This document shows positions 1-57,545 of a DNA stretch of 57,545 nt, in pieces; the first letter of the stretch is position 1, and the number at the start of each line of letters is the position of its first letter. The stretch covers positions 1 to 57,545 of the IMG/VR virus record IMGVR_UViG_3300010413_000035; one strand, written 5' to 3'. The notes beneath the pieces were generated by a model, which searched no databases, was not told where the DNA came from, and worked only from the letters and a program-made list of their open reading frames with translations. This stretch comes from a virus. The position numbers and the translations under genes are program-made.

Positions 1-47
1 AAAGATTAAATTTTAAAAAAGAAGTCGCAGCATTTTATAACAGTTAA
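1..47 (+). CDS. 3' end of the repeat-containing early protein (complete copy at 56747-57448)
   Basis: This is the last 14-15 codons of the gene complete at the other end of the window, present because of the terminal overlap. The reading frame ends with TAA at 45-47. It is not a separate gene. Confidence 0.9.
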   Translation, partial: RLNFKKEVAAFYNS

Positions 48-70
48 AGGGGGGAAATTAAAACCCCTTT
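46..70 (+). terminator. hairpin after the early repeat-protein gene
   Basis: AAAGGGG and CCCCTTT arms (46-52 and 64-70) with an 11-base loop. The following T-tract is interrupted by A and CCC, so this may be a weak terminator or a 3'-end stabilising hairpin. The same hairpin appears at 57447-57471. Confidence 0.5.
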
Positions 71-140
71 ATCCCTTAAATAATAATTGAAACGTGGCTA
101 TATTTTGTCACATTATAAAAATTTGAAAGGATGATAAAAA

Positions 141-395
141 TTGGCAAAACTAAAAAAAATAAAAGAATTAATTTCTTTCAATCGTAACAAAGAAGATAAC
201 TGGGAGTTGATGGATGAGGCTACAAAAAATAAATTTAAACAAAAAACAATTGAAAGTTTATTATATTTGGGATATGAGTGGCTCTTTGATATTGAAATAG
301 AAGAAACTGAAAAAGGAGCAGAAGTAACTATTAAAACATTAAATGATATGAAAATATTTGATGAAAATGGCAATCAAATTAAAATGATTTTATAA
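141..395 (+). CDS. small hypothetical early protein, TTG start
   Basis: 84 residues, not recognised. The start is TTG at 141: it sits at the usual distance from GAAAGGATGATAAAA, a ribosome binding site seen before many ATG-started genes here. The protein is charged, with a basic N-terminus (residues 1-15) and a Glu-rich middle (about 50-60). No signal peptide or membrane segment is visible. Across the circle junction it follows the early gene at 56747-57448, so it probably belongs to the last early operon. The Lys/Glu balance and soluble character fit the many small host-takeover proteins of phage early regions, but no function can be assigned. Confidence 0.75.
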   Translation: MAKLKKIKELISFNRNKEDNWELMDEATKNKFKQKTIESLLYLGYEWLFDIEIEETEKGAEVTIKTLNDMKIFDENGNQIKMIL

Positions 396-415
396 GAACT
401 GGAGCTGGTGCTGAA

Positions 416-772
416 ATGGAAAATATAAGAGATGAATTGGAAGAAGAAACAAAAGATTTTTTTAAATATATAGTTCCATTAGATAAAGAAGTTAGACGAA
501 ATGTTTATTCTAGTTATTTACATTATATTTCAATATTAAAAAATAAAACCTGTTGCAGTTATGATAATATGATAATGTTTGACTATGAAGTTAAAAAGAA
601 TATAACAAGGAATTTTTATAAAGCAATGAATGGAGTGGGGATATCAATAGAAAAATATGTGTTCCTAGAATTAAATATTATATATTCCATAGGGGGGTAT
701 AAATTTAAATTTACTAGATGGGACTTGGGCAAAGAAGAAGAGGCACAGGATGAAGTTTGCAAAGTAGATTAA
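416..772 (+). CDS. hypothetical early protein, 118 aa
   Basis: Not recognised. The N-terminus is acidic (residues 1-15, rich in Glu). A helical middle contains Cys46 and Cys47, and the C-terminal tail is acidic (about residues 107-118). GGAG lies about 11 bases upstream of the ATG. It is the last gene before a clear intrinsic terminator at 778-812 and probably shares a transcript with the gene at 141-395. No membrane segment is seen. Confidence 0.75.
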   Translation: MENIRDELEEETKDFFKYIVPLDKEVRRNVYSSYLHYISILKNKTCCSYDNMIMFDYEVKKNITRNFYKAMNGVGISIEKYVFLELNIIYSIGGYKFKFTRWDLGKEEEAQDEVCKVD

Positions 773-777
773 ATAAT

Positions 778-812
778 AAAAAGGTTAGATTTTTTCTAAT
801 CTTTTTTATTTA
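778..812 (+). terminator. intrinsic terminator
   Basis: Stem AGGTTAGA/TCTAATCT with one G-T pair, flanked by A- and T-tracts. It closes the 141-772 transcript and lies directly upstream of an early promoter cassette. Confidence 0.85.
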
Positions 813-824
813 TTTTTAAAAAAA

Positions 825-889
825 GTGTTGCAATGTAGCACGCTTGGAGTTATAATAGTATTAGAGGTTGAGGAAAACCTACTATATTA
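825..889 (+). promoter_or_regulatory. early promoter cassette with 17-bp palindromic operator and leader hairpin
   Basis: TTGCAA (828-833), 17-bp spacer, TATAAT (851-856). The -35 lies inside GTGTTGCAATGTAGCAC (825-841), the clearest single-site version of the recurring operator. The predicted start is near 863. The leader then forms AGGTT/AACCT, like the copy at 54403-54465. An A/T-rich upstream stretch (TTATTTTTAAAAAA) precedes it, as in the other cassettes. Confidence 0.88.
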
Positions 890-909
890 TTATTAAGGGA
901 GATATGACT

Positions 910-1497
910 ATGACTATTAAATGTATTAAGACTTTATTTGAAAGATTGCAAAGAGAAACTGTAAAAAAAATAGAGGCTGGAACTTTGACAAATGAAGAAT
1001 TTGGACAAATGATGAAAGATTTATTTTATTTTATAAGTTTAGTTAGACCAGGAAAAACAATTGAAAAAGTAAAAGAAAGAATTTTAAAATATGAAGATAA
1101 AATAAATTTAGAATTAGCAGAAGTTAAAAAAGCAACTTTAGTAAATTTTGAAAATGATATATATAAAGTTGAAGGAAAAGAAAATTTAACAATAGTAAAA
1201 ATTTCTGAAACAACTACAGCTATTTTTAAAAAATTTGAATGGGGTACTTATTCAATGCACTTTGCAAGTATTGCAGAAGTAAAAGAAAATTTAACTTTAA
1301 AAGCAACTTCAATTAGTAGGGAAAAATTTTTAATAGAAGAGAATAGTTTAACTCACTTAAGAAGAATTAAACAAAAAATTGCAAAAGAAGAATTAAAAAA
1401 TATAAAAGTTGAAAATATAGATATTAATAAAATTCGTAAATTACAAAATGAAAATCCTGCAACTATTAGAATGATGAATAGACCAAATTATTTATAA
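910..1497 (+). CDS. hypothetical early protein, 195 aa
   Basis: First gene behind the operator-bearing promoter at 828-856. The frame is open from 868, but AAGGGAG at 895-901 is correctly spaced only for the ATG at 910, since 904 is just two bases away. The protein is Lys/Glu-rich and soluble. Its centre (about residues 75-130, with WGTYSMHFASI) looks beta-rich, and the C-terminus has basic helices. The central segment loosely resembles the 114-aa early protein at 54491-54835, whose promoter and leader are nearly identical, so the two may be diverged paralogues. No function assigned. Confidence 0.8.
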   Translation: MTIKCIKTLFERLQRETVKKIEAGTLTNEEFGQMMKDLFYFISLVRPGKTIEKVKERILKYEDKINLELAEVKKATLVNFENDIYKVEGKENLTIVKISETTTAIFKKFEWGTYSMHFASIAEVKENLTLKATSISREKFLIEENSLTHLRRIKQKIAKEELKNIKVENIDINKIRKLQNENPATIRMMNRPNYL

Positions 1498-1552
1498 AAA
1501 CTAGGGGGATTAATTCCCCCAACAAATTTAAATTTGAAAGGAAGATATTAAA

Positions 1553-1942
1553 ATGTTACCGTTTGAAGATAGAACTTTAGAAATTAGGGTAAATGACAAA
1601 ACTTACAAAACAGAGGATTATAAATTTATTACTTTGGAAAATGATAAAAAAATGGATATAGAAGATATTTTAAACTGGCAAGTAAGAAAAATATATTCAC
1701 CAGTTACAAATAAAACTTATGAACAAATTAATTTTAATTATTTTGAAAATAAAGCAATTCCAGAAAAAGAAAATACAAGAATTAAAATTAAAATTTCCTT
1801 ACATGAGAATTTTACAGAAGGGGATATATATTTTGTAGAATATGACTCCGATTTAGGTTTTAATATTAAAGATGATAAAGGGTCATATTGGTGGATAGAA
1901 GACATCCAAGAATCATCAAAAATACATTATGAAATATTGTAA
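1553..1942 (+). CDS. hypothetical early protein, 129 aa
   Basis: Not recognised. It begins at an ATG behind GAAAGGAAGATATTAAA. The predicted structure is mostly beta (EIRVNDKTYKTEDYKFITL near the N-terminus), with a Trp pair near residue 114. It is acidic, with no membrane segment. It lies 55 bases after the 910-1497 gene in the same operon. Confidence 0.75.
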   Translation: MLPFEDRTLEIRVNDKTYKTEDYKFITLENDKKMDIEDILNWQVRKIYSPVTNKTYEQINFNYFENKAIPEKENTRIKIKISLHENFTEGDIYFVEYDSDLGFNIKDDKGSYWWIEDIQESSKIHYEIL

Positions 1943-1976
1943 TAAATAAATATATAAATATTAGGAGGATAATAAA

Positions 1977-2525
1977 ATGTTAATACCATATAATGTGATA
2001 CAAATAGGGAAAAAAGAAGAAATAACAGAAATTAGAATTGAATTCCCAGGTTATAAGTTATCAAATATTATAAATGAATTTGTTAATATTTGTGAGGGTA
2101 AATTGCAAAATTTAGGTCAAAATCTTGAAATAAGAAATTATGAGGATAAAATTGCAATTTATAAAGGGGATATAATGATAAATTTCAAAAGTTTTTTATA
2201 TGAATTAATGGGATTTTATTTAAATTCATTAGAAATCGAATTATCTAATATTTTTAAAGTTTTAATGTTTGGGGAGTTATATAAAGGAAATTCAACTTTT
2301 GAAATAACTATAATTTTGAAAACCAATACAAAGTATTTAAATAATATTATTGAAATTATTTTAAATAACTTAATGAAACAAGAGTACTATAAATTTATAC
2401 TTGATAGTTATGAGCCAGAATATTTAAGTTATTTTCAATATATATACTTTTATGGAAAAAGTCAAAATAAATATTTAAATACTTGGTTTGAAGAATATAT
2501 AAATAAAAATTGTGATTGTGAATAA
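1977..2525 (+). CDS. hypothetical early protein, 182 aa
   Basis: Not recognised. Strong ribosome binding site (TTAGGAGGATAATAAA) before the ATG. It is rich in Ile, Asn, Tyr and Leu, and ends in an acidic Cys-Asp-Cys-Glu tail. Alternating hydrophobic segments suggest a globular alpha/beta protein. Same operon as the genes at 910 and 1553. Confidence 0.75.
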   Translation: MLIPYNVIQIGKKEEITEIRIEFPGYKLSNIINEFVNICEGKLQNLGQNLEIRNYEDKIAIYKGDIMINFKSFLYELMGFYLNSLEIELSNIFKVLMFGELYKGNSTFEITIILKTNTKYLNNIIEIILNNLMKQEYYKFILDSYEPEYLSYFQYIYFYGKSQNKYLNTWFEEYINKNCDCE

Positions 2526-2563
2526 TTCACTTAAAAGAAAATAAAGAAAGTGAGGATAAAAAA

Positions 2564-2725
2564 ATGTCAAAGACTGCTGAAGAAGTAAAAGAAGAAGTTT
2601 TAAAAAGCTTAGTTAATAAAAATATTGGGGTATCTTCTAAAGTAACAACAACAATAATTAAGGACGGCTCGAAACCTGAGCCTCCTAATGAAGATACAAA
2701 TAAAAATAACAAATGGTTTTTGTAA
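2564..2725 (+). CDS. small hypothetical protein, 53 aa
   Basis: A short frame starting MSKTAEEVKEEV, 53 codons, with GTGAGGATAAAAAA before the ATG. It has a helical N-terminal half and a flexible tail rich in Pro, Asn and Lys. Spacing to both neighbours and the good ribosome binding site support a real gene. Function unknown. Confidence 0.65.
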   Translation: MSKTAEEVKEEVLKSLVNKNIGVSSKVTTTIIKDGSKPEPPNEDTNKNNKWFL

Positions 2726-2753
2726 AATAAAAAAATACTTGGAGGATAATAAA

Positions 2754-3074
2754 ATGAAAGATGAAGTTAAATCAATTGTAAAAAGAAATATATCTGGAAT
2801 AATAGTAAAACATAAACTGGAAAATGATTTTATTAAATTATTAAAAACACAGGATTTTGAAGACTTTATATTAAGTTTACCTTTTGAGGATTTTGAAGAA
2901 GAGTATAATATTAGTAAAGAAGAAGTTATAAAATTTATAAAAGATAAATCAATTGAAAATTTATTAATTAGTTTTTCTAATGAATTAGTAAATAACAAAC
3001 CTTTTGACGAAAATTTCGCAATGGCACATTATTGTTTATGTCAAAAGTTATTATTAAGAAAAAGTTTAAATTAA
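2754..3074 (+). CDS. hypothetical protein, 106 aa
   Basis: Starts at the ATG behind CTTGGAGGATAATAAA. The open frame extends upstream to 2688 but has no ribosome binding site there and would overlap the preceding gene. Mostly helical and charged, with repeated Glu-Asp clusters around residues 40-60. Last gene of the operon, followed by the terminator at 3091-3124. Not recognised. Confidence 0.75.
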   Translation: MKDEVKSIVKRNISGIIVKHKLENDFIKLLKTQDFEDFILSLPFEDFEEEYNISKEEVIKFIKDKSIENLLISFSNELVNNKPFDENFAMAHYCLCQKLLLRKSLN

Positions 3075-3090
3075 ATAAAAATCAATAGAA

Positions 3091-3124
3091 AGAAGAGCCA
3101 AAAATAAAAGGCTCTTTTTTTTTG
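3091..3124 (+). terminator. intrinsic terminator, GAGCC family
   Basis: AAGAGCC/GGCTCTT stem with a 10-base A-rich loop, then nine T. The same GAGCC...GGCTC core recurs in terminators at 10964, 11575, 18895 and 44778. It separates the early operon from the late (head) operon. Confidence 0.92.
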
Positions 3125-3135
3125 TACTTTTTAAA

Positions 3136-3164
3136 TTGACTAATATATTTCTATATACTATAAT
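3136..3164 (+). promoter_or_regulatory. promoter of the terminase/head operon
   Basis: TTGACT (3136-3141), 17-bp spacer, TATAAT (3159-3164). It lacks the GTAGCAC operator of the early promoters, in keeping with different control of the morphogenesis genes. Confidence 0.8.
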
Positions 3165-3190
3165 TTAGGAAAAAAGAGAGTTGGTTTTAA

Positions 3191-3523
3191 ATGAAATATT
3201 TTAGTCGTAGAACAGTTAATAATGACAAAAAAGCTTTTCAAATGATAAAATTATTAATTGAAAATGATAAACTAACAACAACTCAACTATCTAATTTACT
3301 TGATATTTCTTCAAGGCAAATTTCAAATTACAAAAGATATATAAATGATTGCTTGGGAATAAAAATAAATGTAACTTTAGGGAATCAAGGAGGCTATTCA
3401 ATAGAATCAAGAAAATTGAATAGTAAAGAAATATCTTTTTTAAGAGATAAGCTACCAACAAAATTATTTAATAAAATCAATCATATAAATAAACTTAGTA
3501 TTTTATTTGAGGAGGATTCATAA
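3191..3523 (+). CDS. winged helix-turn-helix regulator (DeoR/HTH_11-like)
   Basis: 110 residues. Residues about 30-72 read as a winged HTH: LTTTQLSNLLDISSRQISNY forms the helix-turn-helix and GNQGGYSI the wing, as in HTH_11/DeoR N-terminal domains. No sensor domain follows, only about 30 residues ending acidic. It is the first gene of the head operon and ends one base before the methyltransferase start, with the methyltransferase ribosome binding site inside its 3' end. Position and size suggest a transcription factor for late genes or an autoregulator; this is inferred. The DNA-binding fold is fairly secure. Confidence 0.75.
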   Translation: MKYFSRRTVNNDKKAFQMIKLLIENDKLTTTQLSNLLDISSRQISNYKRYINDCLGIKINVTLGNQGGYSIESRKLNSKEISFLRDKLPTKLFNKINHINKLSILFEEDS

Positions 3524-3524
3524 A

Positions 3525-4787
3525 ATGGAATTACAAAAAATAAAAATTAAAGATTTGAAAAATGCAAAATATAACCCTAGAAAAAAATTAAAGCCAGAGG
3601 ATGAAGAATTCCAAAATATAAAAAAATCAATTGAAACTTTTGGATATGTTGAGCCTGTTATAGTAAACAAAAAAGATAATACAATAATTGGAGGACATCA
3701 AAGGGTCGCTGTTATGAGCGATTTAGGGCTAAAAGAAATTAAGTGCTGTATGGTTGATATAGATAAGGAAAAAGAAAAGGCTCTAAACATTGCACTTAAT
3801 AAAATAACTGGGGAATGGGATTTTAAAAAATTAACTAGTTTATTAGATGAAATTAAAATTGATAGTGATGATAATTTTTTTGCAACTGGTTTTAATGAAG
3901 AAGAATTTATTAATTTAAATGAAGAATATGGAACTAAAGAAAAATCAAAAAGTAATGATATAGAAGTTCAAGAAGATAATTTTAATGTTGAAAAAGAAGC
4001 TGAGAAAATTGAAGAAGCAACAGCCAAATTAGGCGATTTATATAAATTGGGAAAACATTTTTTATTATGTGGAGATGCTACAAGTCCAGAAGATGTGAAA
4101 AAATTACTTAATGGAGTCGAGCCGACACTTATGGTAACTGATCCCCCTTACGGTGTAAACTATGACCCAGAATGGAGACAGCAAGACCATTTTGGAATAG
4201 GGAAAAGGTCGACTGGTAAGGTAAAAAATGATGACATTGTTGACTGGAGTAGTGCTTATAATTTATTCCCAGGTGATGTTGCTTATGTTTGGCACGCTGG
4301 GAAGTATACCCACAAAGTAGCTCAAAGTTTAGAAGATTCTAATTTCCAATTAATTACTCAGATAATTTGGGTAAAACAACATTTTGCAATATCAAGGGGA
4401 GATATACATTGGCAACATGAGCCATGTTGGTATGTTTGTAAAAAAGGTAAAACCCATAACTGGCAAGGAGCGAGAAATATTTCTAGTACTTGGAATATAA
4501 AAAATAATAATGCTTTTGGGAATTCAGCCAATAAAGAGCAGACATATGGACATGGAACTCAAAAACCTATTGAATGCATGTTAAGACCTATTATCAATAA
4601 TACATCGGTCGGACAGTGTGTATATGATTGTTTTGGTGGAGCTGGTACTACATTAATCGCAGCTGAACAAAGTGGTCGAGTTTGTTATATGATGGAATTA
4701 GACCCAGTTTATATTGATTGTATTATTAAAAGATTTGAAGACTTTACTGGTGAAAAAGCAAAGTTAATATCTGGAGTTGATACCTAA
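3525..4787 (+). CDS. ParB-like domain fused to DNA adenine/cytosine-N4 methyltransferase
   Basis: 420 residues starting at the ATG behind GAGGAGGATTCATAAA. The N-terminal 90 or so residues are a ParB/Srx-like domain (NPR near 17-19, GGHQR near 56-60). The C-terminal half is an N6-A/N4-C methyltransferase: DPPYG at about 206-210 (motif IV) and D-C-FGGAGTT at about 368-376 (SAM-binding motif I). The order DPPY then FxGxG is that of beta-class enzymes. ParB-methyltransferase fusions are common next to phage terminases. They probably methylate phage DNA, either to evade restriction or to mark packaging sites. The stop codon overlaps the start of the terminase small subunit (TAATG). Confidence 0.92.
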   Translation: MELQKIKIKDLKNAKYNPRKKLKPEDEEFQNIKKSIETFGYVEPVIVNKKDNTIIGGHQRVAVMSDLGLKEIKCCMVDIDKEKEKALNIALNKITGEWDFKKLTSLLDEIKIDSDDNFFATGFNEEEFINLNEEYGTKEKSKSNDIEVQEDNFNVEKEAEKIEEATAKLGDLYKLGKHFLLCGDATSPEDVKKLLNGVEPTLMVTDPPYGVNYDPEWRQQDHFGIGKRSTGKVKNDDIVDWSSAYNLFPGDVAYVWHAGKYTHKVAQSLEDSNFQLITQIIWVKQHFAISRGDIHWQHEPCWYVCKKGKTHNWQGARNISSTWNIKNNNAFGNSANKEQTYGHGTQKPIECMLRPIINNTSVGQCVYDCFGGAGTTLIAAEQSGRVCYMMELDPVYIDCIIKRFEDFTGEKAKLISGVDT

Positions 4788-5380
4788 TGTCAAACCCTTG
4801 TAAATACTTTTCACATGTTGAGCCATATTTAAAAGAAATAAAAGCTTTGAGGCAAAAAGGGGAGTCCGAGCGAAATATAGCAAAAAAAATAAATATTTCG
4901 TGGGCGTCGTTCTCAAGATATAAAAATCAATTTCCAGAATTTGAACAGGTTTTAAAAGAATCAAAAGAACTATTAGTGGCTGAACTAAAAACAAGTGTTT
5001 GGAAGGAGGCAATGGGCTATTATGTAGAAGAGCAAACCAAAGAACTGGAAGAAACATTTATATATGGGGCAGACGGGACTAAAATTGTAACAGGTGGCAA
5101 AGAAAAAAAGAAAATAGTTAAAAAATATCAAAGGGGTAACTCAGCATTATTGATATACGCTTTATGTAATTTAATTCCAAATGAATTCCAAAGAGTTGAC
5201 AAAGAGGCGATTGATGAATTGAAAGAAGAATTAATTAAAAATGCCTCAAAAGATATTATTACAGATAATAGAATTAAAAATGCTTTTGATTGTTTGTATG
5301 GGGAGGCTATTAATAAAAAAAATGAAGCTTTGAAAAAACTTGAAGAAGCTGAGAAGGGGGAAAATAAAAAAGATGAATGA
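4787..5380 (+). CDS. terS: terminase small subunit-like DNA-binding protein
   Basis: 197 residues. The N-terminal HTH is visible (residues about 15-50: EIKALRQKGESERNIAKKIN...SFSRYKNQFPEF), typical of phage small terminases. It is followed by a charged helical region. The gene is translationally coupled to the methyltransferase (TAATG) and lies two genes upstream of the large subunit. Assigned by HTH type, size and position. It would recognise phage DNA and recruit the large subunit. Confidence 0.75.
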   Translation: MSNPCKYFSHVEPYLKEIKALRQKGESERNIAKKINISWASFSRYKNQFPEFEQVLKESKELLVAELKTSVWKEAMGYYVEEQTKELEETFIYGADGTKIVTGGKEKKKIVKKYQRGNSALLIYALCNLIPNEFQRVDKEAIDELKEELIKNASKDIITDNRIKNAFDCLYGEAINKKNEALKKLEEAEKGENKKDE

Positions 5381-5744
5381 TTTTTTAAAATTTATTAAAA
5401 CAATTTATAATTTTAATAATGACCTTGATAAAGTTTTTGAATTAGAAGGGTTAAATAATACACATGAGTCTTTATTAAGGGAATTTCAAAAAATAGAAAA
5501 TGATAAACTAGCTGAAAATATAAATGATGATTTATTAAATGAAAATTTAACAATTGATGATTTGTTAATATTATATGGAACTAATTATTTTGAAGAAAAT
5601 AATATTAATACAATTAATTATACATCTAGAGCCAGTGGGAAAAATCCTTTTTTATATTTGCCTAACATTCCCTTAAAAGAAGATACTTTTAAATATCAAA
5701 ATTTCAAAGGTGAAGTTAAAACAATTTGGAGTGGTATAAAATAA
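5373..5744 (+). CDS. small hypothetical protein between terminase subunits
   Basis: 123 residues. The start chosen is the ATG at 5373, eight bases inside the end of terS, with AAGGGGG about 12 bases upstream. The open frame extends to 5340 without support. Acidic, Asn/Leu-rich helical N-terminus; the C-terminal part (SRASGKNPFLYLPNIPLKED) has a conserved look, as if it contacts the terminase or portal. It ends directly against the large terminase start. Not recognised. Confidence 0.7.
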   Translation: MNDFLKFIKTIYNFNNDLDKVFELEGLNNTHESLLREFQKIENDKLAENINDDLLNENLTIDDLLILYGTNYFEENNINTINYTSRASGKNPFLYLPNIPLKEDTFKYQNFKGEVKTIWSGIK

Positions 5745-7241
5745 ATGTTAACAAATGTGGTTGATATTGGAGAATCCCCAATCGGAAAAGCACCAAGGAC
5801 TAAAGAACATCTAGCAACTTATTGTGCAGTATATTTAAATAATAGATTTCCTTTTCCTTCAAGCGACAATCCTTATTGTATAGAAAACGACCACCAGTCC
5901 CCGTTTGATGCAATTTGGTCAGCTTATGCAGAAGACGACCCAATGTCAATCTGGTATGCTATGAGGGGGTCGGGGAAAACTTATAATTTATCAATTCTTG
6001 CCTGGCTTGAATCTACTTTTAAACCAAAATGTAAAACGACAGTTTTAGGTGGGTCGCTAGAACAAAGTACAAAAGCAGTGGCATATTTAAATTTTTTATG
6101 GGACTTTTGGGGGTCTATTTGCTCCGATAAAGAAATGAAAGCAAATATCGCAAATATTAAAAAAAAGGATTTACTTGTAAATGGAGCTGTAGCTGGAAGA
6201 GGTTTTAAATTAACAAATGGCTCAGAAGTTCAAGCACTAGCTGCCAGTCCGAAATCTGTAAGGGGTCCTCATCCTCAAAAGTTGCGATTGGATGAATTGG
6301 ACGAAATGGACGAATTTATTTATAATTCAGCAATGGGTCAACCAAAAGCAAACTTTGGAATAAAAGACAACATTGTTATTAGTTCGACTCTACACCACGC
6401 ATTTGGTCTAATGACAAAAGTAATTGACGAAAGAGAAAGAACTGGAGCAAAACTTTTTCAATGGTGTGTTTATGATGTTACTGAGCCTTTTGGATTTTGG
6501 GCAATTGATGAAATCGCAAGAAGAAAACAACAAATTCCAGAAGAAATGTGGGAATCGGAATATTTATTAAAAAGACCCCAGGTTGGGGATGCAATTTATG
6601 ATTTTATGGTAGTTGATAAAGCTTATAGAAGAGGATTTAATATTGATTATGAAAAAGAAATTTTAACTCAAGGGGGAATCGACTGGGGTTATAATTGCAC
6701 CGTTTTACATGTAGTCCAGGACTGGGGATATAAATTTACCGTTCCAAAGTCTATATCATGGGAGTATATGGAATTAACTGACCGTTGTGATGAGATTATA
6801 GAATATTGTAGAAAGTATAATATAAAAACTTTGTTTTGTGATTCTAACCCAAAGGATGCAAATATAACTTTATATAAAAAAATAAAAGAAATGAATTTAG
6901 AAATTAAAGTAATTCCAATACAATTTAATGTATGGAAGGATGTCGGAATTAGTGTTATTAGATATTTATTGCATAAAAATTTACTTGATATAAAAGATAA
7001 AATTTTTAAAGATAAACTCCAACAATACCATTATAAAAACGTTGAATTAGAAATTATCGCAAAAGAAGATGATCATTTTCCAGATGCGTTTTGTAGTTGG
7101 GCTGCGACCCGATGGCAAATACTAGGGAAAACGTTATATAATTATGAAAAATATCTAAAAAAAGAATTAAAAACAGTTGAAGAAATAGAGGATAAAATGA
7201 AAAAAAGAATTAATGCAAGAAGAGCAGTCAAGAATTTATAA
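5745..7241 (+). CDS. terL: terminase large subunit (ATPase-nuclease)
   Basis: 498 residues, the usual size. Packaging motor that pumps and cuts DNA at the portal. The Walker A variant MRGSGKT is at residues 73-79 and Walker B LRLDE at 180-184. The C-terminal RNase H-like nuclease has acidic residues at D313 (GGIDWGYN), D366 (FCDSN) and D447 (FPDAF). It starts immediately after the preceding stop. All key residues are present, so it should be active. Confidence 0.95.
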   Translation: MLTNVVDIGESPIGKAPRTKEHLATYCAVYLNNRFPFPSSDNPYCIENDHQSPFDAIWSAYAEDDPMSIWYAMRGSGKTYNLSILAWLESTFKPKCKTTVLGGSLEQSTKAVAYLNFLWDFWGSICSDKEMKANIANIKKKDLLVNGAVAGRGFKLTNGSEVQALAASPKSVRGPHPQKLRLDELDEMDEFIYNSAMGQPKANFGIKDNIVISSTLHHAFGLMTKVIDERERTGAKLFQWCVYDVTEPFGFWAIDEIARRKQQIPEEMWESEYLLKRPQVGDAIYDFMVVDKAYRRGFNIDYEKEILTQGGIDWGYNCTVLHVVQDWGYKFTVPKSISWEYMELTDRCDEIIEYCRKYNIKTLFCDSNPKDANITLYKKIKEMNLEIKVIPIQFNVWKDVGISVIRYLLHKNLLDIKDKIFKDKLQQYHYKNVELEIIAKEDDHFPDAFCSWAATRWQILGKTLYNYEKYLKKELKTVEEIEDKMKKRINARRAVKNL

Positions 7242-7269
7242 TATAATAAAATAAAAGGAGTGATTTTAA

Positions 7270-8832
7270 ATGTCTTTCTTAAGAGAAAATTCACAATTCC
7301 CTCCTGCAGACTGGGCGTTCTATTACGATAAAATGGAAGAATGGGCGACTTGGTATAGTGGGGAGGCAGATTATTTAGTAAAATATTATACAACAAAAGC
7401 CTACTCAGAATTTGAAAATAATATTTTTTGGGCGAGGATGCAATATGAAGAAAGAATCACAGCAATACATAATCCAATAGCTGGAAGTATTGCCGAGATG
7501 GGAGCAAAATTGTTATTTTCCGAGTCTCCAAGAATTCAATTTAATAAAGAAACTTTAAGTGGTAAAAGATTTGATGAATGTCTAAAAGAAATTAATTTAA
7601 ATTCTTTATTGCTAGAATCTGCAGAAGTGGCTGGTGCTTTGTCGGGAATAGTTTTAAAAATTGATATTGATACTAATTTATCAAATATGCCATTACTATC
7701 AAGTGTTTGCCCAAATCAAGCATTTCCAGTTTTTTATAGAGGGGAATTATACCAATTATTAACTTTTCGTGAATGTTTAAGAATTGAAAAAAATGGACAA
7801 ACAACTGTTTATAGGCTATTTGAAAATAGAAAAATTGTTAACAAAGATTGTCTTATTGAATTTAAATTAATGAAAGGTAGACCCGATAATGTAGGGAAAG
7901 AGGTCAAAAATACAGAAATTGAAGAAACTGCAGACATGGATTTTAGTCCTATAACTATAACTAATTTGCAAGGTTTAGGTGCAGTCTATATTCCAAACTT
8001 AAGACCCAATAAATTACTTCCAGGGTCAACAATAGGAATTAATGATTTTAACAGTTCAATTCCTTTGTTAGATTCTTTTGATGAAGCCTGGTCGAGTTGG
8101 ATGCGTGATATAGAGATTGGAATGGCTAAAATTTTTGTTGATGAGGAATTACTAAATAAAAGTGCAGATAGTTCAACTGGGGAATCTAAAAGCCGTTTAC
8201 AAAAATTTAATAATTTTTCAAGTTGTTTCATCCAATTAAATATGAGTAGTTATAAATTTGATGGGGGTAGTTCAGCTCCACCAATTAACCCAGTCCAGTT
8301 TGCAATGAGAACAGCTGAACATTCCCAAAATTGCAAAAGTTTATCAAGTGAAATAATCCAAAGATGTGGTTATTCCCCACAAACCTTTGGACTAGATAAT
8401 GAAGGAAGAGCCGAGTCGGGGACTGCTTTAAGAATAAGAGAAAGAACATCATTCTTGACAAGAGAGGCAAAGAGCCGTTATTGGATGACGGGTTTAGGTA
8501 AATTGTTTAAACAATATCAAGTTATTGATAAAGCCTTTTTTAATAAAACTGCAGATATTGAGGAGATTTCAATTGAATTAGAAGATAGTATTATATCGGA
8601 TGCAAAAGAAATATCCGAAATATTGCAAAATCTAAACAATGCAACTGCAATATCAACTTACTTAAAAGTTAAAATGCAACATCCCGACTGGGATGAAAAG
8701 GAAATATTAAATGAGGTTGATAATATAAATAAGGATAACGGAATTATTACTGAAGATATTTTTAATAATAATTCTAACAATGGAACTGAAGAAGAAAAAG
8801 AAGAAGAAGAAAATATTAAAATAGCAAAATAA
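7270..8832 (+). CDS. portal protein (SPP1 Gp6-like)
   Basis: 520 residues, a normal portal length. It follows the large terminase and precedes the minor head protein. The sequence MEEWATWYSGE near the N-terminus and a later RAESGTALRIRERTS segment (about residues 378-392) match the Gp6-like portal family of Gram-positive siphoviruses. The dodecameric portal forms the DNA channel and docks the terminase. The C-terminus is a Glu-rich tail (residues about 495-520), as in many portals. Confidence 0.9.
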   Translation: MSFLRENSQFPPADWAFYYDKMEEWATWYSGEADYLVKYYTTKAYSEFENNIFWARMQYEERITAIHNPIAGSIAEMGAKLLFSESPRIQFNKETLSGKRFDECLKEINLNSLLLESAEVAGALSGIVLKIDIDTNLSNMPLLSSVCPNQAFPVFYRGELYQLLTFRECLRIEKNGQTTVYRLFENRKIVNKDCLIEFKLMKGRPDNVGKEVKNTEIEETADMDFSPITITNLQGLGAVYIPNLRPNKLLPGSTIGINDFNSSIPLLDSFDEAWSSWMRDIEIGMAKIFVDEELLNKSADSSTGESKSRLQKFNNFSSCFIQLNMSSYKFDGGSSAPPINPVQFAMRTAEHSQNCKSLSSEIIQRCGYSPQTFGLDNEGRAESGTALRIRERTSFLTREAKSRYWMTGLGKLFKQYQVIDKAFFNKTADIEEISIELEDSIISDAKEISEILQNLNNATAISTYLKVKMQHPDWDEKEILNEVDNINKDNGIITEDIFNNNSNNGTEEEKEEEENIKIAK

Positions 8833-8854
8833 ATTTTGAAAGGATGATAAAAAA

Positions 8855-9277
8855 ATGAATGTAGACCCAAACAAAAAATTAACATGGGAATCTAAACAAG
8901 AATATCAATACAGACAAAAAACTCAAATAATAGTTATTAAGCTAAAGGAAGGGTTAAGTATATTACAAGAAGCAAATAAAAATTTAAATTTGGATTATGA
9001 TAAACCAAAGAAAATTTTTGAAGATGCTTTAAATTTAGTTAAAAATAATATTCCTAAAACTTATTCTATATCTAATCAAAAAGTTATAACTGCAGTTACT
9101 TGTTATATTAAAGCCTGTGAAATTTTAAAAAATGCAGTTACTAGCAAAGATACAAAGTCAATTTATAGAGCCTCAAATAAAATCCAAGAAGGAAATATAT
9201 ATTTTGAACTTTCAAAGCTTAAGTTATGGCAAGATGTGGATAGAAGGGTAACAAGAAATAATAAAAGGGGTAAATAA
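8855..9277 (+). CDS. hypothetical head-module protein, 140 aa
   Basis: Not recognised. It lies between portal and minor head protein, with GAAAGGATGATAAAAAA before its ATG. Helical and basic at the C-terminus (RRVTRNNKRGK). Three bases separate it from the next gene. Position suggests a head-associated role, but nothing in the sequence proves it. Confidence 0.75.
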   Translation: MNVDPNKKLTWESKQEYQYRQKTQIIVIKLKEGLSILQEANKNLNLDYDKPKKIFEDALNLVKNNIPKTYSISNQKVITAVTCYIKACEILKNAVTSKDTKSIYRASNKIQEGNIYFELSKLKLWQDVDRRVTRNNKRGK

Positions 9278-9279
9278 TA

Positions 9280-10458
9280 ATGATAAATACAAATCATTTA
9301 AGTAAAGATTTTGTCTCAGCTTCTTTTACTACAACTTTAATTATTGGAATTGCTACAATGAATATATTAAAAAAAGTTGCTAAAAGAAAAGATGCAAATT
9401 TAACATTACAAGATAAACAATATTTTGATAATGAAGTTGAAACTGCATCCAAAATATATTATAAAGAAGCTGAGAATTGGGCTGTTAATGATTTGGCAAG
9501 TGCTTATTTACTAGGAATTGGTCTGGCTAATGTAGCAATGAGAAAAGTATCTGGAACTCAAAAAGGGTTAAATCCTATTATTAATGGAAGTTTTTTTATA
9601 AAAAATATTCCTTTGGTGAGTACAAATATTCCTTTAAGTGTTATAAATAAATTTTCAAATTATAAGAACCACATAACTTGGTATAATGTTTTTAAAAACT
9701 CAGCTTTGCAAACTGTAAAAACCCAACAACTGCAGATACTTCGAGCTGGAAATGATATTTATAAAAAAATTGCTTATAATGTAGGTTTAAAAAGTTATAA
9801 AGATTCTAATGTATTTACTAGATTACAAATGAGCCAAAAACTTTTAAATCAATACTCAAAGCAAGGTTTAAAAACAATTACATATGCGAACGGAGCGAGA
9901 TATAGTATTGTTGACTATAGTGAAATGTTAGCTCGAACTATGACAAGCAGAACGGCTCTCCAAGCTTCATTAAATAGGTATCAACAAAAAGGATATTCTT
10001 TATGTATGGTGTCGTCCCATTTCCGAGCTTGTGACCTTTGTACCCCATACGAGGGGCAAATTTTGTCAATGGACGGCAAAGATAGAAGATATGAGTCGAT
10101 TTGGGATGCAGAGTTGCAGGGTTTATTTCATCCTAACTGTTTACATGATATTTCAATTTGGGATGAGGCTATAGAAGTGCCTAAACCATCTGTCGATCAA
10201 AGCGAACAAAAATTAATTGACCAGTATGGTTATAAAGAGGCTCAAGTAATTGCTTACAATGCCCAACAAAGACAAAGAGCAATTGAAAGAAATATAAGAA
10301 AATATAAAACACAAAAAGAATTGAGTTTAACTTCAAGCGATAAAGCAAGAAATCAAGCAAAAATATCACAATGGCAACAAGCTCAAAGAACTCACTTAAT
10401 AGAAAATCCATATCTAGTAAGAAAATATAGTCGTGAGCAAATTGGAAAAGCTCATTAA
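9280..10458 (+). CDS. minor capsid protein (phage minor capsid 2 / SPP1 gp7-like)
   Basis: 392 residues. The diagnostic part is about residues 240-300: SSHFRACDLCTPYEGQ, a SIWD segment and FHPNCLHD. This is the H/C pattern of the phage minor capsid 2 / Mu F domain. C251, C254, H284, C287 and H289 could form a metal site. The N-terminus has a hydrophobic segment (residues about 12-29), and the C-terminus is a Gln/Arg-rich coiled coil. Proteins of this family sit next to the portal and are injected with, or organise, the DNA exit pathway. Confidence 0.87.
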   Translation: MINTNHLSKDFVSASFTTTLIIGIATMNILKKVAKRKDANLTLQDKQYFDNEVETASKIYYKEAENWAVNDLASAYLLGIGLANVAMRKVSGTQKGLNPIINGSFFIKNIPLVSTNIPLSVINKFSNYKNHITWYNVFKNSALQTVKTQQLQILRAGNDIYKKIAYNVGLKSYKDSNVFTRLQMSQKLLNQYSKQGLKTITYANGARYSIVDYSEMLARTMTSRTALQASLNRYQQKGYSLCMVSSHFRACDLCTPYEGQILSMDGKDRRYESIWDAELQGLFHPNCLHDISIWDEAIEVPKPSVDQSEQKLIDQYGYKEAQVIAYNAQQRQRAIERNIRKYKTQKELSLTSSDKARNQAKISQWQQAQRTHLIENPYLVRKYSREQIGKAH

Positions 10459-10472
10459 TTGGAGGGTAATAA

Positions 10473-10886
10473 ATGGAAAATGAAGATTTTTTAAAGCCTA
10501 AAAAGTTAAATGACCAGGAGCATTTTTGGGAATTAAAATATTATCAATACCTTGTAAAAGTTTTTGAAGATGATTTTAAAAAAGTATATGCTGACAAAGA
10601 TTTTATAAATCATTCACCACAAAATTATTATATTTCTAGTAAAAAAGATAAAAAATTATTAACAAAAATTACATTTCAAAAAAATTCTTCTGAAGATATG
10701 AATGGTTGCTTTATGGAAGATTTAATAAAAATTTGTATAAAACAATTAGAATTATTTCAAGATTCTAAAATGGAATGTAAAGAAAATGAACAGGCAAAAG
10801 AATATTTAATTAAAGCTTTAGAAACTTTAGATAATAGAAAAAATGATAGAATCAAAAGAAATGTAATATACAAAGTAGAAAAATAA
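10473..10886 (+). CDS. hypothetical protein, 137 aa
   Basis: Not recognised. It starts behind TTGGAGGGTAATAA. Highly charged, with many Lys and Asp/Glu. Residues 95-130 are likely helical. It is the last gene before the first of three terminators that precede the glycan cassette, so it ends the first part of the head operon. Confidence 0.72.
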   Translation: MENEDFLKPKKLNDQEHFWELKYYQYLVKVFEDDFKKVYADKDFINHSPQNYYISSKKDKKLLTKITFQKNSSEDMNGCFMEDLIKICIKQLELFQDSKMECKENEQAKEYLIKALETLDNRKNDRIKRNVIYKVEK

Positions 10887-10963
10887 TAGTATATTTGGTA
10901 TAATAAAAGAAAAAATAAAATAAATGTCGACCTATATTTAGTAAAAATAAGTCACTATGTTGC

Positions 10964-10997
10964 AAAAAAAAGAGCCTTAATGTGTGGCTCTTTTTTT
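10964..10997 (+). terminator. intrinsic terminator, GAGCC family
   Basis: AAAAAAAGAGCC and GGCTCTTTTTTT arms with a 9-base loop. It ends the 3191-10886 operon. Confidence 0.92.
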
Positions 10998-11014
10998 AGA
11001 AAGGATAATAAATA

Positions 11015-11488
11015 ATGAATAACCCTTATATATTATTATACAGTGAATTAAAAAAATATATAACCTTTTCCAATAATGTTATTATTACTGAAAAAGAAAT
11101 ATTTCAAATATTTTATAAAAAAGATGAAAAATTATTATTAAAAGCAATTGACCAATTATGCAAAGAAAAATTTATTGTAGAAATGGAAGATACAAATTTA
11201 AAAAGTTATATGATTTTTAAAGATTCCTATAATGAAGAAATGGAAAAAGCAAAAAAAGAAATTGAAAATAAAAGAAAACAAGAAGAAGATAATAAAATAA
11301 GATATATACAAATTGCCGAAATTATTAATAATTCCAGTGTGTTTGTTGAAATAAACGAGGGAATAAAAAAACTTGGTGAAATTGTAAAAAGAGATATAGT
11401 TCCAATTTTAGAAGAAATAAAAACAGCTTATGAAGAAATAGAAGAAATAAAAAAAGTAAAAGAATTAGAAAAAAAGAAACAAATATAA
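11015..11488 (+). CDS. hypothetical protein with C-terminal coiled coil, 157 aa
   Basis: Not recognised. The N-terminal 70 residues could form a small winged-helix-like fold. From residue 72 on it is a Glu/Lys-rich coiled coil with a short break near 100-120. It starts 18 bases after a terminator, so its mRNA must come from read-through or a promoter I cannot place. It is bracketed by terminators on both sides, like an independent insertion. Confidence 0.72.
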   Translation: MNNPYILLYSELKKYITFSNNVIITEKEIFQIFYKKDEKLLLKAIDQLCKEKFIVEMEDTNLKSYMIFKDSYNEEMEKAKKEIENKRKQEEDNKIRYIQIAEIINNSSVFVEINEGIKKLGEIVKRDIVPILEEIKTAYEEIEEIKKVKELEKKKQI

Positions 11489-11574
11489 TATAATATTGAT
11501 GTTGCTTTTTTATTATGATTCATTAAAAAAATTTGAGGTTATCTAAAAATTACTAATTTAATCATGCTATATGT

Positions 11575-11607
11575 AAAGAAGAGCCAAAACTTGGTGGCTC
11601 TTCTTTT
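11575..11607 (+). terminator. intrinsic terminator, GAGCC family
   Basis: AAGAAGAGCC and GGCTCTTCTT arms with a 10-base loop, followed by T-rich sequence. It precedes the next promoter cassette. Confidence 0.9.
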
Positions 11608-11626
11608 ATGTTAATTATTAAAAAAT

Positions 11627-11657
11627 GTTTGACAATGTAGCACACTTATTATATAAT
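11627..11657 (+). promoter_or_regulatory. promoter with recurring operator
   Basis: TTGACA (11629-11634), 17-bp spacer, TATAAT (11652-11657). The operator reads GTTTGACAATGTAGCAC (11627-11643). This is the only such promoter inside the head region and directly precedes the glycan cassette. Its leader lacks the hairpin of the early cassettes. Confidence 0.88.
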
Positions 11658-11701
11658 GTATTTAGAAATTAAATTTGATTTGAAAAGGGGATTTTATTAT
11701 T

Positions 11702-11863
11702 ATGACAGATTATTTTGATTTTAGCGACGATTTTTGGAATGAAGAAGAAGAGCAACAAGATTTAAATAATAATTTAGGAAATGAAGATTTAACTGAAGAA
11801 GAAATATTATTAAATAAAGAATTTGAAATAGAAATGTATAATGCGAAATATGGAGTATTATAA
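11702..11863 (+). CDS. very acidic small protein, 53 aa
   Basis: A short frame starting MTDYFDFSDDFWNEEEEQQ, with GAAAAGGGGATTTTATTATT upstream. About one third of residues are Asp or Glu, which recalls DNA-mimic or RNA-polymerase-binding phage proteins, but this is only a resemblance in composition. It has its own promoter (11629-11657) and terminator (11877-11905) and so forms a single-gene unit. Function unknown. Confidence 0.7.
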   Translation: MTDYFDFSDDFWNEEEEQQDLNNNLGNEDLTEEEILLNKEFEIEMYNAKYGVL

Positions 11864-11876
11864 AATTAATATATAT

Positions 11877-11905
11877 TAAAAGAGCCTAATTTGGGCTTTT
11901 TTTTA
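11877..11905 (+). terminator. intrinsic terminator
   Basis: AGCC/GGCT-centred stem followed by eight T. It is the third terminator ahead of the glycan genes. No promoter is evident between it and the next start, so those genes probably depend on read-through. Confidence 0.82.
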
Positions 11906-11930
11906 TATCAAAAATGAGGAGGAATTTATA

Positions 11931-12647
11931 ATGTATGAATTAGGTAAATTAAGGACTTATTTACACATGTTAGACAAAGATAAAAATCATTATAATAAAC
12001 TTAAAATTGAAGAAATAAAAATTTTATTATCAAAGCTTGAAATATATTTATCTTATGATGAAAAAGCGTGGGCAAAGAATTTATTGTATAATGATGCAAA
12101 TTTAGTGAGGGAATGGTATCCCAAAAATACATTTACCCAAAGGAGAAGTATAAGAAAATATTCGCATGGTATAACCAATCAAGATTTTCAACATATTTTA
12201 AATAATGTAAATTATGCTCCTTCGAGTTGTAATAGGCAGCCAATAGAATTTATTCTTTTAAGGGATTCAATTACAATTGACAAAATAGCAAAAATAAAAA
12301 AACAATCATTTATAAGTGGAGCTGAGACTTGTATTTTGGTTATTTCAGATTTAAGTATTTACCCACCTAAAAGTGTAAAAAGTAGAAGTGCCTCGTTTTG
12401 GTATTTTTTATATATGGATGCAGGTGCCTCAATCCAAACTTTACTTTTAACAATTTCAAAGTTAAATTTTGGAGCTTGTTGGGTAAATTGCATTGAATCA
12501 GATAGTAACAAAATAAAACAAATAAAAAAATTAGAATTAGAATTAGCAAAAAATAAAATAGTAACAGCAATAATTCCAGTTGGAGTTCCTAGTGAAATAG
12601 TTAAAACTCCAGGACGCAAAGATGCGAAATATAAAATTATAGAATAG
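11931..12647 (+). CDS. nitroreductase-family flavoprotein
   Basis: 238 residues. The C-terminal 170 are a nitroreductase domain: RRSIRKY (71-77), APSSCNRQP (96-104), DAGASIQ (163-169), GACW near 181-184 and an ending with the PGRKDAKYKI pattern. The first 65 or so residues are an extra helical extension. The family uses FMN and NAD(P)H. In polysaccharide gene clusters, members are often found beside pyruvyl transferases, as here, but their substrate there is not established. It opens the glycan cassette, behind GAGGAGGAATTTATA. Confidence 0.88.
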   Translation: MYELGKLRTYLHMLDKDKNHYNKLKIEEIKILLSKLEIYLSYDEKAWAKNLLYNDANLVREWYPKNTFTQRRSIRKYSHGITNQDFQHILNNVNYAPSSCNRQPIEFILLRDSITIDKIAKIKKQSFISGAETCILVISDLSIYPPKSVKSRSASFWYFLYMDAGASIQTLLLTISKLNFGACWVNCIESDSNKIKQIKKLELELAKNKIVTAIIPVGVPSEIVKTPGRKDAKYKIIE

Positions 12648-12658
12648 GAGATATTAAA

Positions 12659-13720
12659 ATGAAAATAGCAATCGTAACAATTACGACATATTCAAATTAT
12701 GGAAATAGATTCCAATTAATAGGATTAACAAAATACTTACAAAATAAAGGGTATGAAGTAGATAATTTAATTCCCTTTTCCCCTACTTCAAAAAAGAAAA
12801 AGAAAAAAAATAATTTAAGAGCCGAGAAAAGAAAATCATTTTTTGAATTTTCACAAAAATATATAAATGAAATAAGGCTTGATGTAAATAAAGTTAATTA
12901 TGAAAAATTAATTAATGAATATGATTATTTTATAATAGGAAGTGACCAAGTTTGGCATCCCCTATTATTAAAAAAAATTCCACATCCTTTTACATTTTTA
13001 AACTTTGTACCAGATAAAAAAAGAATTGCTATTTCAGCTAGTTTTGGAATGAGCCAAATTGCTGACAGATATTTTATAAGGTATGTTGAAGGGTTAAAAC
13101 ATTTTAATAATATTTCTTTAAGAGAGCCAGAAGGCAATAATATTATTAAAAATTTATGCTTAGAAAATTATAACAATCCAGTTTTAATTGATCCTTCAAT
13201 GTTATTATCTAAAAAACAATATGCAAAACTAGGAGAACAAATAGAAAAACCAAAGAATTATATATTAACTTATTTTCTAGGGAATATAAGTAGTGATATA
13301 AGAATGAAAATTAGTGAATTATCCCTAAAATATAATTATCAAATTATAAATATAAATAATAAAAGAAATAAAAAATATTTTGTTGCATCTCCAGCTCAAT
13401 TTATATATTTAATGAATAGTTGCAATGTAGTATTTACAGATTCATTTCATGGGACTATTTTTTCAATGATATTTAGAAAACCTTTTGTAAATGTAGATTT
13501 GAAATTAAATAGACCTTCAGTACAAAGTAGAATAGATAATTTACTTTCAAAATTTAATTTTATGAATAGAAAGTTTAAAGAATTAAATACATTAAAACAA
13601 ATTATGACTATTGATTACTCACATTTTGACCCAATTTTAAAAGAAGAAAAAAATAAATTTAATGAATTCTTAGAAGGAGTAACAAATGGCAAAGAAGAAG
13701 AAACAACAAATAATTCCTAA
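12659..13720 (+). CDS. polysaccharide pyruvyl transferase family protein
   Basis: 353 residues. It carries the family pattern: an N-terminal nucleotide-binding-like start (MKIAIVTITTYSNYGNRFQL), YFIIGSDQVWHP (about 97-108), SLREPEG, VLIDPSMLL and the C-terminal TDSFHGTIFSM with RKPFV. Such enzymes add a pyruvate ketal from phosphoenolpyruvate to a sugar of a surface glycan, adding negative charge. It starts 11 bases after the nitroreductase and overlaps the following glycosyltransferase by 35 bases. Confidence 0.9.
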   Translation: MKIAIVTITTYSNYGNRFQLIGLTKYLQNKGYEVDNLIPFSPTSKKKKKKNNLRAEKRKSFFEFSQKYINEIRLDVNKVNYEKLINEYDYFIIGSDQVWHPLLLKKIPHPFTFLNFVPDKKRIAISASFGMSQIADRYFIRYVEGLKHFNNISLREPEGNNIIKNLCLENYNNPVLIDPSMLLSKKQYAKLGEQIEKPKNYILTYFLGNISSDIRMKISELSLKYNYQIININNKRNKKYFVASPAQFIYLMNSCNVVFTDSFHGTIFSMIFRKPFVNVDLKLNRPSVQSRIDNLLSKFNFMNRKFKELNTLKQIMTIDYSHFDPILKEEKNKFNEFLEGVTNGKEEETTNNS

Positions 13721-14363
13721 ATTATTACACTTGATATGGATAGGGGAAAAAGAAAACCCCTATTTAAAAAATATTGAAACTTATAAAAAATTTAATCCAG
13801 ATTGGCAAATTAAAATTTGGAATAATGAAAACATACCCCAAGTTATAAATAAATATACTTATAATAATATGACTTCATGGGCAGGTAAAGTTGACGTTCT
13901 AAGGCTTGAGATTTTATATAAATATGGTGGGGTTTATGTTGATTTGGATTCAATATGTTTAAGAAGTTTAAATCCCTTAATAATAAATCAAACATTAATC
14001 GGGTCAAAAGGTACATATAAAAAAATTGCTAACGGTTTTTTAGGATGTACCAAAGAACATCCTGCATTTAAAGAAATAGTAGAAAATTTAGATTCTAGAA
14101 ATAAAGAACTTTCAAAAACAGAAAAAAACAAAAAAATTGGTATTTCAATTTATGCAGTGGCTGGGACTCGATACATAACCCCATATTTAAGAAAATATAA
14201 ATGTCTGGAATATGATAAAAAATTAAAAGCTAAAGAAAGAAAAGTTATAATTACTAAAGTTTCAAAGTATAAAAACCGAGCCTTTATAATGCAATTAAAT
14301 GATAATACATGGAAAAGTAGTCCAAGGATATTTTTAAGTGAGGATTTTGAAAATGACAAGTAA
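13686..14363 (+). CDS. glycosyltransferase (Gly_transf_sug / capsular polysaccharide type)
   Basis: 225 residues. IPKLLHLIWIG at 10-20 and a 63-90 stretch that includes KVDVLRLEILYKYGGVY, with the DXD metal site at D86-L-D88, define the DXD sugar-transferase family (Och1/TcdB-like GT-A fold). It probably transfers a sugar from a nucleotide sugar to the growing glycan. The start is supported by AGAAGGAGTAACAA. It is short but seems complete. The donor and acceptor cannot be read from sequence. Confidence 0.88.
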   Translation: MAKKKKQQIIPKLLHLIWIGEKENPYLKNIETYKKFNPDWQIKIWNNENIPQVINKYTYNNMTSWAGKVDVLRLEILYKYGGVYVDLDSICLRSLNPLIINQTLIGSKGTYKKIANGFLGCTKEHPAFKEIVENLDSRNKELSKTEKNKKIGISIYAVAGTRYITPYLRKYKCLEYDKKLKAKERKVIITKVSKYKNRAFIMQLNDNTWKSSPRIFLSEDFENDK

Positions 14364-14691
14364 AAAAGAAAAACTAATACATGATTTAATAGATGTGACT
14401 TTATTGGAATCAAATTTAAAACATGGATTTAATTTTAATTCTAGTCATGAAGGCTGGGCTGTTACTTTAGAAGAAATAGAAGAGTTTCAAGAGGCTTTTG
14501 ATGAAATTATAAATTATTTTTCCGATATTGTTTGGACTGATATTAGAAATGATTCAAATAATAGCAAATTAAAAACTGAATATTCAAAATTATATAATAT
14601 GTGTTTAAATGCCTTTTTAGAATTTTTGCAATTAACTGCAATGATGAAAAAAAACAAAAATTATTTTTTTGGGAAGGAGATAAAAAAATGA
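14353..14691 (+). CDS. MazG-like nucleotide pyrophosphohydrolase candidate
   Basis: 112 residues from the ATG behind GTGAGGATTTTGAAA. The pattern KHGFNFNSSHEGWAVTLEE (about 23-41) followed by EIEEFQEA (41-48) and a later FLQLTAM helix (about 97-103) resembles small all-alpha NTP pyrophosphatases of phages, with E40, E41, E43 and E44 as likely metal ligands. Here it may control nucleotide pools or clean up nucleotide-sugar side products. The gene overlaps both neighbours by a few bases (11 and 4), showing tight coupling. Confidence 0.65.
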   Translation: MTSKKEKLIHDLIDVTLLESNLKHGFNFNSSHEGWAVTLEEIEEFQEAFDEIINYFSDIVWTDIRNDSNNSKLKTEYSKLYNMCLNAFLEFLQLTAMMKKNKNYFFGKEIKK

Positions 14692-15371
14692 AAAAATTTG
14701 ATGTAATTTTTTTAATGGGGGGAGAAGGGAAAAGAGCCAGACTTGGTTACCCTAAGCAATACGCTCGTATAGGTGGAATACCGATTTTTATACATTCGAT
14801 ACAAGCTTTTTTAAAAGAAGATATCGAGCCATATATAAATAAAATAATTATAGTAGCACAAAAAGAGCGATATGATGAAATAGAAAAAATGTTAATTCAA
14901 TATAATATTTTTAAATATTGTTTTTGTGAAGGTGGGAAAACAAGGCAAGAATCCGTTTATAATGGTTTAAAAAGTGTAAAGACTAAACACTTATTAGTTA
15001 CTGAATCTGTTAGACCTTTTCAAAGTTCTAAATTAATAAAAAATATAATAAATAATGAAAAAAATTTTATTACTCCAATATCTCAACCAAAAGCGACTGT
15101 TATTGATATTTTTGGCAATTCATATGACAGGGATAGAATCGGAGAGGTACAAATGCCTCAAAAATATAGTTACGATTTATTGCATACAGCTCACGAAATC
15201 GCAAAGAAAAGGGATTTATATAATTTTACAGACGATGCTCATTTAGTAATAGAATTAATAAACGAATGTCCATATATTATAAAAGGTGAAGAAGTAAATA
15301 TAAAAATAACAACTCCCCTCGATTTGAAAATAGCTAATATTATTTTAAGTGATTTGGAGGATAATGAATAA
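14688..15371 (+). CDS. IspD/TarI-like cytidylyltransferase
   Basis: 227 residues from the ATG behind GGGAAGGAGATAAAAAA. Family motifs in order: GGEGKRARLG (11-20), PKQY (22-25), GGKTRQESV (82-90), MPQKY (156-160), TDDA (181-184) and NIKITTP (204-210). These enzymes make a CDP-alcohol from CTP and a polyol phosphate. In this setting, a ribitol-phosphate (TarI-like) or similar substrate is more likely than the isoprenoid one. One oddity: the usual DAxRP motif reads ESVRP (106-110), with Asp replaced by Glu. It is coupled to the SDR gene through a one-base overlap. Confidence 0.88.
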   Translation: MKKFDVIFLMGGEGKRARLGYPKQYARIGGIPIFIHSIQAFLKEDIEPYINKIIIVAQKERYDEIEKMLIQYNIFKYCFCEGGKTRQESVYNGLKSVKTKHLLVTESVRPFQSSKLIKNIINNEKNFITPISQPKATVIDIFGNSYDRDRIGEVQMPQKYSYDLLHTAHEIAKKRDLYNFTDDAHLVIELINECPYIIKGEEVNIKITTPLDLKIANIILSDLEDNE

Positions 15372-16003
15372 TGTTAGAATCAAAACATATAGCAATTTCT
15401 GGAACTACTAAAGGCTTGGGACTAGAATTGTCCAGACTATATTCAAAAAATAAATATTCAATAGTTGATATAAATAGATATAACGATTTAGATGTTACTA
15501 AAGAATATGCCATAAAAATTTTATTTGATGAAATACCAAAATATGAATATCCAGAAATTTTAATTAATAATGCTGGGATTTGTAATATTGGAAGTATTCT
15601 GGACTCAAATTTAGAAGAATCAAAAAAAATGTTTGATGTTAATTTTTGGGGTATGGTTAACTGCAGTAAATATTATTCTAAGAATTGCATTAAAAATAAT
15701 GTAAAAGGTAAAATTGTAAATATTGCATCAACAGCAGGAACTGGAATTAGACCTGGTCGTTCTATGTATGCAAGTAGTAAATCGGCAGTTATAAATTATT
15801 CAATGTCAATAGCTGAAGAATTAAAAATTTTTGATATTAAAGTTTATTGTATAGCTCCAGGAGCTTTTGATTCATCACTTAGAAGGAATTTGAAACTTGA
15901 TGAAGATTATTCAAAAATGAAAACATCAAAACAAGTTGCAGAAATAGTAAAAAATATTGTTGATAATGATTTTTTAGACAATCAAATAATTTATATAAAG
16001 TAA
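15371..16003 (+). CDS. short-chain dehydrogenase/reductase
   Basis: 210 residues. Rossmann motif GTTKGLG (11-17), NNAG (66-69), catalytic S120, Y133 and K137 (YASSK). Its first base is the last base of the cytidylyltransferase stop codon. In Haemophilus Bcs1/Acs1, a cytidylyltransferase is fused to an SDR that reduces ribulose 5-phosphate to ribitol 5-phosphate. This gene pair looks like the split form of that arrangement. The alditol-phosphate reductase role is inferred from context, whereas the SDR fold and intact active site are clear. Confidence 0.9.
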   Translation: MLESKHIAISGTTKGLGLELSRLYSKNKYSIVDINRYNDLDVTKEYAIKILFDEIPKYEYPEILINNAGICNIGSILDSNLEESKKMFDVNFWGMVNCSKYYSKNCIKNNVKGKIVNIASTAGTGIRPGRSMYASSKSAVINYSMSIAEELKIFDIKVYCIAPGAFDSSLRRNLKLDEDYSKMKTSKQVAEIVKNIVDNDFLDNQIIYIK

Positions 16004-16019
16004 GAAAGGATATTAAATA

Positions 16020-17159
16020 ATGTTAGTAACTATAATTAATAAAGCACACTTTAAAATTGAAATTGATGGAGTTATATTTCTCCCATTTGAAATTAAAAAA
16101 TTGAATGTTTATAGTACATCGGAATTTTATAAAAAAATAAGATGTAATAAAAATTTGGTTGATGAGGCTATATTTGATATAAAACATTTTAAAAAGACTT
16201 TTGGAATTGACAAATTAGGCAAAGAGTTTAATTTTGTTTATGATGAAAATAGCCAACATAAAAGGGATAATTATAAATTTGCCATTCAAGCAATGGCAAA
16301 TCCTATTTTAAAATATTTTTCACCAAAAGAGGCTGGATTTTCAAGTCGACCATTACCTGGTCAAAGTTACAACGCTTTAAATATTAGGTTTTTTAATTCA
16401 ACTAGAATAAAACAAAATGGGAAAACTCAAGTTGGTAAGCGTGATATTTTTTATTCACATGGTTGTGCCGATAAAAATTACTGGTTAGGAAAACATATTA
16501 AGGATTTTAAATATGCCTTTTGTATTGGCAAAGTATGGGAGGATAGAATGAGAGCCACAGGTTATAAAGGCGAAATAATACATATTGGATATCCAAAATT
16601 AGACCCAATTTGGAATAATGAAGTAGAAGAAAATAAAATTGAGGCTGGTAATAAGCCTTATATTGCGTGGTTGCCTACACATGGATATTCACATAAAAAT
16701 CGTGGTCGTTCCAGTTACCCTTGGTGTCTTGATTTAATAAGGGACATTGATGATATATATTATAAAAAATTAGGTATGCATCCAACTAGTAAAAAACATA
16801 ATGGAATTAAGCACAAACCAACATTTAACGAGTTAGTTGATGCAGATGTTATAATTGCCGATGCAGGATCGACAGTTTACGAGGCGTGGATGGTAGGAAA
16901 ACCTGTCATTATGCCAGATTGGATTTGCAAAAAAGATATTTTAAATCATTTTAAAAGTGACAATTTAGAATATCAAATTTATAAAAAGGGTATTGGATAT
17001 CATGCAAAAGATATGAGACATTTAAACCAGCTTATTGAAAAGGCTTTAGTTGATGGAATTGATCAAAGTGCCAAAGAATTCATCGAGAAAATTTGCCCGA
17101 CCGAATATAGAGGAAATTCTGGAAAAATGGCTTATAAAGCGTTAAAACAAATATATTAA
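16020..17159 (+). CDS. TagF/TarL-like CDP-alditol phosphotransferase (glycerophosphotransferase family)
   Basis: 379 residues. A GT-B type transferase: SHG at 146-148, HIGYPKLDPIW near 188-198, LPTHGY (218-223), GMHPTSKKH (252-260, H254) and IADAGSTVYEAW (279-290) with KPVIMPDW. This is the pattern of CDP-glycerol/ribitol glycerophosphotransferases that build teichoic acids. The first 90 or so residues are not typical for the family. It would use the CDP-alditol made by the two preceding genes and attach phospho-alditol units to a host wall glycan or a virion protein. The acceptor is unknown. Confidence 0.85.
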   Translation: MLVTIINKAHFKIEIDGVIFLPFEIKKLNVYSTSEFYKKIRCNKNLVDEAIFDIKHFKKTFGIDKLGKEFNFVYDENSQHKRDNYKFAIQAMANPILKYFSPKEAGFSSRPLPGQSYNALNIRFFNSTRIKQNGKTQVGKRDIFYSHGCADKNYWLGKHIKDFKYAFCIGKVWEDRMRATGYKGEIIHIGYPKLDPIWNNEVEENKIEAGNKPYIAWLPTHGYSHKNRGRSSYPWCLDLIRDIDDIYYKKLGMHPTSKKHNGIKHKPTFNELVDADVIIADAGSTVYEAWMVGKPVIMPDWICKKDILNHFKSDNLEYQIYKKGIGYHAKDMRHLNQLIEKALVDGIDQSAKEFIEKICPTEYRGNSGKMAYKALKQIY

Positions 17160-17180
17160 TCTTTACTATTATTAAATAAT

Positions 17181-17212
17181 GTGCTACAATGTATATAAAG
17201 CGTAGTACATTA
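17181..17212 (+). promoter_or_regulatory. inverted operator arms and possible promoter
   Basis: GTGCTACA (17181-17188) and GTAGTACATT (17202-17211) form an imperfect inverted repeat of the recurring operator. TGCTAC and TACATT could serve as degenerate -35 and -10 boxes for the gene at 17234. The boxes are poor, so promoter activity is uncertain, but the operator resemblance is good. Confidence 0.5.
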
Positions 17213-17233
17213 TTTTTTTATGGGGAGTTTAAA

Positions 17234-17626
17234 ATGGAATTTAAAAAATACAATGTGCCATATGAAAATTTTAATATAGAATTTAATTTAAATGATATTT
17301 TAGTTTTAACACAAAATGAAGATATCAACTGGGATATAAATATGTCATGGAATAAATTTGAGTTTAAAGGTGAATTTATTAATCATACTTTTAAAATATA
17401 TTTAGATTGCAACAATATTTATAAAAGTTATGTTTGTTATAAGAAAAAATATATAACTGTTCCTTGTTTTATTCCAGAAGAATTGATCGAAGGATATATA
17501 TTTTTAGTATTTAATTTTAAAAGAAACATTCCTTTAACTAATTATTTTCTAAGCTTCTTAGATGATTTTTTATGGCTTTTGAATATAAATATTAATGATT
17601 TAAAACTAACTTTTGTGGAGGATTAA
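17234..17626 (+). CDS. hypothetical protein, 130 aa
   Basis: Not recognised. The start is the ATG behind TGGGGAGTTTAAA. The frame extends to 17189, but that overlaps the operator. Beta-rich, with aromatic residues throughout and Cys at about 59, 66 and 77. The hydrophobic C-terminal stretch (YFLSFLDDFLWLL) is probably amphipathic rather than membrane-spanning. It lies just before the primase. Confidence 0.7.
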   Translation: MEFKKYNVPYENFNIEFNLNDILVLTQNEDINWDINMSWNKFEFKGEFINHTFKIYLDCNNIYKSYVCYKKKYITVPCFIPEELIEGYIFLVFNFKRNIPLTNYFLSFLDDFLWLLNININDLKLTFVED

Positions 17627-17630
17627 TTGT

Positions 17631-18689
17631 ATGAGTTATCAAGATTTTGCAACAACAAATAAAATAATAAGAAATTCATTAAAAGAAATACTTATTTATT
17701 ATGGAGCTAAACCTTCCAAAAATGGAAATTGGGACTGTCCTAGAACTTCATATCATCACAATCCTCAAGGGGATTTGAGTTATAATGGAAAAACATGTGT
17801 TTGTCATTGTGGCTTAAGTGGAGATTCATTTAAAACTATTGCAATGATGGAAGGTTTAAACCATAGGGACAAAGAAGATTTTAAAAAAATAACTAAAATA
17901 GCTATGGATATTTTAAATCTAACTAGGGAAGAATATCAACAAAAAGCAAATGAAGAAAAAAAAGAAACTAAGAAAGAATTATTTTTAGATGAAAAAATAA
18001 AGCAATTACTAACTAATACAATTAATAATTATTTTGATAACACTAAAAAGTATAAAAAAGATTATGAATATTTTTTTAAGAGAGGATTAACCAATGATAT
18101 TATTAAAGCCAATAAAATTATAGTTGAAAATCCTGTAAAACTATTCAAAGGGGAATTAATTAAACATCTTCCAAGTGTTAAAAACATTTGGAGCTATAGA
18201 TATATAATTCCTATTTGGGAAAATAACAAGGTAATAAATATTTTATTAAGAAGGGATGACAACTTGTCAACAAAGGGAATTAAAATTTTAAACCTTAAAA
18301 ATATCCCTTTAGGCTTTTATAATATAGATAAAATAAAAAAAGTTTCAAATGAAAATATATTTATTTGTGAGGGGTTCTTTGATGCAATAACTATTGAAAG
18401 ATATGGACATATTTCATTGTCTATTAACTCAACGAATTTAATTTATAAATTTATGGCTAAAATAGAAAAGTTTAATATAGAAAATTGTAATTTTTATATT
18501 TGCTTTGATAATGACTCAACTAAAAAACATAACTGGGGACAAATTTGGGCAAAGAAATTAATTAAGGAATTGAAAAAGAAAGGATTTAATTCTAAAACAA
18601 TAGTTATAAAAGACTACAATGATTTAAATGATTACTATTTAAATGATTATACAAAATTTAAGGAATCACTTAATAAAATAACAAGTTAG
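17631..18689 (+). CDS. DNA primase with CHC2-type zinc finger and Toprim domain
   Basis: 352 residues from the ATG behind GTGGAGGATTAATTGT. Zinc-finger region 36-60: C36, H42/H43, C58 and C60 (CVCHC). Toprim motifs: E247-G-F-F-D251 and D293-N-D295. It therefore resembles a small phage DnaG-type primase that lays down RNA primers. No helicase domain is fused; the separate P-loop ATPase at 41450-43564 may partner it. Its position between the glycan cassette and the scaffold gene, far from the other replication genes, is unusual. Confidence 0.87.
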   Translation: MSYQDFATTNKIIRNSLKEILIYYGAKPSKNGNWDCPRTSYHHNPQGDLSYNGKTCVCHCGLSGDSFKTIAMMEGLNHRDKEDFKKITKIAMDILNLTREEYQQKANEEKKETKKELFLDEKIKQLLTNTINNYFDNTKKYKKDYEYFFKRGLTNDIIKANKIIVENPVKLFKGELIKHLPSVKNIWSYRYIIPIWENNKVINILLRRDDNLSTKGIKILNLKNIPLGFYNIDKIKKVSNENIFICEGFFDAITIERYGHISLSINSTNLIYKFMAKIEKFNIENCNFYICFDNDSTKKHNWGQIWAKKLIKELKKKGFNSKTIVIKDYNDLNDYYLNDYTKFKESLNKITS

Positions 18690-18700
18690 GGGTAATAATT

Positions 18701-18859
18701 ATGATGAAAATTCTTGAATTAATGGTCGCTTTAATAAACAATGAGGATACACAACAATTAGAAAAATTAGAAAATGAATTATATTATGGGGATTTTGATA
18801 ATTTCTTAAATGAATATTTCCACGAAAACTGGATTATACAAAAGCAAAATAAGTTATAA
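18701..18859 (+). CDS. small acidic hypothetical protein, 52 aa
   Basis: Starts MMKILELMVALINNEDTQQ behind AGGGGTAATAATT, 11 bases after the primase stop. Acidic and helical, with aromatic residues in the second half. Spacing and ribosome binding site support it. Function unknown. Confidence 0.6.
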   Translation: MMKILELMVALINNEDTQQLEKLENELYYGDFDNFLNEYFHENWIIQKQNKL

Positions 18860-18894
18860 TAGTATTATAGAAATAAATATTATTTAGTGGTAAG

Positions 18895-18920
18895 TGTTGA
18901 GCCAATTGGCTCTTTTTTTT
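18895..18920 (+). terminator. intrinsic terminator, GAGCC family
   Basis: GAGCCAATTGGCTC palindrome (18899-18912) followed by eight T. It closes the glycan-primase segment. Confidence 0.88.
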
Positions 18921-18989
18921 ATGCTTAATTATACTAGTATTTTTCTAATTAGATAAATAAGTTCTAATTATAACTTTTTAAATTATAAA

Positions 18990-18998
18990 TGTTATAAT
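18990..18998 (+). promoter_or_regulatory. extended -10 promoter of the capsid operon (putative)
   Basis: TGTTATAAT is an extended -10. The region 17-18 bases upstream (TATAAC) is a poor -35, so an activator may be needed. The following leader is GC-richer than its surroundings (CCCC, GTCGACGGAC), then GGGAGGAG before the scaffold ATG. It lies between a terminator and the scaffold gene, exactly where a capsid promoter is expected. Confidence 0.6.
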
Positions 18999-19040
18999 AA
19001 CCCCATAAGTCGACGGACTGTAAAAACGGGAGGAGAAATC

Positions 19041-19691
19041 ATGTATAAACAAATCAAAAAATATTTAAAATTTCTATTTTTAGCACCAGTATTTCCTATT
19101 ATTGGGGTCGAGGGAGCTACCGTTAACGATGAAGGGTCAACAAATGAATCTTCAGAAGGCGAAAATAATAATGATAATAATGGTAATGAAAATAATACTA
19201 ATGAAAGCAAAGAAAAAACATTTACTCAGGCTGAATTAGATATTATTGTTGGGAATAGGTTAAAAAAAGCCGAGAAAAAATTTCAAACAGAACATAAACT
19301 GGCTTTAGAACGTGAAAAGTTAAATGATGTTGAAAAATTAAAGCTAGATTTAGAAAATGAAAGAAAAAATACAGATAGTAAAATAGCAATGGCAAACTCA
19401 AGATTAATTAAATCTCATGCAATATCGGAATTAACAAAAGAAAATGTTATTGATATTGATGCTGTTTATGCTTTGTTAAACAAAGACAATATTGAAATTG
19501 ATGACAATGGAAATATTACTGGAGTTAAAAATGCTATTACATTATTAAAAAAAGAAAAACCTCATTTGTTTAATAATTCAACCCAAGTTATAAGAGCAGG
19601 AGATGATAGTAACCAAGGTGGAACTCCAGCTCCAAAAGGTAAAAATTTTGATATGAATTATTTATTAAGAAAAGCGACAGGAAGACTATAA
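19041..19691 (+). CDS. capsid scaffold protein (DUF4355-like)
   Basis: 216 residues. The central part (about residues 60-120: FTQAELDIIVGNRLKKAEKKF and a long Lys/Glu coiled coil) matches DUF4355 scaffolds found before the major capsid gene in many Gram-positive phages. The N-terminus begins with a hydrophobic segment (residues 10-25), then an Asn/Glu-rich low-complexity linker (about 30-57). Scaffolds nucleate procapsid assembly and are removed on maturation. Confidence 0.85.
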   Translation: MYKQIKKYLKFLFLAPVFPIIGVEGATVNDEGSTNESSEGENNNDNNGNENNTNESKEKTFTQAELDIIVGNRLKKAEKKFQTEHKLALEREKLNDVEKLKLDLENERKNTDSKIAMANSRLIKSHAISELTKENVIDIDAVYALLNKDNIEIDDNGNITGVKNAITLLKKEKPHLFNNSTQVIRAGDDSNQGGTPAPKGKNFDMNYLLRKATGRL

Positions 19692-19714
19692 ATAATTAAT
19701 TAGGATGTGAAGTA

Positions 19715-20701
19715 ATGGCAAGTTATATTTCAAGAGCAAACGTAAGTCCGTTAATGCCAGAAGAATTTCAAAGGGAGATTGTTCAAAGTGTTGCTGAACA
19801 GTCAATTATAATGCAAGTATCCAAAAGACTGTCAAATATGGCAAGAGGTCAAAGAAGAATCCCAGTTCTTAGTGCTTTACCAACGGCTTATTTTTCAAAT
19901 CCAGGTAGTAGTGCTGAGGATAATGATATTCCATTCAAAAATACTACTAAAATGCAGTGGGCGAATAAATACATTGATGCTGAGGAGCTAAATGTAATAA
20001 TTGCCATTCCAGAGTCTGCACTTGATGACCAAGATTATGACTTATGGGGGGAAATTAAACCTAAATTGCTTGAAGCTTTTGGACTTGCATTTGATAAAGC
20101 AGTTTTATATGGAATTCAAGCTCCATCAAGCTGGGCGACTAATATATATACGGCATCCCAAGCTGCAGGAAATTTTGTTGAACTATCAACTGGTGCAAGT
20201 GCTAGTCTTTATGATGACATTTTAAGTGAAGGTGGAGTCATTCAAAAGGTAGAGTTAGATGGCTATATGGCATCTGGTCATATTGCAGATATGTCAATGA
20301 GGGCTAAACTAAGAGGTGTCAAAGATTCAACTGGTCAACCAATTTTTAAAACTGTATATAAAGATGGTATGCAAGGTGGGACTAATTATGAGCTTGACGG
20401 TGAAATGATGTATTTTCCTAGAAATGGTTGCATGATTCCAGAAAGTGCTTTGATGTTTTCAGGCGATTGGAGTCAATTAGTTTATGCAATAAGACAAGAT
20501 ATTTCATGGAAAATATTAGACCAAGCCGTTATTCAAGACCCATCAACTGGAGCTATAGTTTACAATTTAGCACAGCAGGACATGGTTGCATTAAGGGGAA
20601 CTATGAGACTTGGATGGCAAGTTCCAAACCCAATTAATAGAGTTCAAAGTGATTCTACTAAAAGATATCCATTTGCTGTATTAGGAGTTTCTGGAAGTTA
20701 A
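19715..20701 (+). CDS. major capsid protein, HK97 fold
   Basis: 328 residues. The N-terminal segment (SPLMPEEFQREIVQSVAEQS), RRIPVLS, and a helix with LLEAFGLAFDKAVLYGI are typical of the phage capsid (HK97) family. No long delta domain precedes it, which agrees with a separate scaffold just upstream. Strong ribosome binding site (GGATGTGAAGTA). It forms the icosahedral shell. Confidence 0.93.
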   Translation: MASYISRANVSPLMPEEFQREIVQSVAEQSIIMQVSKRLSNMARGQRRIPVLSALPTAYFSNPGSSAEDNDIPFKNTTKMQWANKYIDAEELNVIIAIPESALDDQDYDLWGEIKPKLLEAFGLAFDKAVLYGIQAPSSWATNIYTASQAAGNFVELSTGASASLYDDILSEGGVIQKVELDGYMASGHIADMSMRAKLRGVKDSTGQPIFKTVYKDGMQGGTNYELDGEMMYFPRNGCMIPESALMFSGDWSQLVYAIRQDISWKILDQAVIQDPSTGAIVYNLAQQDMVALRGTMRLGWQVPNPINRVQSDSTKRYPFAVLGVSGS

Positions 20702-20743
20702 TTATAACTTCCTTCCTTTAATTTTTTTTAGAAAGGTGATTAA

Positions 20744-21001
20744 ATGCCCAAAATAATATTTTTAAAACCATGTTACTACAAAGGTAAAAAATTTGATAAA
20801 GATACAATTTTAGATATGCCCTTAAATACAATTCTGGAATATAAAAAATTTGGGAAAGTAAAATTTTATTTTGGGAAATCTAAAAAGATTGAAGATTACA
20901 GTTATAATGAATTACAAAAATTTTGTAAATCTAAAGGTTTGAGAGCAGTTGGTAAAAAGTGTGAGTTGCTTGAAGAATTGAAAAGGAATGACATAATATG
21001 A
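20744..21001 (+). CDS. small protein with C-terminal SAP/LEM-like helices
   Basis: 85 residues. Residues about 53-80 (YSYNELQKFCKSKGLRAVGKKCELLEEL) fit the helix-extension-helix pattern of SAP-type DNA-binding domains. The N-terminal half is a small beta segment. Genes of this kind often follow the capsid gene and may bind DNA or the capsid. It overlaps the next gene by four bases (ATGA). Confidence 0.75.
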   Translation: MPKIIFLKPCYYKGKKFDKDTILDMPLNTILEYKKFGKVKFYFGKSKKIEDYSYNELQKFCKSKGLRAVGKKCELLEELKRNDII

Positions 21002-21204
21002 TTCAAAAAGATTTTTCTCCAGATGGTGGGAAAATGATCCAAAGGGACGGCTCAATATTTTATTTAAGTGATTTATTAAATACTTTATACAATGCGAGTA
21101 ATAATGGTTATGAAGCTTTAAAAATTTTTGATATTGATAGATGTATGATTAATAATGGTTTAATGTTTCAAACTGGTAATATTTATACTAGCTTATGCAA
21201 TTAA
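20998..21204 (+). CDS. small hypothetical head protein, 68 aa
   Basis: Not recognised. Starts at the ATGA overlap with the SAP-domain gene. A compact alpha/beta protein ending with two Cys-containing turns. Its position among head-completion genes suggests a virion role. Confidence 0.65.
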   Translation: MIQKDFSPDGGKMIQRDGSIFYLSDLLNTLYNASNNGYEALKIFDIDRCMINNGLMFQTGNIYTSLCN

Positions 21205-21243
21205 TGTAAATTTTATGTTTTATGATATGGGTTGTGATGTATA

Positions 21244-21441
21244 ATGCCTTATTCACTTAATAACAAACCTGAATTTTTAAATCAACTTCCAAAACAAGCA
21301 CAAAGAATTTTTATAAATGCTTTTAATAGTAGTTATGAAAAAAATAAAAATGATGAAATAGCAACAAAAACAGCGTGGTCTGCAATTAAAAAAGCTGGGT
21401 TTAGTAAAAATAAAGACGGAATTTGGAGGCGATGGAATTAA
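21244..21441 (+). CDS. ChaB-like small protein
   Basis: 65 residues. MPYSLNNKPEFLNQLPKQAQ...FNSSYE...TAWSAIKKAGF matches the ChaB fold common in phage head regions. Its function there is unknown. Stop and next start overlap (TAATG at 21439-21443). Confidence 0.87.
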   Translation: MPYSLNNKPEFLNQLPKQAQRIFINAFNSSYEKNKNDEIATKTAWSAIKKAGFSKNKDGIWRRWN

Positions 21442-21875
21442 TGTATATTACACCAACAGAATATAATACAATTACTGGAAGAGACTCAACCGAGGCAACA
21501 ACTATTAGAATAACATTATCAAGTAAATTACTTGATTCAAGAATAGGCAATTATCCGACATTTGAGGATATTGGCTATAAAATTAATTCTAGTTGGCAAG
21601 TTGAGGAAGATGGGGTCAATACTACATTAACCAAAAGTAAAAAAGATGCCATCCAAATGTGGGTCGCTCAAATGGTAAGTTATTTATATGACAATAATGA
21701 TACACCACCAACTTCTGAAAGTGGAGTCAGTTTAGGTCGATTTTCAGTTAATGGAAGTTCTAATATTTCTGATATTCCAGATGAGGTTAAGTATGCTGAT
21801 AGTATTCTAATATCAAGTGGAATTATAAATCGCAAAGTTGGAAGATACAGAAGGAATGAGTTATATGACTTCTAA
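21441..21875 (+). CDS. head-tail connector (gp6/gp15-like adaptor)
   Basis: 144 residues. GGAGG at 21425-21429 fits the ATG at 21441 (spacing 11) rather than 21432. A helical N-terminus followed by a mixed region fits the adaptor proteins that sit under the portal. Assigned mainly by size and position between capsid and tail genes. Confidence 0.7.
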   Translation: MYITPTEYNTITGRDSTEATTIRITLSSKLLDSRIGNYPTFEDIGYKINSSWQVEEDGVNTTLTKSKKDAIQMWVAQMVSYLYDNNDTPPTSESGVSLGRFSVNGSSNISDIPDEVKYADSILISSGIINRKVGRYRRNELYDF

Positions 21876-22209
21876 AGTAATTTATAATAAATTAATGAAA
21901 CACAAAGTAAATTTAAAAAAATTAAAGAGAAATTCTTACGGGGATTTTACAGTTTTATCTACTACAACAGGTTTAAAAGGGTTTGTGCAATATGGCGAGA
22001 AATTAATTACAAAAGAAAATAAAGAAATTGTAACTTGTACTGCAATTGTTTTTTTAAAAGATAATTGTGGTATTGATATCAATTGGGAATATTGGCAAAT
22101 TGACCAAACATATCCATATGTAAGAAGTGGATTAATGGTACAAAATATCGACCCAGTTGATGACCCAAGAAGTGGGAAAACTCACCATTTTGAAATTTTA
22201 GTTAAATAA
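21865..22209 (+). CDS. head closure/stopper protein candidate
   Basis: 114 residues. Two in-frame ATGs are close (21856 and 21865); AGAAGGA at 21848 favours 21865. Beta-rich, ending with the DDPRSGKTHHFEILVK pattern seen in SPP1 gp16-like head closure proteins. Overlaps the adaptor by 11 bases. Confidence 0.7.
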   Translation: MTSKVIYNKLMKHKVNLKKLKRNSYGDFTVLSTTTGLKGFVQYGEKLITKENKEIVTCTAIVFLKDNCGIDINWEYWQIDQTYPYVRSGLMVQNIDPVDDPRSGKTHHFEILVK

Positions 22210-22220
22210 GGAGATATATT

Positions 22221-22598
22221 ATGGCAAGTATTAGGTGGAAGGAATGGAACGGAGACGAGTGTTTAGAATTAATTGTAAAAGCTTGTGGTGTTGGTATAGA
22301 TGAGTGGTTAGAACTTGTAAAATCTATATCACAACGAGAAGTCCCACTCGATGAGGGTTCATTAATGAAAAGTTGCTATATAATGTCAAAAATATCAAAA
22401 ACTAAAATTGATGGGTCTATTAGTTATGGTGGTGGTAGTGGGACTGGAATTCCTAGAATCCCATATGCTGTAAGATGGCATTTTGAAGATGCTAATTTCC
22501 AACATGGAAGAAAAAATAATTATTTAAAAGACCCTACTTATAACAATATTTCTAAAATACAAGATTTTTGTAAAAAAAGAATTGGAGGGGTCTTATGA
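22221..22598 (+). CDS. minor capsid / HK97 gp10-like neck protein
   Basis: 125 residues. EVPLDEGSLMKSCYI and PYAVRWHFEDANFQHGRK, ending YLKDPTYNN, are typical of the gp10-like/minor capsid family that links neck and tail. Preceded by AAGGAGATATATT. Overlaps the next gene by four bases. Confidence 0.8.
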   Translation: MASIRWKEWNGDECLELIVKACGVGIDEWLELVKSISQREVPLDEGSLMKSCYIMSKISKTKIDGSISYGGGSGTGIPRIPYAVRWHFEDANFQHGRKNNYLKDPTYNNISKIQDFCKKRIGGVL

Positions 22599-23005
22599 TA
22601 GCAAATCAAGTTTGTAATTTTTTTAATGGTAAATATGGACTTGTAAAGGAAACTAATTTATTTGTTGGGTTTAGACCAGACACACCTAATAATTTAGTTG
22701 CTATTTATGACAGCACTGCTCCACCTTTACCAGAAAGTAGTTGTTTAAGCATTGACCAGGTTGGAATAGAAATAATTGTAAGACATTCCAATTATGAAGA
22801 TGCTGCGACTTTTTGTTGGAATTTATATTATCAATTAATTGGTTTTGGGGGACGTGAGCTGGTTGAAGATGGGAATATTATTAGTTATATAATTCAAGAC
22901 CAAACCCCATATAGTATCGGAAAAGATGATAATAATAGAAATGAGTGGGGAACTAATTTAATTGTAAGGTTTGAGCCAAAACAAGTAAATAATTTTAGAT
23001 TATAA
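22595..23005 (+). CDS. tail terminator / minor capsid 3-like protein
   Basis: 136 residues. It contains ESSCLSIDQVGIEIIVRHSNYEDA and a C-terminal RNEWGTNLIVRFEP, as in tail terminator proteins of SPP1-like phages. It would cap the tail tube. Position immediately before the tube gene supports this. Confidence 0.75.
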   Translation: MIANQVCNFFNGKYGLVKETNLFVGFRPDTPNNLVAIYDSTAPPLPESSCLSIDQVGIEIIVRHSNYEDAATFCWNLYYQLIGFGGRELVEDGNIISYIIQDQTPYSIGKDDNNRNEWGTNLIVRFEPKQVNNFRL

Positions 23006-23020
23006 AAGGAGTTGTTTTAT

Positions 23021-23446
23021 ATGCCTGAAGTAAAATTTGGAAATACCGTTGTTGAGATTGATGATGTAGTTATTGCAAAAATTACAAGTTGGACTGCATC
23101 TTCCGAAATAAGTGAGGAAGATGTAACTGGCAGTGAAGATGTTGTGGCAGGATCAAATGTCTTATCACAAGTTTATACACCAATCGCAGTGTCTAAAACA
23201 TGTGAAGTTGAAGGAATAGTCATAGAATCCGAGTCAGTTGGAAGAGATTATGGTCAATCGGCTTTAAAAACTGCAGCTGATAGTGGGAAAATGGTAACTG
23301 TAAAAGAAACAAGAAATACAGGTCATGGGAATGCTAGTACTGGCTTTTTTACATCTTATGAAGAAAGTGCCTCAACATCTGAGGTTTATAAATTTAAAGG
23401 GACTTTTAGGGTAAATGAGACTACACCAATTACACCAGGTTCTTAA
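23021..23446 (+). CDS. major tail tube protein
   Basis: 141 residues from the ATG behind AAAAGGAGTTGTTTTAT. A beta-rich protein with IAKITSWTASSEISEEDVTG near the start and a Thr/Ser-rich C-terminus. Size and place (before the frameshifting chaperone genes and tape measure) identify it as the tail tube. Confidence 0.83.
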   Translation: MPEVKFGNTVVEIDDVVIAKITSWTASSEISEEDVTGSEDVVAGSNVLSQVYTPIAVSKTCEVEGIVIESESVGRDYGQSALKTAADSGKMVTVKETRNTGHGNASTGFFTSYEESASTSEVYKFKGTFRVNETTPITPGS

Positions 23447-23472
23447 TAAACTAATTGAAAGGATTTAATATT

Positions 23473-23937
23473 ATGAATAATGAAAACCCTCGTTTTAAAA
23501 ATAATGAAGAAAGAATTAAATATTTAGATGAGCAATGTTTAGAATTAGCAACAAATCAAGAGGAAATGCTAGTGTTGGATTTTGATAAAGCAATTGAAGA
23601 ATCAAAGTCTGAATATTTCAATGTAAAATTAAATAATAAAATTTTTAAAATTCCTTCAAGTATGCCTCTTGGTTTTGCTACTTTCTTTTTTAGAAATTGT
23701 ATGCATAATGAAAGTTTTGATTTGGATGATAAAGATTTAGAAAAATTTTTAGATTTAATGTTTGGTGCTGATTTTATAAATGAAGCATCAATAATAAATG
23801 TACCTACAAAAATATTATTTGAAAAAATGGCAATGCCTATTTTAGAAAAGTGGGGATATAATACTGAACAAAAAAATCAAAATAAAGCTCAAATTGCAAA
23901 ATCAAACATGGAAAAAAAAATGGGAGTGAGGAGATAA
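23473..23937 (+). CDS. tail assembly chaperone gpG-like
   Basis: 154 residues from the ATG behind GAAAGGATTTAATATT. An acidic helical protein ending at a run of nine A (23912-23920) that encodes EKKM. It corresponds to the unshifted chaperone which coats the tape measure during tail assembly. The slippery A-run and the -1 open frame beyond it show that a longer gpGT form is made. Confidence 0.88.
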   Translation: MNNENPRFKNNEERIKYLDEQCLELATNQEEMLVLDFDKAIEESKSEYFNVKLNNKIFKIPSSMPLGFATFFFRNCMHNESFDLDDKDLEKFLDLMFGADFINEASIINVPTKILFEKMAMPILEKWGYNTEQKNQNKAQIAKSNMEKKMGVRR

Positions 23938-24155
23938 ACCCCAAAATTTTTATTTGGGCATTTGGAAGTCTTGAAGCTGATTTTTTAAGGGAATATAAAA
24001 TCGATCTCTTAAAGGAAGTTAAATTAAATAAAATGACTTTTAGAAAATTTTTGATTTTAGTAAAAGGTTTGTCTCCAGATGCTTCTTTTAGACATTGGTG
24101 TAGTAATAAAGAAAATAGAAATTTTATTGAATATAGAAATAAAAATTATTATTAA
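23922..24155 (+). CDS. gpT part of tail chaperone, reached by -1 frameshift
   Basis: Open in the -1 frame relative to gpG, from the A9 run to TAA at 24153-24155. It reads NPKIFIWAFGSLEADF, then LREYKIDLL, then KMTFRKFLILVKGLS. The W, DF.R.Y and F..L..GL pattern is that of gpT regions. There is no convincing independent start, so it is expressed as gpGT (23473-24155). The shift probably occurs at A AAA AAA within 23912-23920. Confidence 0.88.
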   Translation, partial: GSEEINPKIFIWAFGSLEADFLREYKIDLLKEVKLNKMTFRKFLILVKGLSPDASFRHWCSNKENRNFIEYRNKNYY

Positions 24156-24167
24156 GGGATGATTTAA

Positions 24168-27100
24168 ATGGGAGTTATAGTTGGACAGTTAGAAGTTCAA
24201 ATTAACGGAGACGCCTCTAATCTTTCATCTAGTTTAAACAATATAAAAAGTGATGGTTTGAAATTTACAAGCAGTTTACAAGGAAATGTTAGTAATTTAT
24301 TGAGTAGTTTTGGTGGCTTAGGTAGTGGAATTAGTGTCGCTTTAACTGGAGCTATTACACTTTTTGATACAATTGGAAATGCAATTAAATCAGTTGGTAC
24401 TAATTTAACTCAATATTTAACTGTTCCATTGGCAGCTGCTTCGACAGCCGTTTTTACTTTTGGGAAAAATTTTGAATCTGAAATGTCAAAAGTTACCGGA
24501 CTTGTTGGGGTATCAACAGACCAAGTTGACGAATGGGGAACTACTATTTTAGATTTAGCTCCTACGATTGGGCAAACCCCCCAAAATTTAGCCGAGGGAC
24601 TTTTTTATGTTACAAGTGCTGGAATAAAAGGAGCAGAGGCGATGGAAGTTTTAGAAATGTCTGGAAAAGCAGCCTCTGCTGGGTTAGGCGAAACTGCAAC
24701 AATAGCCGATTTAGTTACCTCGGCTATGAATGCTTACGGCTCGGAAAACTTAAGTGCATCCCAAGCGACAGATATACTTGTTGCAGCCGTTCGGGAAGGT
24801 AAAGCCGAGGCATCGGAACTCGCAGCCTCAATGGGGCAGGTTTTGCCGATTGCAAGTGAAATGGGGGTATCATTCGACCAAGTCGCAGCTGCCCAGGCTG
24901 CAATGACACGTACTGGGACGAGTGCAAGTGAGGCAAGTACGCAATTAAAAGCAATAATGAGTGGGTTGTTAAAGCCTTCTGTCCAAGCCGAGGAGGCATT
25001 GGCTGGAATGGGAACATCAAGTGCAGAATTAAGAAAAAGTATTAAAGAAAAAGGATTAATTAGTACTTTAGGTGATTTAAGAACTTTGACAAATAAATAC
25101 GGTGAGGACGCTATGGCTAAGGTATTTCCTAACATTAGAGCCTTGTCTGGTGTCCTTGATTTAATGGGGTCAAATGCTGACGATAATATTGAAATATTCG
25201 ACAGTGTTGCTGATAGTACTGGTTCATTAGATAAAGCTTTTCAGTCTGCAGCTGAAACTGCCGATTTCAAATGGAATCAAGCTTTAAGTCAATTACAAAG
25301 TACGGCAATCACTTTTTTTGATACTTTAAAAGTTGCAGCAATCCCAATATTAGAAAAATTAGTTGAAGTATTAAAGTGGGTCTCGGATTCTTTTAATTCA
25401 TTATCTCCAACAATGCAAAAAGCTACTTTAATTTTTGCGACAGGTTTGGCTGTCCTCGGACCAGCTTTGACACTAATAGGGACGGCAATATCGGCACTTA
25501 TACCAACTATACTTGGAATTGCGACCACTTTTCTGGCTGTTACTACTTCAGTTATTTTATTTGGGGGAATAATGGCTGGAATCATTGCAATAATATCAGC
25601 AGTTGTTGTTGCAATAGGAGGCTTAGTTGCATCTTTTATAAAATTATATAAAAGTAATGCAGAATTTAGAAAAAACGTGCAGACTACATGGAATAAAATA
25701 AAAGAAACAGCAATTGATGTTTTTAATTATATAAAATTAATTATTACAAAAACTTTTAATAAAATAAAAGAATTTTGGGATAAACATGGGGAAACTATTT
25801 TAAATATTTTTGAAAAAGTATGGAATGTAGTTTTAAATATAATAAATGATGCTTTAACTTTTATACAAACTATAATAAAATCAGCGACATCAATTATAAA
25901 CGGTGATTGGGAAACTGCTTGGAATTTAATTAAAGATTTATTTTCCCAAAAATGGGAAGAGATAAAAACTGTATTCTCAACTGTATTTTCAATATTAGTA
26001 AATTATGCAAAACAAAAATTTGTAGAGTTAAAAGATGCAATAGTAGCTAAATTAATTGAAACAAAAAATTCAATTGTTGAATGGTTTGTTAATTTGCCAA
26101 CAATGGCAGCAGAGCAATTGGAATTATTTAAAACTTCAATTCAAACTAAATTTGATGAAATTAAAGAAAATATTTTATTAAAACTTGAAGAATGGAAACA
26201 AGCTATTATTGAATGGTTTCAAACAATGCCAGAAAATTTAGTATCATTATTGGAATCATGGAAAGAAATTTTAATAAATTATTTCAATGAACAAAACGAG
26301 GAAAATAAAAAACAATTTGCAATATGGTGGGAGGCTATTAAAGAATGGTTTACATCAATACCAGAAAAAATCAAAGCAAAACTTGAAACATGGAAAGAAA
26401 CTATTATAAATTTTTATAATGAAACTAAAGAAAAAATAGCTACTAAATTAAATGAATGGTGGGAGACTATTAAAACATGGTTTTCTAATGCTCCAGGGAA
26501 AATTAAAGGATTTTTGAATAATTGGTGGAATACTATGGCTCAATGGTATGAAAACGCAAAAGCCAAAATAAAAACCAAATTGGAAGGCTGGTGGCAAACT
26601 ATAAAAAGTTGGTTTTCATCAGTTCCCGAAAAATCCGAAATTAAAAATTCTGGGTCAAAAATGGTGGATAAAATTGCCAAAGGGGCAAAAGATAAAAAAT
26701 CAGATTTTACGGAAAAACTAGGGAAATTAATTGTTGATGTAGCATTGGCAGCATTAGCAGTCGCAGCCGTTACTTTAGTCGCAACTGGTCGAGAAATTGT
26801 AAAAAGAATAATTTCTGGGGTTGGAAAAGTTAGTTTAAAAAGTGCTGGTCAAAAAATTGTAAAATCTTTATTGTCTGGAATTAAATCAATGTATTCTAAC
26901 GTGTCAAATGTTTGTTATTCGTTAGCATCTAAGATTAGAGATTTTTTCCCTTTTAGTCCTGCAAAAGTCGGACCTTTAAAAGATATTGACAAAATGGACT
27001 TTGGAACTTCAATCGCAAAAAGTATTAACAAATCTTATGTTGATGTAATTCCATCTGTCGGAAATTTAGCCGAAACAATTAGTGGGGGATTAATTAATGA

Positions 27101-27254
27101 TATGGAATCAGCCAATTTAAGTGTAGCTGGGGCAACAACTGGAAAAAGTTTAAGTATTGGAAATATTAATGTTGATACTGTTCAAGATGCAACTGAATTT
27201 TTAAAAGAATTAAAAAAAGAAATTACAAAAAGGACTGGAAGTAGGTTTTTATAA
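24168..27254 (+). CDS. tape measure protein
   Basis: 1028 residues. The N-terminal 400 or so residues carry the TP901-type tape measure domain (GVSFDQVAAAQAAMTRTGTS; LGETATIADLVTSAMNAYGS). Then come hydrophobic segments (about 415-500) and a long Trp-rich amphipathic repeat region (about 640-820) with a W...I..WF...P..I pattern. At about 1.5 angstrom per residue this predicts a tail of about 150 nm. It sets tail length and helps DNA ejection. Confidence 0.95.
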   Translation: MGVIVGQLEVQINGDASNLSSSLNNIKSDGLKFTSSLQGNVSNLLSSFGGLGSGISVALTGAITLFDTIGNAIKSVGTNLTQYLTVPLAAASTAVFTFGKNFESEMSKVTGLVGVSTDQVDEWGTTILDLAPTIGQTPQNLAEGLFYVTSAGIKGAEAMEVLEMSGKAASAGLGETATIADLVTSAMNAYGSENLSASQATDILVAAVREGKAEASELAASMGQVLPIASEMGVSFDQVAAAQAAMTRTGTSASEASTQLKAIMSGLLKPSVQAEEALAGMGTSSAELRKSIKEKGLISTLGDLRTLTNKYGEDAMAKVFPNIRALSGVLDLMGSNADDNIEIFDSVADSTGSLDKAFQSAAETADFKWNQALSQLQSTAITFFDTLKVAAIPILEKLVEVLKWVSDSFNSLSPTMQKATLIFATGLAVLGPALTLIGTAISALIPTILGIATTFLAVTTSVILFGGIMAGIIAIISAVVVAIGGLVASFIKLYKSNAEFRKNVQTTWNKIKETAIDVFNYIKLIITKTFNKIKEFWDKHGETILNIFEKVWNVVLNIINDALTFIQTIIKSATSIINGDWETAWNLIKDLFSQKWEEIKTVFSTVFSILVNYAKQKFVELKDAIVAKLIETKNSIVEWFVNLPTMAAEQLELFKTSIQTKFDEIKENILLKLEEWKQAIIEWFQTMPENLVSLLESWKEILINYFNEQNEENKKQFAIWWEAIKEWFTSIPEKIKAKLETWKETIINFYNETKEKIATKLNEWWETIKTWFSNAPGKIKGFLNNWWNTMAQWYENAKAKIKTKLEGWWQTIKSWFSSVPEKSEIKNSGSKMVDKIAKGAKDKKSDFTEKLGKLIVDVALAALAVAAVTLVATGREIVKRIISGVGKVSLKSAGQKIVKSLLSGIKSMYSNVSNVCYSLASKIRDFFPFSPAKVGPLKDIDKMDFGTSIAKSINKSYVDVIPSVGNLAETISGGLINDMESANLSVAGATTGKSLSIGNINVDTVQDATEFLKELKKEITKRTGSRFL

Positions 27255-27255
27255 A

Positions 27256-28809
27256 ATGTCTATATTTACATTATTAATTGATAATAAAAAATTAAAAGAA
27301 GGTTTAAAAGTTAAAGCATCAACATTAAAATTTAACTTTGCCGAGCCAGGGACTGTATCTACTTTAACTTTTGACATGATTGATAACAATATATCTGGGG
27401 TTCCATTAGTCAAAGAAGATATAATTGGAAAACCAATTAAATTATATGATTCAAATGGGAATTTAGAATTTGGTGGTCAATTAGATGAGCCAGAAATTAA
27501 TAAAATTGATGAATACCCAAAATATAAAATTCGCATGATTGCTCTTGACTGGCATTATATGACAAAAACAAAATATGTTAATAATAATTATAGTAGGCAA
27601 TTAATATCTAATTTATTTAAACAAATTGTAGATGATTATTTAGCATTAGATGGGATTTGGTATGATTCAACAAGTATACAAGAAACAACAGATTTATATG
27701 TGGCTGCAACATATGATTATACTTTGATAAGTGATTCTTTTGACGAATTATGCGAACTTATAAACTGGCAATGGAAAATAGATGCAAATAAAAAAATATA
27801 TTTCAATGATACCAGGACGGATGTTGGGGAAAGTTTAATTGAAAACAATGGAAGATACAGACCCAAAAGTTTATATTTCAATTGTAATAGAGACGAATAT
27901 TCAAACCAACAAATTTTAAAAAATGTAACTGGTATTACAAACCAGTTAACTGAATATATTGGGAGATGGTTTGATGATACAAATACTTTTAATGTATTAT
28001 ACCCAATTAACTCAGTTCCTGAAATTTACGAGTCGGCTTGGGAAAATAGACTAAATCCCTTAGAAAGTGAAAGAATTGACCCTTCATTGGTTGGAATTAA
28101 AAATGTTTCTTCTGATGAGGACGGGTATATTTATTTCTGGAACAAAGGCTCGACCGAAATTTCAAAATCCGAAAACCACGTAATTACGTCAGGAAGATAT
28201 TTAATTTGCAAATATTACGGGCAATATTCTTATACAATAGTTAAAACTGATAGTTCCCAAATCTCTGCGAGGTCGGCTATTGAAGGGACACAAGGTTTAT
28301 ATCAATTTGTAAGAGATGGCTCGGAAATTGAAAGTTTGGATATAGGCGAGGAAAAGGCAAGTGCATTACTAGAAAGATATAACCAAATTGCAAAAAAAAT
28401 AAATGTTGAAAGTTATAATATTAATTGGGAAATTGGTCAAATTGTTGATGTTATAATTCCAAGTTTTGGAGTTAATAGTTTAGTAAGTGAAGGAAATGGT
28501 TATTTAGTTATTGAAAAGAAAATTGATAATATTGGTCATTTATTTTTAAAAAGTTATACGCTTTGCGATGGTGGTGCTATTGGTGGCTGGGCTACATTTT
28601 ATTCTAAATGGTTAAATTATCAAGTTAAAGACTGGACATTAAGGGAAGATGTTGAAATTTCACAAGTTTATTTATCTGAAGAAGCAACAAACCCAGGTGG
28701 GACTATTGTTTGTAATAGAATTACAGCATTAGCTCCGTCGACTTCATTAGCTCCGTCGACTTCATTAGCTCCAGGCACTTTGGTTGCAAGTAATACATAT
28801 TATGATTAA
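27256..28809 (+). CDS. tail hub / baseplate protein (gp27/late-control-D-like)
   Basis: 517 residues, starting one base after the tape measure stop. The first 400 or so residues have the pattern of tail hub proteins (LIDNKKLKEGLKVKASTL near the start; a GQLDEPEI turn; a LTEYIGRWFDD segment). The C-terminus has a short tandem LAPSTS repeat (28728-28775). No separate distal tail protein is evident, so this protein may take that role as well. Assigned by position and general pattern. Confidence 0.75.
   Translation: MSIFTLLIDNKKLKEGLKVKASTLKFNFAEPGTVSTLTFDMIDNNISGVPLVKEDIIGKPIKLYDSNGNLEFGGQLDEPEINKIDEYPKYKIRMIALDWHYMTKTKYVNNNYSRQLISNLFKQIVDDYLALDGIWYDSTSIQETTDLYVAATYDYTLISDSFDELCELINWQWKIDANKKIYFNDTRTDVGESLIENNGRYRPKSLYFNCNRDEYSNQQILKNVTGITNQLTEYIGRWFDDTNTFNVLYPINSVPEIYESAWENRLNPLESERIDPSLVGIKNVSSDEDGYIYFWNKGSTEISKSENHVITSGRYLICKYYGQYSYTIVKTDSSQISARSAIEGTQGLYQFVRDGSEIESLDIGEEKASALLERYNQIAKKINVESYNINWEIGQIVDVIIPSFGVNSLVSEGNGYLVIEKKIDNIGHLFLKSYTLCDGGAIGGWATFYSKWLNYQVKDWTLREDVEISQVYLSEEATNPGGTIVCNRITALAPSTSLAPSTSLAPGTLVASNTYYD
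28730..28772 (+). repeat. 18-bp tandem repeat within the tail hub gene
   Basis: The unit AGCTCCGTCGACTTCATT occurs twice with a partial third copy and encodes LAPSTS. The GC-rich unit stands out from its AT-rich surroundings. Such repeats are prone to length change and may give a flexible linker. Confidence 0.85.
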
Positions 28810-28829
28810 TTTAAGGGAGTTGACTTATA

Positions 28830-29315
28830 ATGATTGAAGAAACAATAAAAAGAATTGGCATAGTTAGAATTATAAAAACAGATATTGTTAAAAATAAAGT
28901 TGTAAAAGATTATACAATTAAAAATAGAATTACAAATAATGCTTTGGACGAAATGCTAAAAATTTATTATGATCCTACAGTTGACATGCAATTAAATTTT
29001 GTTGCAATCGGAGACGACAACACTGCTGTCTCTGATTCTTCAACTAGACTATATAATGAAGTATTTAGAACACCTGTCCTGTCAAGAATAAGGACTGGGG
29101 TCGGTCAAGTAGTATCAAGGGCAATTATTAAAGCAGACGAGCCGACAGACTATAGTGGGAATATAACATTTTATGAAATGGGATTTTTTTGTTCTCCAAG
29201 TGCGTATTATTATGTTAATTCTGGTATACTATTATCGAGAATAGTTGTAAATGAAACTAAAACATCAACTGAACAGTTAGAAATTCAAAGAACCGATATT
29301 TTTGAAAGGGGATAA
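28830..29315 (+). CDS. tail/baseplate protein, 161 aa
   Basis: Residues about 28-100 (DYTIKNRITNNALDEMLKIY; VAIGDDNTAVSDSSTRLYNE) resemble short tail fibre or baseplate components of Gram-positive phages. Beta-rich. Follows the hub with AAGGGAGTTGACTTATA before the ATG. Probably a structural adaptor for the receptor-binding protein. Confidence 0.72.
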   Translation: MIEETIKRIGIVRIIKTDIVKNKVVKDYTIKNRITNNALDEMLKIYYDPTVDMQLNFVAIGDDNTAVSDSSTRLYNEVFRTPVLSRIRTGVGQVVSRAIIKADEPTDYSGNITFYEMGFFCSPSAYYYVNSGILLSRIVVNETKTSTEQLEIQRTDIFERG

Positions 29316-29319
29316 AATA

Positions 29320-29661
29320 ATGTCAAAATTAAATGCTGAATATCGAATAAAAAATAAAAATCAAATTGAAGAAGCTAAAACTGAGGCTTTTCAAAATTTT
29401 TGTATTCAATATTTTAATCAAATAAGGGATAAAATTGATTATGAATTAACAACAACTACCAAAGAAGATGGCGAGGAATATGTATTATGCTCGGCTAATT
29501 TGCCAGTTATAACCAAAAAAATAGAAGCTGAAAATATTATTTATAAAGAGCCTAAAATTGAAAATCAAGAAAATTTAATTGAAGAAATTTTAACTGATGA
29601 AGAAAAAGAAAAAGAAAAAGAAAAAGAAAAAGAAAAAGAAAAAGAAACAAAAGTCAAATGA
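29320..29661 (+). CDS. hypothetical tail-region protein with Lys-Glu repeat tail
   Basis: 113 residues from the ATG behind GAAAGGGGATAAAATA. The C-terminus is a simple KE repeat encoded by a GAAAAA hexamer run (29604-29645). N-terminal 70 residues helical. The extreme charge of the tail may be a spacer or simply a slippage product. Function unknown. Confidence 0.7.
   Translation: MSKLNAEYRIKNKNQIEEAKTEAFQNFCIQYFNQIRDKIDYELTTTTKEDGEEYVLCSANLPVITKKIEAENIIYKEPKIENQENLIEEILTDEEKEKEKEKEKEKEKETKVK
29604..29646 (+). repeat. GAAAAA hexanucleotide microsatellite
   Basis: About seven tandem GAAAAA units coding for a (KE)n tract at the end of the 29320-29661 protein. In frame and likely length-variable through slippage. 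Confidence 0.9.
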
Positions 29662-29697
29662 TAAAATGTTTAATTTAACAGAAAGTGGGGGGACTTT

Positions 29698-31422
29698 ATG
29701 GAATCTGGTAAATTTGTCGAATTAACATTTATAAATACAGTTGCAGCACCTGCTATTGATGCAGATAATTTAAACGAAATGCAACGAGTTTTAGAAATGA
29801 CGGACGATTATTTAAGAAGAGACCCATCAATTGCACTTAATAAATATATAGAATATTTTTACATGAGAAATAAAAAAGAATTGGAAATTTTTGCTGATGT
29901 TAGTGATTGGAATCCAAATAATTCAAGTTATGCAACTTTAAGTGATGAAAAAGACGAAAATGTAATGAATTCTAACTGTGTAAAAGCAGAATCACTGACA
30001 GCAGTAGCTAGTCAATTTGTTGGAATGTATCAAACTTTGTCTACTCCAATCGATTTGACAGTTTTTAACGATGGGAGCAGTTCTGCAACGTCAGATTTAA
30101 TGGTACTTTATGTTTATATTGATGATGTTGCCAATTGGGGAGGACTTCAATTAAGAATAGGTGATGATTTTTCTAATTGTTATTATATGGGCTGGTTTGC
30201 TAGTAGTTTAATAACTGGTTGGAATGCACTATATTTTTCTAAGGCTTCAATGACAACATATGGAACACCAACTGGCTTTAATAGTATATCTTATTTAAGG
30301 GTTGTGGCTTATCAATCATCATCTCCAAATATTGGAGACTATTTTTACGCACAATACCTTGGAATTATAAGGGAAGACCCAGCTTATAGTGGATATCCAA
30401 ATGTATCACAATTAATGGAAGAGTCTGGGTATGGACTTTTTTATAATATACACCATCATGTCTGGGACGTGTATTATGACAATTATATTGATAGGCTTGT
30501 ATTATTCCAGCCTAATCCAATAAGCTCAACAAATTCACTTAGTGTTTCATATCTATTTATATCATTTGTTGCAAAAATGGAATTATATTCTATGAATCCA
30601 GGATATACCAATTCATTTATCTGGAGGGTAGATTCTAATAATTTTGTTGAGATTTATATTTCAAGTGATACATTATATTTAGATGCAACTGAGGCAAGTG
30701 TTTTAACCCAGACTAGTGTTGCATTAGATGAAGCTTTAACAAAACATGAAAGAGTAAATTTTTTTATTGAAAAAAATTATTCATTGGTTAGAGTTATAAT
30801 GCGAAAAGGTGCAGAAAGTATAAAAATTTTAGAATATGTAACTTCATTTTCAAATGATACTTCAGGATATATGTATTTTGGGGAAAATAGCACAAATAAT
30901 CAAGGGTTAATCGCTGATTTTGTAATAAGTAATAGTTTGCAAAGTTTGAATTTATATAATGAAAATAATTATCAAATTATCAAAAAAACTATAACTCAAG
31001 AATTTGCTAATACTACATTAGTAGATATTGAAGAATTAACTGCAAAATTAGAGCCTAATGCAACATATGAAGTAACAATTTATTTAAGTGCTAATAATGA
31101 CAATAATGCTTATGATTTGAGGGTTATATGGAATAATACAAATTGTACTACAATAGCATTAAGACACGTATCTGGTCCGAATAGTTCTATGACAGATGTT
31201 TCTAACACAAATGTTAGAAAGTCAGTTTCAAGTATGGGATCAAATGCCTATTACGGAATTGACGGGTCTGGAACTGCATCAAGTGTTATAGAAAAAATAG
31301 TTGTTAGAACTGGTAAAAATGGGGGAATAGCTCAACCTCAAGCCTCGCAATATAGTGCGAGTGCAACATACCCAACAACACTATCATTAAATAGCTTTAT
31401 GACAGTTGTGAAAATACATTAA
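29698..31422 (+). CDS. tail fibre / receptor-binding protein candidate
   Basis: 574 residues. The N-terminal 45 residues (FVELTFINTVAAPAIDADNL, then NEMQRVLEMTDDYLRR) look like a virion-attachment segment of phage tail proteins. Residues about 60-200 and 250-420 are beta-rich, jelly-roll-like regions that could bind carbohydrate (for example SFIWRVDSNNFVEIYI followed by SSDTLYLDA). It is the largest protein after the hub, just before the lysis genes, so it is the best candidate for host recognition. Binding specificity cannot be read. Confidence 0.75.
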   Translation: MESGKFVELTFINTVAAPAIDADNLNEMQRVLEMTDDYLRRDPSIALNKYIEYFYMRNKKELEIFADVSDWNPNNSSYATLSDEKDENVMNSNCVKAESLTAVASQFVGMYQTLSTPIDLTVFNDGSSSATSDLMVLYVYIDDVANWGGLQLRIGDDFSNCYYMGWFASSLITGWNALYFSKASMTTYGTPTGFNSISYLRVVAYQSSSPNIGDYFYAQYLGIIREDPAYSGYPNVSQLMEESGYGLFYNIHHHVWDVYYDNYIDRLVLFQPNPISSTNSLSVSYLFISFVAKMELYSMNPGYTNSFIWRVDSNNFVEIYISSDTLYLDATEASVLTQTSVALDEALTKHERVNFFIEKNYSLVRVIMRKGAESIKILEYVTSFSNDTSGYMYFGENSTNNQGLIADFVISNSLQSLNLYNENNYQIIKKTITQEFANTTLVDIEELTAKLEPNATYEVTIYLSANNDNNAYDLRVIWNNTNCTTIALRHVSGPNSSMTDVSNTNVRKSVSSMGSNAYYGIDGSGTASSVIEKIVVRTGKNGGIAQPQASQYSASATYPTTLSLNSFMTVVKIH

Positions 31423-31473
31423 CAAATAAAAAAAAAATAATTTTTAAATAAGGAATGTAAAGGAAGAATGAAA

Positions 31474-31812
31474 ATGGAAGACAAAGCTTTGGAATTAATT
31501 TTAAATCAAATAAATAATAATGTATCAGATTTAAAAAAGGAAATATTAGACATTAGGCAAACAAGTGCCAAAGATGACGAAAAAATACAAAATTCAATCC
31601 AATCACTTAATAATAAATTAGATAATATTATTAGTGAATATAATAAAAAGTTTGAGGAATATGTAAAAAAAAATGATTGTGAAAAAACCGTCCAAAACTC
31701 CAAAGAAAATGCCTCAAATTTAACTACTAAAAATTTAATGTTAATTAATAGTGGTATATTGGGGGCTTTGGAAATTATTAAATATATAGTTACTGCTTTA
31801 GTAGCTAAATAA
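31474..31812 (+). CDS. XhlA-like holin/hemolysin candidate
   Basis: 112 residues. AAAGGAAG at 31459-31466 suits the ATG at 31474 better than that at 31468. Residues about 1-80 are a coiled coil rich in Asn, Lys and Glu. The C-terminus (about 90-110, NSGILGALEIIKYIVTALV) is a single membrane helix. This matches XhlA/BhlA-type lysis accessory proteins, and it lies directly before the amidase. Confidence 0.78.
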   Translation: MEDKALELILNQINNNVSDLKKEILDIRQTSAKDDEKIQNSIQSLNNKLDNIISEYNKKFEEYVKKNDCEKTVQNSKENASNLTTKNLMLINSGILGALEIIKYIVTALVAK

Positions 31813-31824
31813 AGGAGATATGTT

Positions 31825-32559
31825 ATGAATAATATTTACGGTGTAGATTACCAAGAAAAACAAATTGCTTATAATAGGACATCAAAAACAAGAACCAGAT
31901 ATAATATCCTTGGTTTGGTAGTTCATGGAACTGCAAATTTAAGTAAAACTGCAGATGCAAAAGCTCATTATAATTATTTTAATGGGGGTAATAGAAACTC
32001 CTCAGCTGATTATTTTGTAGATAATACAGGTATTATAAGAATTAATGACTGGAAAAAATATTATACTTGGCATATTGGGGATTATAAAAATAGGGGACTA
32101 TCAGCTCCAAAACATGGATTATATAATAAAAACACAGTTTCAATTGAAATTTGCGTAAATAATTATAATGATAGTGCAAAAATGAAAGCAACTATTGATA
32201 ATACAATAAAATTAGCATGTTATTTAATTAAGAATGAAATTTATTTAAAACCTGATAGTGTATATAGGCACTTTGATGTTACTACAAAATTTTGTCCAGG
32301 AGCTGGATATGATTGCGTTGACTTGGATAATCCTGAAATTGCACCAAACTGGAAAAGCTTTAAAAGCAATTTAACAAAATTATATAATAGTGTTGGAACT
32401 GGAAATATTGATTTAAGTGAAGAAGAAAAAACAACAACATCAACCAAAACAACATATTTTGTACAAGCTGGAGCATTTAGTAAAAAAACAAATGCTGAGG
32501 AACTTATAACAAAATTGAAAAAAGATGGATACAATGCTATTTTAAAAACATCATATTAA
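31825..32559 (+). CDS. endolysin: N-acetylmuramoyl-L-alanine amidase with SPOR domain
   Basis: 244 residues. The Amidase_2 domain has zinc ligands H34 (VVHGTA), H149 (YRHFD) and C157 (KFCPG), plus catalytic-site E108 (SIEIC). A Thr-rich linker (about 197-208) leads to a C-terminal SPOR-like domain (YFVQAGAFSKKTNAEELITK) that would bind peptidoglycan. It has no signal peptide, so release depends on the holin. Last gene of the late operon. Confidence 0.93.
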   Translation: MNNIYGVDYQEKQIAYNRTSKTRTRYNILGLVVHGTANLSKTADAKAHYNYFNGGNRNSSADYFVDNTGIIRINDWKKYYTWHIGDYKNRGLSAPKHGLYNKNTVSIEICVNNYNDSAKMKATIDNTIKLACYLIKNEIYLKPDSVYRHFDVTTKFCPGAGYDCVDLDNPEIAPNWKSFKSNLTKLYNSVGTGNIDLSEEEKTTTSTKTTYFVQAGAFSKKTNAEELITKLKKDGYNAILKTSY

Positions 32560-32612
32560 TAGTATAATAAAGTATACATTGGATTAGGAAAATAACAAAA
32601 CTCAGGTAAAAT

Positions 32613-32648
32613 AAAAAAAGTAACTAATTTAGGTTAGTTACTTTTTTA
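32613..32648. terminator. bidirectional terminator between late and minus-strand genes
   Basis: Perfect 14-bp stem (32614-32627 with 32634-32647) with A- and T-tracts on both sides. It serves the late operon and the convergent minus-strand operon. Confidence 0.94.
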
Positions 32649-32659
32649 TTATCCTTTCA

Positions 32660-33079
32660 TTATTCCCATTTTTGAGTTATTCTATTATATTTTTTCTTTA
32701 AATTATTAACTACTTTTTCTTTATCTTCATTTAATACTTTCATAGTATCAGTTAAACTATTTATATCAGGGTTTTTTCTTGAAATATCATTTAATGTATT
32801 ATTAATTATTTCTGCAGTTTTTAATAAATCACTCAAATCATTAAGTATTTCTTTATTTTTACTTAATTTAAGCAAATCATTATTAAAATTTTTAAATAGT
32901 TCTTGGAATTTATCAAAATCTTGTATATTAAAATTTTTAAAAATATTATCAAAAAAATTCTTAATATTAATTAAATTTTTTGAATTTTTTTGATTACTTA
33001 AGAAAATATAAATACTTAATAGTATTACAACTATTATTAATACTACATTAAAGACTAAAGTTAATTTTAAAATATCCAT
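32660..33079 (-). CDS. membrane-anchored coiled-coil protein
   Basis: 139 residues. Residues 5-29 form a strongly hydrophobic N-terminal membrane helix, followed by a long helical Asn/Lys/Asp-rich region. A GGAGGATTCATAA ribosome binding site lies inside the end of the upstream gene. It is the last gene of the Bet operon, so it is not obviously recombination-related. Possibly a membrane-associated exclusion or scaffold function; unknown. Confidence 0.72.
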   Translation of the reverse strand: MDILKLTLVFNVVLIIVVILLSIYIFLSNQKNSKNLINIKNFFDNIFKNFNIQDFDKFQELFKNFNNDLLKLSKNKEILNDLSDLLKTAEIINNTLNDISRKNPDINSLTDTMKVLNEDKEKVVNNLKKKYNRITQKWE

Positions 33080-33268
33080 TTATGAATCCTCCTCAGATTT
33101 TTGTTTTAAATAATTTGTTATTGCCTCTTCTAAAATATTAAATAATTTTTTATTAGATAACATTTGATAATTTTTTAAATTTCTATATAAATTAAAATTT
33201 AGTTTTAATTGTGTTGTTTTAATAAGCTTTGGGTCATAATCATAATTTTTAAATTTAAATTTTAGCAT
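33080..33268 (-). CDS. ribbon-helix-helix-like small protein
   Basis: 62 residues. The start chosen is the ATG at 33268, with AAGGGG ten bases upstream; an in-frame ATG at 33277 is too close to it. After a basic N-terminus, residues about 20-58 (TTQLKLNFNLYRNLKNYQML; KKLFNILEEAITNYLKQ) follow the beta-helix-helix pattern of Arc/MetJ-type DNA-binding proteins. It directly abuts the membrane protein gene downstream. Possibly a regulator of the Bet/RecD divergent promoters. Confidence 0.62.
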   Translation of the reverse strand: MLKFKFKNYDYDPKLIKTTQLKLNFNLYRNLKNYQMLSNKKLFNILEEAITNYLKQKSEEDS

Positions 33269-33318
33269 TTTTCCCATTCCCCTTTTAGTGTTTTAAAATA
33301 TTTCATTTTTAGAAACTC

Positions 33319-34320
33319 CTAAAAATCAGGAGTTTCTTTTATTCTTTCTTCTAATTTTGGCAGTTTTTCTTCTTTATTTTCTAATTGTGTTAAAGGGTCA
33401 TTCCCTGCATTTTCAATTTTAGTTTCTTTTTTTGAATCTTCTTTTAAGGGATTTTCTTTTTTAGTATTTTCTTGTTTTTCTTTTTCAGCTTTTTCTTGTT
33501 TAGCTTTAAAGCTTTTATATAAAGAATCTACTAATTTTAATAATTGACTACTTTGTGCATTTTTAACATCTTCTATTTTTTCAACTTCTAGTTTAGTCAA
33601 AATATAATTATGAGTTGCATCTTTAACATCAGCTGGAAATTGATTTAATTTAGTTTTATAACTTTTAATATTATCTTCAGTTAAAAGGTCTTCAGGTATA
33701 AAATTTAAATTATCATTATTTAATAATTCATTTTGTGAATTATAATTTTCTTCAATTCCCATTTCGTCAGCGATATACATTCCAGAAGTCTCCTCTGGTA
33801 TAAAGTTTCTAATCGCAGCGACAATACAGCATTTTGTAATCATAATCCCAGGCATAGAATTCCAATTTTGATTATTATTTTTTTTATATTCATGTAAACT
33901 AACAGTCCATTTTATCGGATGTTGCCAATTTTTCACGTAAATGTTACAATAAGCACCAACAATAGACTCCTCATTAGGCTCGTAAAAAGTTCCAACATTA
34001 TGCTTTAATTGCCCACCTTTTTTAGCTTTTACAATTAAACCATACTCATAACCATTACAATTTTTTGATTGATTTAATCTTTTTATAAATACATCTTTTG
34101 AAACTATAATTGATGCTGCATAGTCTTTTATTTTAACTAAATAAGCCTCTCTCAAAAATGGGTTTAATTTTCTAAAATAGCATAATTCCATAAAATTCAT
34201 TACTTCAACATCTGTTGAATTTCCAACATTTAAAGTCTGTCTAATTTTATTCACACTTAATTCTATTGAAACACCTGCATCTGATTTATAATTTCTTACT
34301 AATTGATTTTTATTATTCAT
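33319..34320 (-). CDS. bet: Bet/RecT-type single-strand annealing protein
   Basis: 333 residues. The N-terminal half shows the Bet-family pattern (VEVMNFMELCYFRKLNPFL; EAYLVKIKD; later SMPGIMITKCCIVAAIRN). The C-terminus is a Lys/Glu-rich tail. It anneals complementary single strands in phage recombination and replication. No dedicated exonuclease partner lies beside it; instead a RecD-like helicase is divergently transcribed from a shared control region. GGGAGGATAATATT precedes the ATG. Confidence 0.88.
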   Translation of the reverse strand: MNNKNQLVRNYKSDAGVSIELSVNKIRQTLNVGNSTDVEVMNFMELCYFRKLNPFLREAYLVKIKDYAASIIVSKDVFIKRLNQSKNCNGYEYGLIVKAKKGGQLKHNVGTFYEPNEESIVGAYCNIYVKNWQHPIKWTVSLHEYKKNNNQNWNSMPGIMITKCCIVAAIRNFIPEETSGMYIADEMGIEENYNSQNELLNNDNLNFIPEDLLTEDNIKSYKTKLNQFPADVKDATHNYILTKLEVEKIEDVKNAQSSQLLKLVDSLYKSFKAKQEKAEKEKQENTKKENPLKEDSKKETKIENAGNDPLTQLENKEEKLPKLEERIKETPDF

Positions 34321-34361
34321 AATATTATCCTCCCAAGAAATAAATTTTATTTACTAAATAT

Positions 34362-34390
34362 ATTATAACACTGTATTATCAACTTTACAA
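34362..34390 (-). promoter_or_regulatory. promoter of the Bet operon
   Basis: On the minus strand: TTGTAA (34385-34390), 17-bp spacer, TATAAT (34362-34367). The -35 overlaps the left arm of the 16-bp inverted repeat described next. Confidence 0.82.
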
Positions 34391-34447
34391 GGCATTTTAT
34401 AATAAAATAAGAAAATAATTTTCTAAGAATCTTATAAAATGCCTTGT
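34387..34447. promoter_or_regulatory. 16-bp inverted-repeat operator between divergent promoters
   Basis: ACAAGGCATTTTATAA (34387-34402) is repeated exactly in inverse orientation at 34432-34447. Each arm covers the -35 of one divergent promoter (bet leftward, RecD-like rightward). It is unrelated to the GTAGCAC operator, so a second regulator is implied. Confidence 0.88.
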
Positions 34448-34472
34448 ATTTAACTTATTACGATGTTATAAT
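34444..34472 (+). promoter_or_regulatory. promoter of the RecD-like helicase gene
   Basis: TTGTAT (34444-34449), 17-bp spacer, TATAAT (34467-34472) preceded by TG, giving an extended -10. Confidence 0.82.
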
Positions 34473-34514
34473 GTATTTAGCAACAAAAAATATTTCACTT
34501 AAAGGAGATTTGTT

Positions 34515-36725
34515 ATGAATAACCCTAAAGAATTAACTAAAATAAATGTATATATACAAGATATAATTTACTCAAATGAGGAAAATGATTTTTATATTTA
34601 TTCAGCTCATTATACTGAGAAATTGGAACATGTTTCAATAAAAACAACTGGCTTTAAACTACCAGTTGGGGATACTTGCTTAGTTGGATATAAAACAAAA
34701 TATTTTAACAATAAAAGTCAACAATGGGAAAATTCTTTTGATTGTAAATATCAAGATACAAGTTCATTAACTAGAGATCAACAAAGAAATTTATTATGTA
34801 CTATAAAAGGAATAAAAGAAAAAACTATTGATAAAATTTTTGAAGGTATAGAATCCGAGAATGTTTTGAGTGTTTTAAGAAGTGATAAAGTTCCAAAAAT
34901 AAAAGGAATTGGCGATTTTAAAATGAATAGTATTCTAACTGGTTTAAAAGTTTTAGACTCACAAATAATTTTTAGGGATTTAAATGTTTTAATTGGAAAT
35001 AAAGCTCATTCAAAAGTTTTAAATAAAATAGCTGAAGAAATTAAATGCCCTTTTACAGATACAACATTTGAAAGTTTCAAAGAAAATCCATATATTACTT
35101 TAATTGATGGGTTGAAAATGAATTTTAAAAAAGCCGATGCCATAGCTTTACAAATGGGAATTAGTAAAAAAGATTTAAACAGAGCCAAATATTACATTGA
35201 AAGTTTAGTTATTAAAAGTTTAGGAACAGGCAACTGTTTTATTAAATATGATGATTTATTAAACCAATGTAAAGAAATGAAAATTAACAAATTTTATGAT
35301 TTAAAAGAAATTATAAATAATAATGAAAGATTAGTAATTGAAGATGCAAAAGTTTATTTAGAATTTATATATAAGGCTGAGACTGGAGTTGCTGAAAATA
35401 TACAATATTTTTTAAATGATGTTGATACTAAATATCAAGAAGAAGATTTAAATAAAATTATTGATAAATACGAAAATAACATCGGGTTTAAATTAGCAGA
35501 CAAGCAAAAAGAATCAATGTTAGAAGTTATGAAAAATGATTGTATGATAATAACTGGAGGAGCTGGTTGTGGGAAAACAACAGTTCTGAAAGGTATTGTT
35601 AATATGATAAAAAATTTCAACTATTCACCAGTTATTATGACTCCAACTGGTAAAGCTAGTAGAAGAGCGAGTCAAGCGACTGGATGTGAGGCTTCAACAA
35701 TTCATTCTTATTTATGGAATGTTGGGAAAAGTTCAGGGAATGTTTGCATTATTGACGAGACTTCAATGGTTGATATTATGTTATTTAATAGCTTATTAAA
35801 AAGGTTAAAAGAATGTAATTTTAAAAAATTAATAATAGTTGGAGACCCTAACCAATTACAAAGTGTTCAAGCTGGGAATGTTTTATTAGATTTAATAGAA
35901 TCAAAAGTTATAAAAACTATTAAATTAAATAAAACATTTAGGCAGGGAGAAGATAGCAATATTATAAAAAATGCAAATGAAGTTATAAACCAAAAAACAT
36001 ATCAACCAATTAAAAACAAAGATTTTTTTGTTAGGGAACATATAAATAATATAGATTTTCTAAAAAGCTTAAAACAAGCCTATACAACTTTACAAAATAA
36101 ATTTAATAATATAGATGAATTTTATTCACAAGTTCAAATTATATGCCCAACAAAGGGAAAAGAAGTGGATATAACTTCAAATAAATTAACTTCAAGTGAT
36201 ATAAAAGTTCATAATATAAACCATTTTATAAAAATGAATTATAACCCAAAAATAAAAAATAAGTATGAATTTAATACTCAAACTGGCGAAAAGAAAGAAG
36301 TAAAAAACGACTTTTTCCCTTATTCAATAGATGATAAAATAATGAATTTAGAAAATGACAAAGAAAACGGAATATTCAACGGAGAATGTGGAAGGGTAAC
36401 AGCAATCAATCAAAAAACTTTTACTGTACATTTCTATGATTTGGGTAAAGATTGTACATTCCAAAAGAACTCGGAAAATATTAACAGGTTTATGTTAGCA
36501 TACTGCAGTACAGTTCATAAAATGCAAGGTAGTGAATATAAATATGTGTTACTAGTTTTGAGTGAAGATTCCCCTTTTATTGATTCCCAATTGTTGTATA
36601 CTGCAATTACAAGAGCAAAAGAAACTTTGTTTATATTGCAAAAACCAAGCATACAAGATAAAATAGTTCTAAGAAAAAATAGCTTAAAAAGAAATACCTA
36701 TTTGAAAGAAAGACTCCAAGCTTAA
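34515..36725 (+). CDS. RecD2-like DNA helicase
   Basis: 736 residues. An N-terminal region of about 300 residues includes helix-hairpin-helix-like segments (IKGIKEKTI, PKIKGIGDFKM). Then come SF1B motifs: GGAGCGKT (348-355), IIDETSMV, VGDPNQLQSV, KTFRQGED and, in the C-terminal part, STVHKMQGSEY and YTAITRAKE. RecD2-type helicases move 5' to 3' and act in recombination and repair. Here it probably processes ends for the annealase. Single-gene operon with its own promoter and terminator. Confidence 0.92.
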   Translation: MNNPKELTKINVYIQDIIYSNEENDFYIYSAHYTEKLEHVSIKTTGFKLPVGDTCLVGYKTKYFNNKSQQWENSFDCKYQDTSSLTRDQQRNLLCTIKGIKEKTIDKIFEGIESENVLSVLRSDKVPKIKGIGDFKMNSILTGLKVLDSQIIFRDLNVLIGNKAHSKVLNKIAEEIKCPFTDTTFESFKENPYITLIDGLKMNFKKADAIALQMGISKKDLNRAKYYIESLVIKSLGTGNCFIKYDDLLNQCKEMKINKFYDLKEIINNNERLVIEDAKVYLEFIYKAETGVAENIQYFLNDVDTKYQEEDLNKIIDKYENNIGFKLADKQKESMLEVMKNDCMIITGGAGCGKTTVLKGIVNMIKNFNYSPVIMTPTGKASRRASQATGCEASTIHSYLWNVGKSSGNVCIIDETSMVDIMLFNSLLKRLKECNFKKLIIVGDPNQLQSVQAGNVLLDLIESKVIKTIKLNKTFRQGEDSNIIKNANEVINQKTYQPIKNKDFFVREHINNIDFLKSLKQAYTTLQNKFNNIDEFYSQVQIICPTKGKEVDITSNKLTSSDIKVHNINHFIKMNYNPKIKNKYEFNTQTGEKKEVKNDFFPYSIDDKIMNLENDKENGIFNGECGRVTAINQKTFTVHFYDLGKDCTFQKNSENINRFMLAYCSTVHKMQGSEYKYVLLVLSEDSPFIDSQLLYTAITRAKETLFILQKPSIQDKIVLRKNSLKRNTYLKERLQA

Positions 36726-36736
36726 ATAATAATAGA

Positions 36737-36768
36737 ATAAAAAAAGACTTGGTTAGAGTCTTTTTTTA
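36737..36768 (+). terminator. intrinsic terminator after the helicase gene
   Basis: AAAAAAGACT/AGTCTTTTTT stem with a 7-base loop. Confidence 0.92.
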
Positions 36769-36854
36769 TTTCCTACAAAATAATTTATAATAAAGAATGT
36801 AATAACCATATTATAACAAAATGTATATTAATTCAAAAAAATTTTAAATTACAT

Positions 36855-36883
36855 TTTAAATCCCTTAAGAAATAAGGTATAAT
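36855..36883 (+). promoter_or_regulatory. promoter
   Basis: TTTAAA (36855-36860), 17-bp spacer, TATAAT (36878-36883), upstream of the small gene at 36918. No recurring operator visible. Confidence 0.65.
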
Positions 36884-36917
36884 GTATACTTATTATTTTT
36901 TAAGGGATGTGTTGTAT

Positions 36918-37130
36918 ATGATATTAGAAAGAATTAAATTAATTATAAAATGTATATTTGGGATTATATTTAGCTGGGAGACTTTGAATGTTTATTTTTT
37001 TACTAATGAAGAATTGGAAAATTTTAAACTAGATGAGTATATAGAAGAAGTTAGTAAAATTTACGAAAACAAAGAAAATATAAAAGTTGAAGAAGATATT
37101 AATATATATGTTGATGGTGAAATAGTTTAA
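36918..37130 (+). CDS. small protein with N-terminal hydrophobic helix, 70 aa
   Basis: Starts at the ATG behind TAAGGGATGTGTTGTAT. The frame reaches back to 36882, before the expected transcription start. Residues 6-22 are hydrophobic with basic residues, possibly membrane-associated; the rest is acidic. It forms a single-gene unit with its own promoter and terminator. Unknown. Confidence 0.65.
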   Translation: MILERIKLIIKCIFGIIFSWETLNVYFFTNEELENFKLDEYIEEVSKIYENKENIKVEEDINIYVDGEIV

Positions 37131-37142
37131 TAAATGTTATAA

Positions 37143-37193
37143 TGAAATGGAAATTTAAAAATCTATTATGGATTTTTGTTTTTCCATTTTTTT
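37143..37193 (+). terminator. large intrinsic terminator
   Basis: Paired ATGGAAA...AAAATC and GATTTTT...TTCCAT arms followed by a T-tract. It shields the iteron region from the left. Confidence 0.85.
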
Positions 37194-37244
37194 ATCAAAA
37201 CTTTTTTTATTTATTTCAACATTTTTTTATTCAGATTTACATAT

Positions 37245-37291
37245 AAAAATAACTAACTTTAGATTATTATAATCATAAGTTAGTTATTTTT
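37245..37291. terminator. perfect 15-bp hairpin, bidirectional terminator
   Basis: AAAAATAACTAACTT (37245-37259) pairs exactly with 37277-37291 across a 17-base loop. A- and T-rich arms make it usable in either direction. A related hairpin is at 32613-32648. Confidence 0.85.
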
Positions 37292-37356
37292 GTGTTTAAT
37301 ATTTACAAACATATTTTTTCTAAAATTATATATATTATATTCATTTTTTATAATTT

Positions 37357-37566
37357 TTGCTAGATACAAATTTATATTTTTTGCTAGGTTAAAATCTTGC
37401 TAAGTAAAAACTTGCTAGTTAAAAATTTTTGCTAAGTAAAAACTTGCTAGTTAAAAACTGCTAATTAAAAATCTTTGCTAGAAATAAATATTGCTTTGCT
37501 AGAAACAAAAATTACCTGCTAGAAATAAATATTGCCTTGCTAGGAATAAAATTAAATCCTTGCTAA
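37357..37566 (+). repeat. iteron array, forward half: 12 copies of TTGCTA[A/G]
   Basis: Copies begin at 37357, 37381, 37397, 37412, 37429, 37444, 37458, 37475, 37496, 37516, 37537 and 37560. Ten are exact, and two (37458, 37516) start with C. Spacing is 14-24 bases. All have the same orientation. No gene overlaps the array. Confidence 0.93.
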
Positions 37567-37581
37567 GCCTGGTATTACTAG

Positions 37582-37786
37582 TTAGCAATGATTTTTAAAT
37601 TTAGCAAAGATTTATTGTTATTTTTTTTAATTTAGTAATAAATTTAAATCTAGCAAAAATTTTTAACTAGCAAAGATTTATTATTAGCAAGAAATTTTAT
37701 TTCTAGCAAAGATTTTATAAAAATAATTTTGTTTTTAGCAACTTAAAGCAAGTAAAATTTTTACATTTTGACTTTTTACCTAGCAA
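37582..37786 (-). repeat. iteron array, inverted half: 8 copies of [C/T]TAGCAA
   Basis: Copies begin at 37582, 37601, 37650, 37667, 37684, 37703, 37735 and 37780, all opposite in orientation to the left half. The switch point is near 37574. A 23-bp segment at 37412-37434 is the exact reverse complement of 37651-37673. This arrangement suits an origin or partition-type site; see findings. Confidence 0.93.
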
Positions 37787-37848
37787 GAAAAAACAGCAAA
37801 TTAAATTTTTAAATAATTTGCTATCTACCCAAATTCAATATTTAATTT

Positions 37849-38166
37849 TTACAAATAATTTTCTGTATTTTTTTTATTAAGAATTGCAAATTTTTTATCA
37901 ATTGGGCAGTATGCTAAATAAAATTCTTTGTTTTTAAATTCTATTGTTTGGCTGCCATTGGAAAAAGAAAAAGTAGTATCATTTAAAAGAATTAAACTTT
38001 CTTTTGTTTTTTCATTGCTGAAATTATCAATAAAATTTTCTATTTCAAGCCAGTTCCCTTTTTCAATTAAAATAATATATAATTGTTTTGATAATAATAG
38101 CCTCTTATATTTATTAAAATCAATTAAGTAATAGTTTTTACCATTGTGTATTATTTTATCAATCAT
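37849..38166 (-). CDS. hypothetical protein, 105 aa
   Basis: Not recognised. GAAAGGACTGATATAA precedes the ATG at 38166. A compact alpha/beta protein with Tyr/Leu-rich segments and one Cys. It lies after a terminator and next to the iteron array. An adjacent small gene might encode an array-binding protein, but no DNA-binding motif is apparent. Confidence 0.7.
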   Translation of the reverse strand: MIDKIIHNGKNYYLIDFNKYKRLLLSKQLYIILIEKGNWLEIENFIDNFSNEKTKESLILLNDTTFSFSNGSQTIEFKNKEFYLAYCPIDKKFAILNKKNTENYL

Positions 38167-38188
38167 TTATATCAGTCCTTTCTAAGGT

Positions 38189-38232
38189 AAAAAAAAGTAG
38201 TATGTTTGTTAGTTATCATACTACTTTTTTTA
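38189..38232. terminator. intrinsic terminator
   Basis: AAAAAAGTAGTATG (38191-38204) pairs with 38217-38230, perfect 14 bp. It ends the minus-strand unit 38249-38903. Confidence 0.93.
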
Positions 38233-38248
38233 TAATAAAACCTTAAAA

Positions 38249-38734
38249 TTAATATTCTATATGATTTACTTTTATTGATACTTTAAAATCACCATCGCCA
38301 AACCATTTCCTCAAATCTTTTAAAAACAAATCAATTACAAACTCAGCTCCTGCGTTGTTAAATTCAGTTCCAGCCAATAGTTTAACAATATATTCCCTTT
38401 TATATTTTGTTGGATTTTTATAATTATAAATTAAACCATCTGCATCCTCAAAGTAAGTTAAATCTCCGTTTTGATGTTTTTGTGGTATGCTTTTTTTATC
38501 TTCTTTGCAAAAAGTTACACTAAGACTTACTTTTATAACATCTGCAAACTTAACTTTTTTTACATCAACTTTAGAAAGCAAAAACTCAACAATATCATCA
38601 AAGTTAGGCAGTTTCATTGCTTTAATTTTTCTTAATTTTACATAATATTCAAATCTTTTTTCTTTAAAATTAAAATCACCATCAATATTTTGGAATCCCA
38701 GTTCAGCTTTGCTTTGCCTTGTATTATAAACCAA
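38249..38734 (-). CDS. hypothetical protein, 161 aa, TTG start
   Basis: Not recognised. The frame is open to 38776, but the best start is TTG at 38734, six bases from GGTGGAGGA. This limits overlap with the upstream gene to 11 bases. Alternating Lys- and Phe-rich segments, mostly alpha/beta. It includes a DGDFNF turn near the start and a WFGDGDFKVSIKVN strand pair at the end. Second gene of a two-gene unit from the operator-bearing promoter at 38937-38965. Confidence 0.68.
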   Translation of the reverse strand: MVYNTRQSKAELGFQNIDGDFNFKEKRFEYYVKLRKIKAMKLPNFDDIVEFLLSKVDVKKVKFADVIKVSLSVTFCKEDKKSIPQKHQNGDLTYFEDADGLIYNYKNPTKYKREYIVKLLAGTEFNNAGAEFVIDLFLKDLRKWFGDGDFKVSIKVNHIEY

Positions 38735-38903
38735 AAAGTCCTCCACCTTTCTTTTCTTGATTTCTTTTAGTATCAACTATAGGAAAATTTTGTTTACCTT
38801 CTTCAAGAATGTCAAAGTCTTCAAGACCAAAACCACTATTAATTCCATTTTTCTGCTCATTTTCAGCATTTCTTTTTAATTTATCTCTATCTCTTTTATT
38901 CAT
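38724..38903 (-). CDS. small basic hypothetical protein, 59 aa
   Basis: A short minus-strand frame starting MNKRDRDKLKRNAENEQKNG behind TTTTGGAGGTTACATA, an excellent ribosome binding site. Basic N-terminal helix, acidic centre, Gly-rich end. First gene behind the promoter at 38937-38965. Coupled to the gene at 38249-38734. Unknown. Confidence 0.7.
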   Translation of the reverse strand: MNKRDRDKLKRNAENEQKNGINSGFGLEDFDILEEGKQNFPIVDTKRNQEKKGGGLFGL

Positions 38904-38936
38904 TATGTAACCTCCAAAATGTTATTTATTACTATT

Positions 38937-38976
38937 ATTATATAATAAAAGTGCCACAATGTAAATACTATGTAGC
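38937..38976 (-). promoter_or_regulatory. minus-strand promoter with paired operator arms
   Basis: On the minus strand: TTTACA (38960-38965), 17-bp spacer, TATAAT (38937-38942). The arms GTGCCACA (38951-38958) and TGTAGCAC (38971-38978) form an inverted repeat of the recurring operator with one mismatch. Confidence 0.83.
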
Positions 38977-38984
38977 ACCTTATT

Positions 38985-39500
38985 TTATAATTTAAATTCT
39001 TTTTTTATAAATGGATAAAATAACTTTAGACCTTGCCCTTCTGGTATCATATCACAAATTAAGTGACCAATAAAACCCAGAATAGTTCCCAACATAAAAA
39101 AGTTATGAAATTTAAAATTATATAATAAAATTAATATTAATAACCCTAACCATCCATGCATCAAGACTCCCCGATGTTTAAATATATTGTATGTCAACTC
39201 ACTTAAAGAAAGACATTTTTGATTCTTCTTTAAGGGTTTTAAGACATTGATCCAATTTTTCGCTATCCATTGTATTAATTTATATCCTTTTCTAAGGTAT
39301 GGAAAATTATAATTAAAATATGATTGTTCAGCATCTATATCGGGAACAAAACTCCCCAACATAACTCCAGCACTTAATAATAAAGATTCTGGAATATTTA
39401 AACTTGTTGGATATCCAAATATTTTATTTTCTAATGTAATAGTTGTTACTGTAACTCCTATTACAACAAGTCCCCCTCTAAAGTGTCCAGTTTTATTCAT
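38985..39500 (-). CDS. YdjM-like membrane metal-dependent hydrolase family protein
   Basis: 171 residues. PDID at 53-56, HRG at 109-111, H115, and GHLICD (H146, D150) followed by GLKLFYPF match the YdjM/DUF457 family of small membrane proteins with a putative metal site. Several hydrophobic segments (about 10-25, 40-53, 112-130, 133-150). The enzymatic activity of the family is not established. GAAAAGGAATGATAAAAA precedes the ATG. Transcribed from the left-going half of a divergent promoter pair. Confidence 0.82.
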   Translation of the reverse strand: MNKTGHFRGGLVVIGVTVTTITLENKIFGYPTSLNIPESLLLSAGVMLGSFVPDIDAEQSYFNYNFPYLRKGYKLIQWIAKNWINVLKPLKKNQKCLSLSELTYNIFKHRGVLMHGWLGLLILILLYNFKFHNFFMLGTILGFIGHLICDMIPEGQGLKLFYPFIKKEFKL

Positions 39501-39535
39501 TTTTTATCATTCCTTTTCTTATTTACTAGACTAAT

Positions 39536-39602
39536 ATTATATAATAAATTGTGTTGCAATGTCAATAATTTGGTTGACAGTGTCGCACTTTTATTATATA
39601 AT
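39536..39602. promoter_or_regulatory. divergent promoters with inverted operator arms
   Basis: Leftward: TTGACA (39560-39565), 18-bp spacer, TATAAT (39536-39541). Rightward: TTGACA (39574-39579), 17-bp spacer, TATAAT (39597-39602). GTGTTGCAATGTCAA (39551-39565) and TTGACAGTGTCGCAC (39574-39588) are inverted copies of the operator, matching at 11 of 15 positions. Layout matches the site at 46774-46839. Confidence 0.88.
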
Positions 39603-39639
39603 AATATTACATTAATAAAGAAAGTGAGGATAATAAATA

Positions 39640-39852
39640 ATGAATTTAAGTATAAGTGATTATTTATTAATTGCTATAACACATTTTTTAATTATTAACC
39701 ATTGTATAAATGGATTTAAAAATATAATAAAATTTGCAAAAGAAGATATAAAAGAAATTAGTGTTAAATGGATAATTTTTATTTTGGATATCGGTTATGA
39801 TGTAGCTTTTATATTATTAATGGGTTTAATATTAAGAATAAAATATTTATAA
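39640..39852 (+). CDS. small membrane protein, 70 aa
   Basis: Two predicted membrane helices (about residues 6-22 and 44-66). AAAGTGAGGATAATAAATA before the ATG. First gene of a unit under the recurring operator and followed by a lipoprotein, so both products act at the cell envelope. Not recognised; exclusion of other phages is a reasonable guess only. Confidence 0.72.
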   Translation: MNLSISDYLLIAITHFLIINHCINGFKNIIKFAKEDIKEISVKWIIFILDIGYDVAFILLMGLILRIKYL

Positions 39853-39874
39853 AAAAAAGTGAGGTCTTTGAAAA

Positions 39875-40267
39875 TTGAAAAAATATATTATTGGAATAGT
39901 TTTAATCTGGATTATAATTTTATCGGGATGTAATGAAGTAGAATCAACTGCAGAAGTTGTAAAACAAAATACAACTAAAAGCGAATTGGAAGAAATTAAT
40001 TTGCAAATTGAAAATCAAAAAAGTTCTTATGATGAAGAAATGGAAGAAACAATAATTACTGGAGAAATTAAAAATGATTATTCCCAAGAATTGGAATATA
40101 TTGAACTTGAAATAACTTATTATGATGTTAACGGAAATCAAATTTTTTCAGATTTTACCAATACTTGTAATTTAGAATCTGGCAAGACTTGGAAATTTCA
40201 ATTGAGTTATTGGGAAGATTTTGACTCTTATAAGTTAAAAATTGGTGATATGTTTTTAAGTGAATAA
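39875..40267 (+). CDS. lipoprotein with FxLYD-like domain, TTG start
   Basis: 130 residues. Signal peptide 1-18 with lipobox L16-S-G-C19, so it should be lipid-anchored on the outer face of the membrane. Residues about 60-125 (TGEIKNDYSQELEYIELEI; YYDVNGNQIFSDFTNT) resemble the FxLYD domain of surface lipoproteins. AAGTGAGG lies upstream of the TTG at 39875. Phage lipoproteins such as Ltp of TP-J34 block superinfection, so immunity to other phages is plausible but inferred. Confidence 0.83.
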   Translation: MKKYIIGIVLIWIIILSGCNEVESTAEVVKQNTTKSELEEINLQIENQKSSYDEEMEETIITGEIKNDYSQELEYIELEITYYDVNGNQIFSDFTNTCNLESGKTWKFQLSYWEDFDSYKLKIGDMFLSE

Positions 40268-40462
40268 TCAAAAAAATATTTAATTTTGACCAAAATATAT
40301 CATTAGTTTGTAGCTAATTGAAATTATTAAAACAATACTTTGTAAAATAATTAAATTCTAAAAGGCAGTAAAATAGGCACTTTTTTTTAACACTTGTTAT
40401 ATATCGGTGGGGGAGGGGAGTGTCTTTTACCTAAAATTTACCAAAATGAAAGGATAATAATT
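40268..40462 (+). other. noncoding interval with G-rich tract
   Basis: 195 bases with no gene. It contains GGCAC followed by eight T (40375-40388) and the tract GGTGGGGGAGGGGAGTG near 40406-40422, exceptional in so AT-rich a genome. No promoter with good boxes is seen. Confidence 0.6.
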
Positions 40463-40663
40463 ATGAATGAAAATACAAAAATACCTTTATTTTTTCCAGA
40501 AGAAACTCCCAATGTTTTTATAATTTTTGGACTGGTAAAAAAATCAAAAGAATTACCTGAAGATAAAAAAGAAAATTTAATTGAAAGAATGAAACAAGCA
40601 AAAAATTATGATGAAGTTTTAAAAATTGTAAAAGAAGAATTTTTTATAATAATATTAAAATAA
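40463..40663 (+). CDS. small hypothetical protein, 66 aa
   Basis: Starts at the ATG behind GAAAGGATAATAATT. The frame is open from 40394 without support. Hydrophobic N-terminal half (FFPEETPNVFIIFGLV), then a charged helix. Likely in one transcript with the next two genes, ending at the terminator 41350-41389. Unknown. Confidence 0.68.
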   Translation: MNENTKIPLFFPEETPNVFIIFGLVKKSKELPEDKKENLIERMKQAKNYDEVLKIVKEEFFIIILK

Positions 40664-40684
40664 TGTAAAGGGGAAATTTTTAAA

Positions 40685-40996
40685 ATGACAAAATCAAAAA
40701 ATAACGAGTGGGCAATTAATGAAACTTTAGAAAATGAAATATATATAAAATTTTTTAATATGGATATGAATACTGTTGAATATGTTAAATATTACTTACT
40801 AAAAACATTAAAATTGATTCCAATTAAAACCGAGGAAATTGACTTTATTAATAATTATCAATGTATAATTGTAGTATATAATAAAATTAATGATAAAAAT
40901 CAATTTCTTGATATTGATAAAATTACAAAAAAATTAAGTGGCTTGTATGGAATGGAACAGGTCTCTTATAATAAATATAATAAGTATGAAATTTAA
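40685..40996 (+). CDS. hypothetical protein, 103 aa
   Basis: Not recognised. AAAGGGGAAATTTTTAAA before the ATG. A balanced alpha/beta protein. Middle gene of a three-gene unit of small unknown proteins. Confidence 0.7.
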   Translation: MTKSKNNEWAINETLENEIYIKFFNMDMNTVEYVKYYLLKTLKLIPIKTEEIDFINNYQCIIVVYNKINDKNQFLDIDKITKKLSGLYGMEQVSYNKYNKYEI

Positions 40997-41021
40997 AAAA
41001 CTTGATTAAAGGAGCGATATT

Positions 41022-41351
41022 ATGTCAAATATAAATATATGTCGGCGAAATAATACAAGAAACAGAAGAAAAGTCCCACAGGCGATTGATATTCAAGACT
41101 GGAATTATGAATATAATAAAAAGCTTGTGGCACTTCAATTATTAAAAAGTAAAGATATTAAAAAATTAACTAATAGTCAAATATATATTATACATAAAAT
41201 CGTTGAAAAACCAAGTAATTTTTATCTTGATAGGGTTGATTATTATTTGAAACATAAAACCCTTGATTTGAAATTTGCGTTTTGGTTTTTGATGGGAATG
41301 TTATATAATTCTAATGAATATATATTATATAATAAATTGGATAACTTATAA
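41022..41351 (+). CDS. basic hypothetical protein, 109 aa
   Basis: Not recognised. Basic N-terminus (CRRNNTRNRRK, residues 7-17) followed by helices. It includes a conserved-looking LTNSQIYIIHKIVEKPSNFY segment (about 49-68). Could bind nucleic acid. AAAGGAGCGATATT precedes the ATG. Last gene before a strong bidirectional terminator. Confidence 0.7.
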   Translation: MSNINICRRNNTRNRRKVPQAIDIQDWNYEYNKKLVALQLLKSKDIKKLTNSQIYIIHKIVEKPSNFYLDRVDYYLKHKTLDLKFAFWFLMGMLYNSNEYILYNKLDNL

Positions 41352-41389
41352 AAAAAGAAACCTATATTAATTTATAGGTTTCTTTTTTT
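41350..41389. terminator. bidirectional intrinsic terminator
   Basis: AAAAAAGAAACCTATA (41351-41366) pairs with 41373-41388, perfect 16 bp. Separates convergent operons. Confidence 0.95.
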
Positions 41390-41449
41390 AATTATTATCA
41401 ATAATCTTATTAGGAACTCAAATTTGAAAAAATAAATTCGCAGTTCTTA

Positions 41450-43564
41450 TTATATATCAATTTTAAAATTTTGTCTTTCTAAAAATGTAGTTCTGAAATT
41501 ATCGCCAATTTTAAACCATTGCTCGACTTTCCCTTCATGTTTAATACATAAATTATTATGACATTCGATTTTAGTTTCATTGCTAAAATTTGGGATATAA
41601 ACATTCCCTTTATCATTTACAAAAATCCATCCTTTTACATCTGACCTGGTAGCATTTTTTAAATCAAAATTCTTAGTTTTAAGAATTCCACTTTTGTCAC
41701 CAACTTGCAACTCAGTCAATTTAATATCTTCTTTTAAGGGTAAATCATTTTCATTTTCTACAGCATAAGGGGTCAATCCAAAGAATTCAATATCTTTTTT
41801 GGCTATAATTTCTAAGTCTAACATTAAGGCTCTTTGATTTGTTGTTTTTGCATTATCTGGTGGGTCAATTTCTGGAACTTTTAAAAATCCTTTTTTATTA
41901 ACTGAATTTTTCAAGAAATATTTAGTCTTTTTTACTTGAGCCATAAAGTCATTTTTAGAAATGCAAACCTCATCCGATATATTAAAGTCTCTTATATATT
42001 TTGTGAACTTTGGATATATTGACTGCAGTCTCAAATATATATTATTTTTTTCTATTAAATAGTCATAGTCTTTAATTAAGAAATTATTGTCTGCCATAAT
42101 TTTAAAATATTCAAGTGAATTATCAACTATTGATTTTGATTTATGGTTTAATAATTCCTCAACTTGGTTTTTAATTATATATTTATAGGCAACTTCTAAT
42201 TTTTCGAGTTTAATTCCCATTTGATCAAATATTTTAAATAGAATTGTATAACCAAAGCAGGTGGAGTTAATATTTGTTCTTATTCTTGAAGGAATATTAA
42301 CATCCAAGTTTTTTATAATTTCATCTAAAACCAAGTCAGTCTCGCTTAAATATGATATCATTTCGTTTTTTGTTATTTTTATTACTTCTTTTACTAGAAT
42401 TATTGATAAATTCAAAAACATTTCTGGTCTGGTTTTTAAATATTTCAAACTATTTAAACGTTCTGGTGTATGGTAATTTTGGGAAAATACAGTTATATTA
42501 GTCCTTTCTAATATTGCCTTCTCATTTGGTATAGTTTCTCCAGCTAATATTATCGGAGCTAACAATTCATATAAACTCGTTGTTTGGTCTGCATGTCCTC
42601 TTTCTATAGAATGTCTATCAAAACAGCTCCTTATTGTATTTCCAATTAAATTTATTAGAAATTTCCCCAATTTACCCTCTTTGTATTCTTCAAGAATAAC
42701 GGGAACTATTGAACTCTCAGACAGTTTTTTTAGTAAAGCAAATTGTTTAATACTACCACAGAAATCAGAGGCTCTATTTGGGTAAAATGCTTTTATTATA
42801 AAATCTATAGTCTCCGATTTACCAGACCCACTCTCGCCAAATATTCCCAAATGAGGAGTTTTTAAGCCACAATATTTAAAACTTTTTTCCTTGAAGAAAA
42901 ACGCAGCAATTGTTGAAATAATTGTATATGTTAATTCTGGAGCATTAAAATTAAATAAATGTTTTGAAAATTCTTTGAAATCTTCTTTATTAATATCTGC
43001 AGTTAAATCATAATTTACATTAACCTGAATATCATCATATAAAATAAATTTATTTGTTTTTTCTATTTCTAAAGTTTCACGATTGCATCCAAAACAGCCA
43101 TTTTTATCTATATAATACATTGTATTTTCAAATTCAAATAAACCAATTTTATCAATCCCAAAACATTTTTCTATTGTTAAATTTGAAATAATACCTTTTA
43201 AATTTTCCAAATCATTGTCTGTCCCTACATATTTAAAATCAATAGAATCCTCATTAAGTCTTTCTTTAAATGCTTTTTTACTTACAAAATCTCCAGTTTT
43301 AAATATTACTTTTTTATATTTTTGTTTATTAAATAAAATTACATGATATTCTGGTTGCTTTTTCCTAGTTTCTAATTTTGTATAATGCTCTACACAATAA
43401 AGTGGGTAAATCAGAAAATTTGTTATTGGTTTATAAACAGTTTCAGTTTTTCCTTCAGATTCCTTTGATATATATATATTTTCAAAATCCTCTAAAATAT
43501 CACATTCATAATATGGAAATTCACGATTTTTTAGCCACGTTTTAATTTGATTAAGTTGCCCCAT
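41450..43564 (-). CDS. phage replication P-loop ATPase/helicase
   Basis: 704 residues. Walker A GESGSGKS at 243-250, then an acidic strand VPVILEEYKEGK (likely Walker B) and LLAPIILAGETIPNEKAILERTN (sensor/arginine-finger-like). The layout resembles helicase or helicase-primase ATPases (DUF927/AAA-type) of phages and mobile elements. The N-terminal 200 residues are beta-rich with CFG and C-x-x repeats. With the primase at 17631 it probably drives DNA replication. It is cotranscribed with the upstream Rha-like gene and next to a candidate origin. Confidence 0.78.
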   Translation of the reverse strand: MGQLNQIKTWLKNREFPYYECDILEDFENIYISKESEGKTETVYKPITNFLIYPLYCVEHYTKLETRKKQPEYHVILFNKQKYKKVIFKTGDFVSKKAFKERLNEDSIDFKYVGTDNDLENLKGIISNLTIEKCFGIDKIGLFEFENTMYYIDKNGCFGCNRETLEIEKTNKFILYDDIQVNVNYDLTADINKEDFKEFSKHLFNFNAPELTYTIISTIAAFFFKEKSFKYCGLKTPHLGIFGESGSGKSETIDFIIKAFYPNRASDFCGSIKQFALLKKLSESSIVPVILEEYKEGKLGKFLINLIGNTIRSCFDRHSIERGHADQTTSLYELLAPIILAGETIPNEKAILERTNITVFSQNYHTPERLNSLKYLKTRPEMFLNLSIILVKEVIKITKNEMISYLSETDLVLDEIIKNLDVNIPSRIRTNINSTCFGYTILFKIFDQMGIKLEKLEVAYKYIIKNQVEELLNHKSKSIVDNSLEYFKIMADNNFLIKDYDYLIEKNNIYLRLQSIYPKFTKYIRDFNISDEVCISKNDFMAQVKKTKYFLKNSVNKKGFLKVPEIDPPDNAKTTNQRALMLDLEIIAKKDIEFFGLTPYAVENENDLPLKEDIKLTELQVGDKSGILKTKNFDLKNATRSDVKGWIFVNDKGNVYIPNFSNETKIECHNNLCIKHEGKVEQWFKIGDNFRTTFLERQNFKIDI

Positions 43565-43579
43565 AATTATCTCCCCTTG

Positions 43580-43870
43580 TTAAAAATTTTTTGGCAATAG
43601 TAAACTTAAAGTATCTAAAGCTTGGACTATATCACATTTTAATGTTACTGTTTTTTCAGTATTTTTAAGTAATGTAATTAAATAAAAATATTGCACTCGA
43701 TTTATTTCATATGCTTTTAATATTTTATTTAATGAATTTTTTGTTTCTATTTCTTTTATTTCTCCTAACCTTTTAAAACCATTTTTATAAATTTCTATAG
43801 TTCTTCTTATAGTTCTATGTTCTATATCTATTTTTTTAGAAATATTGTAAGTATTTAATAAAGTATTCAA
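43580..43870 (-). CDS. Rha-like small regulator, TTG start
   Basis: 96 residues. NISKKIDIEHRTIRRTIEIY (about 9-28) and YEINRVQYFYLITLL (about 54-68) follow the Rha N-terminal pattern (a compact DNA-binding-like domain with later Y.LT). It is much shorter than full Rha. It starts at TTG behind AGGGGGAG. First gene of the replication ATPase operon, so it may autoregulate replication. Confidence 0.62.
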   Translation of the reverse strand: MNTLLNTYNISKKIDIEHRTIRRTIEIYKNGFKRLGEIKEIETKNSLNKILKAYEINRVQYFYLITLLKNTEKTVTLKCDIVQALDTLSLLLPKNF

Positions 43871-43891
43871 TAATAACTCCCCCTTTTTTTA

Positions 43892-43971
43892 GTGTAATAC
43901 TATTTTAACAGCATATACAAACAATTGCAACTATTTATTAAAATCTTTTTTTATTATTTTTTGTATTACAC
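43892..43971 (-). promoter_or_regulatory. promoter of the Rha-like/ATPase operon with flanking inverted repeat
   Basis: On the minus strand: TTGCAA (43925-43930), 17-bp spacer, TAAAAT (43902-43907). GTGTAATAC (43892-43900) and its exact inverse GTATTACAC (43963-43971) flank the promoter, consistent with two-site binding by a regulator. Confidence 0.72.
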
Positions 43972-44139
43972 ACTTACATAAAACAATATCATAAATATAT
44001 TAATTATTGTAAGTTATTAACAACAATTACAAACAATCGCAAGTCAGGCGTTAATAAAAGCTAAAAAAAGCAATCTCTTAAATGAAATTAGTTACTTCAA
44101 AAGGGAAAAAGAATAATTTTATTTTAAGTGATTAAAAAA

Positions 44140-44591
44140 GTAACAGAATTAAGTAACAAAGTAACCTTTGAAAAGTAAAAATGTTACCAAAAGTGTTACC
44201 GACTGAAAACCCTTGATATAACTAGTCTATAAGTATATATATATTATATATATAATAATATAATAATATATATATATAATATAGTAATACCAATACATAT
44301 AAGGAATATATAATATATATTGGTAACAAAGTAACACTTTAAATAATATATATATATATAATAAAAAAATATATTTCTATATGATAAAAAATTATATAAA
44401 AATATATACATATATAGATAATTTTTTTAGTGTTACTTTGTTACTTTTTCAAACATGCTTATATCAACGGGTTCAAGGTTGGAATAATATGTTATTTTTT
44501 TTAGTGTTTCCTTTGTAACATAGTGATACCAATGTTTGTAAAGGAGTAACTTTTGGGTAACACTTTTTTTTAGTGAAAAGTGTTACCGACT
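44140..44591. repeat. GTAAC/GTTAC repeat array around an AT core
   Basis: GTAAC at 44140, 44153, 44161, 44323, 44331, 44515, 44546 and 44557; GTTAC at 44183, 44195, 44432, 44440 and 44582. AAAAGTGTTACCGACT is repeated directly at 44189-44204 and 44576-44591. GTAACAAAGTAACACT (44323-44338) is inverted at 44429-44444. The block between them is mostly TATATA-type sequence. Confidence 0.88.
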
Positions 44592-44777
44592 ATTTTTACA
44601 TAAAAAACATGAAAAATTCAAAAAAAAATATGATATAATATTTTTGAATTAATTGTATTGAAGAATCTATTTTAAAAAATCTATTTATTAATAACTATGA
44701 TGTTATTTCAATCAAAAAATGCTTTTAAACTTATTTAAAATTTGTGTGATAATTTATCTTTGGTATGTTTGTAAACT

Positions 44778-44808
44778 AAAAAATGAGCCATTTACGTGGC
44801 TCATTTTT
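44778..44808. terminator. intrinsic terminator, GAGCC family
   Basis: AAAAATGAGCC and GGCTCATTTTT arms with an 8-base loop. It probably ends the minus-strand zinc-ribbon gene. Confidence 0.88.
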
Positions 44809-44829
44809 GATATATTAGTATTGAATTAA

Positions 44830-44955
44830 TTAAAATGTATGTTCACAATCAAAACAGAGATATTTATGGGCAGTATGTAAATATATGGTGTTATTCCCAT
44901 GACAATTAGGACACTCTGGTTTACTAACAAAAAAAACTTTTTTTATAATTTTCAT
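44830..44955 (-). CDS. zinc-ribbon microprotein, 41 aa
   Basis: A minus-strand frame with AAAGGGGAATAAAAAATT before the ATG at 44955. CPNC (residues 15-18) and CFDC (34-37) form a treble-clef or zinc-ribbon site, with His19, His27, His30 and His39 nearby. It is flanked downstream by a terminator. It is one of several zinc-ribbon microproteins in this genome (50478, 50663, 51107, 56481). Possibly binds nucleic acid or host RNA polymerase; unknown. Confidence 0.78.
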   Translation of the reverse strand: MKIIKKVFFVSKPECPNCHGNNTIYLHTAHKYLCFDCEHTF

Positions 44956-45407
44956 AATTTTTTATTCCCCTTTATTTTTTTATTTTATAAATTTATTATA
45001 TTAAATTGGATATTCAAAACATGATAAAACTAGAAAAGTTTTTTTATAAAATAAAATATAATAGTTTCAACTATAAAAAGGTTTAAATAATCATTTTTCA
45101 AAACTGGGGAATAATAAAGAAATATTTCCAAAAGATGGACATAATAAAAAATATATGATATATTTATTTTTGTGATGATGGTAGAATTTATTTGAAGTTT
45201 TATCTCCTTTTTGAAGGGTTTTGGATGAGGATTTGTGGCGATTGATGTTTCTTATGTTTTGAGTATTTAGCTATACAATTATAATGTTAAGAATTTTGTT
45301 TGTAAGTTTTTCATGAATAGTTTTTAATAAGTCAATTAAAAGTACGGAAAAGAAAAGTCTCTATTTTTTAAGAGACTTTTTTACTATATAAGGGGGAAAA
45401 ATAAAAA
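44956..45407 (+). other. noncoding leader region of the nuclease gene
   Basis: 452 bases without a gene. TATAAT lies near 45291 with a weak TTGAGT-type -35 at short spacing, and a hairpin terminator at 45353-45382 sits only about 25 bases before the next start. I see no other organised element in 44996-45280. Confidence 0.6.
45353..45382 (+). terminator. terminator or attenuator before the nuclease gene
   Basis: AAAAGTCTCT and AGAGACTTTT arms with a T-rich loop, then TT. It lies between the apparent promoter and the gene at 45408, so transcription must pass it. Confidence 0.82.
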
Positions 45408-45905
45408 ATGGTTGTTGTATATGATAGTAGAGAACAAATGAATCAACATATTGTAAATCAAATTGAAAAGCTCGGAATAAAAACAATAAAAAAGAAATTA
45501 GATACTGGTGACTATAGTATTTTAGGTTATGAAGATAAAATAACTATAGAACGTAAAAAAGACCTGGACGAATTAGCTGGTAACTTTTGTTATGATAGGG
45601 ATAGAATAAGAAAAGAATTTGAAAGGGGAAAAGAAGCTAGTCAAATAGTAATATTATTTATAGAAAATAATTCTTATGAAGATTTATTAACATATGGAGA
45701 TAATTTCAAGCCTGTTAAATTTAAAGATAAAAACGGAAAAATTAAATACAGGAAAAAGATGCATAAAAACGCTTTAAAAGGCAATTTGTATAAATGGCAA
45801 GAAAGATATAATTTTTATATAATATGGGGGAAAAAGAAAGTTCCTGGGAACTTTTTTGTAGGAACTTTTAAAAAATTTTTGGAGGATAATAAAAAAAATG
45901 AATAA
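45408..45905 (+). CDS. ERCC4-type nuclease
   Basis: 165 residues. YDSRE (5-9), GDYSI (34-38) and IERKK (47-51) form the ERCC4/XPF catalytic pattern GDx(n)ERKxxxD, with D54 next. The C-terminus is basic. It probably cuts branched or flap DNA structures during phage recombination or replication. Strong AAGGGGG site before the ATG. Overlaps the next gene by eight bases. Confidence 0.88.
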   Translation: MVVVYDSREQMNQHIVNQIEKLGIKTIKKKLDTGDYSILGYEDKITIERKKDLDELAGNFCYDRDRIRKEFERGKEASQIVILFIENNSYEDLLTYGDNFKPVKFKDKNGKIKYRKKMHKNALKGNLYKWQERYNFYIIWGKKKVPGNFFVGTFKKFLEDNKKNE

Positions 45906-46497
45906 AAATAATAATCATTTTTTAGAAAAGGCAAATAATAATAATGAAAATATAACATTTTTGATTGATCAAACTAGAAAATATTTAGATTATATAGAAG
46001 AACATTATATAAATGTCCAGAAGGTTTGGGTCAATGTTCAAAAAATATTTAAAAAAGAAAAATTTATTTATGATGATTTTGAATATAGTATTTTATCATA
46101 TCAAATATTAATACATGATATTTCTAAATTAAGTCATGAAGAATTTATCCCATATAGAGACTATTTTTTTGTATATAAGAATAAAGAAAGTCTATTAGTA
46201 AAAAATGCAATGGAAAAAGCCTGGGAAAATCATTTAAATCAATTTGGAAGTATACATCATTATCAAACAATTCAAAAATACAATTATCATTGTGGCTGTT
46301 ACCCAAATTTAAAAGTATTACATTTAATTCATATGTGCATCGATTGGATAGCAATGGGAATTAAGTTTAAAAACTCGGCTATTGACTATTATAAAAAAGA
46401 AAAACATTTAATGAAATTTAAAGAAAAGTCAGATTATGATTTTATAGAATGGTTTTTAGAAACTTATTATGATTATAAAGAAAATAGCCTCGTATAA
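45898..46497 (+). CDS. DUF5662-like protein
   Basis: 199 residues. HDISKLSHEEFIPYRDYFF (about 64-82), AWENHLNQFGSIHHYQ (about 104-119) and the DWIAMGIKF segment match the DUF5662 family often found in phages. The His-Asp and later His-His pairs suggest an HD-like metal site. Activity unknown. Last gene of the two-gene nuclease operon. Confidence 0.78.
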   Translation: MNKNNNHFLEKANNNNENITFLIDQTRKYLDYIEEHYINVQKVWVNVQKIFKKEKFIYDDFEYSILSYQILIHDISKLSHEEFIPYRDYFFVYKNKESLLVKNAMEKAWENHLNQFGSIHHYQTIQKYNYHCGCYPNLKVLHLIHMCIDWIAMGIKFKNSAIDYYKKEKHLMKFKEKSDYDFIEWFLETYYDYKENSLV

Positions 46498-46502
46498 AAG
46501 GT

Positions 46503-46539
46503 AAAAAAAACGATGTATTTAATTTACATCGTTTTTTTT
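46503..46539. terminator. bidirectional intrinsic terminator
   Basis: AAACGATGTA/TACATCGTTT stem with A and T tracts. Separates convergent genes. Confidence 0.92.
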
Positions 46540-46743
46540 CCAATACTCGTCTTCTTCTAAATTATATTGTTTTATAAAATCTTTTTTTTGGTTATCATCC
46601 ATATTATTATAAATTTTATATAAAGTCTTTTTTATTTCAGTTGAAATTGTAGAGCCTTGAGTCTCTAAATATTTTCCAACAACAAAATAAACCTCATTAT
46701 TAATTCTAAAGCTTTTACTGTTACATCTTTGTTTTTTAGCCAT
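46519..46743 (-). CDS. Arc-type ribbon-helix-helix protein, candidate master repressor
   Basis: 74 residues from the ATG behind TAGGAGGGATTTTAAA. Basic N-terminus, then SKSFRINNEVYFVVGKYLE and QGSTISTEIKKTLYKIYNN, the strand-helix-helix of Arc/MetJ repressors. The C-terminus is acidic. Its own promoter contains the strongest copy of the recurring operator (46788-46825), and the divergent early operon starts from the same site. Together with its position this makes it the best candidate for the protein that binds all GTAGCAC-type operators. That link is inferred. Confidence 0.75.
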   Translation of the reverse strand: MAKKQRCNSKSFRINNEVYFVVGKYLETQGSTISTEIKKTLYKIYNNMDDNQKKDFIKQYNLEEDEYWKKNDVN

Positions 46744-46773
46744 TTTAAAATCCCTCCTAAATAATATATTTAA

Positions 46774-46839
46774 ATTATACAATAATAGTACTACAATGTC
46801 AATTAAATGTTTGACATTGTAGTACATTTAATATATAAT
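46774..46839. promoter_or_regulatory. divergent promoter pair with perfect 15-bp inverted operator
   Basis: Leftward: TTGACA (46797-46802), 17 bp, TATAAT (46774-46779). Rightward: TTGACA (46811-46816), 17 bp, TATAAT (46834-46839). GTACTACAATGTCAA (46788-46802) is exactly inverted at 46811-46825 with an eight-base gap. Both -35 boxes lie inside the arms, so one bound protein would shut both promoters. Confidence 0.93.
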
Positions 46840-46877
46840 ATAAGTAGTTATTATTTAAGTGATTGGAGTTGACTCAA

Positions 46878-47417
46878 ATGGAGAGAAATGAATATATAAA
46901 AAAAGTAGATGAAAGTTATAAAAAAGCTTTTAGCATAACAGATTATATTGAAACTAAAATTAAACAATTGGGAGAAATAGAAAGTTATTATTATGATGTT
47001 TTAAAAATTAAAAATGAATATAGAAAAATAGATAAAACTTTAAAATATTATAATGCAAATAGCACATTTAACTGTTATAAAAGACAAACAAAAAATAACA
47101 ATGATGTAGTAAAAAACTGCAGTCCGATTTTAGAAAAATTAAAATTATTAGAAATTGAGATAATTAATTCTAATTTTAGGGATGCAATTGATTTAATAGA
47201 AAAAATAGAAATGAAATTAAAAGGCAAAAAAAGAAAACCAAAATATAAATATATAGTTCTATATTACAATAATCAAAATTTTTATGAAAAGCTCCAAAGA
47301 TGCAATAAAAAAACTAAAAATATAGAATCAATTAAAAAAAGTAATGATGCAGTAATTAAAAAATGTATGGAAATTTTAGATTTGATAAAAAATGTTGAGG
47401 GGGATTCAAATGCCTAA
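46878..47417 (+). CDS. coiled-coil early protein, 179 aa
   Basis: Not recognised. The ATG at 46878 is preceded by GATTGGAGTTGACTCAA; the frame from 46863 would begin inside that site. Almost all helical, rich in Lys, Asn, Ile and Glu, without a membrane segment. First gene of the large early operon behind the divergent operator. Confidence 0.75.
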   Translation: MERNEYIKKVDESYKKAFSITDYIETKIKQLGEIESYYYDVLKIKNEYRKIDKTLKYYNANSTFNCYKRQTKNNNDVVKNCSPILEKLKLLEIEIINSNFRDAIDLIEKIEMKLKGKKRKPKYKYIVLYYNNQNFYEKLQRCNKKTKNIESIKKSNDAVIKKCMEILDLIKNVEGDSNA

Positions 47418-47733
47418 ATATATTATAGAACTTGAGTCTGATGAAGAACTCGAAATTTTAAAATTAAAACTTTTATATAATAGAATGGTTTCAAGTTATA
47501 AAAGAGCTAATTCTGATAAATTCAATATTGAATATAGTAACAAAATAGAATCTGATAGAAAATTAATACAAGAAAAATATAATAAATTATTGATTAACAT
47601 GGAAGAAACATATAATTATATAGTTAAAAAAAGTTTTTCCGAGGAGCCAGATGATAACCAATACTTGGAAGAGGGTTTTCCAATATTACTAAATGATTTT
47701 AAGTTGAAGGAGATAAAAAATGGAAATGATTAA
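47410..47733 (+). CDS. hypothetical early protein, 107 aa
   Basis: Not recognised. TTGAGGGGGATTCAA before the ATG at 47410, overlapping the previous gene by eight bases. Helical and charged, ending in an acidic segment. Confidence 0.72.
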   Translation: MPKYIIELESDEELEILKLKLLYNRMVSSYKRANSDKFNIEYSNKIESDRKLIQEKYNKLLINMEETYNYIVKKSFSEEPDDNQYLEEGFPILLNDFKLKEIKNGND

Positions 47734-47995
47734 TAGAAGAAAATATAACTATAAAGATTTAAAAACACATTATGTTTTTAAAATTAAGGGGTTAGCATTA
47801 ACTGAATTTACAAGTCTTACAGACTATATACAAAAATTACATAATATAAAAATTACTAAAATGTTTTTCGTAAATGATTACGGAATTTTCCATTTGCAAA
47901 GTGGGTACAGTTATTCAATAGTATTAATAATTATTGAAATATTAGAAAGTGCAGATTTTGAGCATAATAAAGAAATTCAAATTAATAATATATAG
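47720..47995 (+). CDS. hypothetical early protein, 91 aa
   Basis: Not recognised. GAAGGAGATAAAAA before the ATG, overlapping the previous gene by 14 bases. Alpha/beta, with a hydrophobic segment near residues 66-77 (YSIVLIIIEILE). Followed by an intra-operon hairpin. Confidence 0.7.
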   Translation: MEMINRRKYNYKDLKTHYVFKIKGLALTEFTSLTDYIQKLHNIKITKMFFVNDYGIFHLQSGYSYSIVLIIIEILESADFEHNKEIQINNI

Positions 47996-48022
47996 AAGTT
48001 GAGCCAGTTCTCAGCTTCCTTT
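47996..48022 (+). other. intra-operon hairpin with short T-tract
   Basis: GAAGTTGAG and CTCAGCTTC arms followed by CTTTT and AAGAGAGG, the next ribosome binding site. A similar hairpin plus the same AAGAGAGG occurs at 48971-48998. Possibly an RNA processing or partial termination site. Confidence 0.65.
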
Positions 48023-48041
48023 TAAGAGAGGGGAATAAAAA

Positions 48042-48548
48042 ATGTTTTTAACAATATCGTTGTATAGAACAAATAAAAAAGTAAACAACATCGAGGATAC
48101 AATAGTAAAAAAAACTATAGAAAATTATTTCGAGGGAGATGATTTAACTTGGTTTGAAAATAGAATTACAAATGTTGGATATTACAAATATGATTTTATA
48201 GAAATACAAGACGTGTATAAAGTAGAATATACAATTTTAAAAGACATAATTGAAACAATAGAAAAAGAAACCAGTTATAAATTGCTTGAAATTAAAGTAT
48301 ATGAGGATGAAATGGACTATTTTGCCGACCAAGAGGACTCCGTTCTTGAATTGGACTCTTTAATTGAAATTTGCAAAAAAGAACATGAAAAACAATTAGA
48401 TAATAGGCTTGATAAAATATTAAATGCAATAACTATTGCAAAAAGTAATTTAGAATTAAGTGGGTTAGAAGAGGATAAAAGTCATTTAGAAACGTTGTAT
48501 AAAACCTTAGAAAATCATTATCGAGAAATATTAAAAGATACCAAATAA
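48042..48548 (+). CDS. hypothetical acidic early protein, 168 aa
   Basis: Not recognised. AAGAGAGGGGAATAAAAA before the ATG. N-terminal half alpha/beta (FLTISLYRTNKK...), acidic centre (DEMDYFADQEDS), C-terminal helices. Same early operon. Confidence 0.72.
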   Translation: MFLTISLYRTNKKVNNIEDTIVKKTIENYFEGDDLTWFENRITNVGYYKYDFIEIQDVYKVEYTILKDIIETIEKETSYKLLEIKVYEDEMDYFADQEDSVLELDSLIEICKKEHEKQLDNRLDKILNAITIAKSNLELSGLEEDKSHLETLYKTLENHYREILKDTK

Positions 48549-48570
48549 ACCAGATGGGGGTATTTAAAAA

Positions 48571-48699
48571 ATGTTTAACATATTTTGTAATTTAATGGTG
48601 ATATTCTTGTCACCATTTCCAAAAAAAATAGTTGGTGAAATTATAGTATTTTATGAAAAGCCAATTAAAAGACCTGAAGGAAAATATTATATAAATTAG
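48571..48699 (+). CDS. small hydrophobic protein, 42 aa
   Basis: Starts MFNIFCNLMVIFLSPFPKK behind AGATGGGGGTATTTAAAA. Hydrophobic N-terminal helix (residues 1-16), then a short basic tail. Possibly inserted in the membrane. Spacing within the operon supports it. Confidence 0.6.
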   Translation: MFNIFCNLMVIFLSPFPKKIVGEIIVFYEKPIKRPEGKYYIN

Positions 48700-48712
48700 A
48701 AAGGATAAAAAA

Positions 48713-48784
48713 ATGATAAATGCTTATGAATATATAAAAAAAATTTATAATAAACATTGGGAGGAGCTTAAATGGGAGATTTAA
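48713..48784 (+). CDS. tiny ORF, 23 aa
   Basis: Reads MINAYEYIKKIYNKHWEEL and four more residues, behind GAAAGGATAAAAAA, the typical strong site of this genome. It overlaps the next gene by 13 bases and may act by coupling its translation. It is too short for family analysis. Confidence 0.5.
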   Translation: MINAYEYIKKIYNKHWEELKWEI

Positions 48785-48978
48785 TTAAAGGTTTGCAAAT
48801 TATAAGTAAATATTCAAATCCAAGTTACCCCACTCATTGTGAACATGATATTTTATATATTTGTGTCAGTCCTAGTTTAATAACAAATAAAAAAGATGTT
48901 GAAGAATTAGAGGAGCTGGGTTTTGAGTTAGATTTTGGAGATGATTTTATATATAGTTATAAATTTGGAAGTGCTTAA
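48772..48978 (+). CDS. small conserved-type phage protein, 68 aa
   Basis: Starts behind GGGAGGAGCTTAA. The pattern ISKYSNPSYPTHCEHDILY (about 11-29) plus DVEELEELGFELDFGDDFIY and an ending FGSA looks like a small protein family frequently seen in phage early regions, with no known function. Its stop lies inside the next hairpin. Confidence 0.7.
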   Translation: MGDLIKGLQIISKYSNPSYPTHCEHDILYICVSPSLITNKKDVEELEELGFELDFGDDFIYSYKFGSA

Positions 48979-48998
48979 ATTCTAAGCTTCTTTTAAGA
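48971..48998 (+). other. intra-operon hairpin overlapping a stop codon
   Basis: GAAG-TG-CTTA pairs with TAAGCTTC with a two-base bulge; the stop codon of the 48772 gene is inside. Then CTTTTAAGAGAGG as at 47996-48022. It looks like a worn copy of the AAGAAGCTTAGAA terminators at 53059 and 53531. Confidence 0.6.
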
Positions 48999-49012
48999 GA
49001 GGATAATGTAAA

Positions 49013-49168
49013 ATGAATGAAAAAGATTTGAAAGAAATAGAAAGACTATTTTATGAATATAAAAAAAATGAATGTAAAGAAACTGCTGGAGATTTAAAAT
49101 ATTTTTTAATTCATTGTAGCAAAGAAATTAATTTAAAAAAAATGAAATCAAAACAAATAAAATTTTAA
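49013..49168 (+). CDS. small basic/acidic hypothetical protein, 51 aa
   Basis: Starts MNEKDLKEIERLFYEYKKNE behind AGAGAGGATAATGTAAA. Helical with two Cys, basic end. Good ribosome binding site. Unknown. Confidence 0.65.
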   Translation: MNEKDLKEIERLFYEYKKNECKETAGDLKYFLIHCSKEINLKKMKSKQIKF

Positions 49169-49188
49169 CCTTGGAAGGGGATAATAAA

Positions 49189-49593
49189 ATGAAATATGAA
49201 GAAATGAAAGAGCCTAATAATTATTTGAATGATAATAAAAATTTAAGTTATGTTGAAATAGCCAGAAAAGGTTTTGAGCTAATAAATTTAATAAGAGACT
49301 GGAATAAAGAAAATGATTTTGAAACTTGGGACGAGATTAGTTATGAAAGAAAATTAATTTTAATTGAAAATGTAAAAGCAGTTGAAGAAAATCCGAATTT
49401 GACAAGCAAAGAAGAGCATAATAAGTGGATGAATGCAAGACTAGCGTGTGGCTGGAAGTATGCTCCAGTTACAAATAGAAGTAAAAAAGAACATTCTTGT
49501 CTAGTCCCTTATAAAGAACTTAATTTTTACCAAAAGTTAAAAGATAAATTATGGCTGGAACTGGTTAAAAATTTGCTGGAAGAATATAAATAA
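49189..49593 (+). CDS. RyR-domain protein, 134 aa
   Basis: The ATG at 49189 follows GGAAGGGGATAATAAA; the TTG-type frame at 49171 is not needed. The segment EEHNKWMNARLACGWKYAPV (about 79-98), then KKEHSCLVPYKELNFYQKLKD, is the RyR repeat domain pattern found in phages and in ryanodine receptors. Phage RyR proteins have been suggested to bind nucleotide-type ligands, so interference with host nucleotide signalling is a possible role. The domain call is good; the role is inference. Confidence 0.82.
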   Translation: MKYEEMKEPNNYLNDNKNLSYVEIARKGFELINLIRDWNKENDFETWDEISYERKLILIENVKAVEENPNLTSKEEHNKWMNARLACGWKYAPVTNRSKKEHSCLVPYKELNFYQKLKDKLWLELVKNLLEEYK

Positions 49594-49612
49594 ATTTAGG
49601 GGGATAAATATT

Positions 49613-49981
49613 ATGTTAAAGAAAGCATTTTTTGTTATTGAAAAAGATGGAAAATATGAGAGTTTTTTTGATGAGAATATAATTTTTAAAATAACATGTG
49701 ATATTGAAAAACTTGAGAATAGTGAAGAAGAAGAAAGAACTAAAAATATAAAAATAATTTTTGAAAGTGAAAAAATAAGATATGATGCTGTTATTACATT
49801 TGAAAATAAAAAATTATATGAAGGGTTTAGTGGGATAATTGAAATAGAAGATTTACTTAAATTAGCTATTTTGGATAATGGAACACTTGAAATTTGGATA
49901 ACCAATGGGAATTTAAATTATTTAGGAATATTGACAGGATATAATGTTATTGATACTAAAAAAATAACTTGGAATGGTTAA
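49613..49981 (+). CDS. hypothetical early protein, 122 aa
   Basis: Not recognised. TTAGGGGGATAAATATT before the ATG. Mostly beta with alternating hydrophobic residues and an acidic centre (KLENSEEEERTKN). Same operon. Confidence 0.72.
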   Translation: MLKKAFFVIEKDGKYESFFDENIIFKITCDIEKLENSEEEERTKNIKIIFESEKIRYDAVITFENKKLYEGFSGIIEIEDLLKLAILDNGTLEIWITNGNLNYLGILTGYNVIDTKKITWNG

Positions 49982-50002
49982 AAATAGAAAGGTTTTGAAA
50001 TT

Positions 50003-50320
50003 ATGAATGATAATAAATATAAAGCTGATATTAGAATTTTTCACATGACAGAAGACTTGGAATCAGATTATATAAAAGAATATATTAATTTAAATATGAA
50101 TAATTGCATGTATAAAGAAGATGTAAAAATAAATAATATTTATTTAACTATTAATTGTTATGATTTAACTATTGAATATATTGACTTAAAAAAAGGAAAA
50201 ATAAAAACAACAGAAGTCATTCCAAATCATAATATTTTAGGATATAGAATGCAAGAACAAACGAAAAATTATTATGATATAGATATATTTGTAAAAAATA
50301 TTTTAATGTGGAAGGAATAA
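50003..50320 (+). CDS. hypothetical early protein, 105 aa
   Basis: Not recognised. AAAGGTTTTGAAATT before the ATG. Beta-rich, with two Cys near residues 34 and 51. Same operon. Confidence 0.7.
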   Translation: MNDNKYKADIRIFHMTEDLESDYIKEYINLNMNNCMYKEDVKINNIYLTINCYDLTIEYIDLKKGKIKTTEVIPNHNILGYRMQEQTKNYYDIDIFVKNILMWKE

Positions 50321-50323
50321 TAA

Positions 50324-50485
50324 ATGTTAGATAATTTTATAACTTTTTATACTATTATTGGAACTATATTATTTATTATAGCAGTTACAATTGGCTTTAT
50401 GGTTGTAATTGCTATAAACCTAATTTATATTGTGGAAATTGTGGATAAAATTGTTGATAAATTTAGGGGGAATAAAAGTGGATAA
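50324..50485 (+). CDS. small membrane protein, 53 aa
   Basis: A frame behind GGAAGGAATAATAA. Residues about 6-38 form a long hydrophobic stretch, one or two membrane helices, followed by a charged tail. Overlaps the next gene by eight bases. Could act on the host membrane early in infection. Confidence 0.7.
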   Translation: MLDNFITFYTIIGTILFIIAVTIGFMVVIAINLIYIVEIVDKIVDKFRGNKSG

Positions 50486-50645
50486 ATTAAAAAAAGTAAC
50501 AACTCCAATTTATAGCAGTAATAAATGCCCAAACTGTAAAAATGATTTAGACTATTATTGGAATTTAACAACAAATTATTTAAATGTAAATTGTATAAAA
50601 TGTGATTTTGGGGATACCCCTTGGACGTATAAATTAATAAATTAA
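50478..50645 (+). CDS. zinc-ribbon protein, 55 aa, GTG start
   Basis: GTG at 50478 lies eight bases from TTAGGGGGAA, a better start than the upstream ATG at 50430 that would run through the membrane-protein gene. CPNC (residues 18-21) and CIKC (39-42) form a zinc ribbon; TPWTY follows. Possibly a nucleic-acid or polymerase-binding protein. Confidence 0.75.
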   Translation: MDKLKKVTTPIYSSNKCPNCKNDLDYYWNLTTNYLNVNCIKCDFGDTPWTYKLIN

Positions 50646-50662
50646 TGAAAGGATGATAAAAA

Positions 50663-50791
50663 ATGAATTGTTTACAATGTCAAGTCGGCGAGGCTGAAAA
50701 AATAGAAGATTTAAAAGACGGAAATGGGAATGTTATTGGTGCTAAATACAGATGCAAAAAATGTGGTCATAATTTTGTAGTTTATGATTAA
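50663..50791 (+). CDS. zinc-ribbon protein, 42 aa
   Basis: Starts MNCLQCQVGEAEKIEDLKDG behind GAAAGGATGATAAAAA. CLQC (3-6) and CKKC (31-34) with GHNF after. It looks similar to the protein at 56481-56606 (CGICG...CVKCGA), so these may be paralogues. Last protein gene before the small RNA. Confidence 0.75.
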   Translation: MNCLQCQVGEAEKIEDLKDGNGNVIGAKYRCKKCGHNFVVYD

Positions 50792-50802
50792 AATTAAAAA
50801 AA

Positions 50803-50834
50803 GTATTGCAATGTATGACGAACTATGATATTAT
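50803..50834 (+). promoter_or_regulatory. promoter of the tRNA-like small RNA, with operator
   Basis: TTGCAA (50806-50811), 17 bp, TATTAT (50829-50834). The operator GTATTGCAATGTATGAC (50803-50819) is a diverged copy. Predicted start near 50841. Confidence 0.83.
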
Positions 50835-50847
50835 ATTGTTAATAGTT

Positions 50848-50920
50848 AAGGCTATAGTTCAAAGGAAGGATACTCCTAGGGGCAGTGGAGAGATTTACAG
50901 TTCGAGTCTGTAATAGCCTT
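50848..50920 (+). tRNA. tRNA-like element without a canonical anticodon loop
   Basis: 73 bases. Acceptor AAGGCTA/TAGCCTT perfect. U8-A9 are followed by D stem GTTC/GGAT with G18-G19-like GG at 50864-50865. The T arm is TTACAG-TTCGAGT-CTGTAA, with a canonical loop but 6 bp instead of 5. The anticodon arm has only CTCC/GGAG (50873-50876, 50887-50890) around a ten-base loop TAGGGGCAGT, and no U33-anticodon-purine arrangement can be placed. The CCA end is not encoded. It is either a decayed tRNA or a tRNA mimic. Confidence 0.68.
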
Positions 50921-51041
50921 ATAGTAAGTAAACAAATTGATTAATAGGAAAATAGTCACATAATAATAATAATAATAACAATTTATCCCGATACCCTATA
51001 AATATCGGGACTCCCTAGAAAGAACGAGTCAAATAATTAGT

Positions 51042-51075
51042 AAAAAAAGTGTGTTTGTTGCTACACACTTTTTTT
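51042..51075 (+). terminator. intrinsic terminator of the small RNA
   Basis: AAAAAAGTGTG (51043-51053) pairs with 51064-51074, ten-base loop. Confidence 0.92.
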
Positions 51076-51106
51076 ATACAAAAAATTAATGAAAGGATTG
51101 TAAATT

Positions 51107-51529
51107 ATGGATAATGAAAAAAGCCAAAATGCAAAGGAAATTGATTTGCTTTTAAGTGAGATGGGTATTTTAAAAACTAAAGAAGATTCTAGACTAGCAG
51201 AATTAAAAGAAATTTTTAAAAAACATGATATAGAATCAATAGAAGATTTTTTATATTTATATGATAATCAACAAATTCATTTTGCAAAAACTGACTTTCA
51301 ATCAACTCATGAACTTATATGTAATTGTGGGGTAAAGTTAATTCTTAAAGATTCTGACGAAAATGTAAAAAAATTAATAGCTTATGAAAAAGAAAATAAA
51401 AAACCTTTGACAATAAATCTTGAAAGTAAAAGATTTTTTTGTCCAGTTTGTGGTAATCAATTTAGAACTGTTTGGAATGTAATAGGAATTGAAATATTTA
51501 ATTTTAAAAAAATAAATATTGGAGGATAA
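51107..51529 (+). CDS. zinc-binding early protein, 140 aa
   Basis: GAAAGGATTGTAAATT before the ATG. N-terminal two thirds helical and acidic. CNC (about 73-75) and CPVCGNQF (about 112-119) are probable zinc ligands. Its stop codon is embedded in GGAGGATAA, which looks like the ribosome binding site of a gene that is no longer there (see findings). Confidence 0.72.
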   Translation: MDNEKSQNAKEIDLLLSEMGILKTKEDSRLAELKEIFKKHDIESIEDFLYLYDNQQIHFAKTDFQSTHELICNCGVKLILKDSDENVKKLIAYEKENKKPLTINLESKRFFCPVCGNQFRTVWNVIGIEIFNFKKINIGG

Positions 51530-51572
51530 TAAAATTAATTCTTAGCTTCTTTTTTATTTTTTTTGCAAAAAA

Positions 51573-51604
51573 GTATTGCAATGTAGCACAAACGATTATA
51601 TAAT
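51573..51604 (+). promoter_or_regulatory. early promoter cassette with operator
   Basis: TTGCAA (51576-51581), 17 bp, TATAAT (51599-51604), operator GTATTGCAATGTAGCAC (51573-51589). Confidence 0.9.
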
Positions 51605-51648
51605 ATAGTTGTAGCAACAAAATATTATTATTTAAGGGAGATGTTATT

Positions 51649-52206
51649 ATGAATTTAGTTAAATTATCAAAAGAAATTAAAGAAATTTTAGAAGAGGGAA
51701 TCGCTAATGTTTTTGTATGGAAGGTAAAAAGAAGCTGGAACTATAAAATATTTTGGTATGATGATCCTGCCAATGATATTTATTCAAATGAAGATTTAAA
51801 AGAAATTAACAAAATAAAATCAATTGATAAATGTTATTTAGAATTGAATGGATATAATGATTTCTTAGCATATACATTAAGTTATATTAAAGAAAGAATT
51901 ATAAGGCAATATGAAACTAACAAGGAACAAATATCTGGAGAACTTCCAAAGTTGCAAAGAAAATTATTAAAAATTATTGAGGAAAATGAAACAAAAAATA
52001 AAATAGAAATTATCGAAAGTTTGGAAAATGATAAAATTTTCATACTAAAAGGATTTTATAAAGCAAGTGTTAATATATGTAAAATGAAAATAAAAGCAGT
52101 TGAAGTTGGAACTAATTTAAAAGAGAATCAAGATGTTACAAATTATATTTATTTTATTAATAATTGCTATATTGAGGCAATGTTGAAATTAAAAGAAGCT
52201 AATTAG
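51649..52206 (+). CDS. hypothetical early protein, 185 aa
   Basis: Not recognised. First gene behind the operator promoter; AAGGGAG lies ten bases from the ATG. Helical, Lys/Glu/Ile-rich, with a Trp pair near 24-31 and a YLELNGYNDFLAYTL segment near 63-77. No membrane segment. Confidence 0.75.
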   Translation: MNLVKLSKEIKEILEEGIANVFVWKVKRSWNYKIFWYDDPANDIYSNEDLKEINKIKSIDKCYLELNGYNDFLAYTLSYIKERIIRQYETNKEQISGELPKLQRKLLKIIEENETKNKIEIIESLENDKIFILKGFYKASVNICKMKIKAVEVGTNLKENQDVTNYIYFINNCYIEAMLKLKEAN

Positions 52207-52218
52207 AAGGGATAAAAA

Positions 52219-52320
52219 ATGGTACTTAATAAAATTATAGCTTTTATAGTAATAGTATTTATACTAAGTTTAGCAATTGAACAAGCTATAAAAGCAAATA
52301 ACAAATATAATAAAAGTTAA
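52219..52320 (+). CDS. small single-helix membrane protein, 33 aa
   Basis: Reads MVLNKIIAFIVIVFILSLAI then a charged tail. AGAAGGGATAAAAA before the ATG. One membrane helix at residues 5-20. Followed by a terminator. Unknown. Confidence 0.65.
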   Translation: MVLNKIIAFIVIVFILSLAIEQAIKANNKYNKS

Positions 52321-52347
52321 AAAAGGGGATTTATATTCCCCTTTTTA
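52321..52347 (+). terminator. intrinsic terminator
   Basis: AAAAGGGGA/TCCCCTTTT stem with a short loop. The next gene's ribosome binding site follows at once. Confidence 0.85.
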
Positions 52348-52361
52348 GAAAGGATAATAAA

Positions 52362-52478
52362 ATGAAAATAAATATTATAAAAGTTGATTTTTGGTGTGAA
52401 TTAATGCAGTTAGATGTTGCCGAATGTCCTGACAATATGGACTGCGACGAGGAATGTAGCGAAAACGATAAAAAATAA
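52362..52478 (+). CDS. small Cys-rich acidic protein, 38 aa
   Basis: Starts MKINIIKVDFWCELMQLDVA behind GAAAGGATAATAAA. Cys at 12, 22, 28 and 32 in an acidic context may bind metal. Precedes the Nudix gene by 19 bases. Unknown. Confidence 0.62.
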   Translation: MKINIIKVDFWCELMQLDVAECPDNMDCDEECSENDKK

Positions 52479-52497
52479 TAAAAGGAATGATAATAAA

Positions 52498-53007
52498 ATG
52501 AATTTTAATAACAAACCAAACAAACAAATATTTGATAAAAACGGAGTTGAACATTGGGTCTCCAGAAGTATTTCAATGTTGGGACTAGTATATTGTTTAA
52601 CAGATGATGAAATTTATATTTTGGCAACAAAACGTGGGTCTGCAGTTAACTATTCCAACAAATGGTGTTTAGTTTGTGGATATTTGGACTATAATGAATC
52701 AATTCTTGAAGGAATCTGCAGGGAGGTTTATGAAGAAACAAATTTGTTTATTCCACCTTGTAATTTTACACTTTGGGGAATTGAAGACGACCCGACTAAA
52801 GATGAAAGGGAAAATATAACATTTAGATATTATTCTAAAGTGGATGAGGATTTTTATTTGGAATCATATATAAATATTTCTAGGGTCTGCAATAATGAAA
52901 CCTTGGAAGTTAAGTGGATAAATTATAAAGATATTGCCTTGTATGATTGGGCATTTAATCATTTTGAACTTTTAAAAGAATATAAAGAAGCTGGAAAATT
53001 TATATGA
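52498..53007 (+). CDS. Nudix hydrolase
   Basis: 169 residues from the ATG behind AAAGGAATGATAATAAA. The Nudix box starts at G61: GYLDYNE...REVYEETN, with R75, E76, E79 and E80 all in place. The usual Gly near the end is Asn82. Nudix enzymes cleave nucleoside diphosphate derivatives; in phages this can mean NAD-type metabolites, nucleotide clean-up or RNA-cap removal. The substrate cannot be told. Confidence 0.87.
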   Translation: MNFNNKPNKQIFDKNGVEHWVSRSISMLGLVYCLTDDEIYILATKRGSAVNYSNKWCLVCGYLDYNESILEGICREVYEETNLFIPPCNFTLWGIEDDPTKDERENITFRYYSKVDEDFYLESYINISRVCNNETLEVKWINYKDIALYDWAFNHFELLKEYKEAGKFI

Positions 53008-53058
53008 TTGGATATAGCAAAACAATATGATTTAACAATAATATATTAACTTATATAT

Positions 53059-53101
53059 AAAAAGAAGCTTAGAAACTAAAAAAATTCTAAGCTTCTTTTT
53101 T
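53059..53101 (+). terminator. intrinsic terminator, AAGCTT family
   Basis: AAAAAGAAGCTTAGAA (53059-53074) pairs with 53085-53100. Nearly the same terminator is repeated at 53531-53574. Confidence 0.93.
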
Positions 53102-53119
53102 AAATTATTTTTTAAAAAT

Positions 53120-53185
53120 GTATTGCATTGTAGCACATAAAGAGTTATAATATATTTAACGGGTTAAGCAATACCGATTATATTT
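53120..53185 (+). promoter_or_regulatory. early promoter cassette with operator and leader hairpin
   Basis: TTGCAT (53123-53128), 17 bp, TATAAT (53146-53151), operator GTATTGCATTGTAGCAC (53120-53136). The leader contains a CGG...ACCG pairing (about 53160-53177), a variant of the AGG/CCT hairpin elsewhere. Confidence 0.9.
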
Positions 53186-53204
53186 TAAGGGAGATTTTAT
53201 TATT

Positions 53205-53522
53205 ATGACTAATACAACTATGAACAGAAAACATTACATCGCTTATTTAACAGTTAGAACTAAGGTTATAGACCAACTAGAAAGAATTTTGAAAGATGAA
53301 GCTGAATATAAAAGTAATGAAAATTATGTAAAATTAGAAAATTTATTAAATGAAATTAAAAAAGTTGAAACACCAACAACAAAAGAAGAATTAAAAACTG
53401 CAGTTAATACAGTATTAGTAAATGAAAAAAAAGTTGAGCCAGTTATGGAAAAATTATTTAGTTTTATACAATTCAAGAAAGTAACTGAAGGAATGGAAGT
53501 AATGGAAGTTAAATATATGTAA
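53205..53522 (+). CDS. hypothetical early protein, 105 aa
   Basis: Not recognised. AAGGGAG nine bases before the ATG. Helical, Lys/Glu/Val-rich. A single-gene cassette between an operator promoter and the terminator at 53531-53574. Confidence 0.75.
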   Translation: MTNTTMNRKHYIAYLTVRTKVIDQLERILKDEAEYKSNENYVKLENLLNEIKKVETPTTKEELKTAVNTVLVNEKKVEPVMEKLFSFIQFKKVTEGMEVMEVKYM

Positions 53523-53530
53523 AAGTTTTA

Positions 53531-53574
53531 AAAAAAAGAAGCTTAGAAAATAAAAATTCTAAGCTTCTTTTTTT
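53531..53574. terminator. bidirectional terminator, AAGCTT family
   Basis: AAAAAGAAGCTTAGAA-type arms as at 53059-53101. It serves both the plus gene to its left and the minus Rha gene to its right. Confidence 0.93.
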
Positions 53575-54319
53575 ATTTATTTAAATTATTAAATTCAATT
53601 TGTTTAAATTCTATATTTGGCAATACTTCTTTAACTCCTAAACTATTACTCATTTCGACAACTCTTTTTTTAGCTATTTGAAATATTTCTTTATAAAATA
53701 ATTCCTTTTTCATTCCTTCAATAATTGCAGTTTTAACAATCATATCTGCAACTATAATTTTACTAAGTTGTGTTATATTTAAGATTTCTCTTACATTTTT
53801 AAATTTTTCTTGTAGCATAAAAAAAGCTGAATTTTCCATTTTTGAAAACAACATATAATATCTATCTGCTGACTTGCTACCTTGTTTTTTAGCATATTGA
53901 ATAAAATCTTTTATAATATCGGTTTCTTGCTTTCTTCCTATTTTAGAACGGTTTCTTGTTTCTATATATTGTTGATTCTGCTTTTGTGTTTTTTGTTCTA
54001 GTATCCATTTACGCATATTAAAAAACTCTTTTGTTATTTTCTTTTTAAATTCCAATACTTTGTCATTTTCATTTTGTTTGACTCTTAACATCATAATTAA
54101 AAATGTTAATTGCTGTTCGTTTAAATAGTAAATTATGGTAGGTTTTCCATGTCTTTGGGACATTTCAAATTCTATTACTTTATTTTCCAATTCGTCAAAA
54201 TCTTTTCTATATTGTTTAATTAAATTTGATATACTTTTATGAGTTCTTTTCAATTCCCTTGAAACTATTAAACTAGTTGTTAATGGTTCATTATTTTTCA
54301 ATAAAACTAATGCTGTCAT
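53573..54319 (-). CDS. Rha-family regulatory protein
   Basis: 248 residues. The N-terminal Rha domain spans about 12-110: TTSLIVSRELKRTHKSISNL, a FEMSQRHGKPTIIYYLNEQQ segment and LTFLIMMLR. A second helical domain (about 140-240) is family-specific. Phage Rha proteins act in phage-host regulation and are often linked to antirepression. GGAGTTAAACA precedes the ATG. Its promoter carries two 18-bp direct repeats, consistent with autoregulation. Confidence 0.85.
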   Translation of the reverse strand: MTALVLLKNNEPLTTSLIVSRELKRTHKSISNLIKQYRKDFDELENKVIEFEMSQRHGKPTIIYYLNEQQLTFLIMMLRVKQNENDKVLEFKKKITKEFFNMRKWILEQKTQKQNQQYIETRNRSKIGRKQETDIIKDFIQYAKKQGSKSADRYYMLFSKMENSAFFMLQEKFKNVREILNITQLSKIIVADMIVKTAIIEGMKKELFYKEIFQIAKKRVVEMSNSLGVKEVLPNIEFKQIEFNNLNK

Positions 54320-54337
54320 TGTTTAACTCCTTTTTAA

Positions 54338-54383
54338 AATATTTATTCTATTATACCATATCAAGAATATTTATTCTATTATA
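54338..54383 (-). promoter_or_regulatory. duplicated 18-bp operator at the Rha promoter
   Basis: AATATTTATTCTATTATA occurs at 54338-54355 and again at 54366-54383, 28 bp apart (about 2.7 helical turns). Each contains a GAATA/TATTC-type dyad or its edge. The minus-strand TATAAT of the Rha gene lies within the first copy. The right copy is close to the divergent early promoter at 54406. Confidence 0.82.
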
Positions 54384-54402
54384 TTATTTATTTTTAAAAA
54401 AT

Positions 54403-54465
54403 GTATTGCAATGTAGCACACTTAGAGTTATAATAGTATTAGAGGTTGAGGTTAAACCTACTATA
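54403..54465 (+). promoter_or_regulatory. early promoter cassette with operator and leader hairpin
   Basis: TTGCAA (54406-54411), 17 bp, TATAAT (54429-54434), operator 54403-54419. The leader AGGTTGAGGTTAAACCT forms the same hairpin as at 866-884; the two cassettes are almost identical over about 60 bp. Confidence 0.9.
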
Positions 54466-54490
54466 TATTAATTCTAGGGGGATTTATATT

Positions 54491-54835
54491 ATGAGAAAAG
54501 CATATTTTGCAGGAAATTTAAACGGTGGCAAAGTTTGGGAAGTTAACAAAGGTCAAGGAAATATAAAAATTATAAGAATTTCCGAGGATAAAGTTGCAGT
54601 TTTTAGTTTGAATAAAAGAGGCAAATATAACATGAGAATTAAAGATATTTTAAAAGTAGGTTTTGAATTAAAACAAACTGACGAAAATATAGAGCCTTGG
54701 TTAATAAGCAATACTACATTTTTACAACTAGATAAATTTCAAAAATGCCAAAGAGCAGAGTCAATGGAAAATAAAATTATTAATATAATTGATATTTTCA
54801 GAATTGCAAATGCTAAAAGAAGTATAGGCTGTTAA
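54491..54835 (+). CDS. hypothetical early protein, 114 aa
   Basis: The ATG at 54491 follows TAGGGGGATTTATATT; the frame from 54446 would start in the leader hairpin. Residues about 20-60 are beta-rich (NIKIIRISEDKVAVFSLNKR; GKYNMRIKDILKV), similar in style to the centre of the 910-1497 protein, which sits behind a near-identical promoter. Unknown. Confidence 0.75.
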   Translation: MRKAYFAGNLNGGKVWEVNKGQGNIKIIRISEDKVAVFSLNKRGKYNMRIKDILKVGFELKQTDENIEPWLISNTTFLQLDKFQKCQRAESMENKIINIIDIFRIANAKRSIGC

Positions 54836-54843
54836 TTAAAAAT

Positions 54844-54865
54844 AAGGGGAGATTTATTCTCCCTT
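54844..54865 (+). terminator. weak hairpin between early genes
   Basis: AAGGGGAG and CTCCCTT arms with a 7-base loop, no long T-tract. Confidence 0.5.
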
Positions 54866-54890
54866 AAAATATATTTAGGGGGATTCAAAT

Positions 54891-55130
54891 ATGAAAAATA
54901 TAAATGTAATAGTAGAAAATATTAATGGGGATTTAGAAGTTAGAAAAAGCAAAGTTGAGTATATTGGTAAAGATGTAAATGTAACAGTCAAATTTGATGA
55001 AGAAATAATAAAATATACAATTACCAAAAATGATTTTAATTTTATTATAGAAAAAACAAAAGAAAGTCCCGACCGAGCTGTTGGGGTAACATTTTTAAGA
55101 AATTTATCTTTTAATAAACAAGAATTATAA
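54891..55130 (+). CDS. hypothetical early protein, 79 aa
   Basis: Not recognised. TTAGGGGGATTCAAAT before the ATG. A small beta-rich protein (INVIVENINGDLEVRKSKVE). Confidence 0.7.
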   Translation: MKNINVIVENINGDLEVRKSKVEYIGKDVNVTVKFDEEIIKYTITKNDFNFIIEKTKESPDRAVGVTFLRNLSFNKQEL

Positions 55131-55149
55131 ATTAGAGGAGGCTTTTAAA

Positions 55150-55746
55150 ATGACTATACAATCACCAATAAATTCAATTATAAAATTTTTGAAAAATAAA
55201 ATAAATGATAAGGATACAAAAATAATTGTATCCTTTACAAACTGGCAAAATAAAAGGATTTATGTAAATTGCTATTTTAAAAATAAAAATTGGGAACAGT
55301 TAAAAGAATTAACAATATTTATTAATTTAAGAGATAACATGGTGTATTTAGGAAAATCATATAATATTGATTCATATATTGAAATAGCAGAAGATTTTAT
55401 AAAACATATTAAAGAAATTAAGCAAGATATAATTTTATTTCAGACTCCAAGTTTTATAAAAGCAATAGAACAAATTGTAAATGAAGATAATATATTAATT
55501 CATTTTACTAAATGGAAAAATAGGCTATATATTAATATTTATAAAAAACAGCCTGAAGATGTAAATTTTGAAATAATGAATTTTTATATAAAATATGATT
55601 TAACCAGCAGACTCAATTTGGTGCATGATAAATATTTAAAAGAAGGTTTAAAAGTAAAAGACTATATTAATATAATGGCATTTGAAATTTTTGAGTATTT
55701 TGTACAATACCAACAAGAAAATCGTAATTATTTAGGGGGATTTTAA
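55150..55746 (+). CDS. hypothetical early protein with internal repeat, 198 aa
   Basis: Not recognised. AGAGGAGGCTTTTAAA before the ATG. The two halves look alike: IIVSFTNWQNKRIYVNCYFK (about 25-44) versus ILIHFTKWKNRLYINIYKK (about 117-135), each followed by a LxIFINL/MNFYIKY strand and a helix. This suggests an internal duplication. No function assigned. Confidence 0.78.
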   Translation: MTIQSPINSIIKFLKNKINDKDTKIIVSFTNWQNKRIYVNCYFKNKNWEQLKELTIFINLRDNMVYLGKSYNIDSYIEIAEDFIKHIKEIKQDIILFQTPSFIKAIEQIVNEDNILIHFTKWKNRLYINIYKKQPEDVNFEIMNFYIKYDLTSRLNLVHDKYLKEGLKVKDYINIMAFEIFEYFVQYQQENRNYLGGF

Positions 55747-55747
55747 A

Positions 55748-56212
55748 ATGTATTTACCAATAACAAGAGAAATGATAAAAAAGAATATAGAAACTGAGAC
55801 TGTAATTCAATATTATAAATTCGATGATAAATATTATTTAAGTTGTGAAAACACTTTAATATCAAATGTAGATTTCTTTGACAAGATTGAAGAATTTATA
55901 AATGATGGAACTTTGAAAGAATATAAGTCTCCGTTTAACTGCACAAGAATATTTAAAAATGTAAGTGGTTATAGACCAGTATATCAAAAGGAATATTTAA
56001 AATTTATTGAAAATTATATGTATATTGAATTTAAGGGCAAATTAAAAGATATAACTTTAGTTATGGACAAACCTTGTATTTATGAGAATGAAGAGTTTAA
56101 AAATATAACTATATTCAAAAGTAAAAAAAATTATTTTACAGAAATGACTTCTGGAGCTGGTTTACCAATTGCAGGTCTTTTAATAGAAAAAAATAGTGAT
56201 TTAACAAAATAA
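55748..56212 (+). CDS. hypothetical early protein, 154 aa
   Basis: Not recognised. Starts one base after the previous stop region, with TTAGGGGGATTTTAAA before the ATG. Alpha/beta, aromatic, with Cys at about 37, 64 and 118. Last gene before a strong terminator. Confidence 0.72.
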   Translation: MYLPITREMIKKNIETETVIQYYKFDDKYYLSCENTLISNVDFFDKIEEFINDGTLKEYKSPFNCTRIFKNVSGYRPVYQKEYLKFIENYMYIEFKGKLKDITLVMDKPCIYENEEFKNITIFKSKKNYFTEMTSGAGLPIAGLLIEKNSDLTK

Positions 56213-56222
56213 AATTAAACAT

Positions 56223-56262
56223 AAAAATACAAAGTCTGGTTACTGGACTTTGTATTTTTTTT
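56223..56262 (+). terminator. intrinsic terminator
   Basis: AAAAATACAAAGTC (56223-56236) pairs with 56246-56259, nine-base loop, more T after. Confidence 0.93.
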
Positions 56263-56398
56263 ATATAAATACTAAAAAGTATAATAAAATAAAAAATATA
56301 TTGTTGTATATGATTTATATATTATAACTTGTTTCTAATTAAAATACAAATATGTTATATATTTCATTTTTGTAATATTAAACCTTTTTTAAAAAAAA

Positions 56399-56465
56399 GT
56401 ATTGCAATGTAGCACGAACGGAGTTATAATATATTTAGCGGTTGAAGTTAAGCCGACTACATTCT
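56399..56465 (+). promoter_or_regulatory. early promoter cassette with operator and leader hairpin
   Basis: TTGCAA (56402-56407), 17 bp, TATAAT (56425-56430), operator 56399-56415. The leader pairs CGG-TT with AA-GCCG, a compensatory variant of the AGGTT/AACCT hairpin. Confidence 0.9.
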
Positions 56466-56480
56466 AGGGGGTTTTATATT

Positions 56481-56606
56481 ATGACTTGTGGAATATGTGG
56501 AAGTAAAGTGGAAGACACTGGAGAAATAAGAACTGACGACAGTGGAAGAAGATGGAAAAAATATAAATGTGTAAAATGTGGAGCTACTAAAGAAGTAGAA
56601 GACTAA
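56481..56606 (+). CDS. zinc-ribbon microprotein, 41 aa
   Basis: Starts MTCGICGSKVEDTGEIRTDD, with CGIC (3-6) and CVKC (30-33). TAGGGGGTTTTATATT before the ATG. It is alone between an operator promoter and a terminator, a complete single-gene cassette. It resembles the 50663-50791 protein. Confidence 0.8.
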   Translation: MTCGICGSKVEDTGEIRTDDSGRRWKKYKCVKCGATKEVED

Positions 56607-56647
56607 AAAAAAGAAGCTGAGATTTTTTTATTTCTCAGCTTCTTTTT
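56606..56647 (+). terminator. intrinsic terminator, AAGCTGAG type
   Basis: AAAAAGAAGCTGAGA and TCTCAGCTTCTTTTT arms. Related to the AAGCTT-family terminators, with paired changes in the stem. Confidence 0.93.
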
Positions 56648-56664
56648 AATTATTTTTAAAAAAT

Positions 56665-56696
56665 GTATTGCAATGTAGCACATAAAGAGTTATAAT
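56665..56696 (+). promoter_or_regulatory. early promoter cassette with operator
   Basis: TTGCAA (56668-56673), 17 bp, TATAAT (56691-56696), operator GTATTGCAATGTAGCAC (56665-56681). Its leader shares TATTAGAAGTTGAGG with the others, but the closing arm of the hairpin has decayed. Confidence 0.9.
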
Positions 56697-56746
56697 AGTA
56701 TTAGAAGTTGAGGGAACACTAATTATTATTTAAGGGAGAGATTATT

Positions 56747-57448
56747 ATGTTAAATACTAAAATTGATGAATTATACAAAAATGTTGAGTTTACTTCAAAA
56801 GTTGGATATATGACTAAAGGGGATGTAATAAAACAGATAGATTGTTTGTTAGAAAATATTATAGTTGAATATTACGTAATTGAAAAAATAGAAACTAGAT
56901 TAAATAAAAAAGTAAAAAAATTAAATTCAAAAAGTAGAAGTTATGAAGAACTTTGTAAAATTAGAAAAGTATTAGAAGATGAATTTATTGACCAATTACC
57001 AGACGAATATAATTTGCCAGAAGTTGAAGAAGAAGAAGAAACAACAGAAGTTGAAGAAGAAGAAGAAACAACAGAAGTTGAAGAAGAAGAAGAAACAACA
57101 GAAGTTGAAGAAAAAGAAGAAACAACAGAAGTTAAAACAAATATTAATAATATAAATTCAATAGATTACAAAAAAATAAAAAATGTATTATTAGAAAAAA
57201 AAGGGATAAAAATTATAAAAGAAAGAAGACAATTAAACAGATTTAAATATGTAAATTGGAAAAATGAATATCATTATTTAAACCTTGAGGAATTGATATT
57301 ATTATATTTAAATACTATAGGGCTTGATAATGGTAAATATGAAGAATATAAAAAAGCAAAAAAACAAAAATTAAAAAATAAATATGAAAAGTTAAAAGAA
57401 AAAAGATTAAATTTTAAAAAAGAAGTCGCAGCATTTTATAACAGTTAA
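56747..57448 (+). CDS. early protein with EVEEEEETT tandem repeats, 233 aa
   Basis: AAGGGAGAGATTATT before the ATG. The N-terminal 85 or so residues are helical. Four nine-residue EVEEEEETT repeats (about 92-127) form a very acidic linker. The C-terminal 105 residues are basic and helical, with KYEKLKEKRLNFKKEVAAF at the end. Two domains joined by a variable acidic hinge are seen; the function is unknown. The gene runs across the window overlap (its end is also at 1-47). Confidence 0.78.
   Translation: MLNTKIDELYKNVEFTSKVGYMTKGDVIKQIDCLLENIIVEYYVIEKIETRLNKKVKKLNSKSRSYEELCKIRKVLEDEFIDQLPDEYNLPEVEEEEETTEVEEEEETTEVEEEEETTEVEEKEETTEVKTNINNINSIDYKKIKNVLLEKKGIKIIKERRQLNRFKYVNWKNEYHYLNLEELILLYLNTIGLDNGKYEEYKKAKKQKLKNKYEKLKEKRLNFKKEVAAFYNS
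57020..57127 (+). repeat. 27-bp tandem repeat, four units
   Basis: Units begin at 57020, 57047, 57074 and 57101. The first three are identical and the fourth has one G-to-A change. In frame, encoding EVEEEEETT. Confidence 0.95.
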
Positions 57449-57545
57449 AGGGGGGAAATTAAAACCCCTTTATCCCTTAAATAATAATTGAAACGTGGCT
57501 ATATTTTGTCACATTATAAAAATTTGAAAGGATGATAAAAATTGG
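57402..57545. repeat. 144-bp terminal direct repeat (right copy)
   Basis: Exact duplicate of 1-144. Removing one copy gives a 57,401-bp circle. The last five bases include the TTG start of the gene annotated at 141-395. Confidence 0.95.
57447..57471 (+). terminator. hairpin after the repeat-protein gene (duplicate of 46-70)
   Basis: AAAGGGG/CCCCTTT stem without a good T-tract. Same sequence as 46-70 because of the terminal overlap. Confidence 0.5.

Follow-up and report, generated by a model that had tools for sequence, protein, structure and literature searches.

An oriented TTGCTA repeat array shared by AT-rich phages, a candidate bidirectional transcription boundary

In the ParR/parC and TubR/tubC systems, the centromeres are arrays of short direct repeats to which small proteins bind. 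Short palindromic repeats are also found clustered at 3' ends in REP/BIME elements, mostly between convergent or co-directional genes, and are proposed to affect termination, mRNA stability and supercoiling (PMC3733652). Here we describe a TTGCTA repeat array in the virus record IMGVR_UViG_3300010413_000035, analysed over its whole 57,545 bases (the window; G+C 25.9%). Like REP/BIME, it consists of short palindromic repeats in an extragenic 3' position. It differs in forming one cluster per phage genome instead of many dispersed copies, in a consensus (TTGCTARRTAYAAA) free of the GTAG/CGTC tag, and in its absence from the sampled bacterial genomes, where no dispersed high-copy distribution was seen; nor was a Y1 (RAYT)/REP transposase found in nine array-bearing phage genomes, which weakened a REP-transposase reading. 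Bidirectional intrinsic terminators are a second likeness: a hairpin between convergent genes, with an A-run before it and a T-run after it. Ordinary terminators of this kind occur elsewhere in the array-bearing phages; the TTGCTA arrays differ from them by their 10-19 copies of one conserved unit and by long same-orientation runs, which exceed what a terminator needs. Our preferred reading, held tentatively and somewhat short of an even chance, is that the array serves as a bidirectional transcription boundary in a REP/BIME-like position and that a putative factor would also recognise its repeats.

The window is an AT-rich Caudoviricetes genome with genes for an SPP1-type portal, capsid, tape measure and amidase; the terminase large subunit gave a weak match only. 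Its ends are identical over 144 bases, so that the genome is probably complete and to be read as a circle. The window holds 57 copies of TTGCTA, 19 of them inside 37357-37823: 19 exact copies in 467 bp, where the frequency elsewhere in the genome predicts 0.4 (log10 p about -25). This is the strongest local 6-mer cluster of the window; the densest 450-bp stretch elsewhere holds 4 copies. The original prediction of about 20 motifs at 37357-37786 proved real, although one of the 19 exact copies, a forward outlier at 37818, lies beyond that interval. Twelve forward copies had been claimed: the left field (37357-37565, plus strand, consensus TTGCTARNNANAAA) does hold twelve forward units, of which ten are exact and two are CTGCTA variants (TGCTA at 37459 and 37517). 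The eight inverted copies of the right field (37583-37786, minus strand) were all recovered as exact TTGCTA.

The symmetry of the two fields withstood scrutiny as well. A strict orientation switch, predicted near 37574, falls between 37560 and 37583, and so few runs are rarely obtained by chance (p = 0.0005). At the switch stands a pivot hairpin (37545-37602, AAATCCTTGCTAA-loop-TTAGCAATGATTT) with a fold of -13.1 kcal/mol on the plus strand. The 23-bp stretch at 37412-37434 (plus) is indeed exactly inverted at 37651-37673 (minus), and a further perfect inverted repeat of 21 bp joins 37468-37488 (plus) to 37696-37716. Spacings of 14-24 bases, as first described, hold for most neighbours.

The array occupies a gap between convergent units, as predicted, bounded by gene ends at 37130 and 37849. 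An 82-aa ORF (36882-37130, plus strand) reads into it from the left and a 105-aa ORF without family match (37849-38166, minus strand) from the right. The insulating terminators announced on the left are present: a terminator-like hairpin with T-run follows the left gene (37141-37195, plus strand, -14.7 kcal/mol), and a second one is built on the inverted repeat AACTAACTT/AAGTTAGTT (37240-37299). The right gene has its own terminator-like hairpin (37795-37822, minus strand, -10.9 kcal/mol), which includes most of the TTGCTA outlier at 37818. Ordinary terminators thus stand on both outer sides of the array, which is therefore not needed to end those transcripts. A promoter array, in which TTGCTA and TATAAA one unit apart would leave a 17-bp spacer, was rejected: promoter-like sites are not in excess in the window (12 found, 13.9 expected).

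Pattern scans of IMG/VR revealed dense arrays of the same extended motif in at least a dozen AT-rich environmental phage contigs, and nine array-bearing records were fetched whole or in large part. Each of these nine carries exactly one TTGCTA cluster. The consensus over all array copies, TTGCTARRTAYAAA, is common to two phage lineages of 57-59 kb and 35-42 kb. The first (G003, G005 and G012; G004 is closely related to G003) has its genes in the order seen in the window, at amino-acid identities of about 30-60%. The second (G006, G007, G009, G011, G013 and G014) has a different backbone and replication module, with few shared genes; G008 looks closely related to G013, and G010 to G011. Recruitment independent of the motif relied on a profile of the tail protein that adjoins the array in the second group. 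In all four recruited contigs extending past the tail gene (L269, L271, L272, L273) the array lies directly downstream of it, L272 and L273 being not independent, as both stem from a single sample and share their array spacing; a fifth contig (L275) ends before the array region. Absence or scrambling in relatives had been named in advance as evidence against the element: the array is present in all relatives covered, its order partly scrambled.

Conservation is concentrated in the hexamer. Among G003, G004 and G005, 114 of 114 core TTGCTA columns are identical, whereas the other columns, about 475 of them, hold 20-49 differences (p between 0.02 and 2e-5), a divergence of 4-10% outside the hexamer. 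In the other two clusters of relatives, where unit number varies, the excess conservation of the core is weaker and mostly non-significant pairwise. Unit number differs even between close relatives (L271, L272, G010, G011), and the L271/G011 subgroup retains only TTGCTAGGT in units of 17-18 bp. A neutral tandem repeat, expanded by slippage in a tolerant intergenic gap, would agree with this variable unit number and with the spread of the array into a coding 3' end in G006 and G013; we nevertheless consider it highly improbable, given a hexamer that stays invariant in G003/G004/G005 while its flanks diverge and an identical motif that recurs in distant lineages. Judged on such grounds, the computed array is a real, conserved and sequence-constrained control element.

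Same-orientation neighbours across the arrays are mostly 14-17 bp apart and inward-facing ones mostly 23-24 bp, which looks as if sites of 14-15 bp abut. The window has the strictest mirror order; in the relatives the order is mixed. Around the best pivot, inward-facing sites outnumber outward-facing ones in G003, G012, G009, G011, L271 and G007, with shuffle p values of only 0.04-0.18; G006, G013 and L269 are without this bias. The inward-facing plan is a tendency, carried mainly by the window.

Genes were called with our own simple ORF picker instead of a trained gene finder. By these calls, genes converge on the array in the window, G003/G004/G005, G012, G006, G013, G009, G011, L269, L271 and L272, and several arrays begin 0-6 bp after a stop codon. 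In G013, and by homology in G006, the array overlaps the 3' part of a gene for an LPXTG-anchored protein. This cell-wall anchor gene adjoining the array is located at 1111-1818 of contig L257 (G013) and 2280-2987 of contig L259 (G006). The exception is G007: its array sits between co-directional genes, to which 16 of the 17 units run antisense, and an ordinary terminator occupies the actual convergent junction of this phage.

Every array examined has a hairpin at its pivot (-10 to -30 kcal/mol), accompanied by A-runs and T-runs in G003, G004, G005, G009 and G012. Pivot stems beside TTGCTA vary yet stay paired (TTC/GAA in G003, CC/GG in G004, TCT/AGA in G012), as compared by eye in few sequences. 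The large hairpin-forming region of the original prediction is borne out only in part, by the recurring pivot hairpin; folding back of the whole array was rejected as a conserved feature, since it is weak or missing in G007 and G013 and not strong in the truncated G014 array. In a simple terminator search with our own scoring, the best terminator at array junctions besides that of the window is usually made of the repeats themselves (G012, G003, G005, G009, G006, G013, L269), at -14 to -21 kcal/mol with a T-run, and at some array junctions none was found on one strand. A stable hairpin followed by a T-run downstream of genes was found in most arrays and strands, not in all. Most other convergent junctions of the array-bearing phages have a compact terminator, a short stem of unrelated sequence.

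We now propose how such an element could work. The array would lie at the junction of two converging phage transcription units. Inverted TTGCTARRTAYAAA pairs, the central one at the pivot, would form hairpins acting as intrinsic terminators for transcripts arriving from either side. The flanking same-orientation units, set end to end mostly every 14-17 bp, would be putative binding sites for a sequence-specific factor, DNA- or RNA-binding, either host-encoded or a fast-evolving phage protein; once bound, it may reinforce the block or protect 3' ends. A transcription boundary is favoured because of the convergent position and the hairpins, both computed along with the T-runs, and the additional factor is favoured as a hypothesis because the same-orientation units are tiled. 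Termination activity, the factor and its role are what we infer from these features. Several observations count against a boundary: the co-directional setting in G007, the long same-orientation runs in G007, G009 and G014, which hairpins do not explain, the reduction to TTGCTAGGT in the L271/G011 subgroup, and the junctions with a one-strand terminator missing.

A replication origin had also been suggested for the TTGCTA array. Iteron origins of plasmids and phages likewise present tandem short sites in an AT-rich gap, and the tiling and AT-rich surroundings of the array would fit an origin or auxiliary origin; it differs from them by its 14-17 bp tiling, its mixed orientation, the lack of a replicase link and a separate origin candidate. 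The latter is a GTTAC/GGTAACA iteron array at 44091-44586, distinct from the TTGCTA element, whose repeats in both orientations surround a TATATA-rich core (about 44220-44420) in a 1.5-kb gene-poor divergent gap. Similar GTTAC-type repeats, with a motif that changes slightly between phages (GGGTTACAA in G007), occupy corresponding gaps near a helicase gene in G003, G005, G012, G007 and G009. The neighbouring gene encodes a DUF927 protein in G012 and a P4-type primase/helicase in G007. Its counterpart in the window encodes a P-loop protein. A six-way alignment gives this protein 23% and 21% identity to the two DUF927-type proteins, and it has no family match of its own apart from a weak DUF87; by inference it would be the replicative helicase. 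The 44091-44586 array is likely the replication origin: it takes the place next to an initiator or helicase gene typical of iteron origins, a link that the TTGCTA array lacks.

The presence of the TTGCTA array is not tied to one type of replicase: G013, which has a DnaB/Toprim helicase instead, also carries it. No GTTAC array was found in the gap examined in this phage. TGTGAC/GTCACA repeats lie near its DnaB-type helicase gene, apparently in a coding region (about 18260-18330 of L256), and are a possible origin of the G013 lineage. With TTGCTA arrays present both in GTTAC-array phages and beside a different replicase, an iteron origin at the TTGCTA locus seems quite unlikely, and the array is most likely a transcription boundary rather than an origin.

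A further rival reading is a Ter-like fork trap, in which inward-facing sites and a polar contrahelicase would stop forks near the zone of transcription convergence. The opposed oriented sites recall Tus/Ter and RTP, and both the inward-facing bias about a centre in a low-transcription gap and the conserved hexamer would suit it. However, 4-7 kb separate the TTGCTA array from the origin candidate in G003, G007, G012 and the window, a location near the candidate and not opposite it, the sites are many and tightly packed, and their orientation is mixed in several relatives: we regard a fork trap as unlikely.

Marker genes were sought in the nine phage genomes by family search. Neither integrase nor resolvase was found, and hence there is no sign of a stable prophage-plasmid; ParA, tubulin/TubZ and actin-like families gave no match, the actin-like ALP_N model being a weak test that matched only one control genome and could miss ParM-like proteins. 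Attachment (attP) arm-type sites and a protelomerase telomere site were weakened or discarded as readings, since neither an integrase nor a protelomerase gene was found in the phage genomes. The original prediction also named a centromere-like partition site; a small repeat-binding protein would occupy such a site, or one that anchors DNA. The tiled 14-17 bp sites of the array may be likened to ParR/TubR-type layouts, and in the window the array is insulated from transcription. Yet inverted pairs are prominent here, neither a partner motor gene nor an adjacent partition-like gene pair was detected, and with partition families and integrase or resolvase unmatched in these genomes we judge this reading improbable.

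No family of DNA-binding or dedicated binder-like proteins is common to all array-bearing genomes. This would suit a decoy or sponge that titrates a host DNA- or RNA-binding protein, for example a defence or stress regulator, as would the high copy number and a motif common to phages with different backbones and apparently similar hosts. The convergent position and the palindromic pairs are left unexplained by titration, to which we assign a small probability. A doubtful but somewhat better possibility is an undescribed class of phage cis-element, an oriented array spread over lineages with different replication modules, acting with a common host factor as a transcription or fork boundary at converging operons. 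Returning to the transcription boundary, one conserved, sequence-constrained array per otherwise divergent phage genome points to a putative recognition factor, whose discovery would reveal how opposing transcription units are kept apart in these phages.

The array region has no match in Rfam or in nucleotide searches of phage and plasmid collections, and the sole match of the motif strings in open-access papers is a Vibrio serotyping-assay paper. Among 84,980 species genomes, the tandem motif pattern gave only three isolated two-unit matches. Triple-unit arrays are absent from 786 sampled bacterial genomes, 391 from the class to which a Lachnospiraceae MAG belongs and 395 from that of a Mycoplasmataceae MAG. 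The genomes covered may not include the true host. Phages of Clostridia are among the nearest named relatives of the capsid, and the LPXTG protein points to a Gram-positive host. The array offers a simple sequence signature by which environmental phages with a probable common host group may be linked.

The window also encodes RecT, a RecD2-like helicase, an ERCC4 nuclease and a primase-like Toprim protein. Protein searches gave two viral relatives only for RecT (28% identity) and none for the RecD2-like helicase or a 704-aa protein. Within the structural region, a gene cluster of sugar or cell-surface type (11931-17159) comprises a nitroreductase, a polysaccharide pyruvyl transferase, an IspD-like cytidylyltransferase and their neighbours, some with homologues in G003 and G012. 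An N6/N4 DNA methylase fused to a ParB-N domain (3507-4787) has 94% identical counterparts in the short IMG/VR contigs L004 and L005. Two genes encode Rha-type regulatory proteins (43580-43870 and 53573-54319), and a tRNA-Pro (agg) gene is located at 50848-50921. Finally, GAAGAA/CTTCTT 6-mers are locally enriched close to the right end (56545-57128), probably in low-complexity coding sequence.

Follow-up and report, generated by a model that had tools for sequence, protein, structure and literature searches.

Arc and Mnt of phage P22 are small phage ribbon-helix-helix (RHH) repressors whose operators lie at promoters within a local immunity region. In SPbeta, the lysogeny-maintaining repressor MrpR, a protein with a tyrosine-recombinase fold, binds SPBRE, a 15-bp element that recurs in the promoter regions of some ten genes of the phage (PMC10516654, which also mentions Arc and Mnt). 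The L5-type immunity repressor of temperate mycobacteriophages is a monomeric helix-turn-helix (HTH) protein with many stoperators inside transcription units (PMC9283540). In the archaeal virus SIRV2, which has archaeal promoters, a regulatory sequence is common to the strong promoters of small early genes, including that of the regulator itself, Aca8, which is predicted to be a wHTH protein. These early genes are later repressed (PMC11065993).

Here, we analyzed a window of 57,545 bases from an uncultured phage, which is the whole of one IMG/VR virus record. A short asymmetric element stands at roughly ten promoters across this genome, and it is doubled at 46788 to 46825, beside a gene for a 74-aa putative RHH regulator. 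The likeness to SPBRE is that of a repeated element at about ten phage promoters, although a single repressor is only proposed here. Also, MrpR is a recombinase-fold lysogeny repressor, whereas the candidate here is a putative RHH-type protein. We rejected the possibility that the element is SPBRE because its core, CANTGTNGYAC, did not occur in the 49.9 kb of SPbeta that were examined and the promoter sequence is different (SPBRE promoters in SPbeta share AATATGTATA). Like the L5-type stoperators, the element is short, asymmetric, and scattered across the genome, and it would serve as the operator of a single repressor. However, nearly all copies here are at promoters, and no integrase was found. 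As with SIRV2 Aca8, a virus-specific sequence marks strong early promoters, with that of the putative regulator included, but these are sigma70-type promoters and a putative RHH protein rather than an archaeal promoter and a predicted wHTH protein. With Arc and Mnt, the 74-aa protein shares small size, the putative RHH type, and an arginine at the last outward-facing position of the strand. Unlike them, it is associated with a dispersed promoter family instead of a local immunity region, and the Arc model misses it. Judged by sequence, the element family belongs to none of SPBRE, the L5 stoperators, and the SIRV2 Aca8 sequence; it is the logic that matches. If true, an RHH-type protein in a dispersed-operator role in a bacterial phage would be new.

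The record has an exact 144-bp direct terminal repeat (1 to 144 and 57402 to 57545). Therefore, the genome is probably complete, at about 57.4 kb, and the repeat is either a real DTR or the overlap of a circular assembly. G+C content is 21 to 35% in 2-kb windows over the whole genome. Recognized genes encode a terminase, a portal protein, RecT, a RecD-like helicase, an endolysin, and a ParB-like/methyltransferase protein. The sole close relative found was a 17-kb contig (L002) with 91% identity across the structural region, and its coverage excludes the inverted-repeat locus. No relatives were found with the 704-aa protein and the DUF5662 protein as queries.

The initial annotation had described a perfect 15-bp inverted repeat with a -35 box within each arm, and both features were borne out. 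The left arm, GTACTACAATGTCAA (46788 to 46802, minus strand), and the right arm, TTGACATTGTAGTAC (46811 to 46825, plus strand), are complementary at 15/15 positions and are separated by an 8-bp spacer, TTAAATGT. Comparable inverted repeats (arms of at least 15, at least 5 G/C, and a loop of 3 to 12) occurred in 0 of 100 dinucleotide shuffles versus 2 in the genome. Each arm holds a TTGACA -35 box together with the operator core. The box at 46802 to 46797 and a TATAAT at 46779 to 46774 (minus strand) make up the promoter of the 74-aa gene, and the box at 46811 to 46816 and a TATAAT at 46834 to 46839 (plus strand) make up the promoter of the early operon. Both of these divergent promoters have 17-bp spacing and match the sigma70 consensus at 12/12 positions; the genome has four perfect N17 promoters versus 0.09 expected. 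The expected transcription starts of both are outside the inverted repeat, and neither predicted transcript takes it in. Therefore, the inverted repeat is a DNA element and not an RNA hairpin or terminator.

To the right is an early-type operon, a run of small unannotated genes from 46878, the first of which encodes 179 aa with no assigned function (46878 to 47417, plus strand). To the left is the gene for the 74-aa protein (46522 to 46743, minus strand; stop codon at 46519 to 46521), which begins with an ATG at 46743 behind AGGAGGG, outside the inverted repeat. A bidirectional terminator-like hairpin with a 15-bp stem and A/T tracts (46503 to 46539) terminates both this gene and the converging gene at 45898 to 46497.

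This site had also been called the strongest operator in the genome and had been read as a switch between two genes. It is the only perfect doubled element in the genome, and it has GTAC where most other family sites have GCAC. However, its arms are two members of a family with no fewer than 12 core sites, and a second divergent pair (39551 to 39588) repeats its layout with an identical 8-bp spacer. The core CANTGTNGYAC has 12 copies in the genome versus 0.17 expected, and 11/12 are 8 to 9 bp upstream of a TATAAT box. The promoters of this phage that share the short element are far more numerous than chance would give. The element or a diverged copy is carried by each of the five perfect TTGACA-N16-18-TATAAT promoters of the genome. 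With the element at roughly ten promoters, a regulon is therefore a better model than a two-gene switch; a divergent operator-promoter pair beside a likely RHH repressor gene is supported, but its description as an isolated switch is wrong.

The copies fall into two classes. Class A (TTGACANTGTNGYAC, 8 bp to TATAAT) comprises the copies at 11629, 38965, 39574, 46802, and 46811 and, in diverged form, one at 39565. The copy at 11629 to 11643 (plus strand) is in a perfect promoter with a small ORF at 11702 downstream, and it is present in L002 too; that at 38951 to 38965 (minus strand) is in the promoter of a 59-aa ORF (38724 to 38903). In the second divergent pair, the right arm (39574 to 39588, plus strand) is in the promoter of 39640 to 39852. 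The left arm, GTGTTGCAATGTCAA (39551 to 39565, minus strand), is the diverged copy, with no exact core match, and is in the promoter of a YdjM-like gene (38985 to 39500). Class B (ATTGCAATGTAGCAC, 9 bp to TATAAT) is on the plus strand at 827 to 841 (GTTGCAATGTAGCAC + 9 + TATAAT; gene from 904), 51575 to 51589 (gene from 51649), 53122 to 53136 (gene from 53205), 54405 to 54419 (gene from 54491), 56401 to 56415 (small zinc-ribbon-like gene from 56481), and 56667 to 56681 (gene from 56747). A degenerate class B copy (50805 to 50819, plus strand) adjoins tRNA-Pro (50848 to 50921) on its upstream side. The twelfth core copy, at 17191 (17181 to 17195, minus strand), is an ambiguous member with a weak -35/-10, and it lies inside a possible terminator, where a T-run comes after an AT-rich hairpin.

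Near-identical terminator-like inverted repeats (AAAAAGAAGCTTAGAA...) are found near class B promoters, at 53059 to 53100, 53531 to 53574, and 56608 to 56647, and these are repeated terminator-promoter cassettes. The product of one class B gene (56747 to 57448, plus strand) has acidic repeats (EEEEETTEV).

By eye and by alignment, the 74-aa protein appears to have the layout of an RHH protein. Its identity to four Pfam-confirmed RHH proteins is 15 to 26%, and a strand arginine (Arg13) is common to all six aligned proteins. A profile of the four RHH proteins, built without the 74-aa protein, ranked it first among 686 ORFs (E=1.4). The RHH models PF01402 and PF03869 (Arc) had no match in the genome at E<=10, and sequence searches of Pfam, PHROGs, NCBIfam, and the PDB returned no match supporting RHH for this protein. 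Homologues were not found in viral contigs, phage records, plasmid records, or the PDB. The RHH assignment in the initial annotation agrees with the aligned layout but is without any library-model match, and from these sequence comparisons we consider it plausible.

The element is also present upstream of RHH genes in other, unrelated viruses. A scan of other viruses for TTGACANTGTAGYAC followed by a -10 box yielded 63 stretches (38 nonredundant). The gene directly behind the element matches Pfam RHH_1 in 4 of the 23 scanned stretches with a usable downstream gene (L006, L034, L012, and L064), versus 0 of 56 genes behind other TTGACA promoters on the same contigs. This difference has a Fisher p of 0.006 (0.02 if the homologous pair L006 and L034 is taken as one case) in a test chosen after the L006 case had already been noticed. 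In L064, the RHH gene is also accompanied by a GTACTACA...TGTAGTAC repeat. A control scan with a permuted spacer gave 15 nonredundant promoters, one of which precedes an RHH-like gene (judged by eye), and the 5/38 for the element does not differ significantly from the 1/15 for this small control (p=0.45). We toned down the idea of an overwhelming RHH association after this control, and the sequences are suggestive of a link between the element and RHH proteins across viruses. No phage records were found for the RHH proteins of L034 and L064. Three marine contigs (L003, L029, and L030) have sporadic element matches among many TTGACA promoters with unconserved spacers, and we treated these matches as chance and not as true carriage of the element.

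The best explanation, which we put at about an even chance, is that the inverted repeat is a putative double operator of a phage-wide family, read by the 74-aa RHH-type repressor for early shutoff. It would consist of two back-to-back copies of a phage-wide operator with the core CANTGTNGYAC, overlapping the -35 box and adjacent spacer in very strong promoters of the host sigma70 type. The 74-aa protein, made from the leftward promoter, would bind the element as dimers or tetramers and block RNA polymerase by steric repression over the -35 box. It would first be expressed alongside the early genes and would then repress its own gene together with the divergent early operon and all other promoters that carry the element. 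The outcome would be a pulse of early expression and then early-to-late shutoff. The regulator-like gene carries the perfect doubled copy, as autoregulation would predict. The GTAC of the doubled site, in place of the GCAC usual in the family, speaks against this explanation, as do the lack of library RHH matches to the 74-aa protein and the result of the permuted-spacer control.

A broader claim is more tentative, and we put it at somewhat below even. In it, a tiny RHH-type protein would act as master regulator of an early regulon of about ten promoters scattered over the genome of a bacterial phage, and its operator would mark early, perhaps antidefense, genes that are readable off that genome. 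If true, one short motif would delimit the early regulon in a phage lineage with almost no other annotation and point to its host-takeover genes. It would also show an RHH protein at work genome-wide instead of at one immunity region, with a simple layout in which an off switch lies within the -35/spacer of every strong early promoter. Regulated or neighboring early genes include those for an RyR-domain protein in an early-type region (49171 to 49593, plus strand; PF02026, E=4e-10), which is a candidate nucleotide-binding or antidefense gene, and a NUDIX hydrolase between class B promoter cassettes (52414 to 53007, plus strand; PF00293, E=1e-11). Another encodes a small lipoprotein downstream of the second divergent pair (39875 to 40267, plus strand), whose similarity to Cor superinfection exclusion is weak (phrog_1119, E=7e-4).

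The alternative that survives best, although we regard it as unlikely, is that the operator family is genuine but has another reader, such as a Rha-type regulator, a 110-aa HTH protein, or a host factor, and that the 74-aa gene is merely one target. Two Rha-family regulators, one short and one full length, are encoded on the minus strand (43580 to 43870 and 53573 to 54319; PF09669), a weak HTH protein of 110 aa is encoded at 3191 to 3523, and no library model bears out the RHH assignment of the 74-aa protein. However, there is no element directly before the Rha or HTH genes, the perfect doubled copy is at the 74-aa gene instead, and RHH genes are behind the element in other viruses.

We consider it improbable that the conserved spacer is a promoter-strength element, or an activator site for host or phage-modified RNA polymerase, and that the repeat is two facing promoters. 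Nearly all copies are at a -35/-10. In addition, class B copies have flanks and leader sequence in common too, and class A copies are diverged outside the element; part of the class B similarity may be recent duplication. However, the -35 and -10 shift jointly by 1 bp relative to the core between classes A and B, and the core sequence is kept while its register to the -10 moves. This 1-bp shift argues that the core is read by a factor other than sigma, and it suggests a separately recognized operator laid over the promoter. Also, the hexamers of class A match the consensus perfectly as they stand, leaving no need for a helper, and spacers are unconserved in other viruses rich in TTGACA promoters.

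A lysis-lysogeny or carrier-state switch is quite improbable. The divergent repressor/early-operon layout, the two Rha-family regulators, and the Cor-like lipoprotein would fit it, and Rha-type regulators are common in temperate phages. However, models for tyrosine integrase (PF00589), serine resolvase (PF00239), and ParA (PF13614) had no match in the genome. Integration or partition machinery was not found, and a ParB-like/methyltransferase gene is present. The carrier or plasmid-like state raised in the initial annotation is unsupported by these searches, and its remark that no integrase was visible agrees with them. Its remark that no CI-like protein was visible needs a qualifier, given the two Rha-family regulators and the weak HTH protein. 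Furthermore, a single symmetrical operator would silence both genes, the repressor's own included, which favors a pulse or shutoff over bistability. Given the Rha-family genes and the weak Cor-like similarity, a bistable lysogeny or carrier switch keeps a small probability.

It is extremely unlikely that the inverted repeat arose as a palindrome by chance or acts in transcribed RNA as a hairpin or terminator: a pattern scan flags it as terminator-like on both strands, but none of the shuffles had such a repeat, and we rejected the terminator reading because the repeat is upstream of both predicted starts and has no T-run.

At 17170 to 17220, AATAATGTGCTAC/GTAGTACATTATT form a hairpin followed by a T-run, with a core match inside, and this is either a terminator or a double operator. 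The class B pattern was not found elsewhere, and no other viral contig had the divergent-pair pattern. The sole match to the divergent-pair pattern was a palindromic CTACANTGTCAA-N4-TTGACANTGTAG at 849 to 876 of L009, a Bacteroides genome contig.
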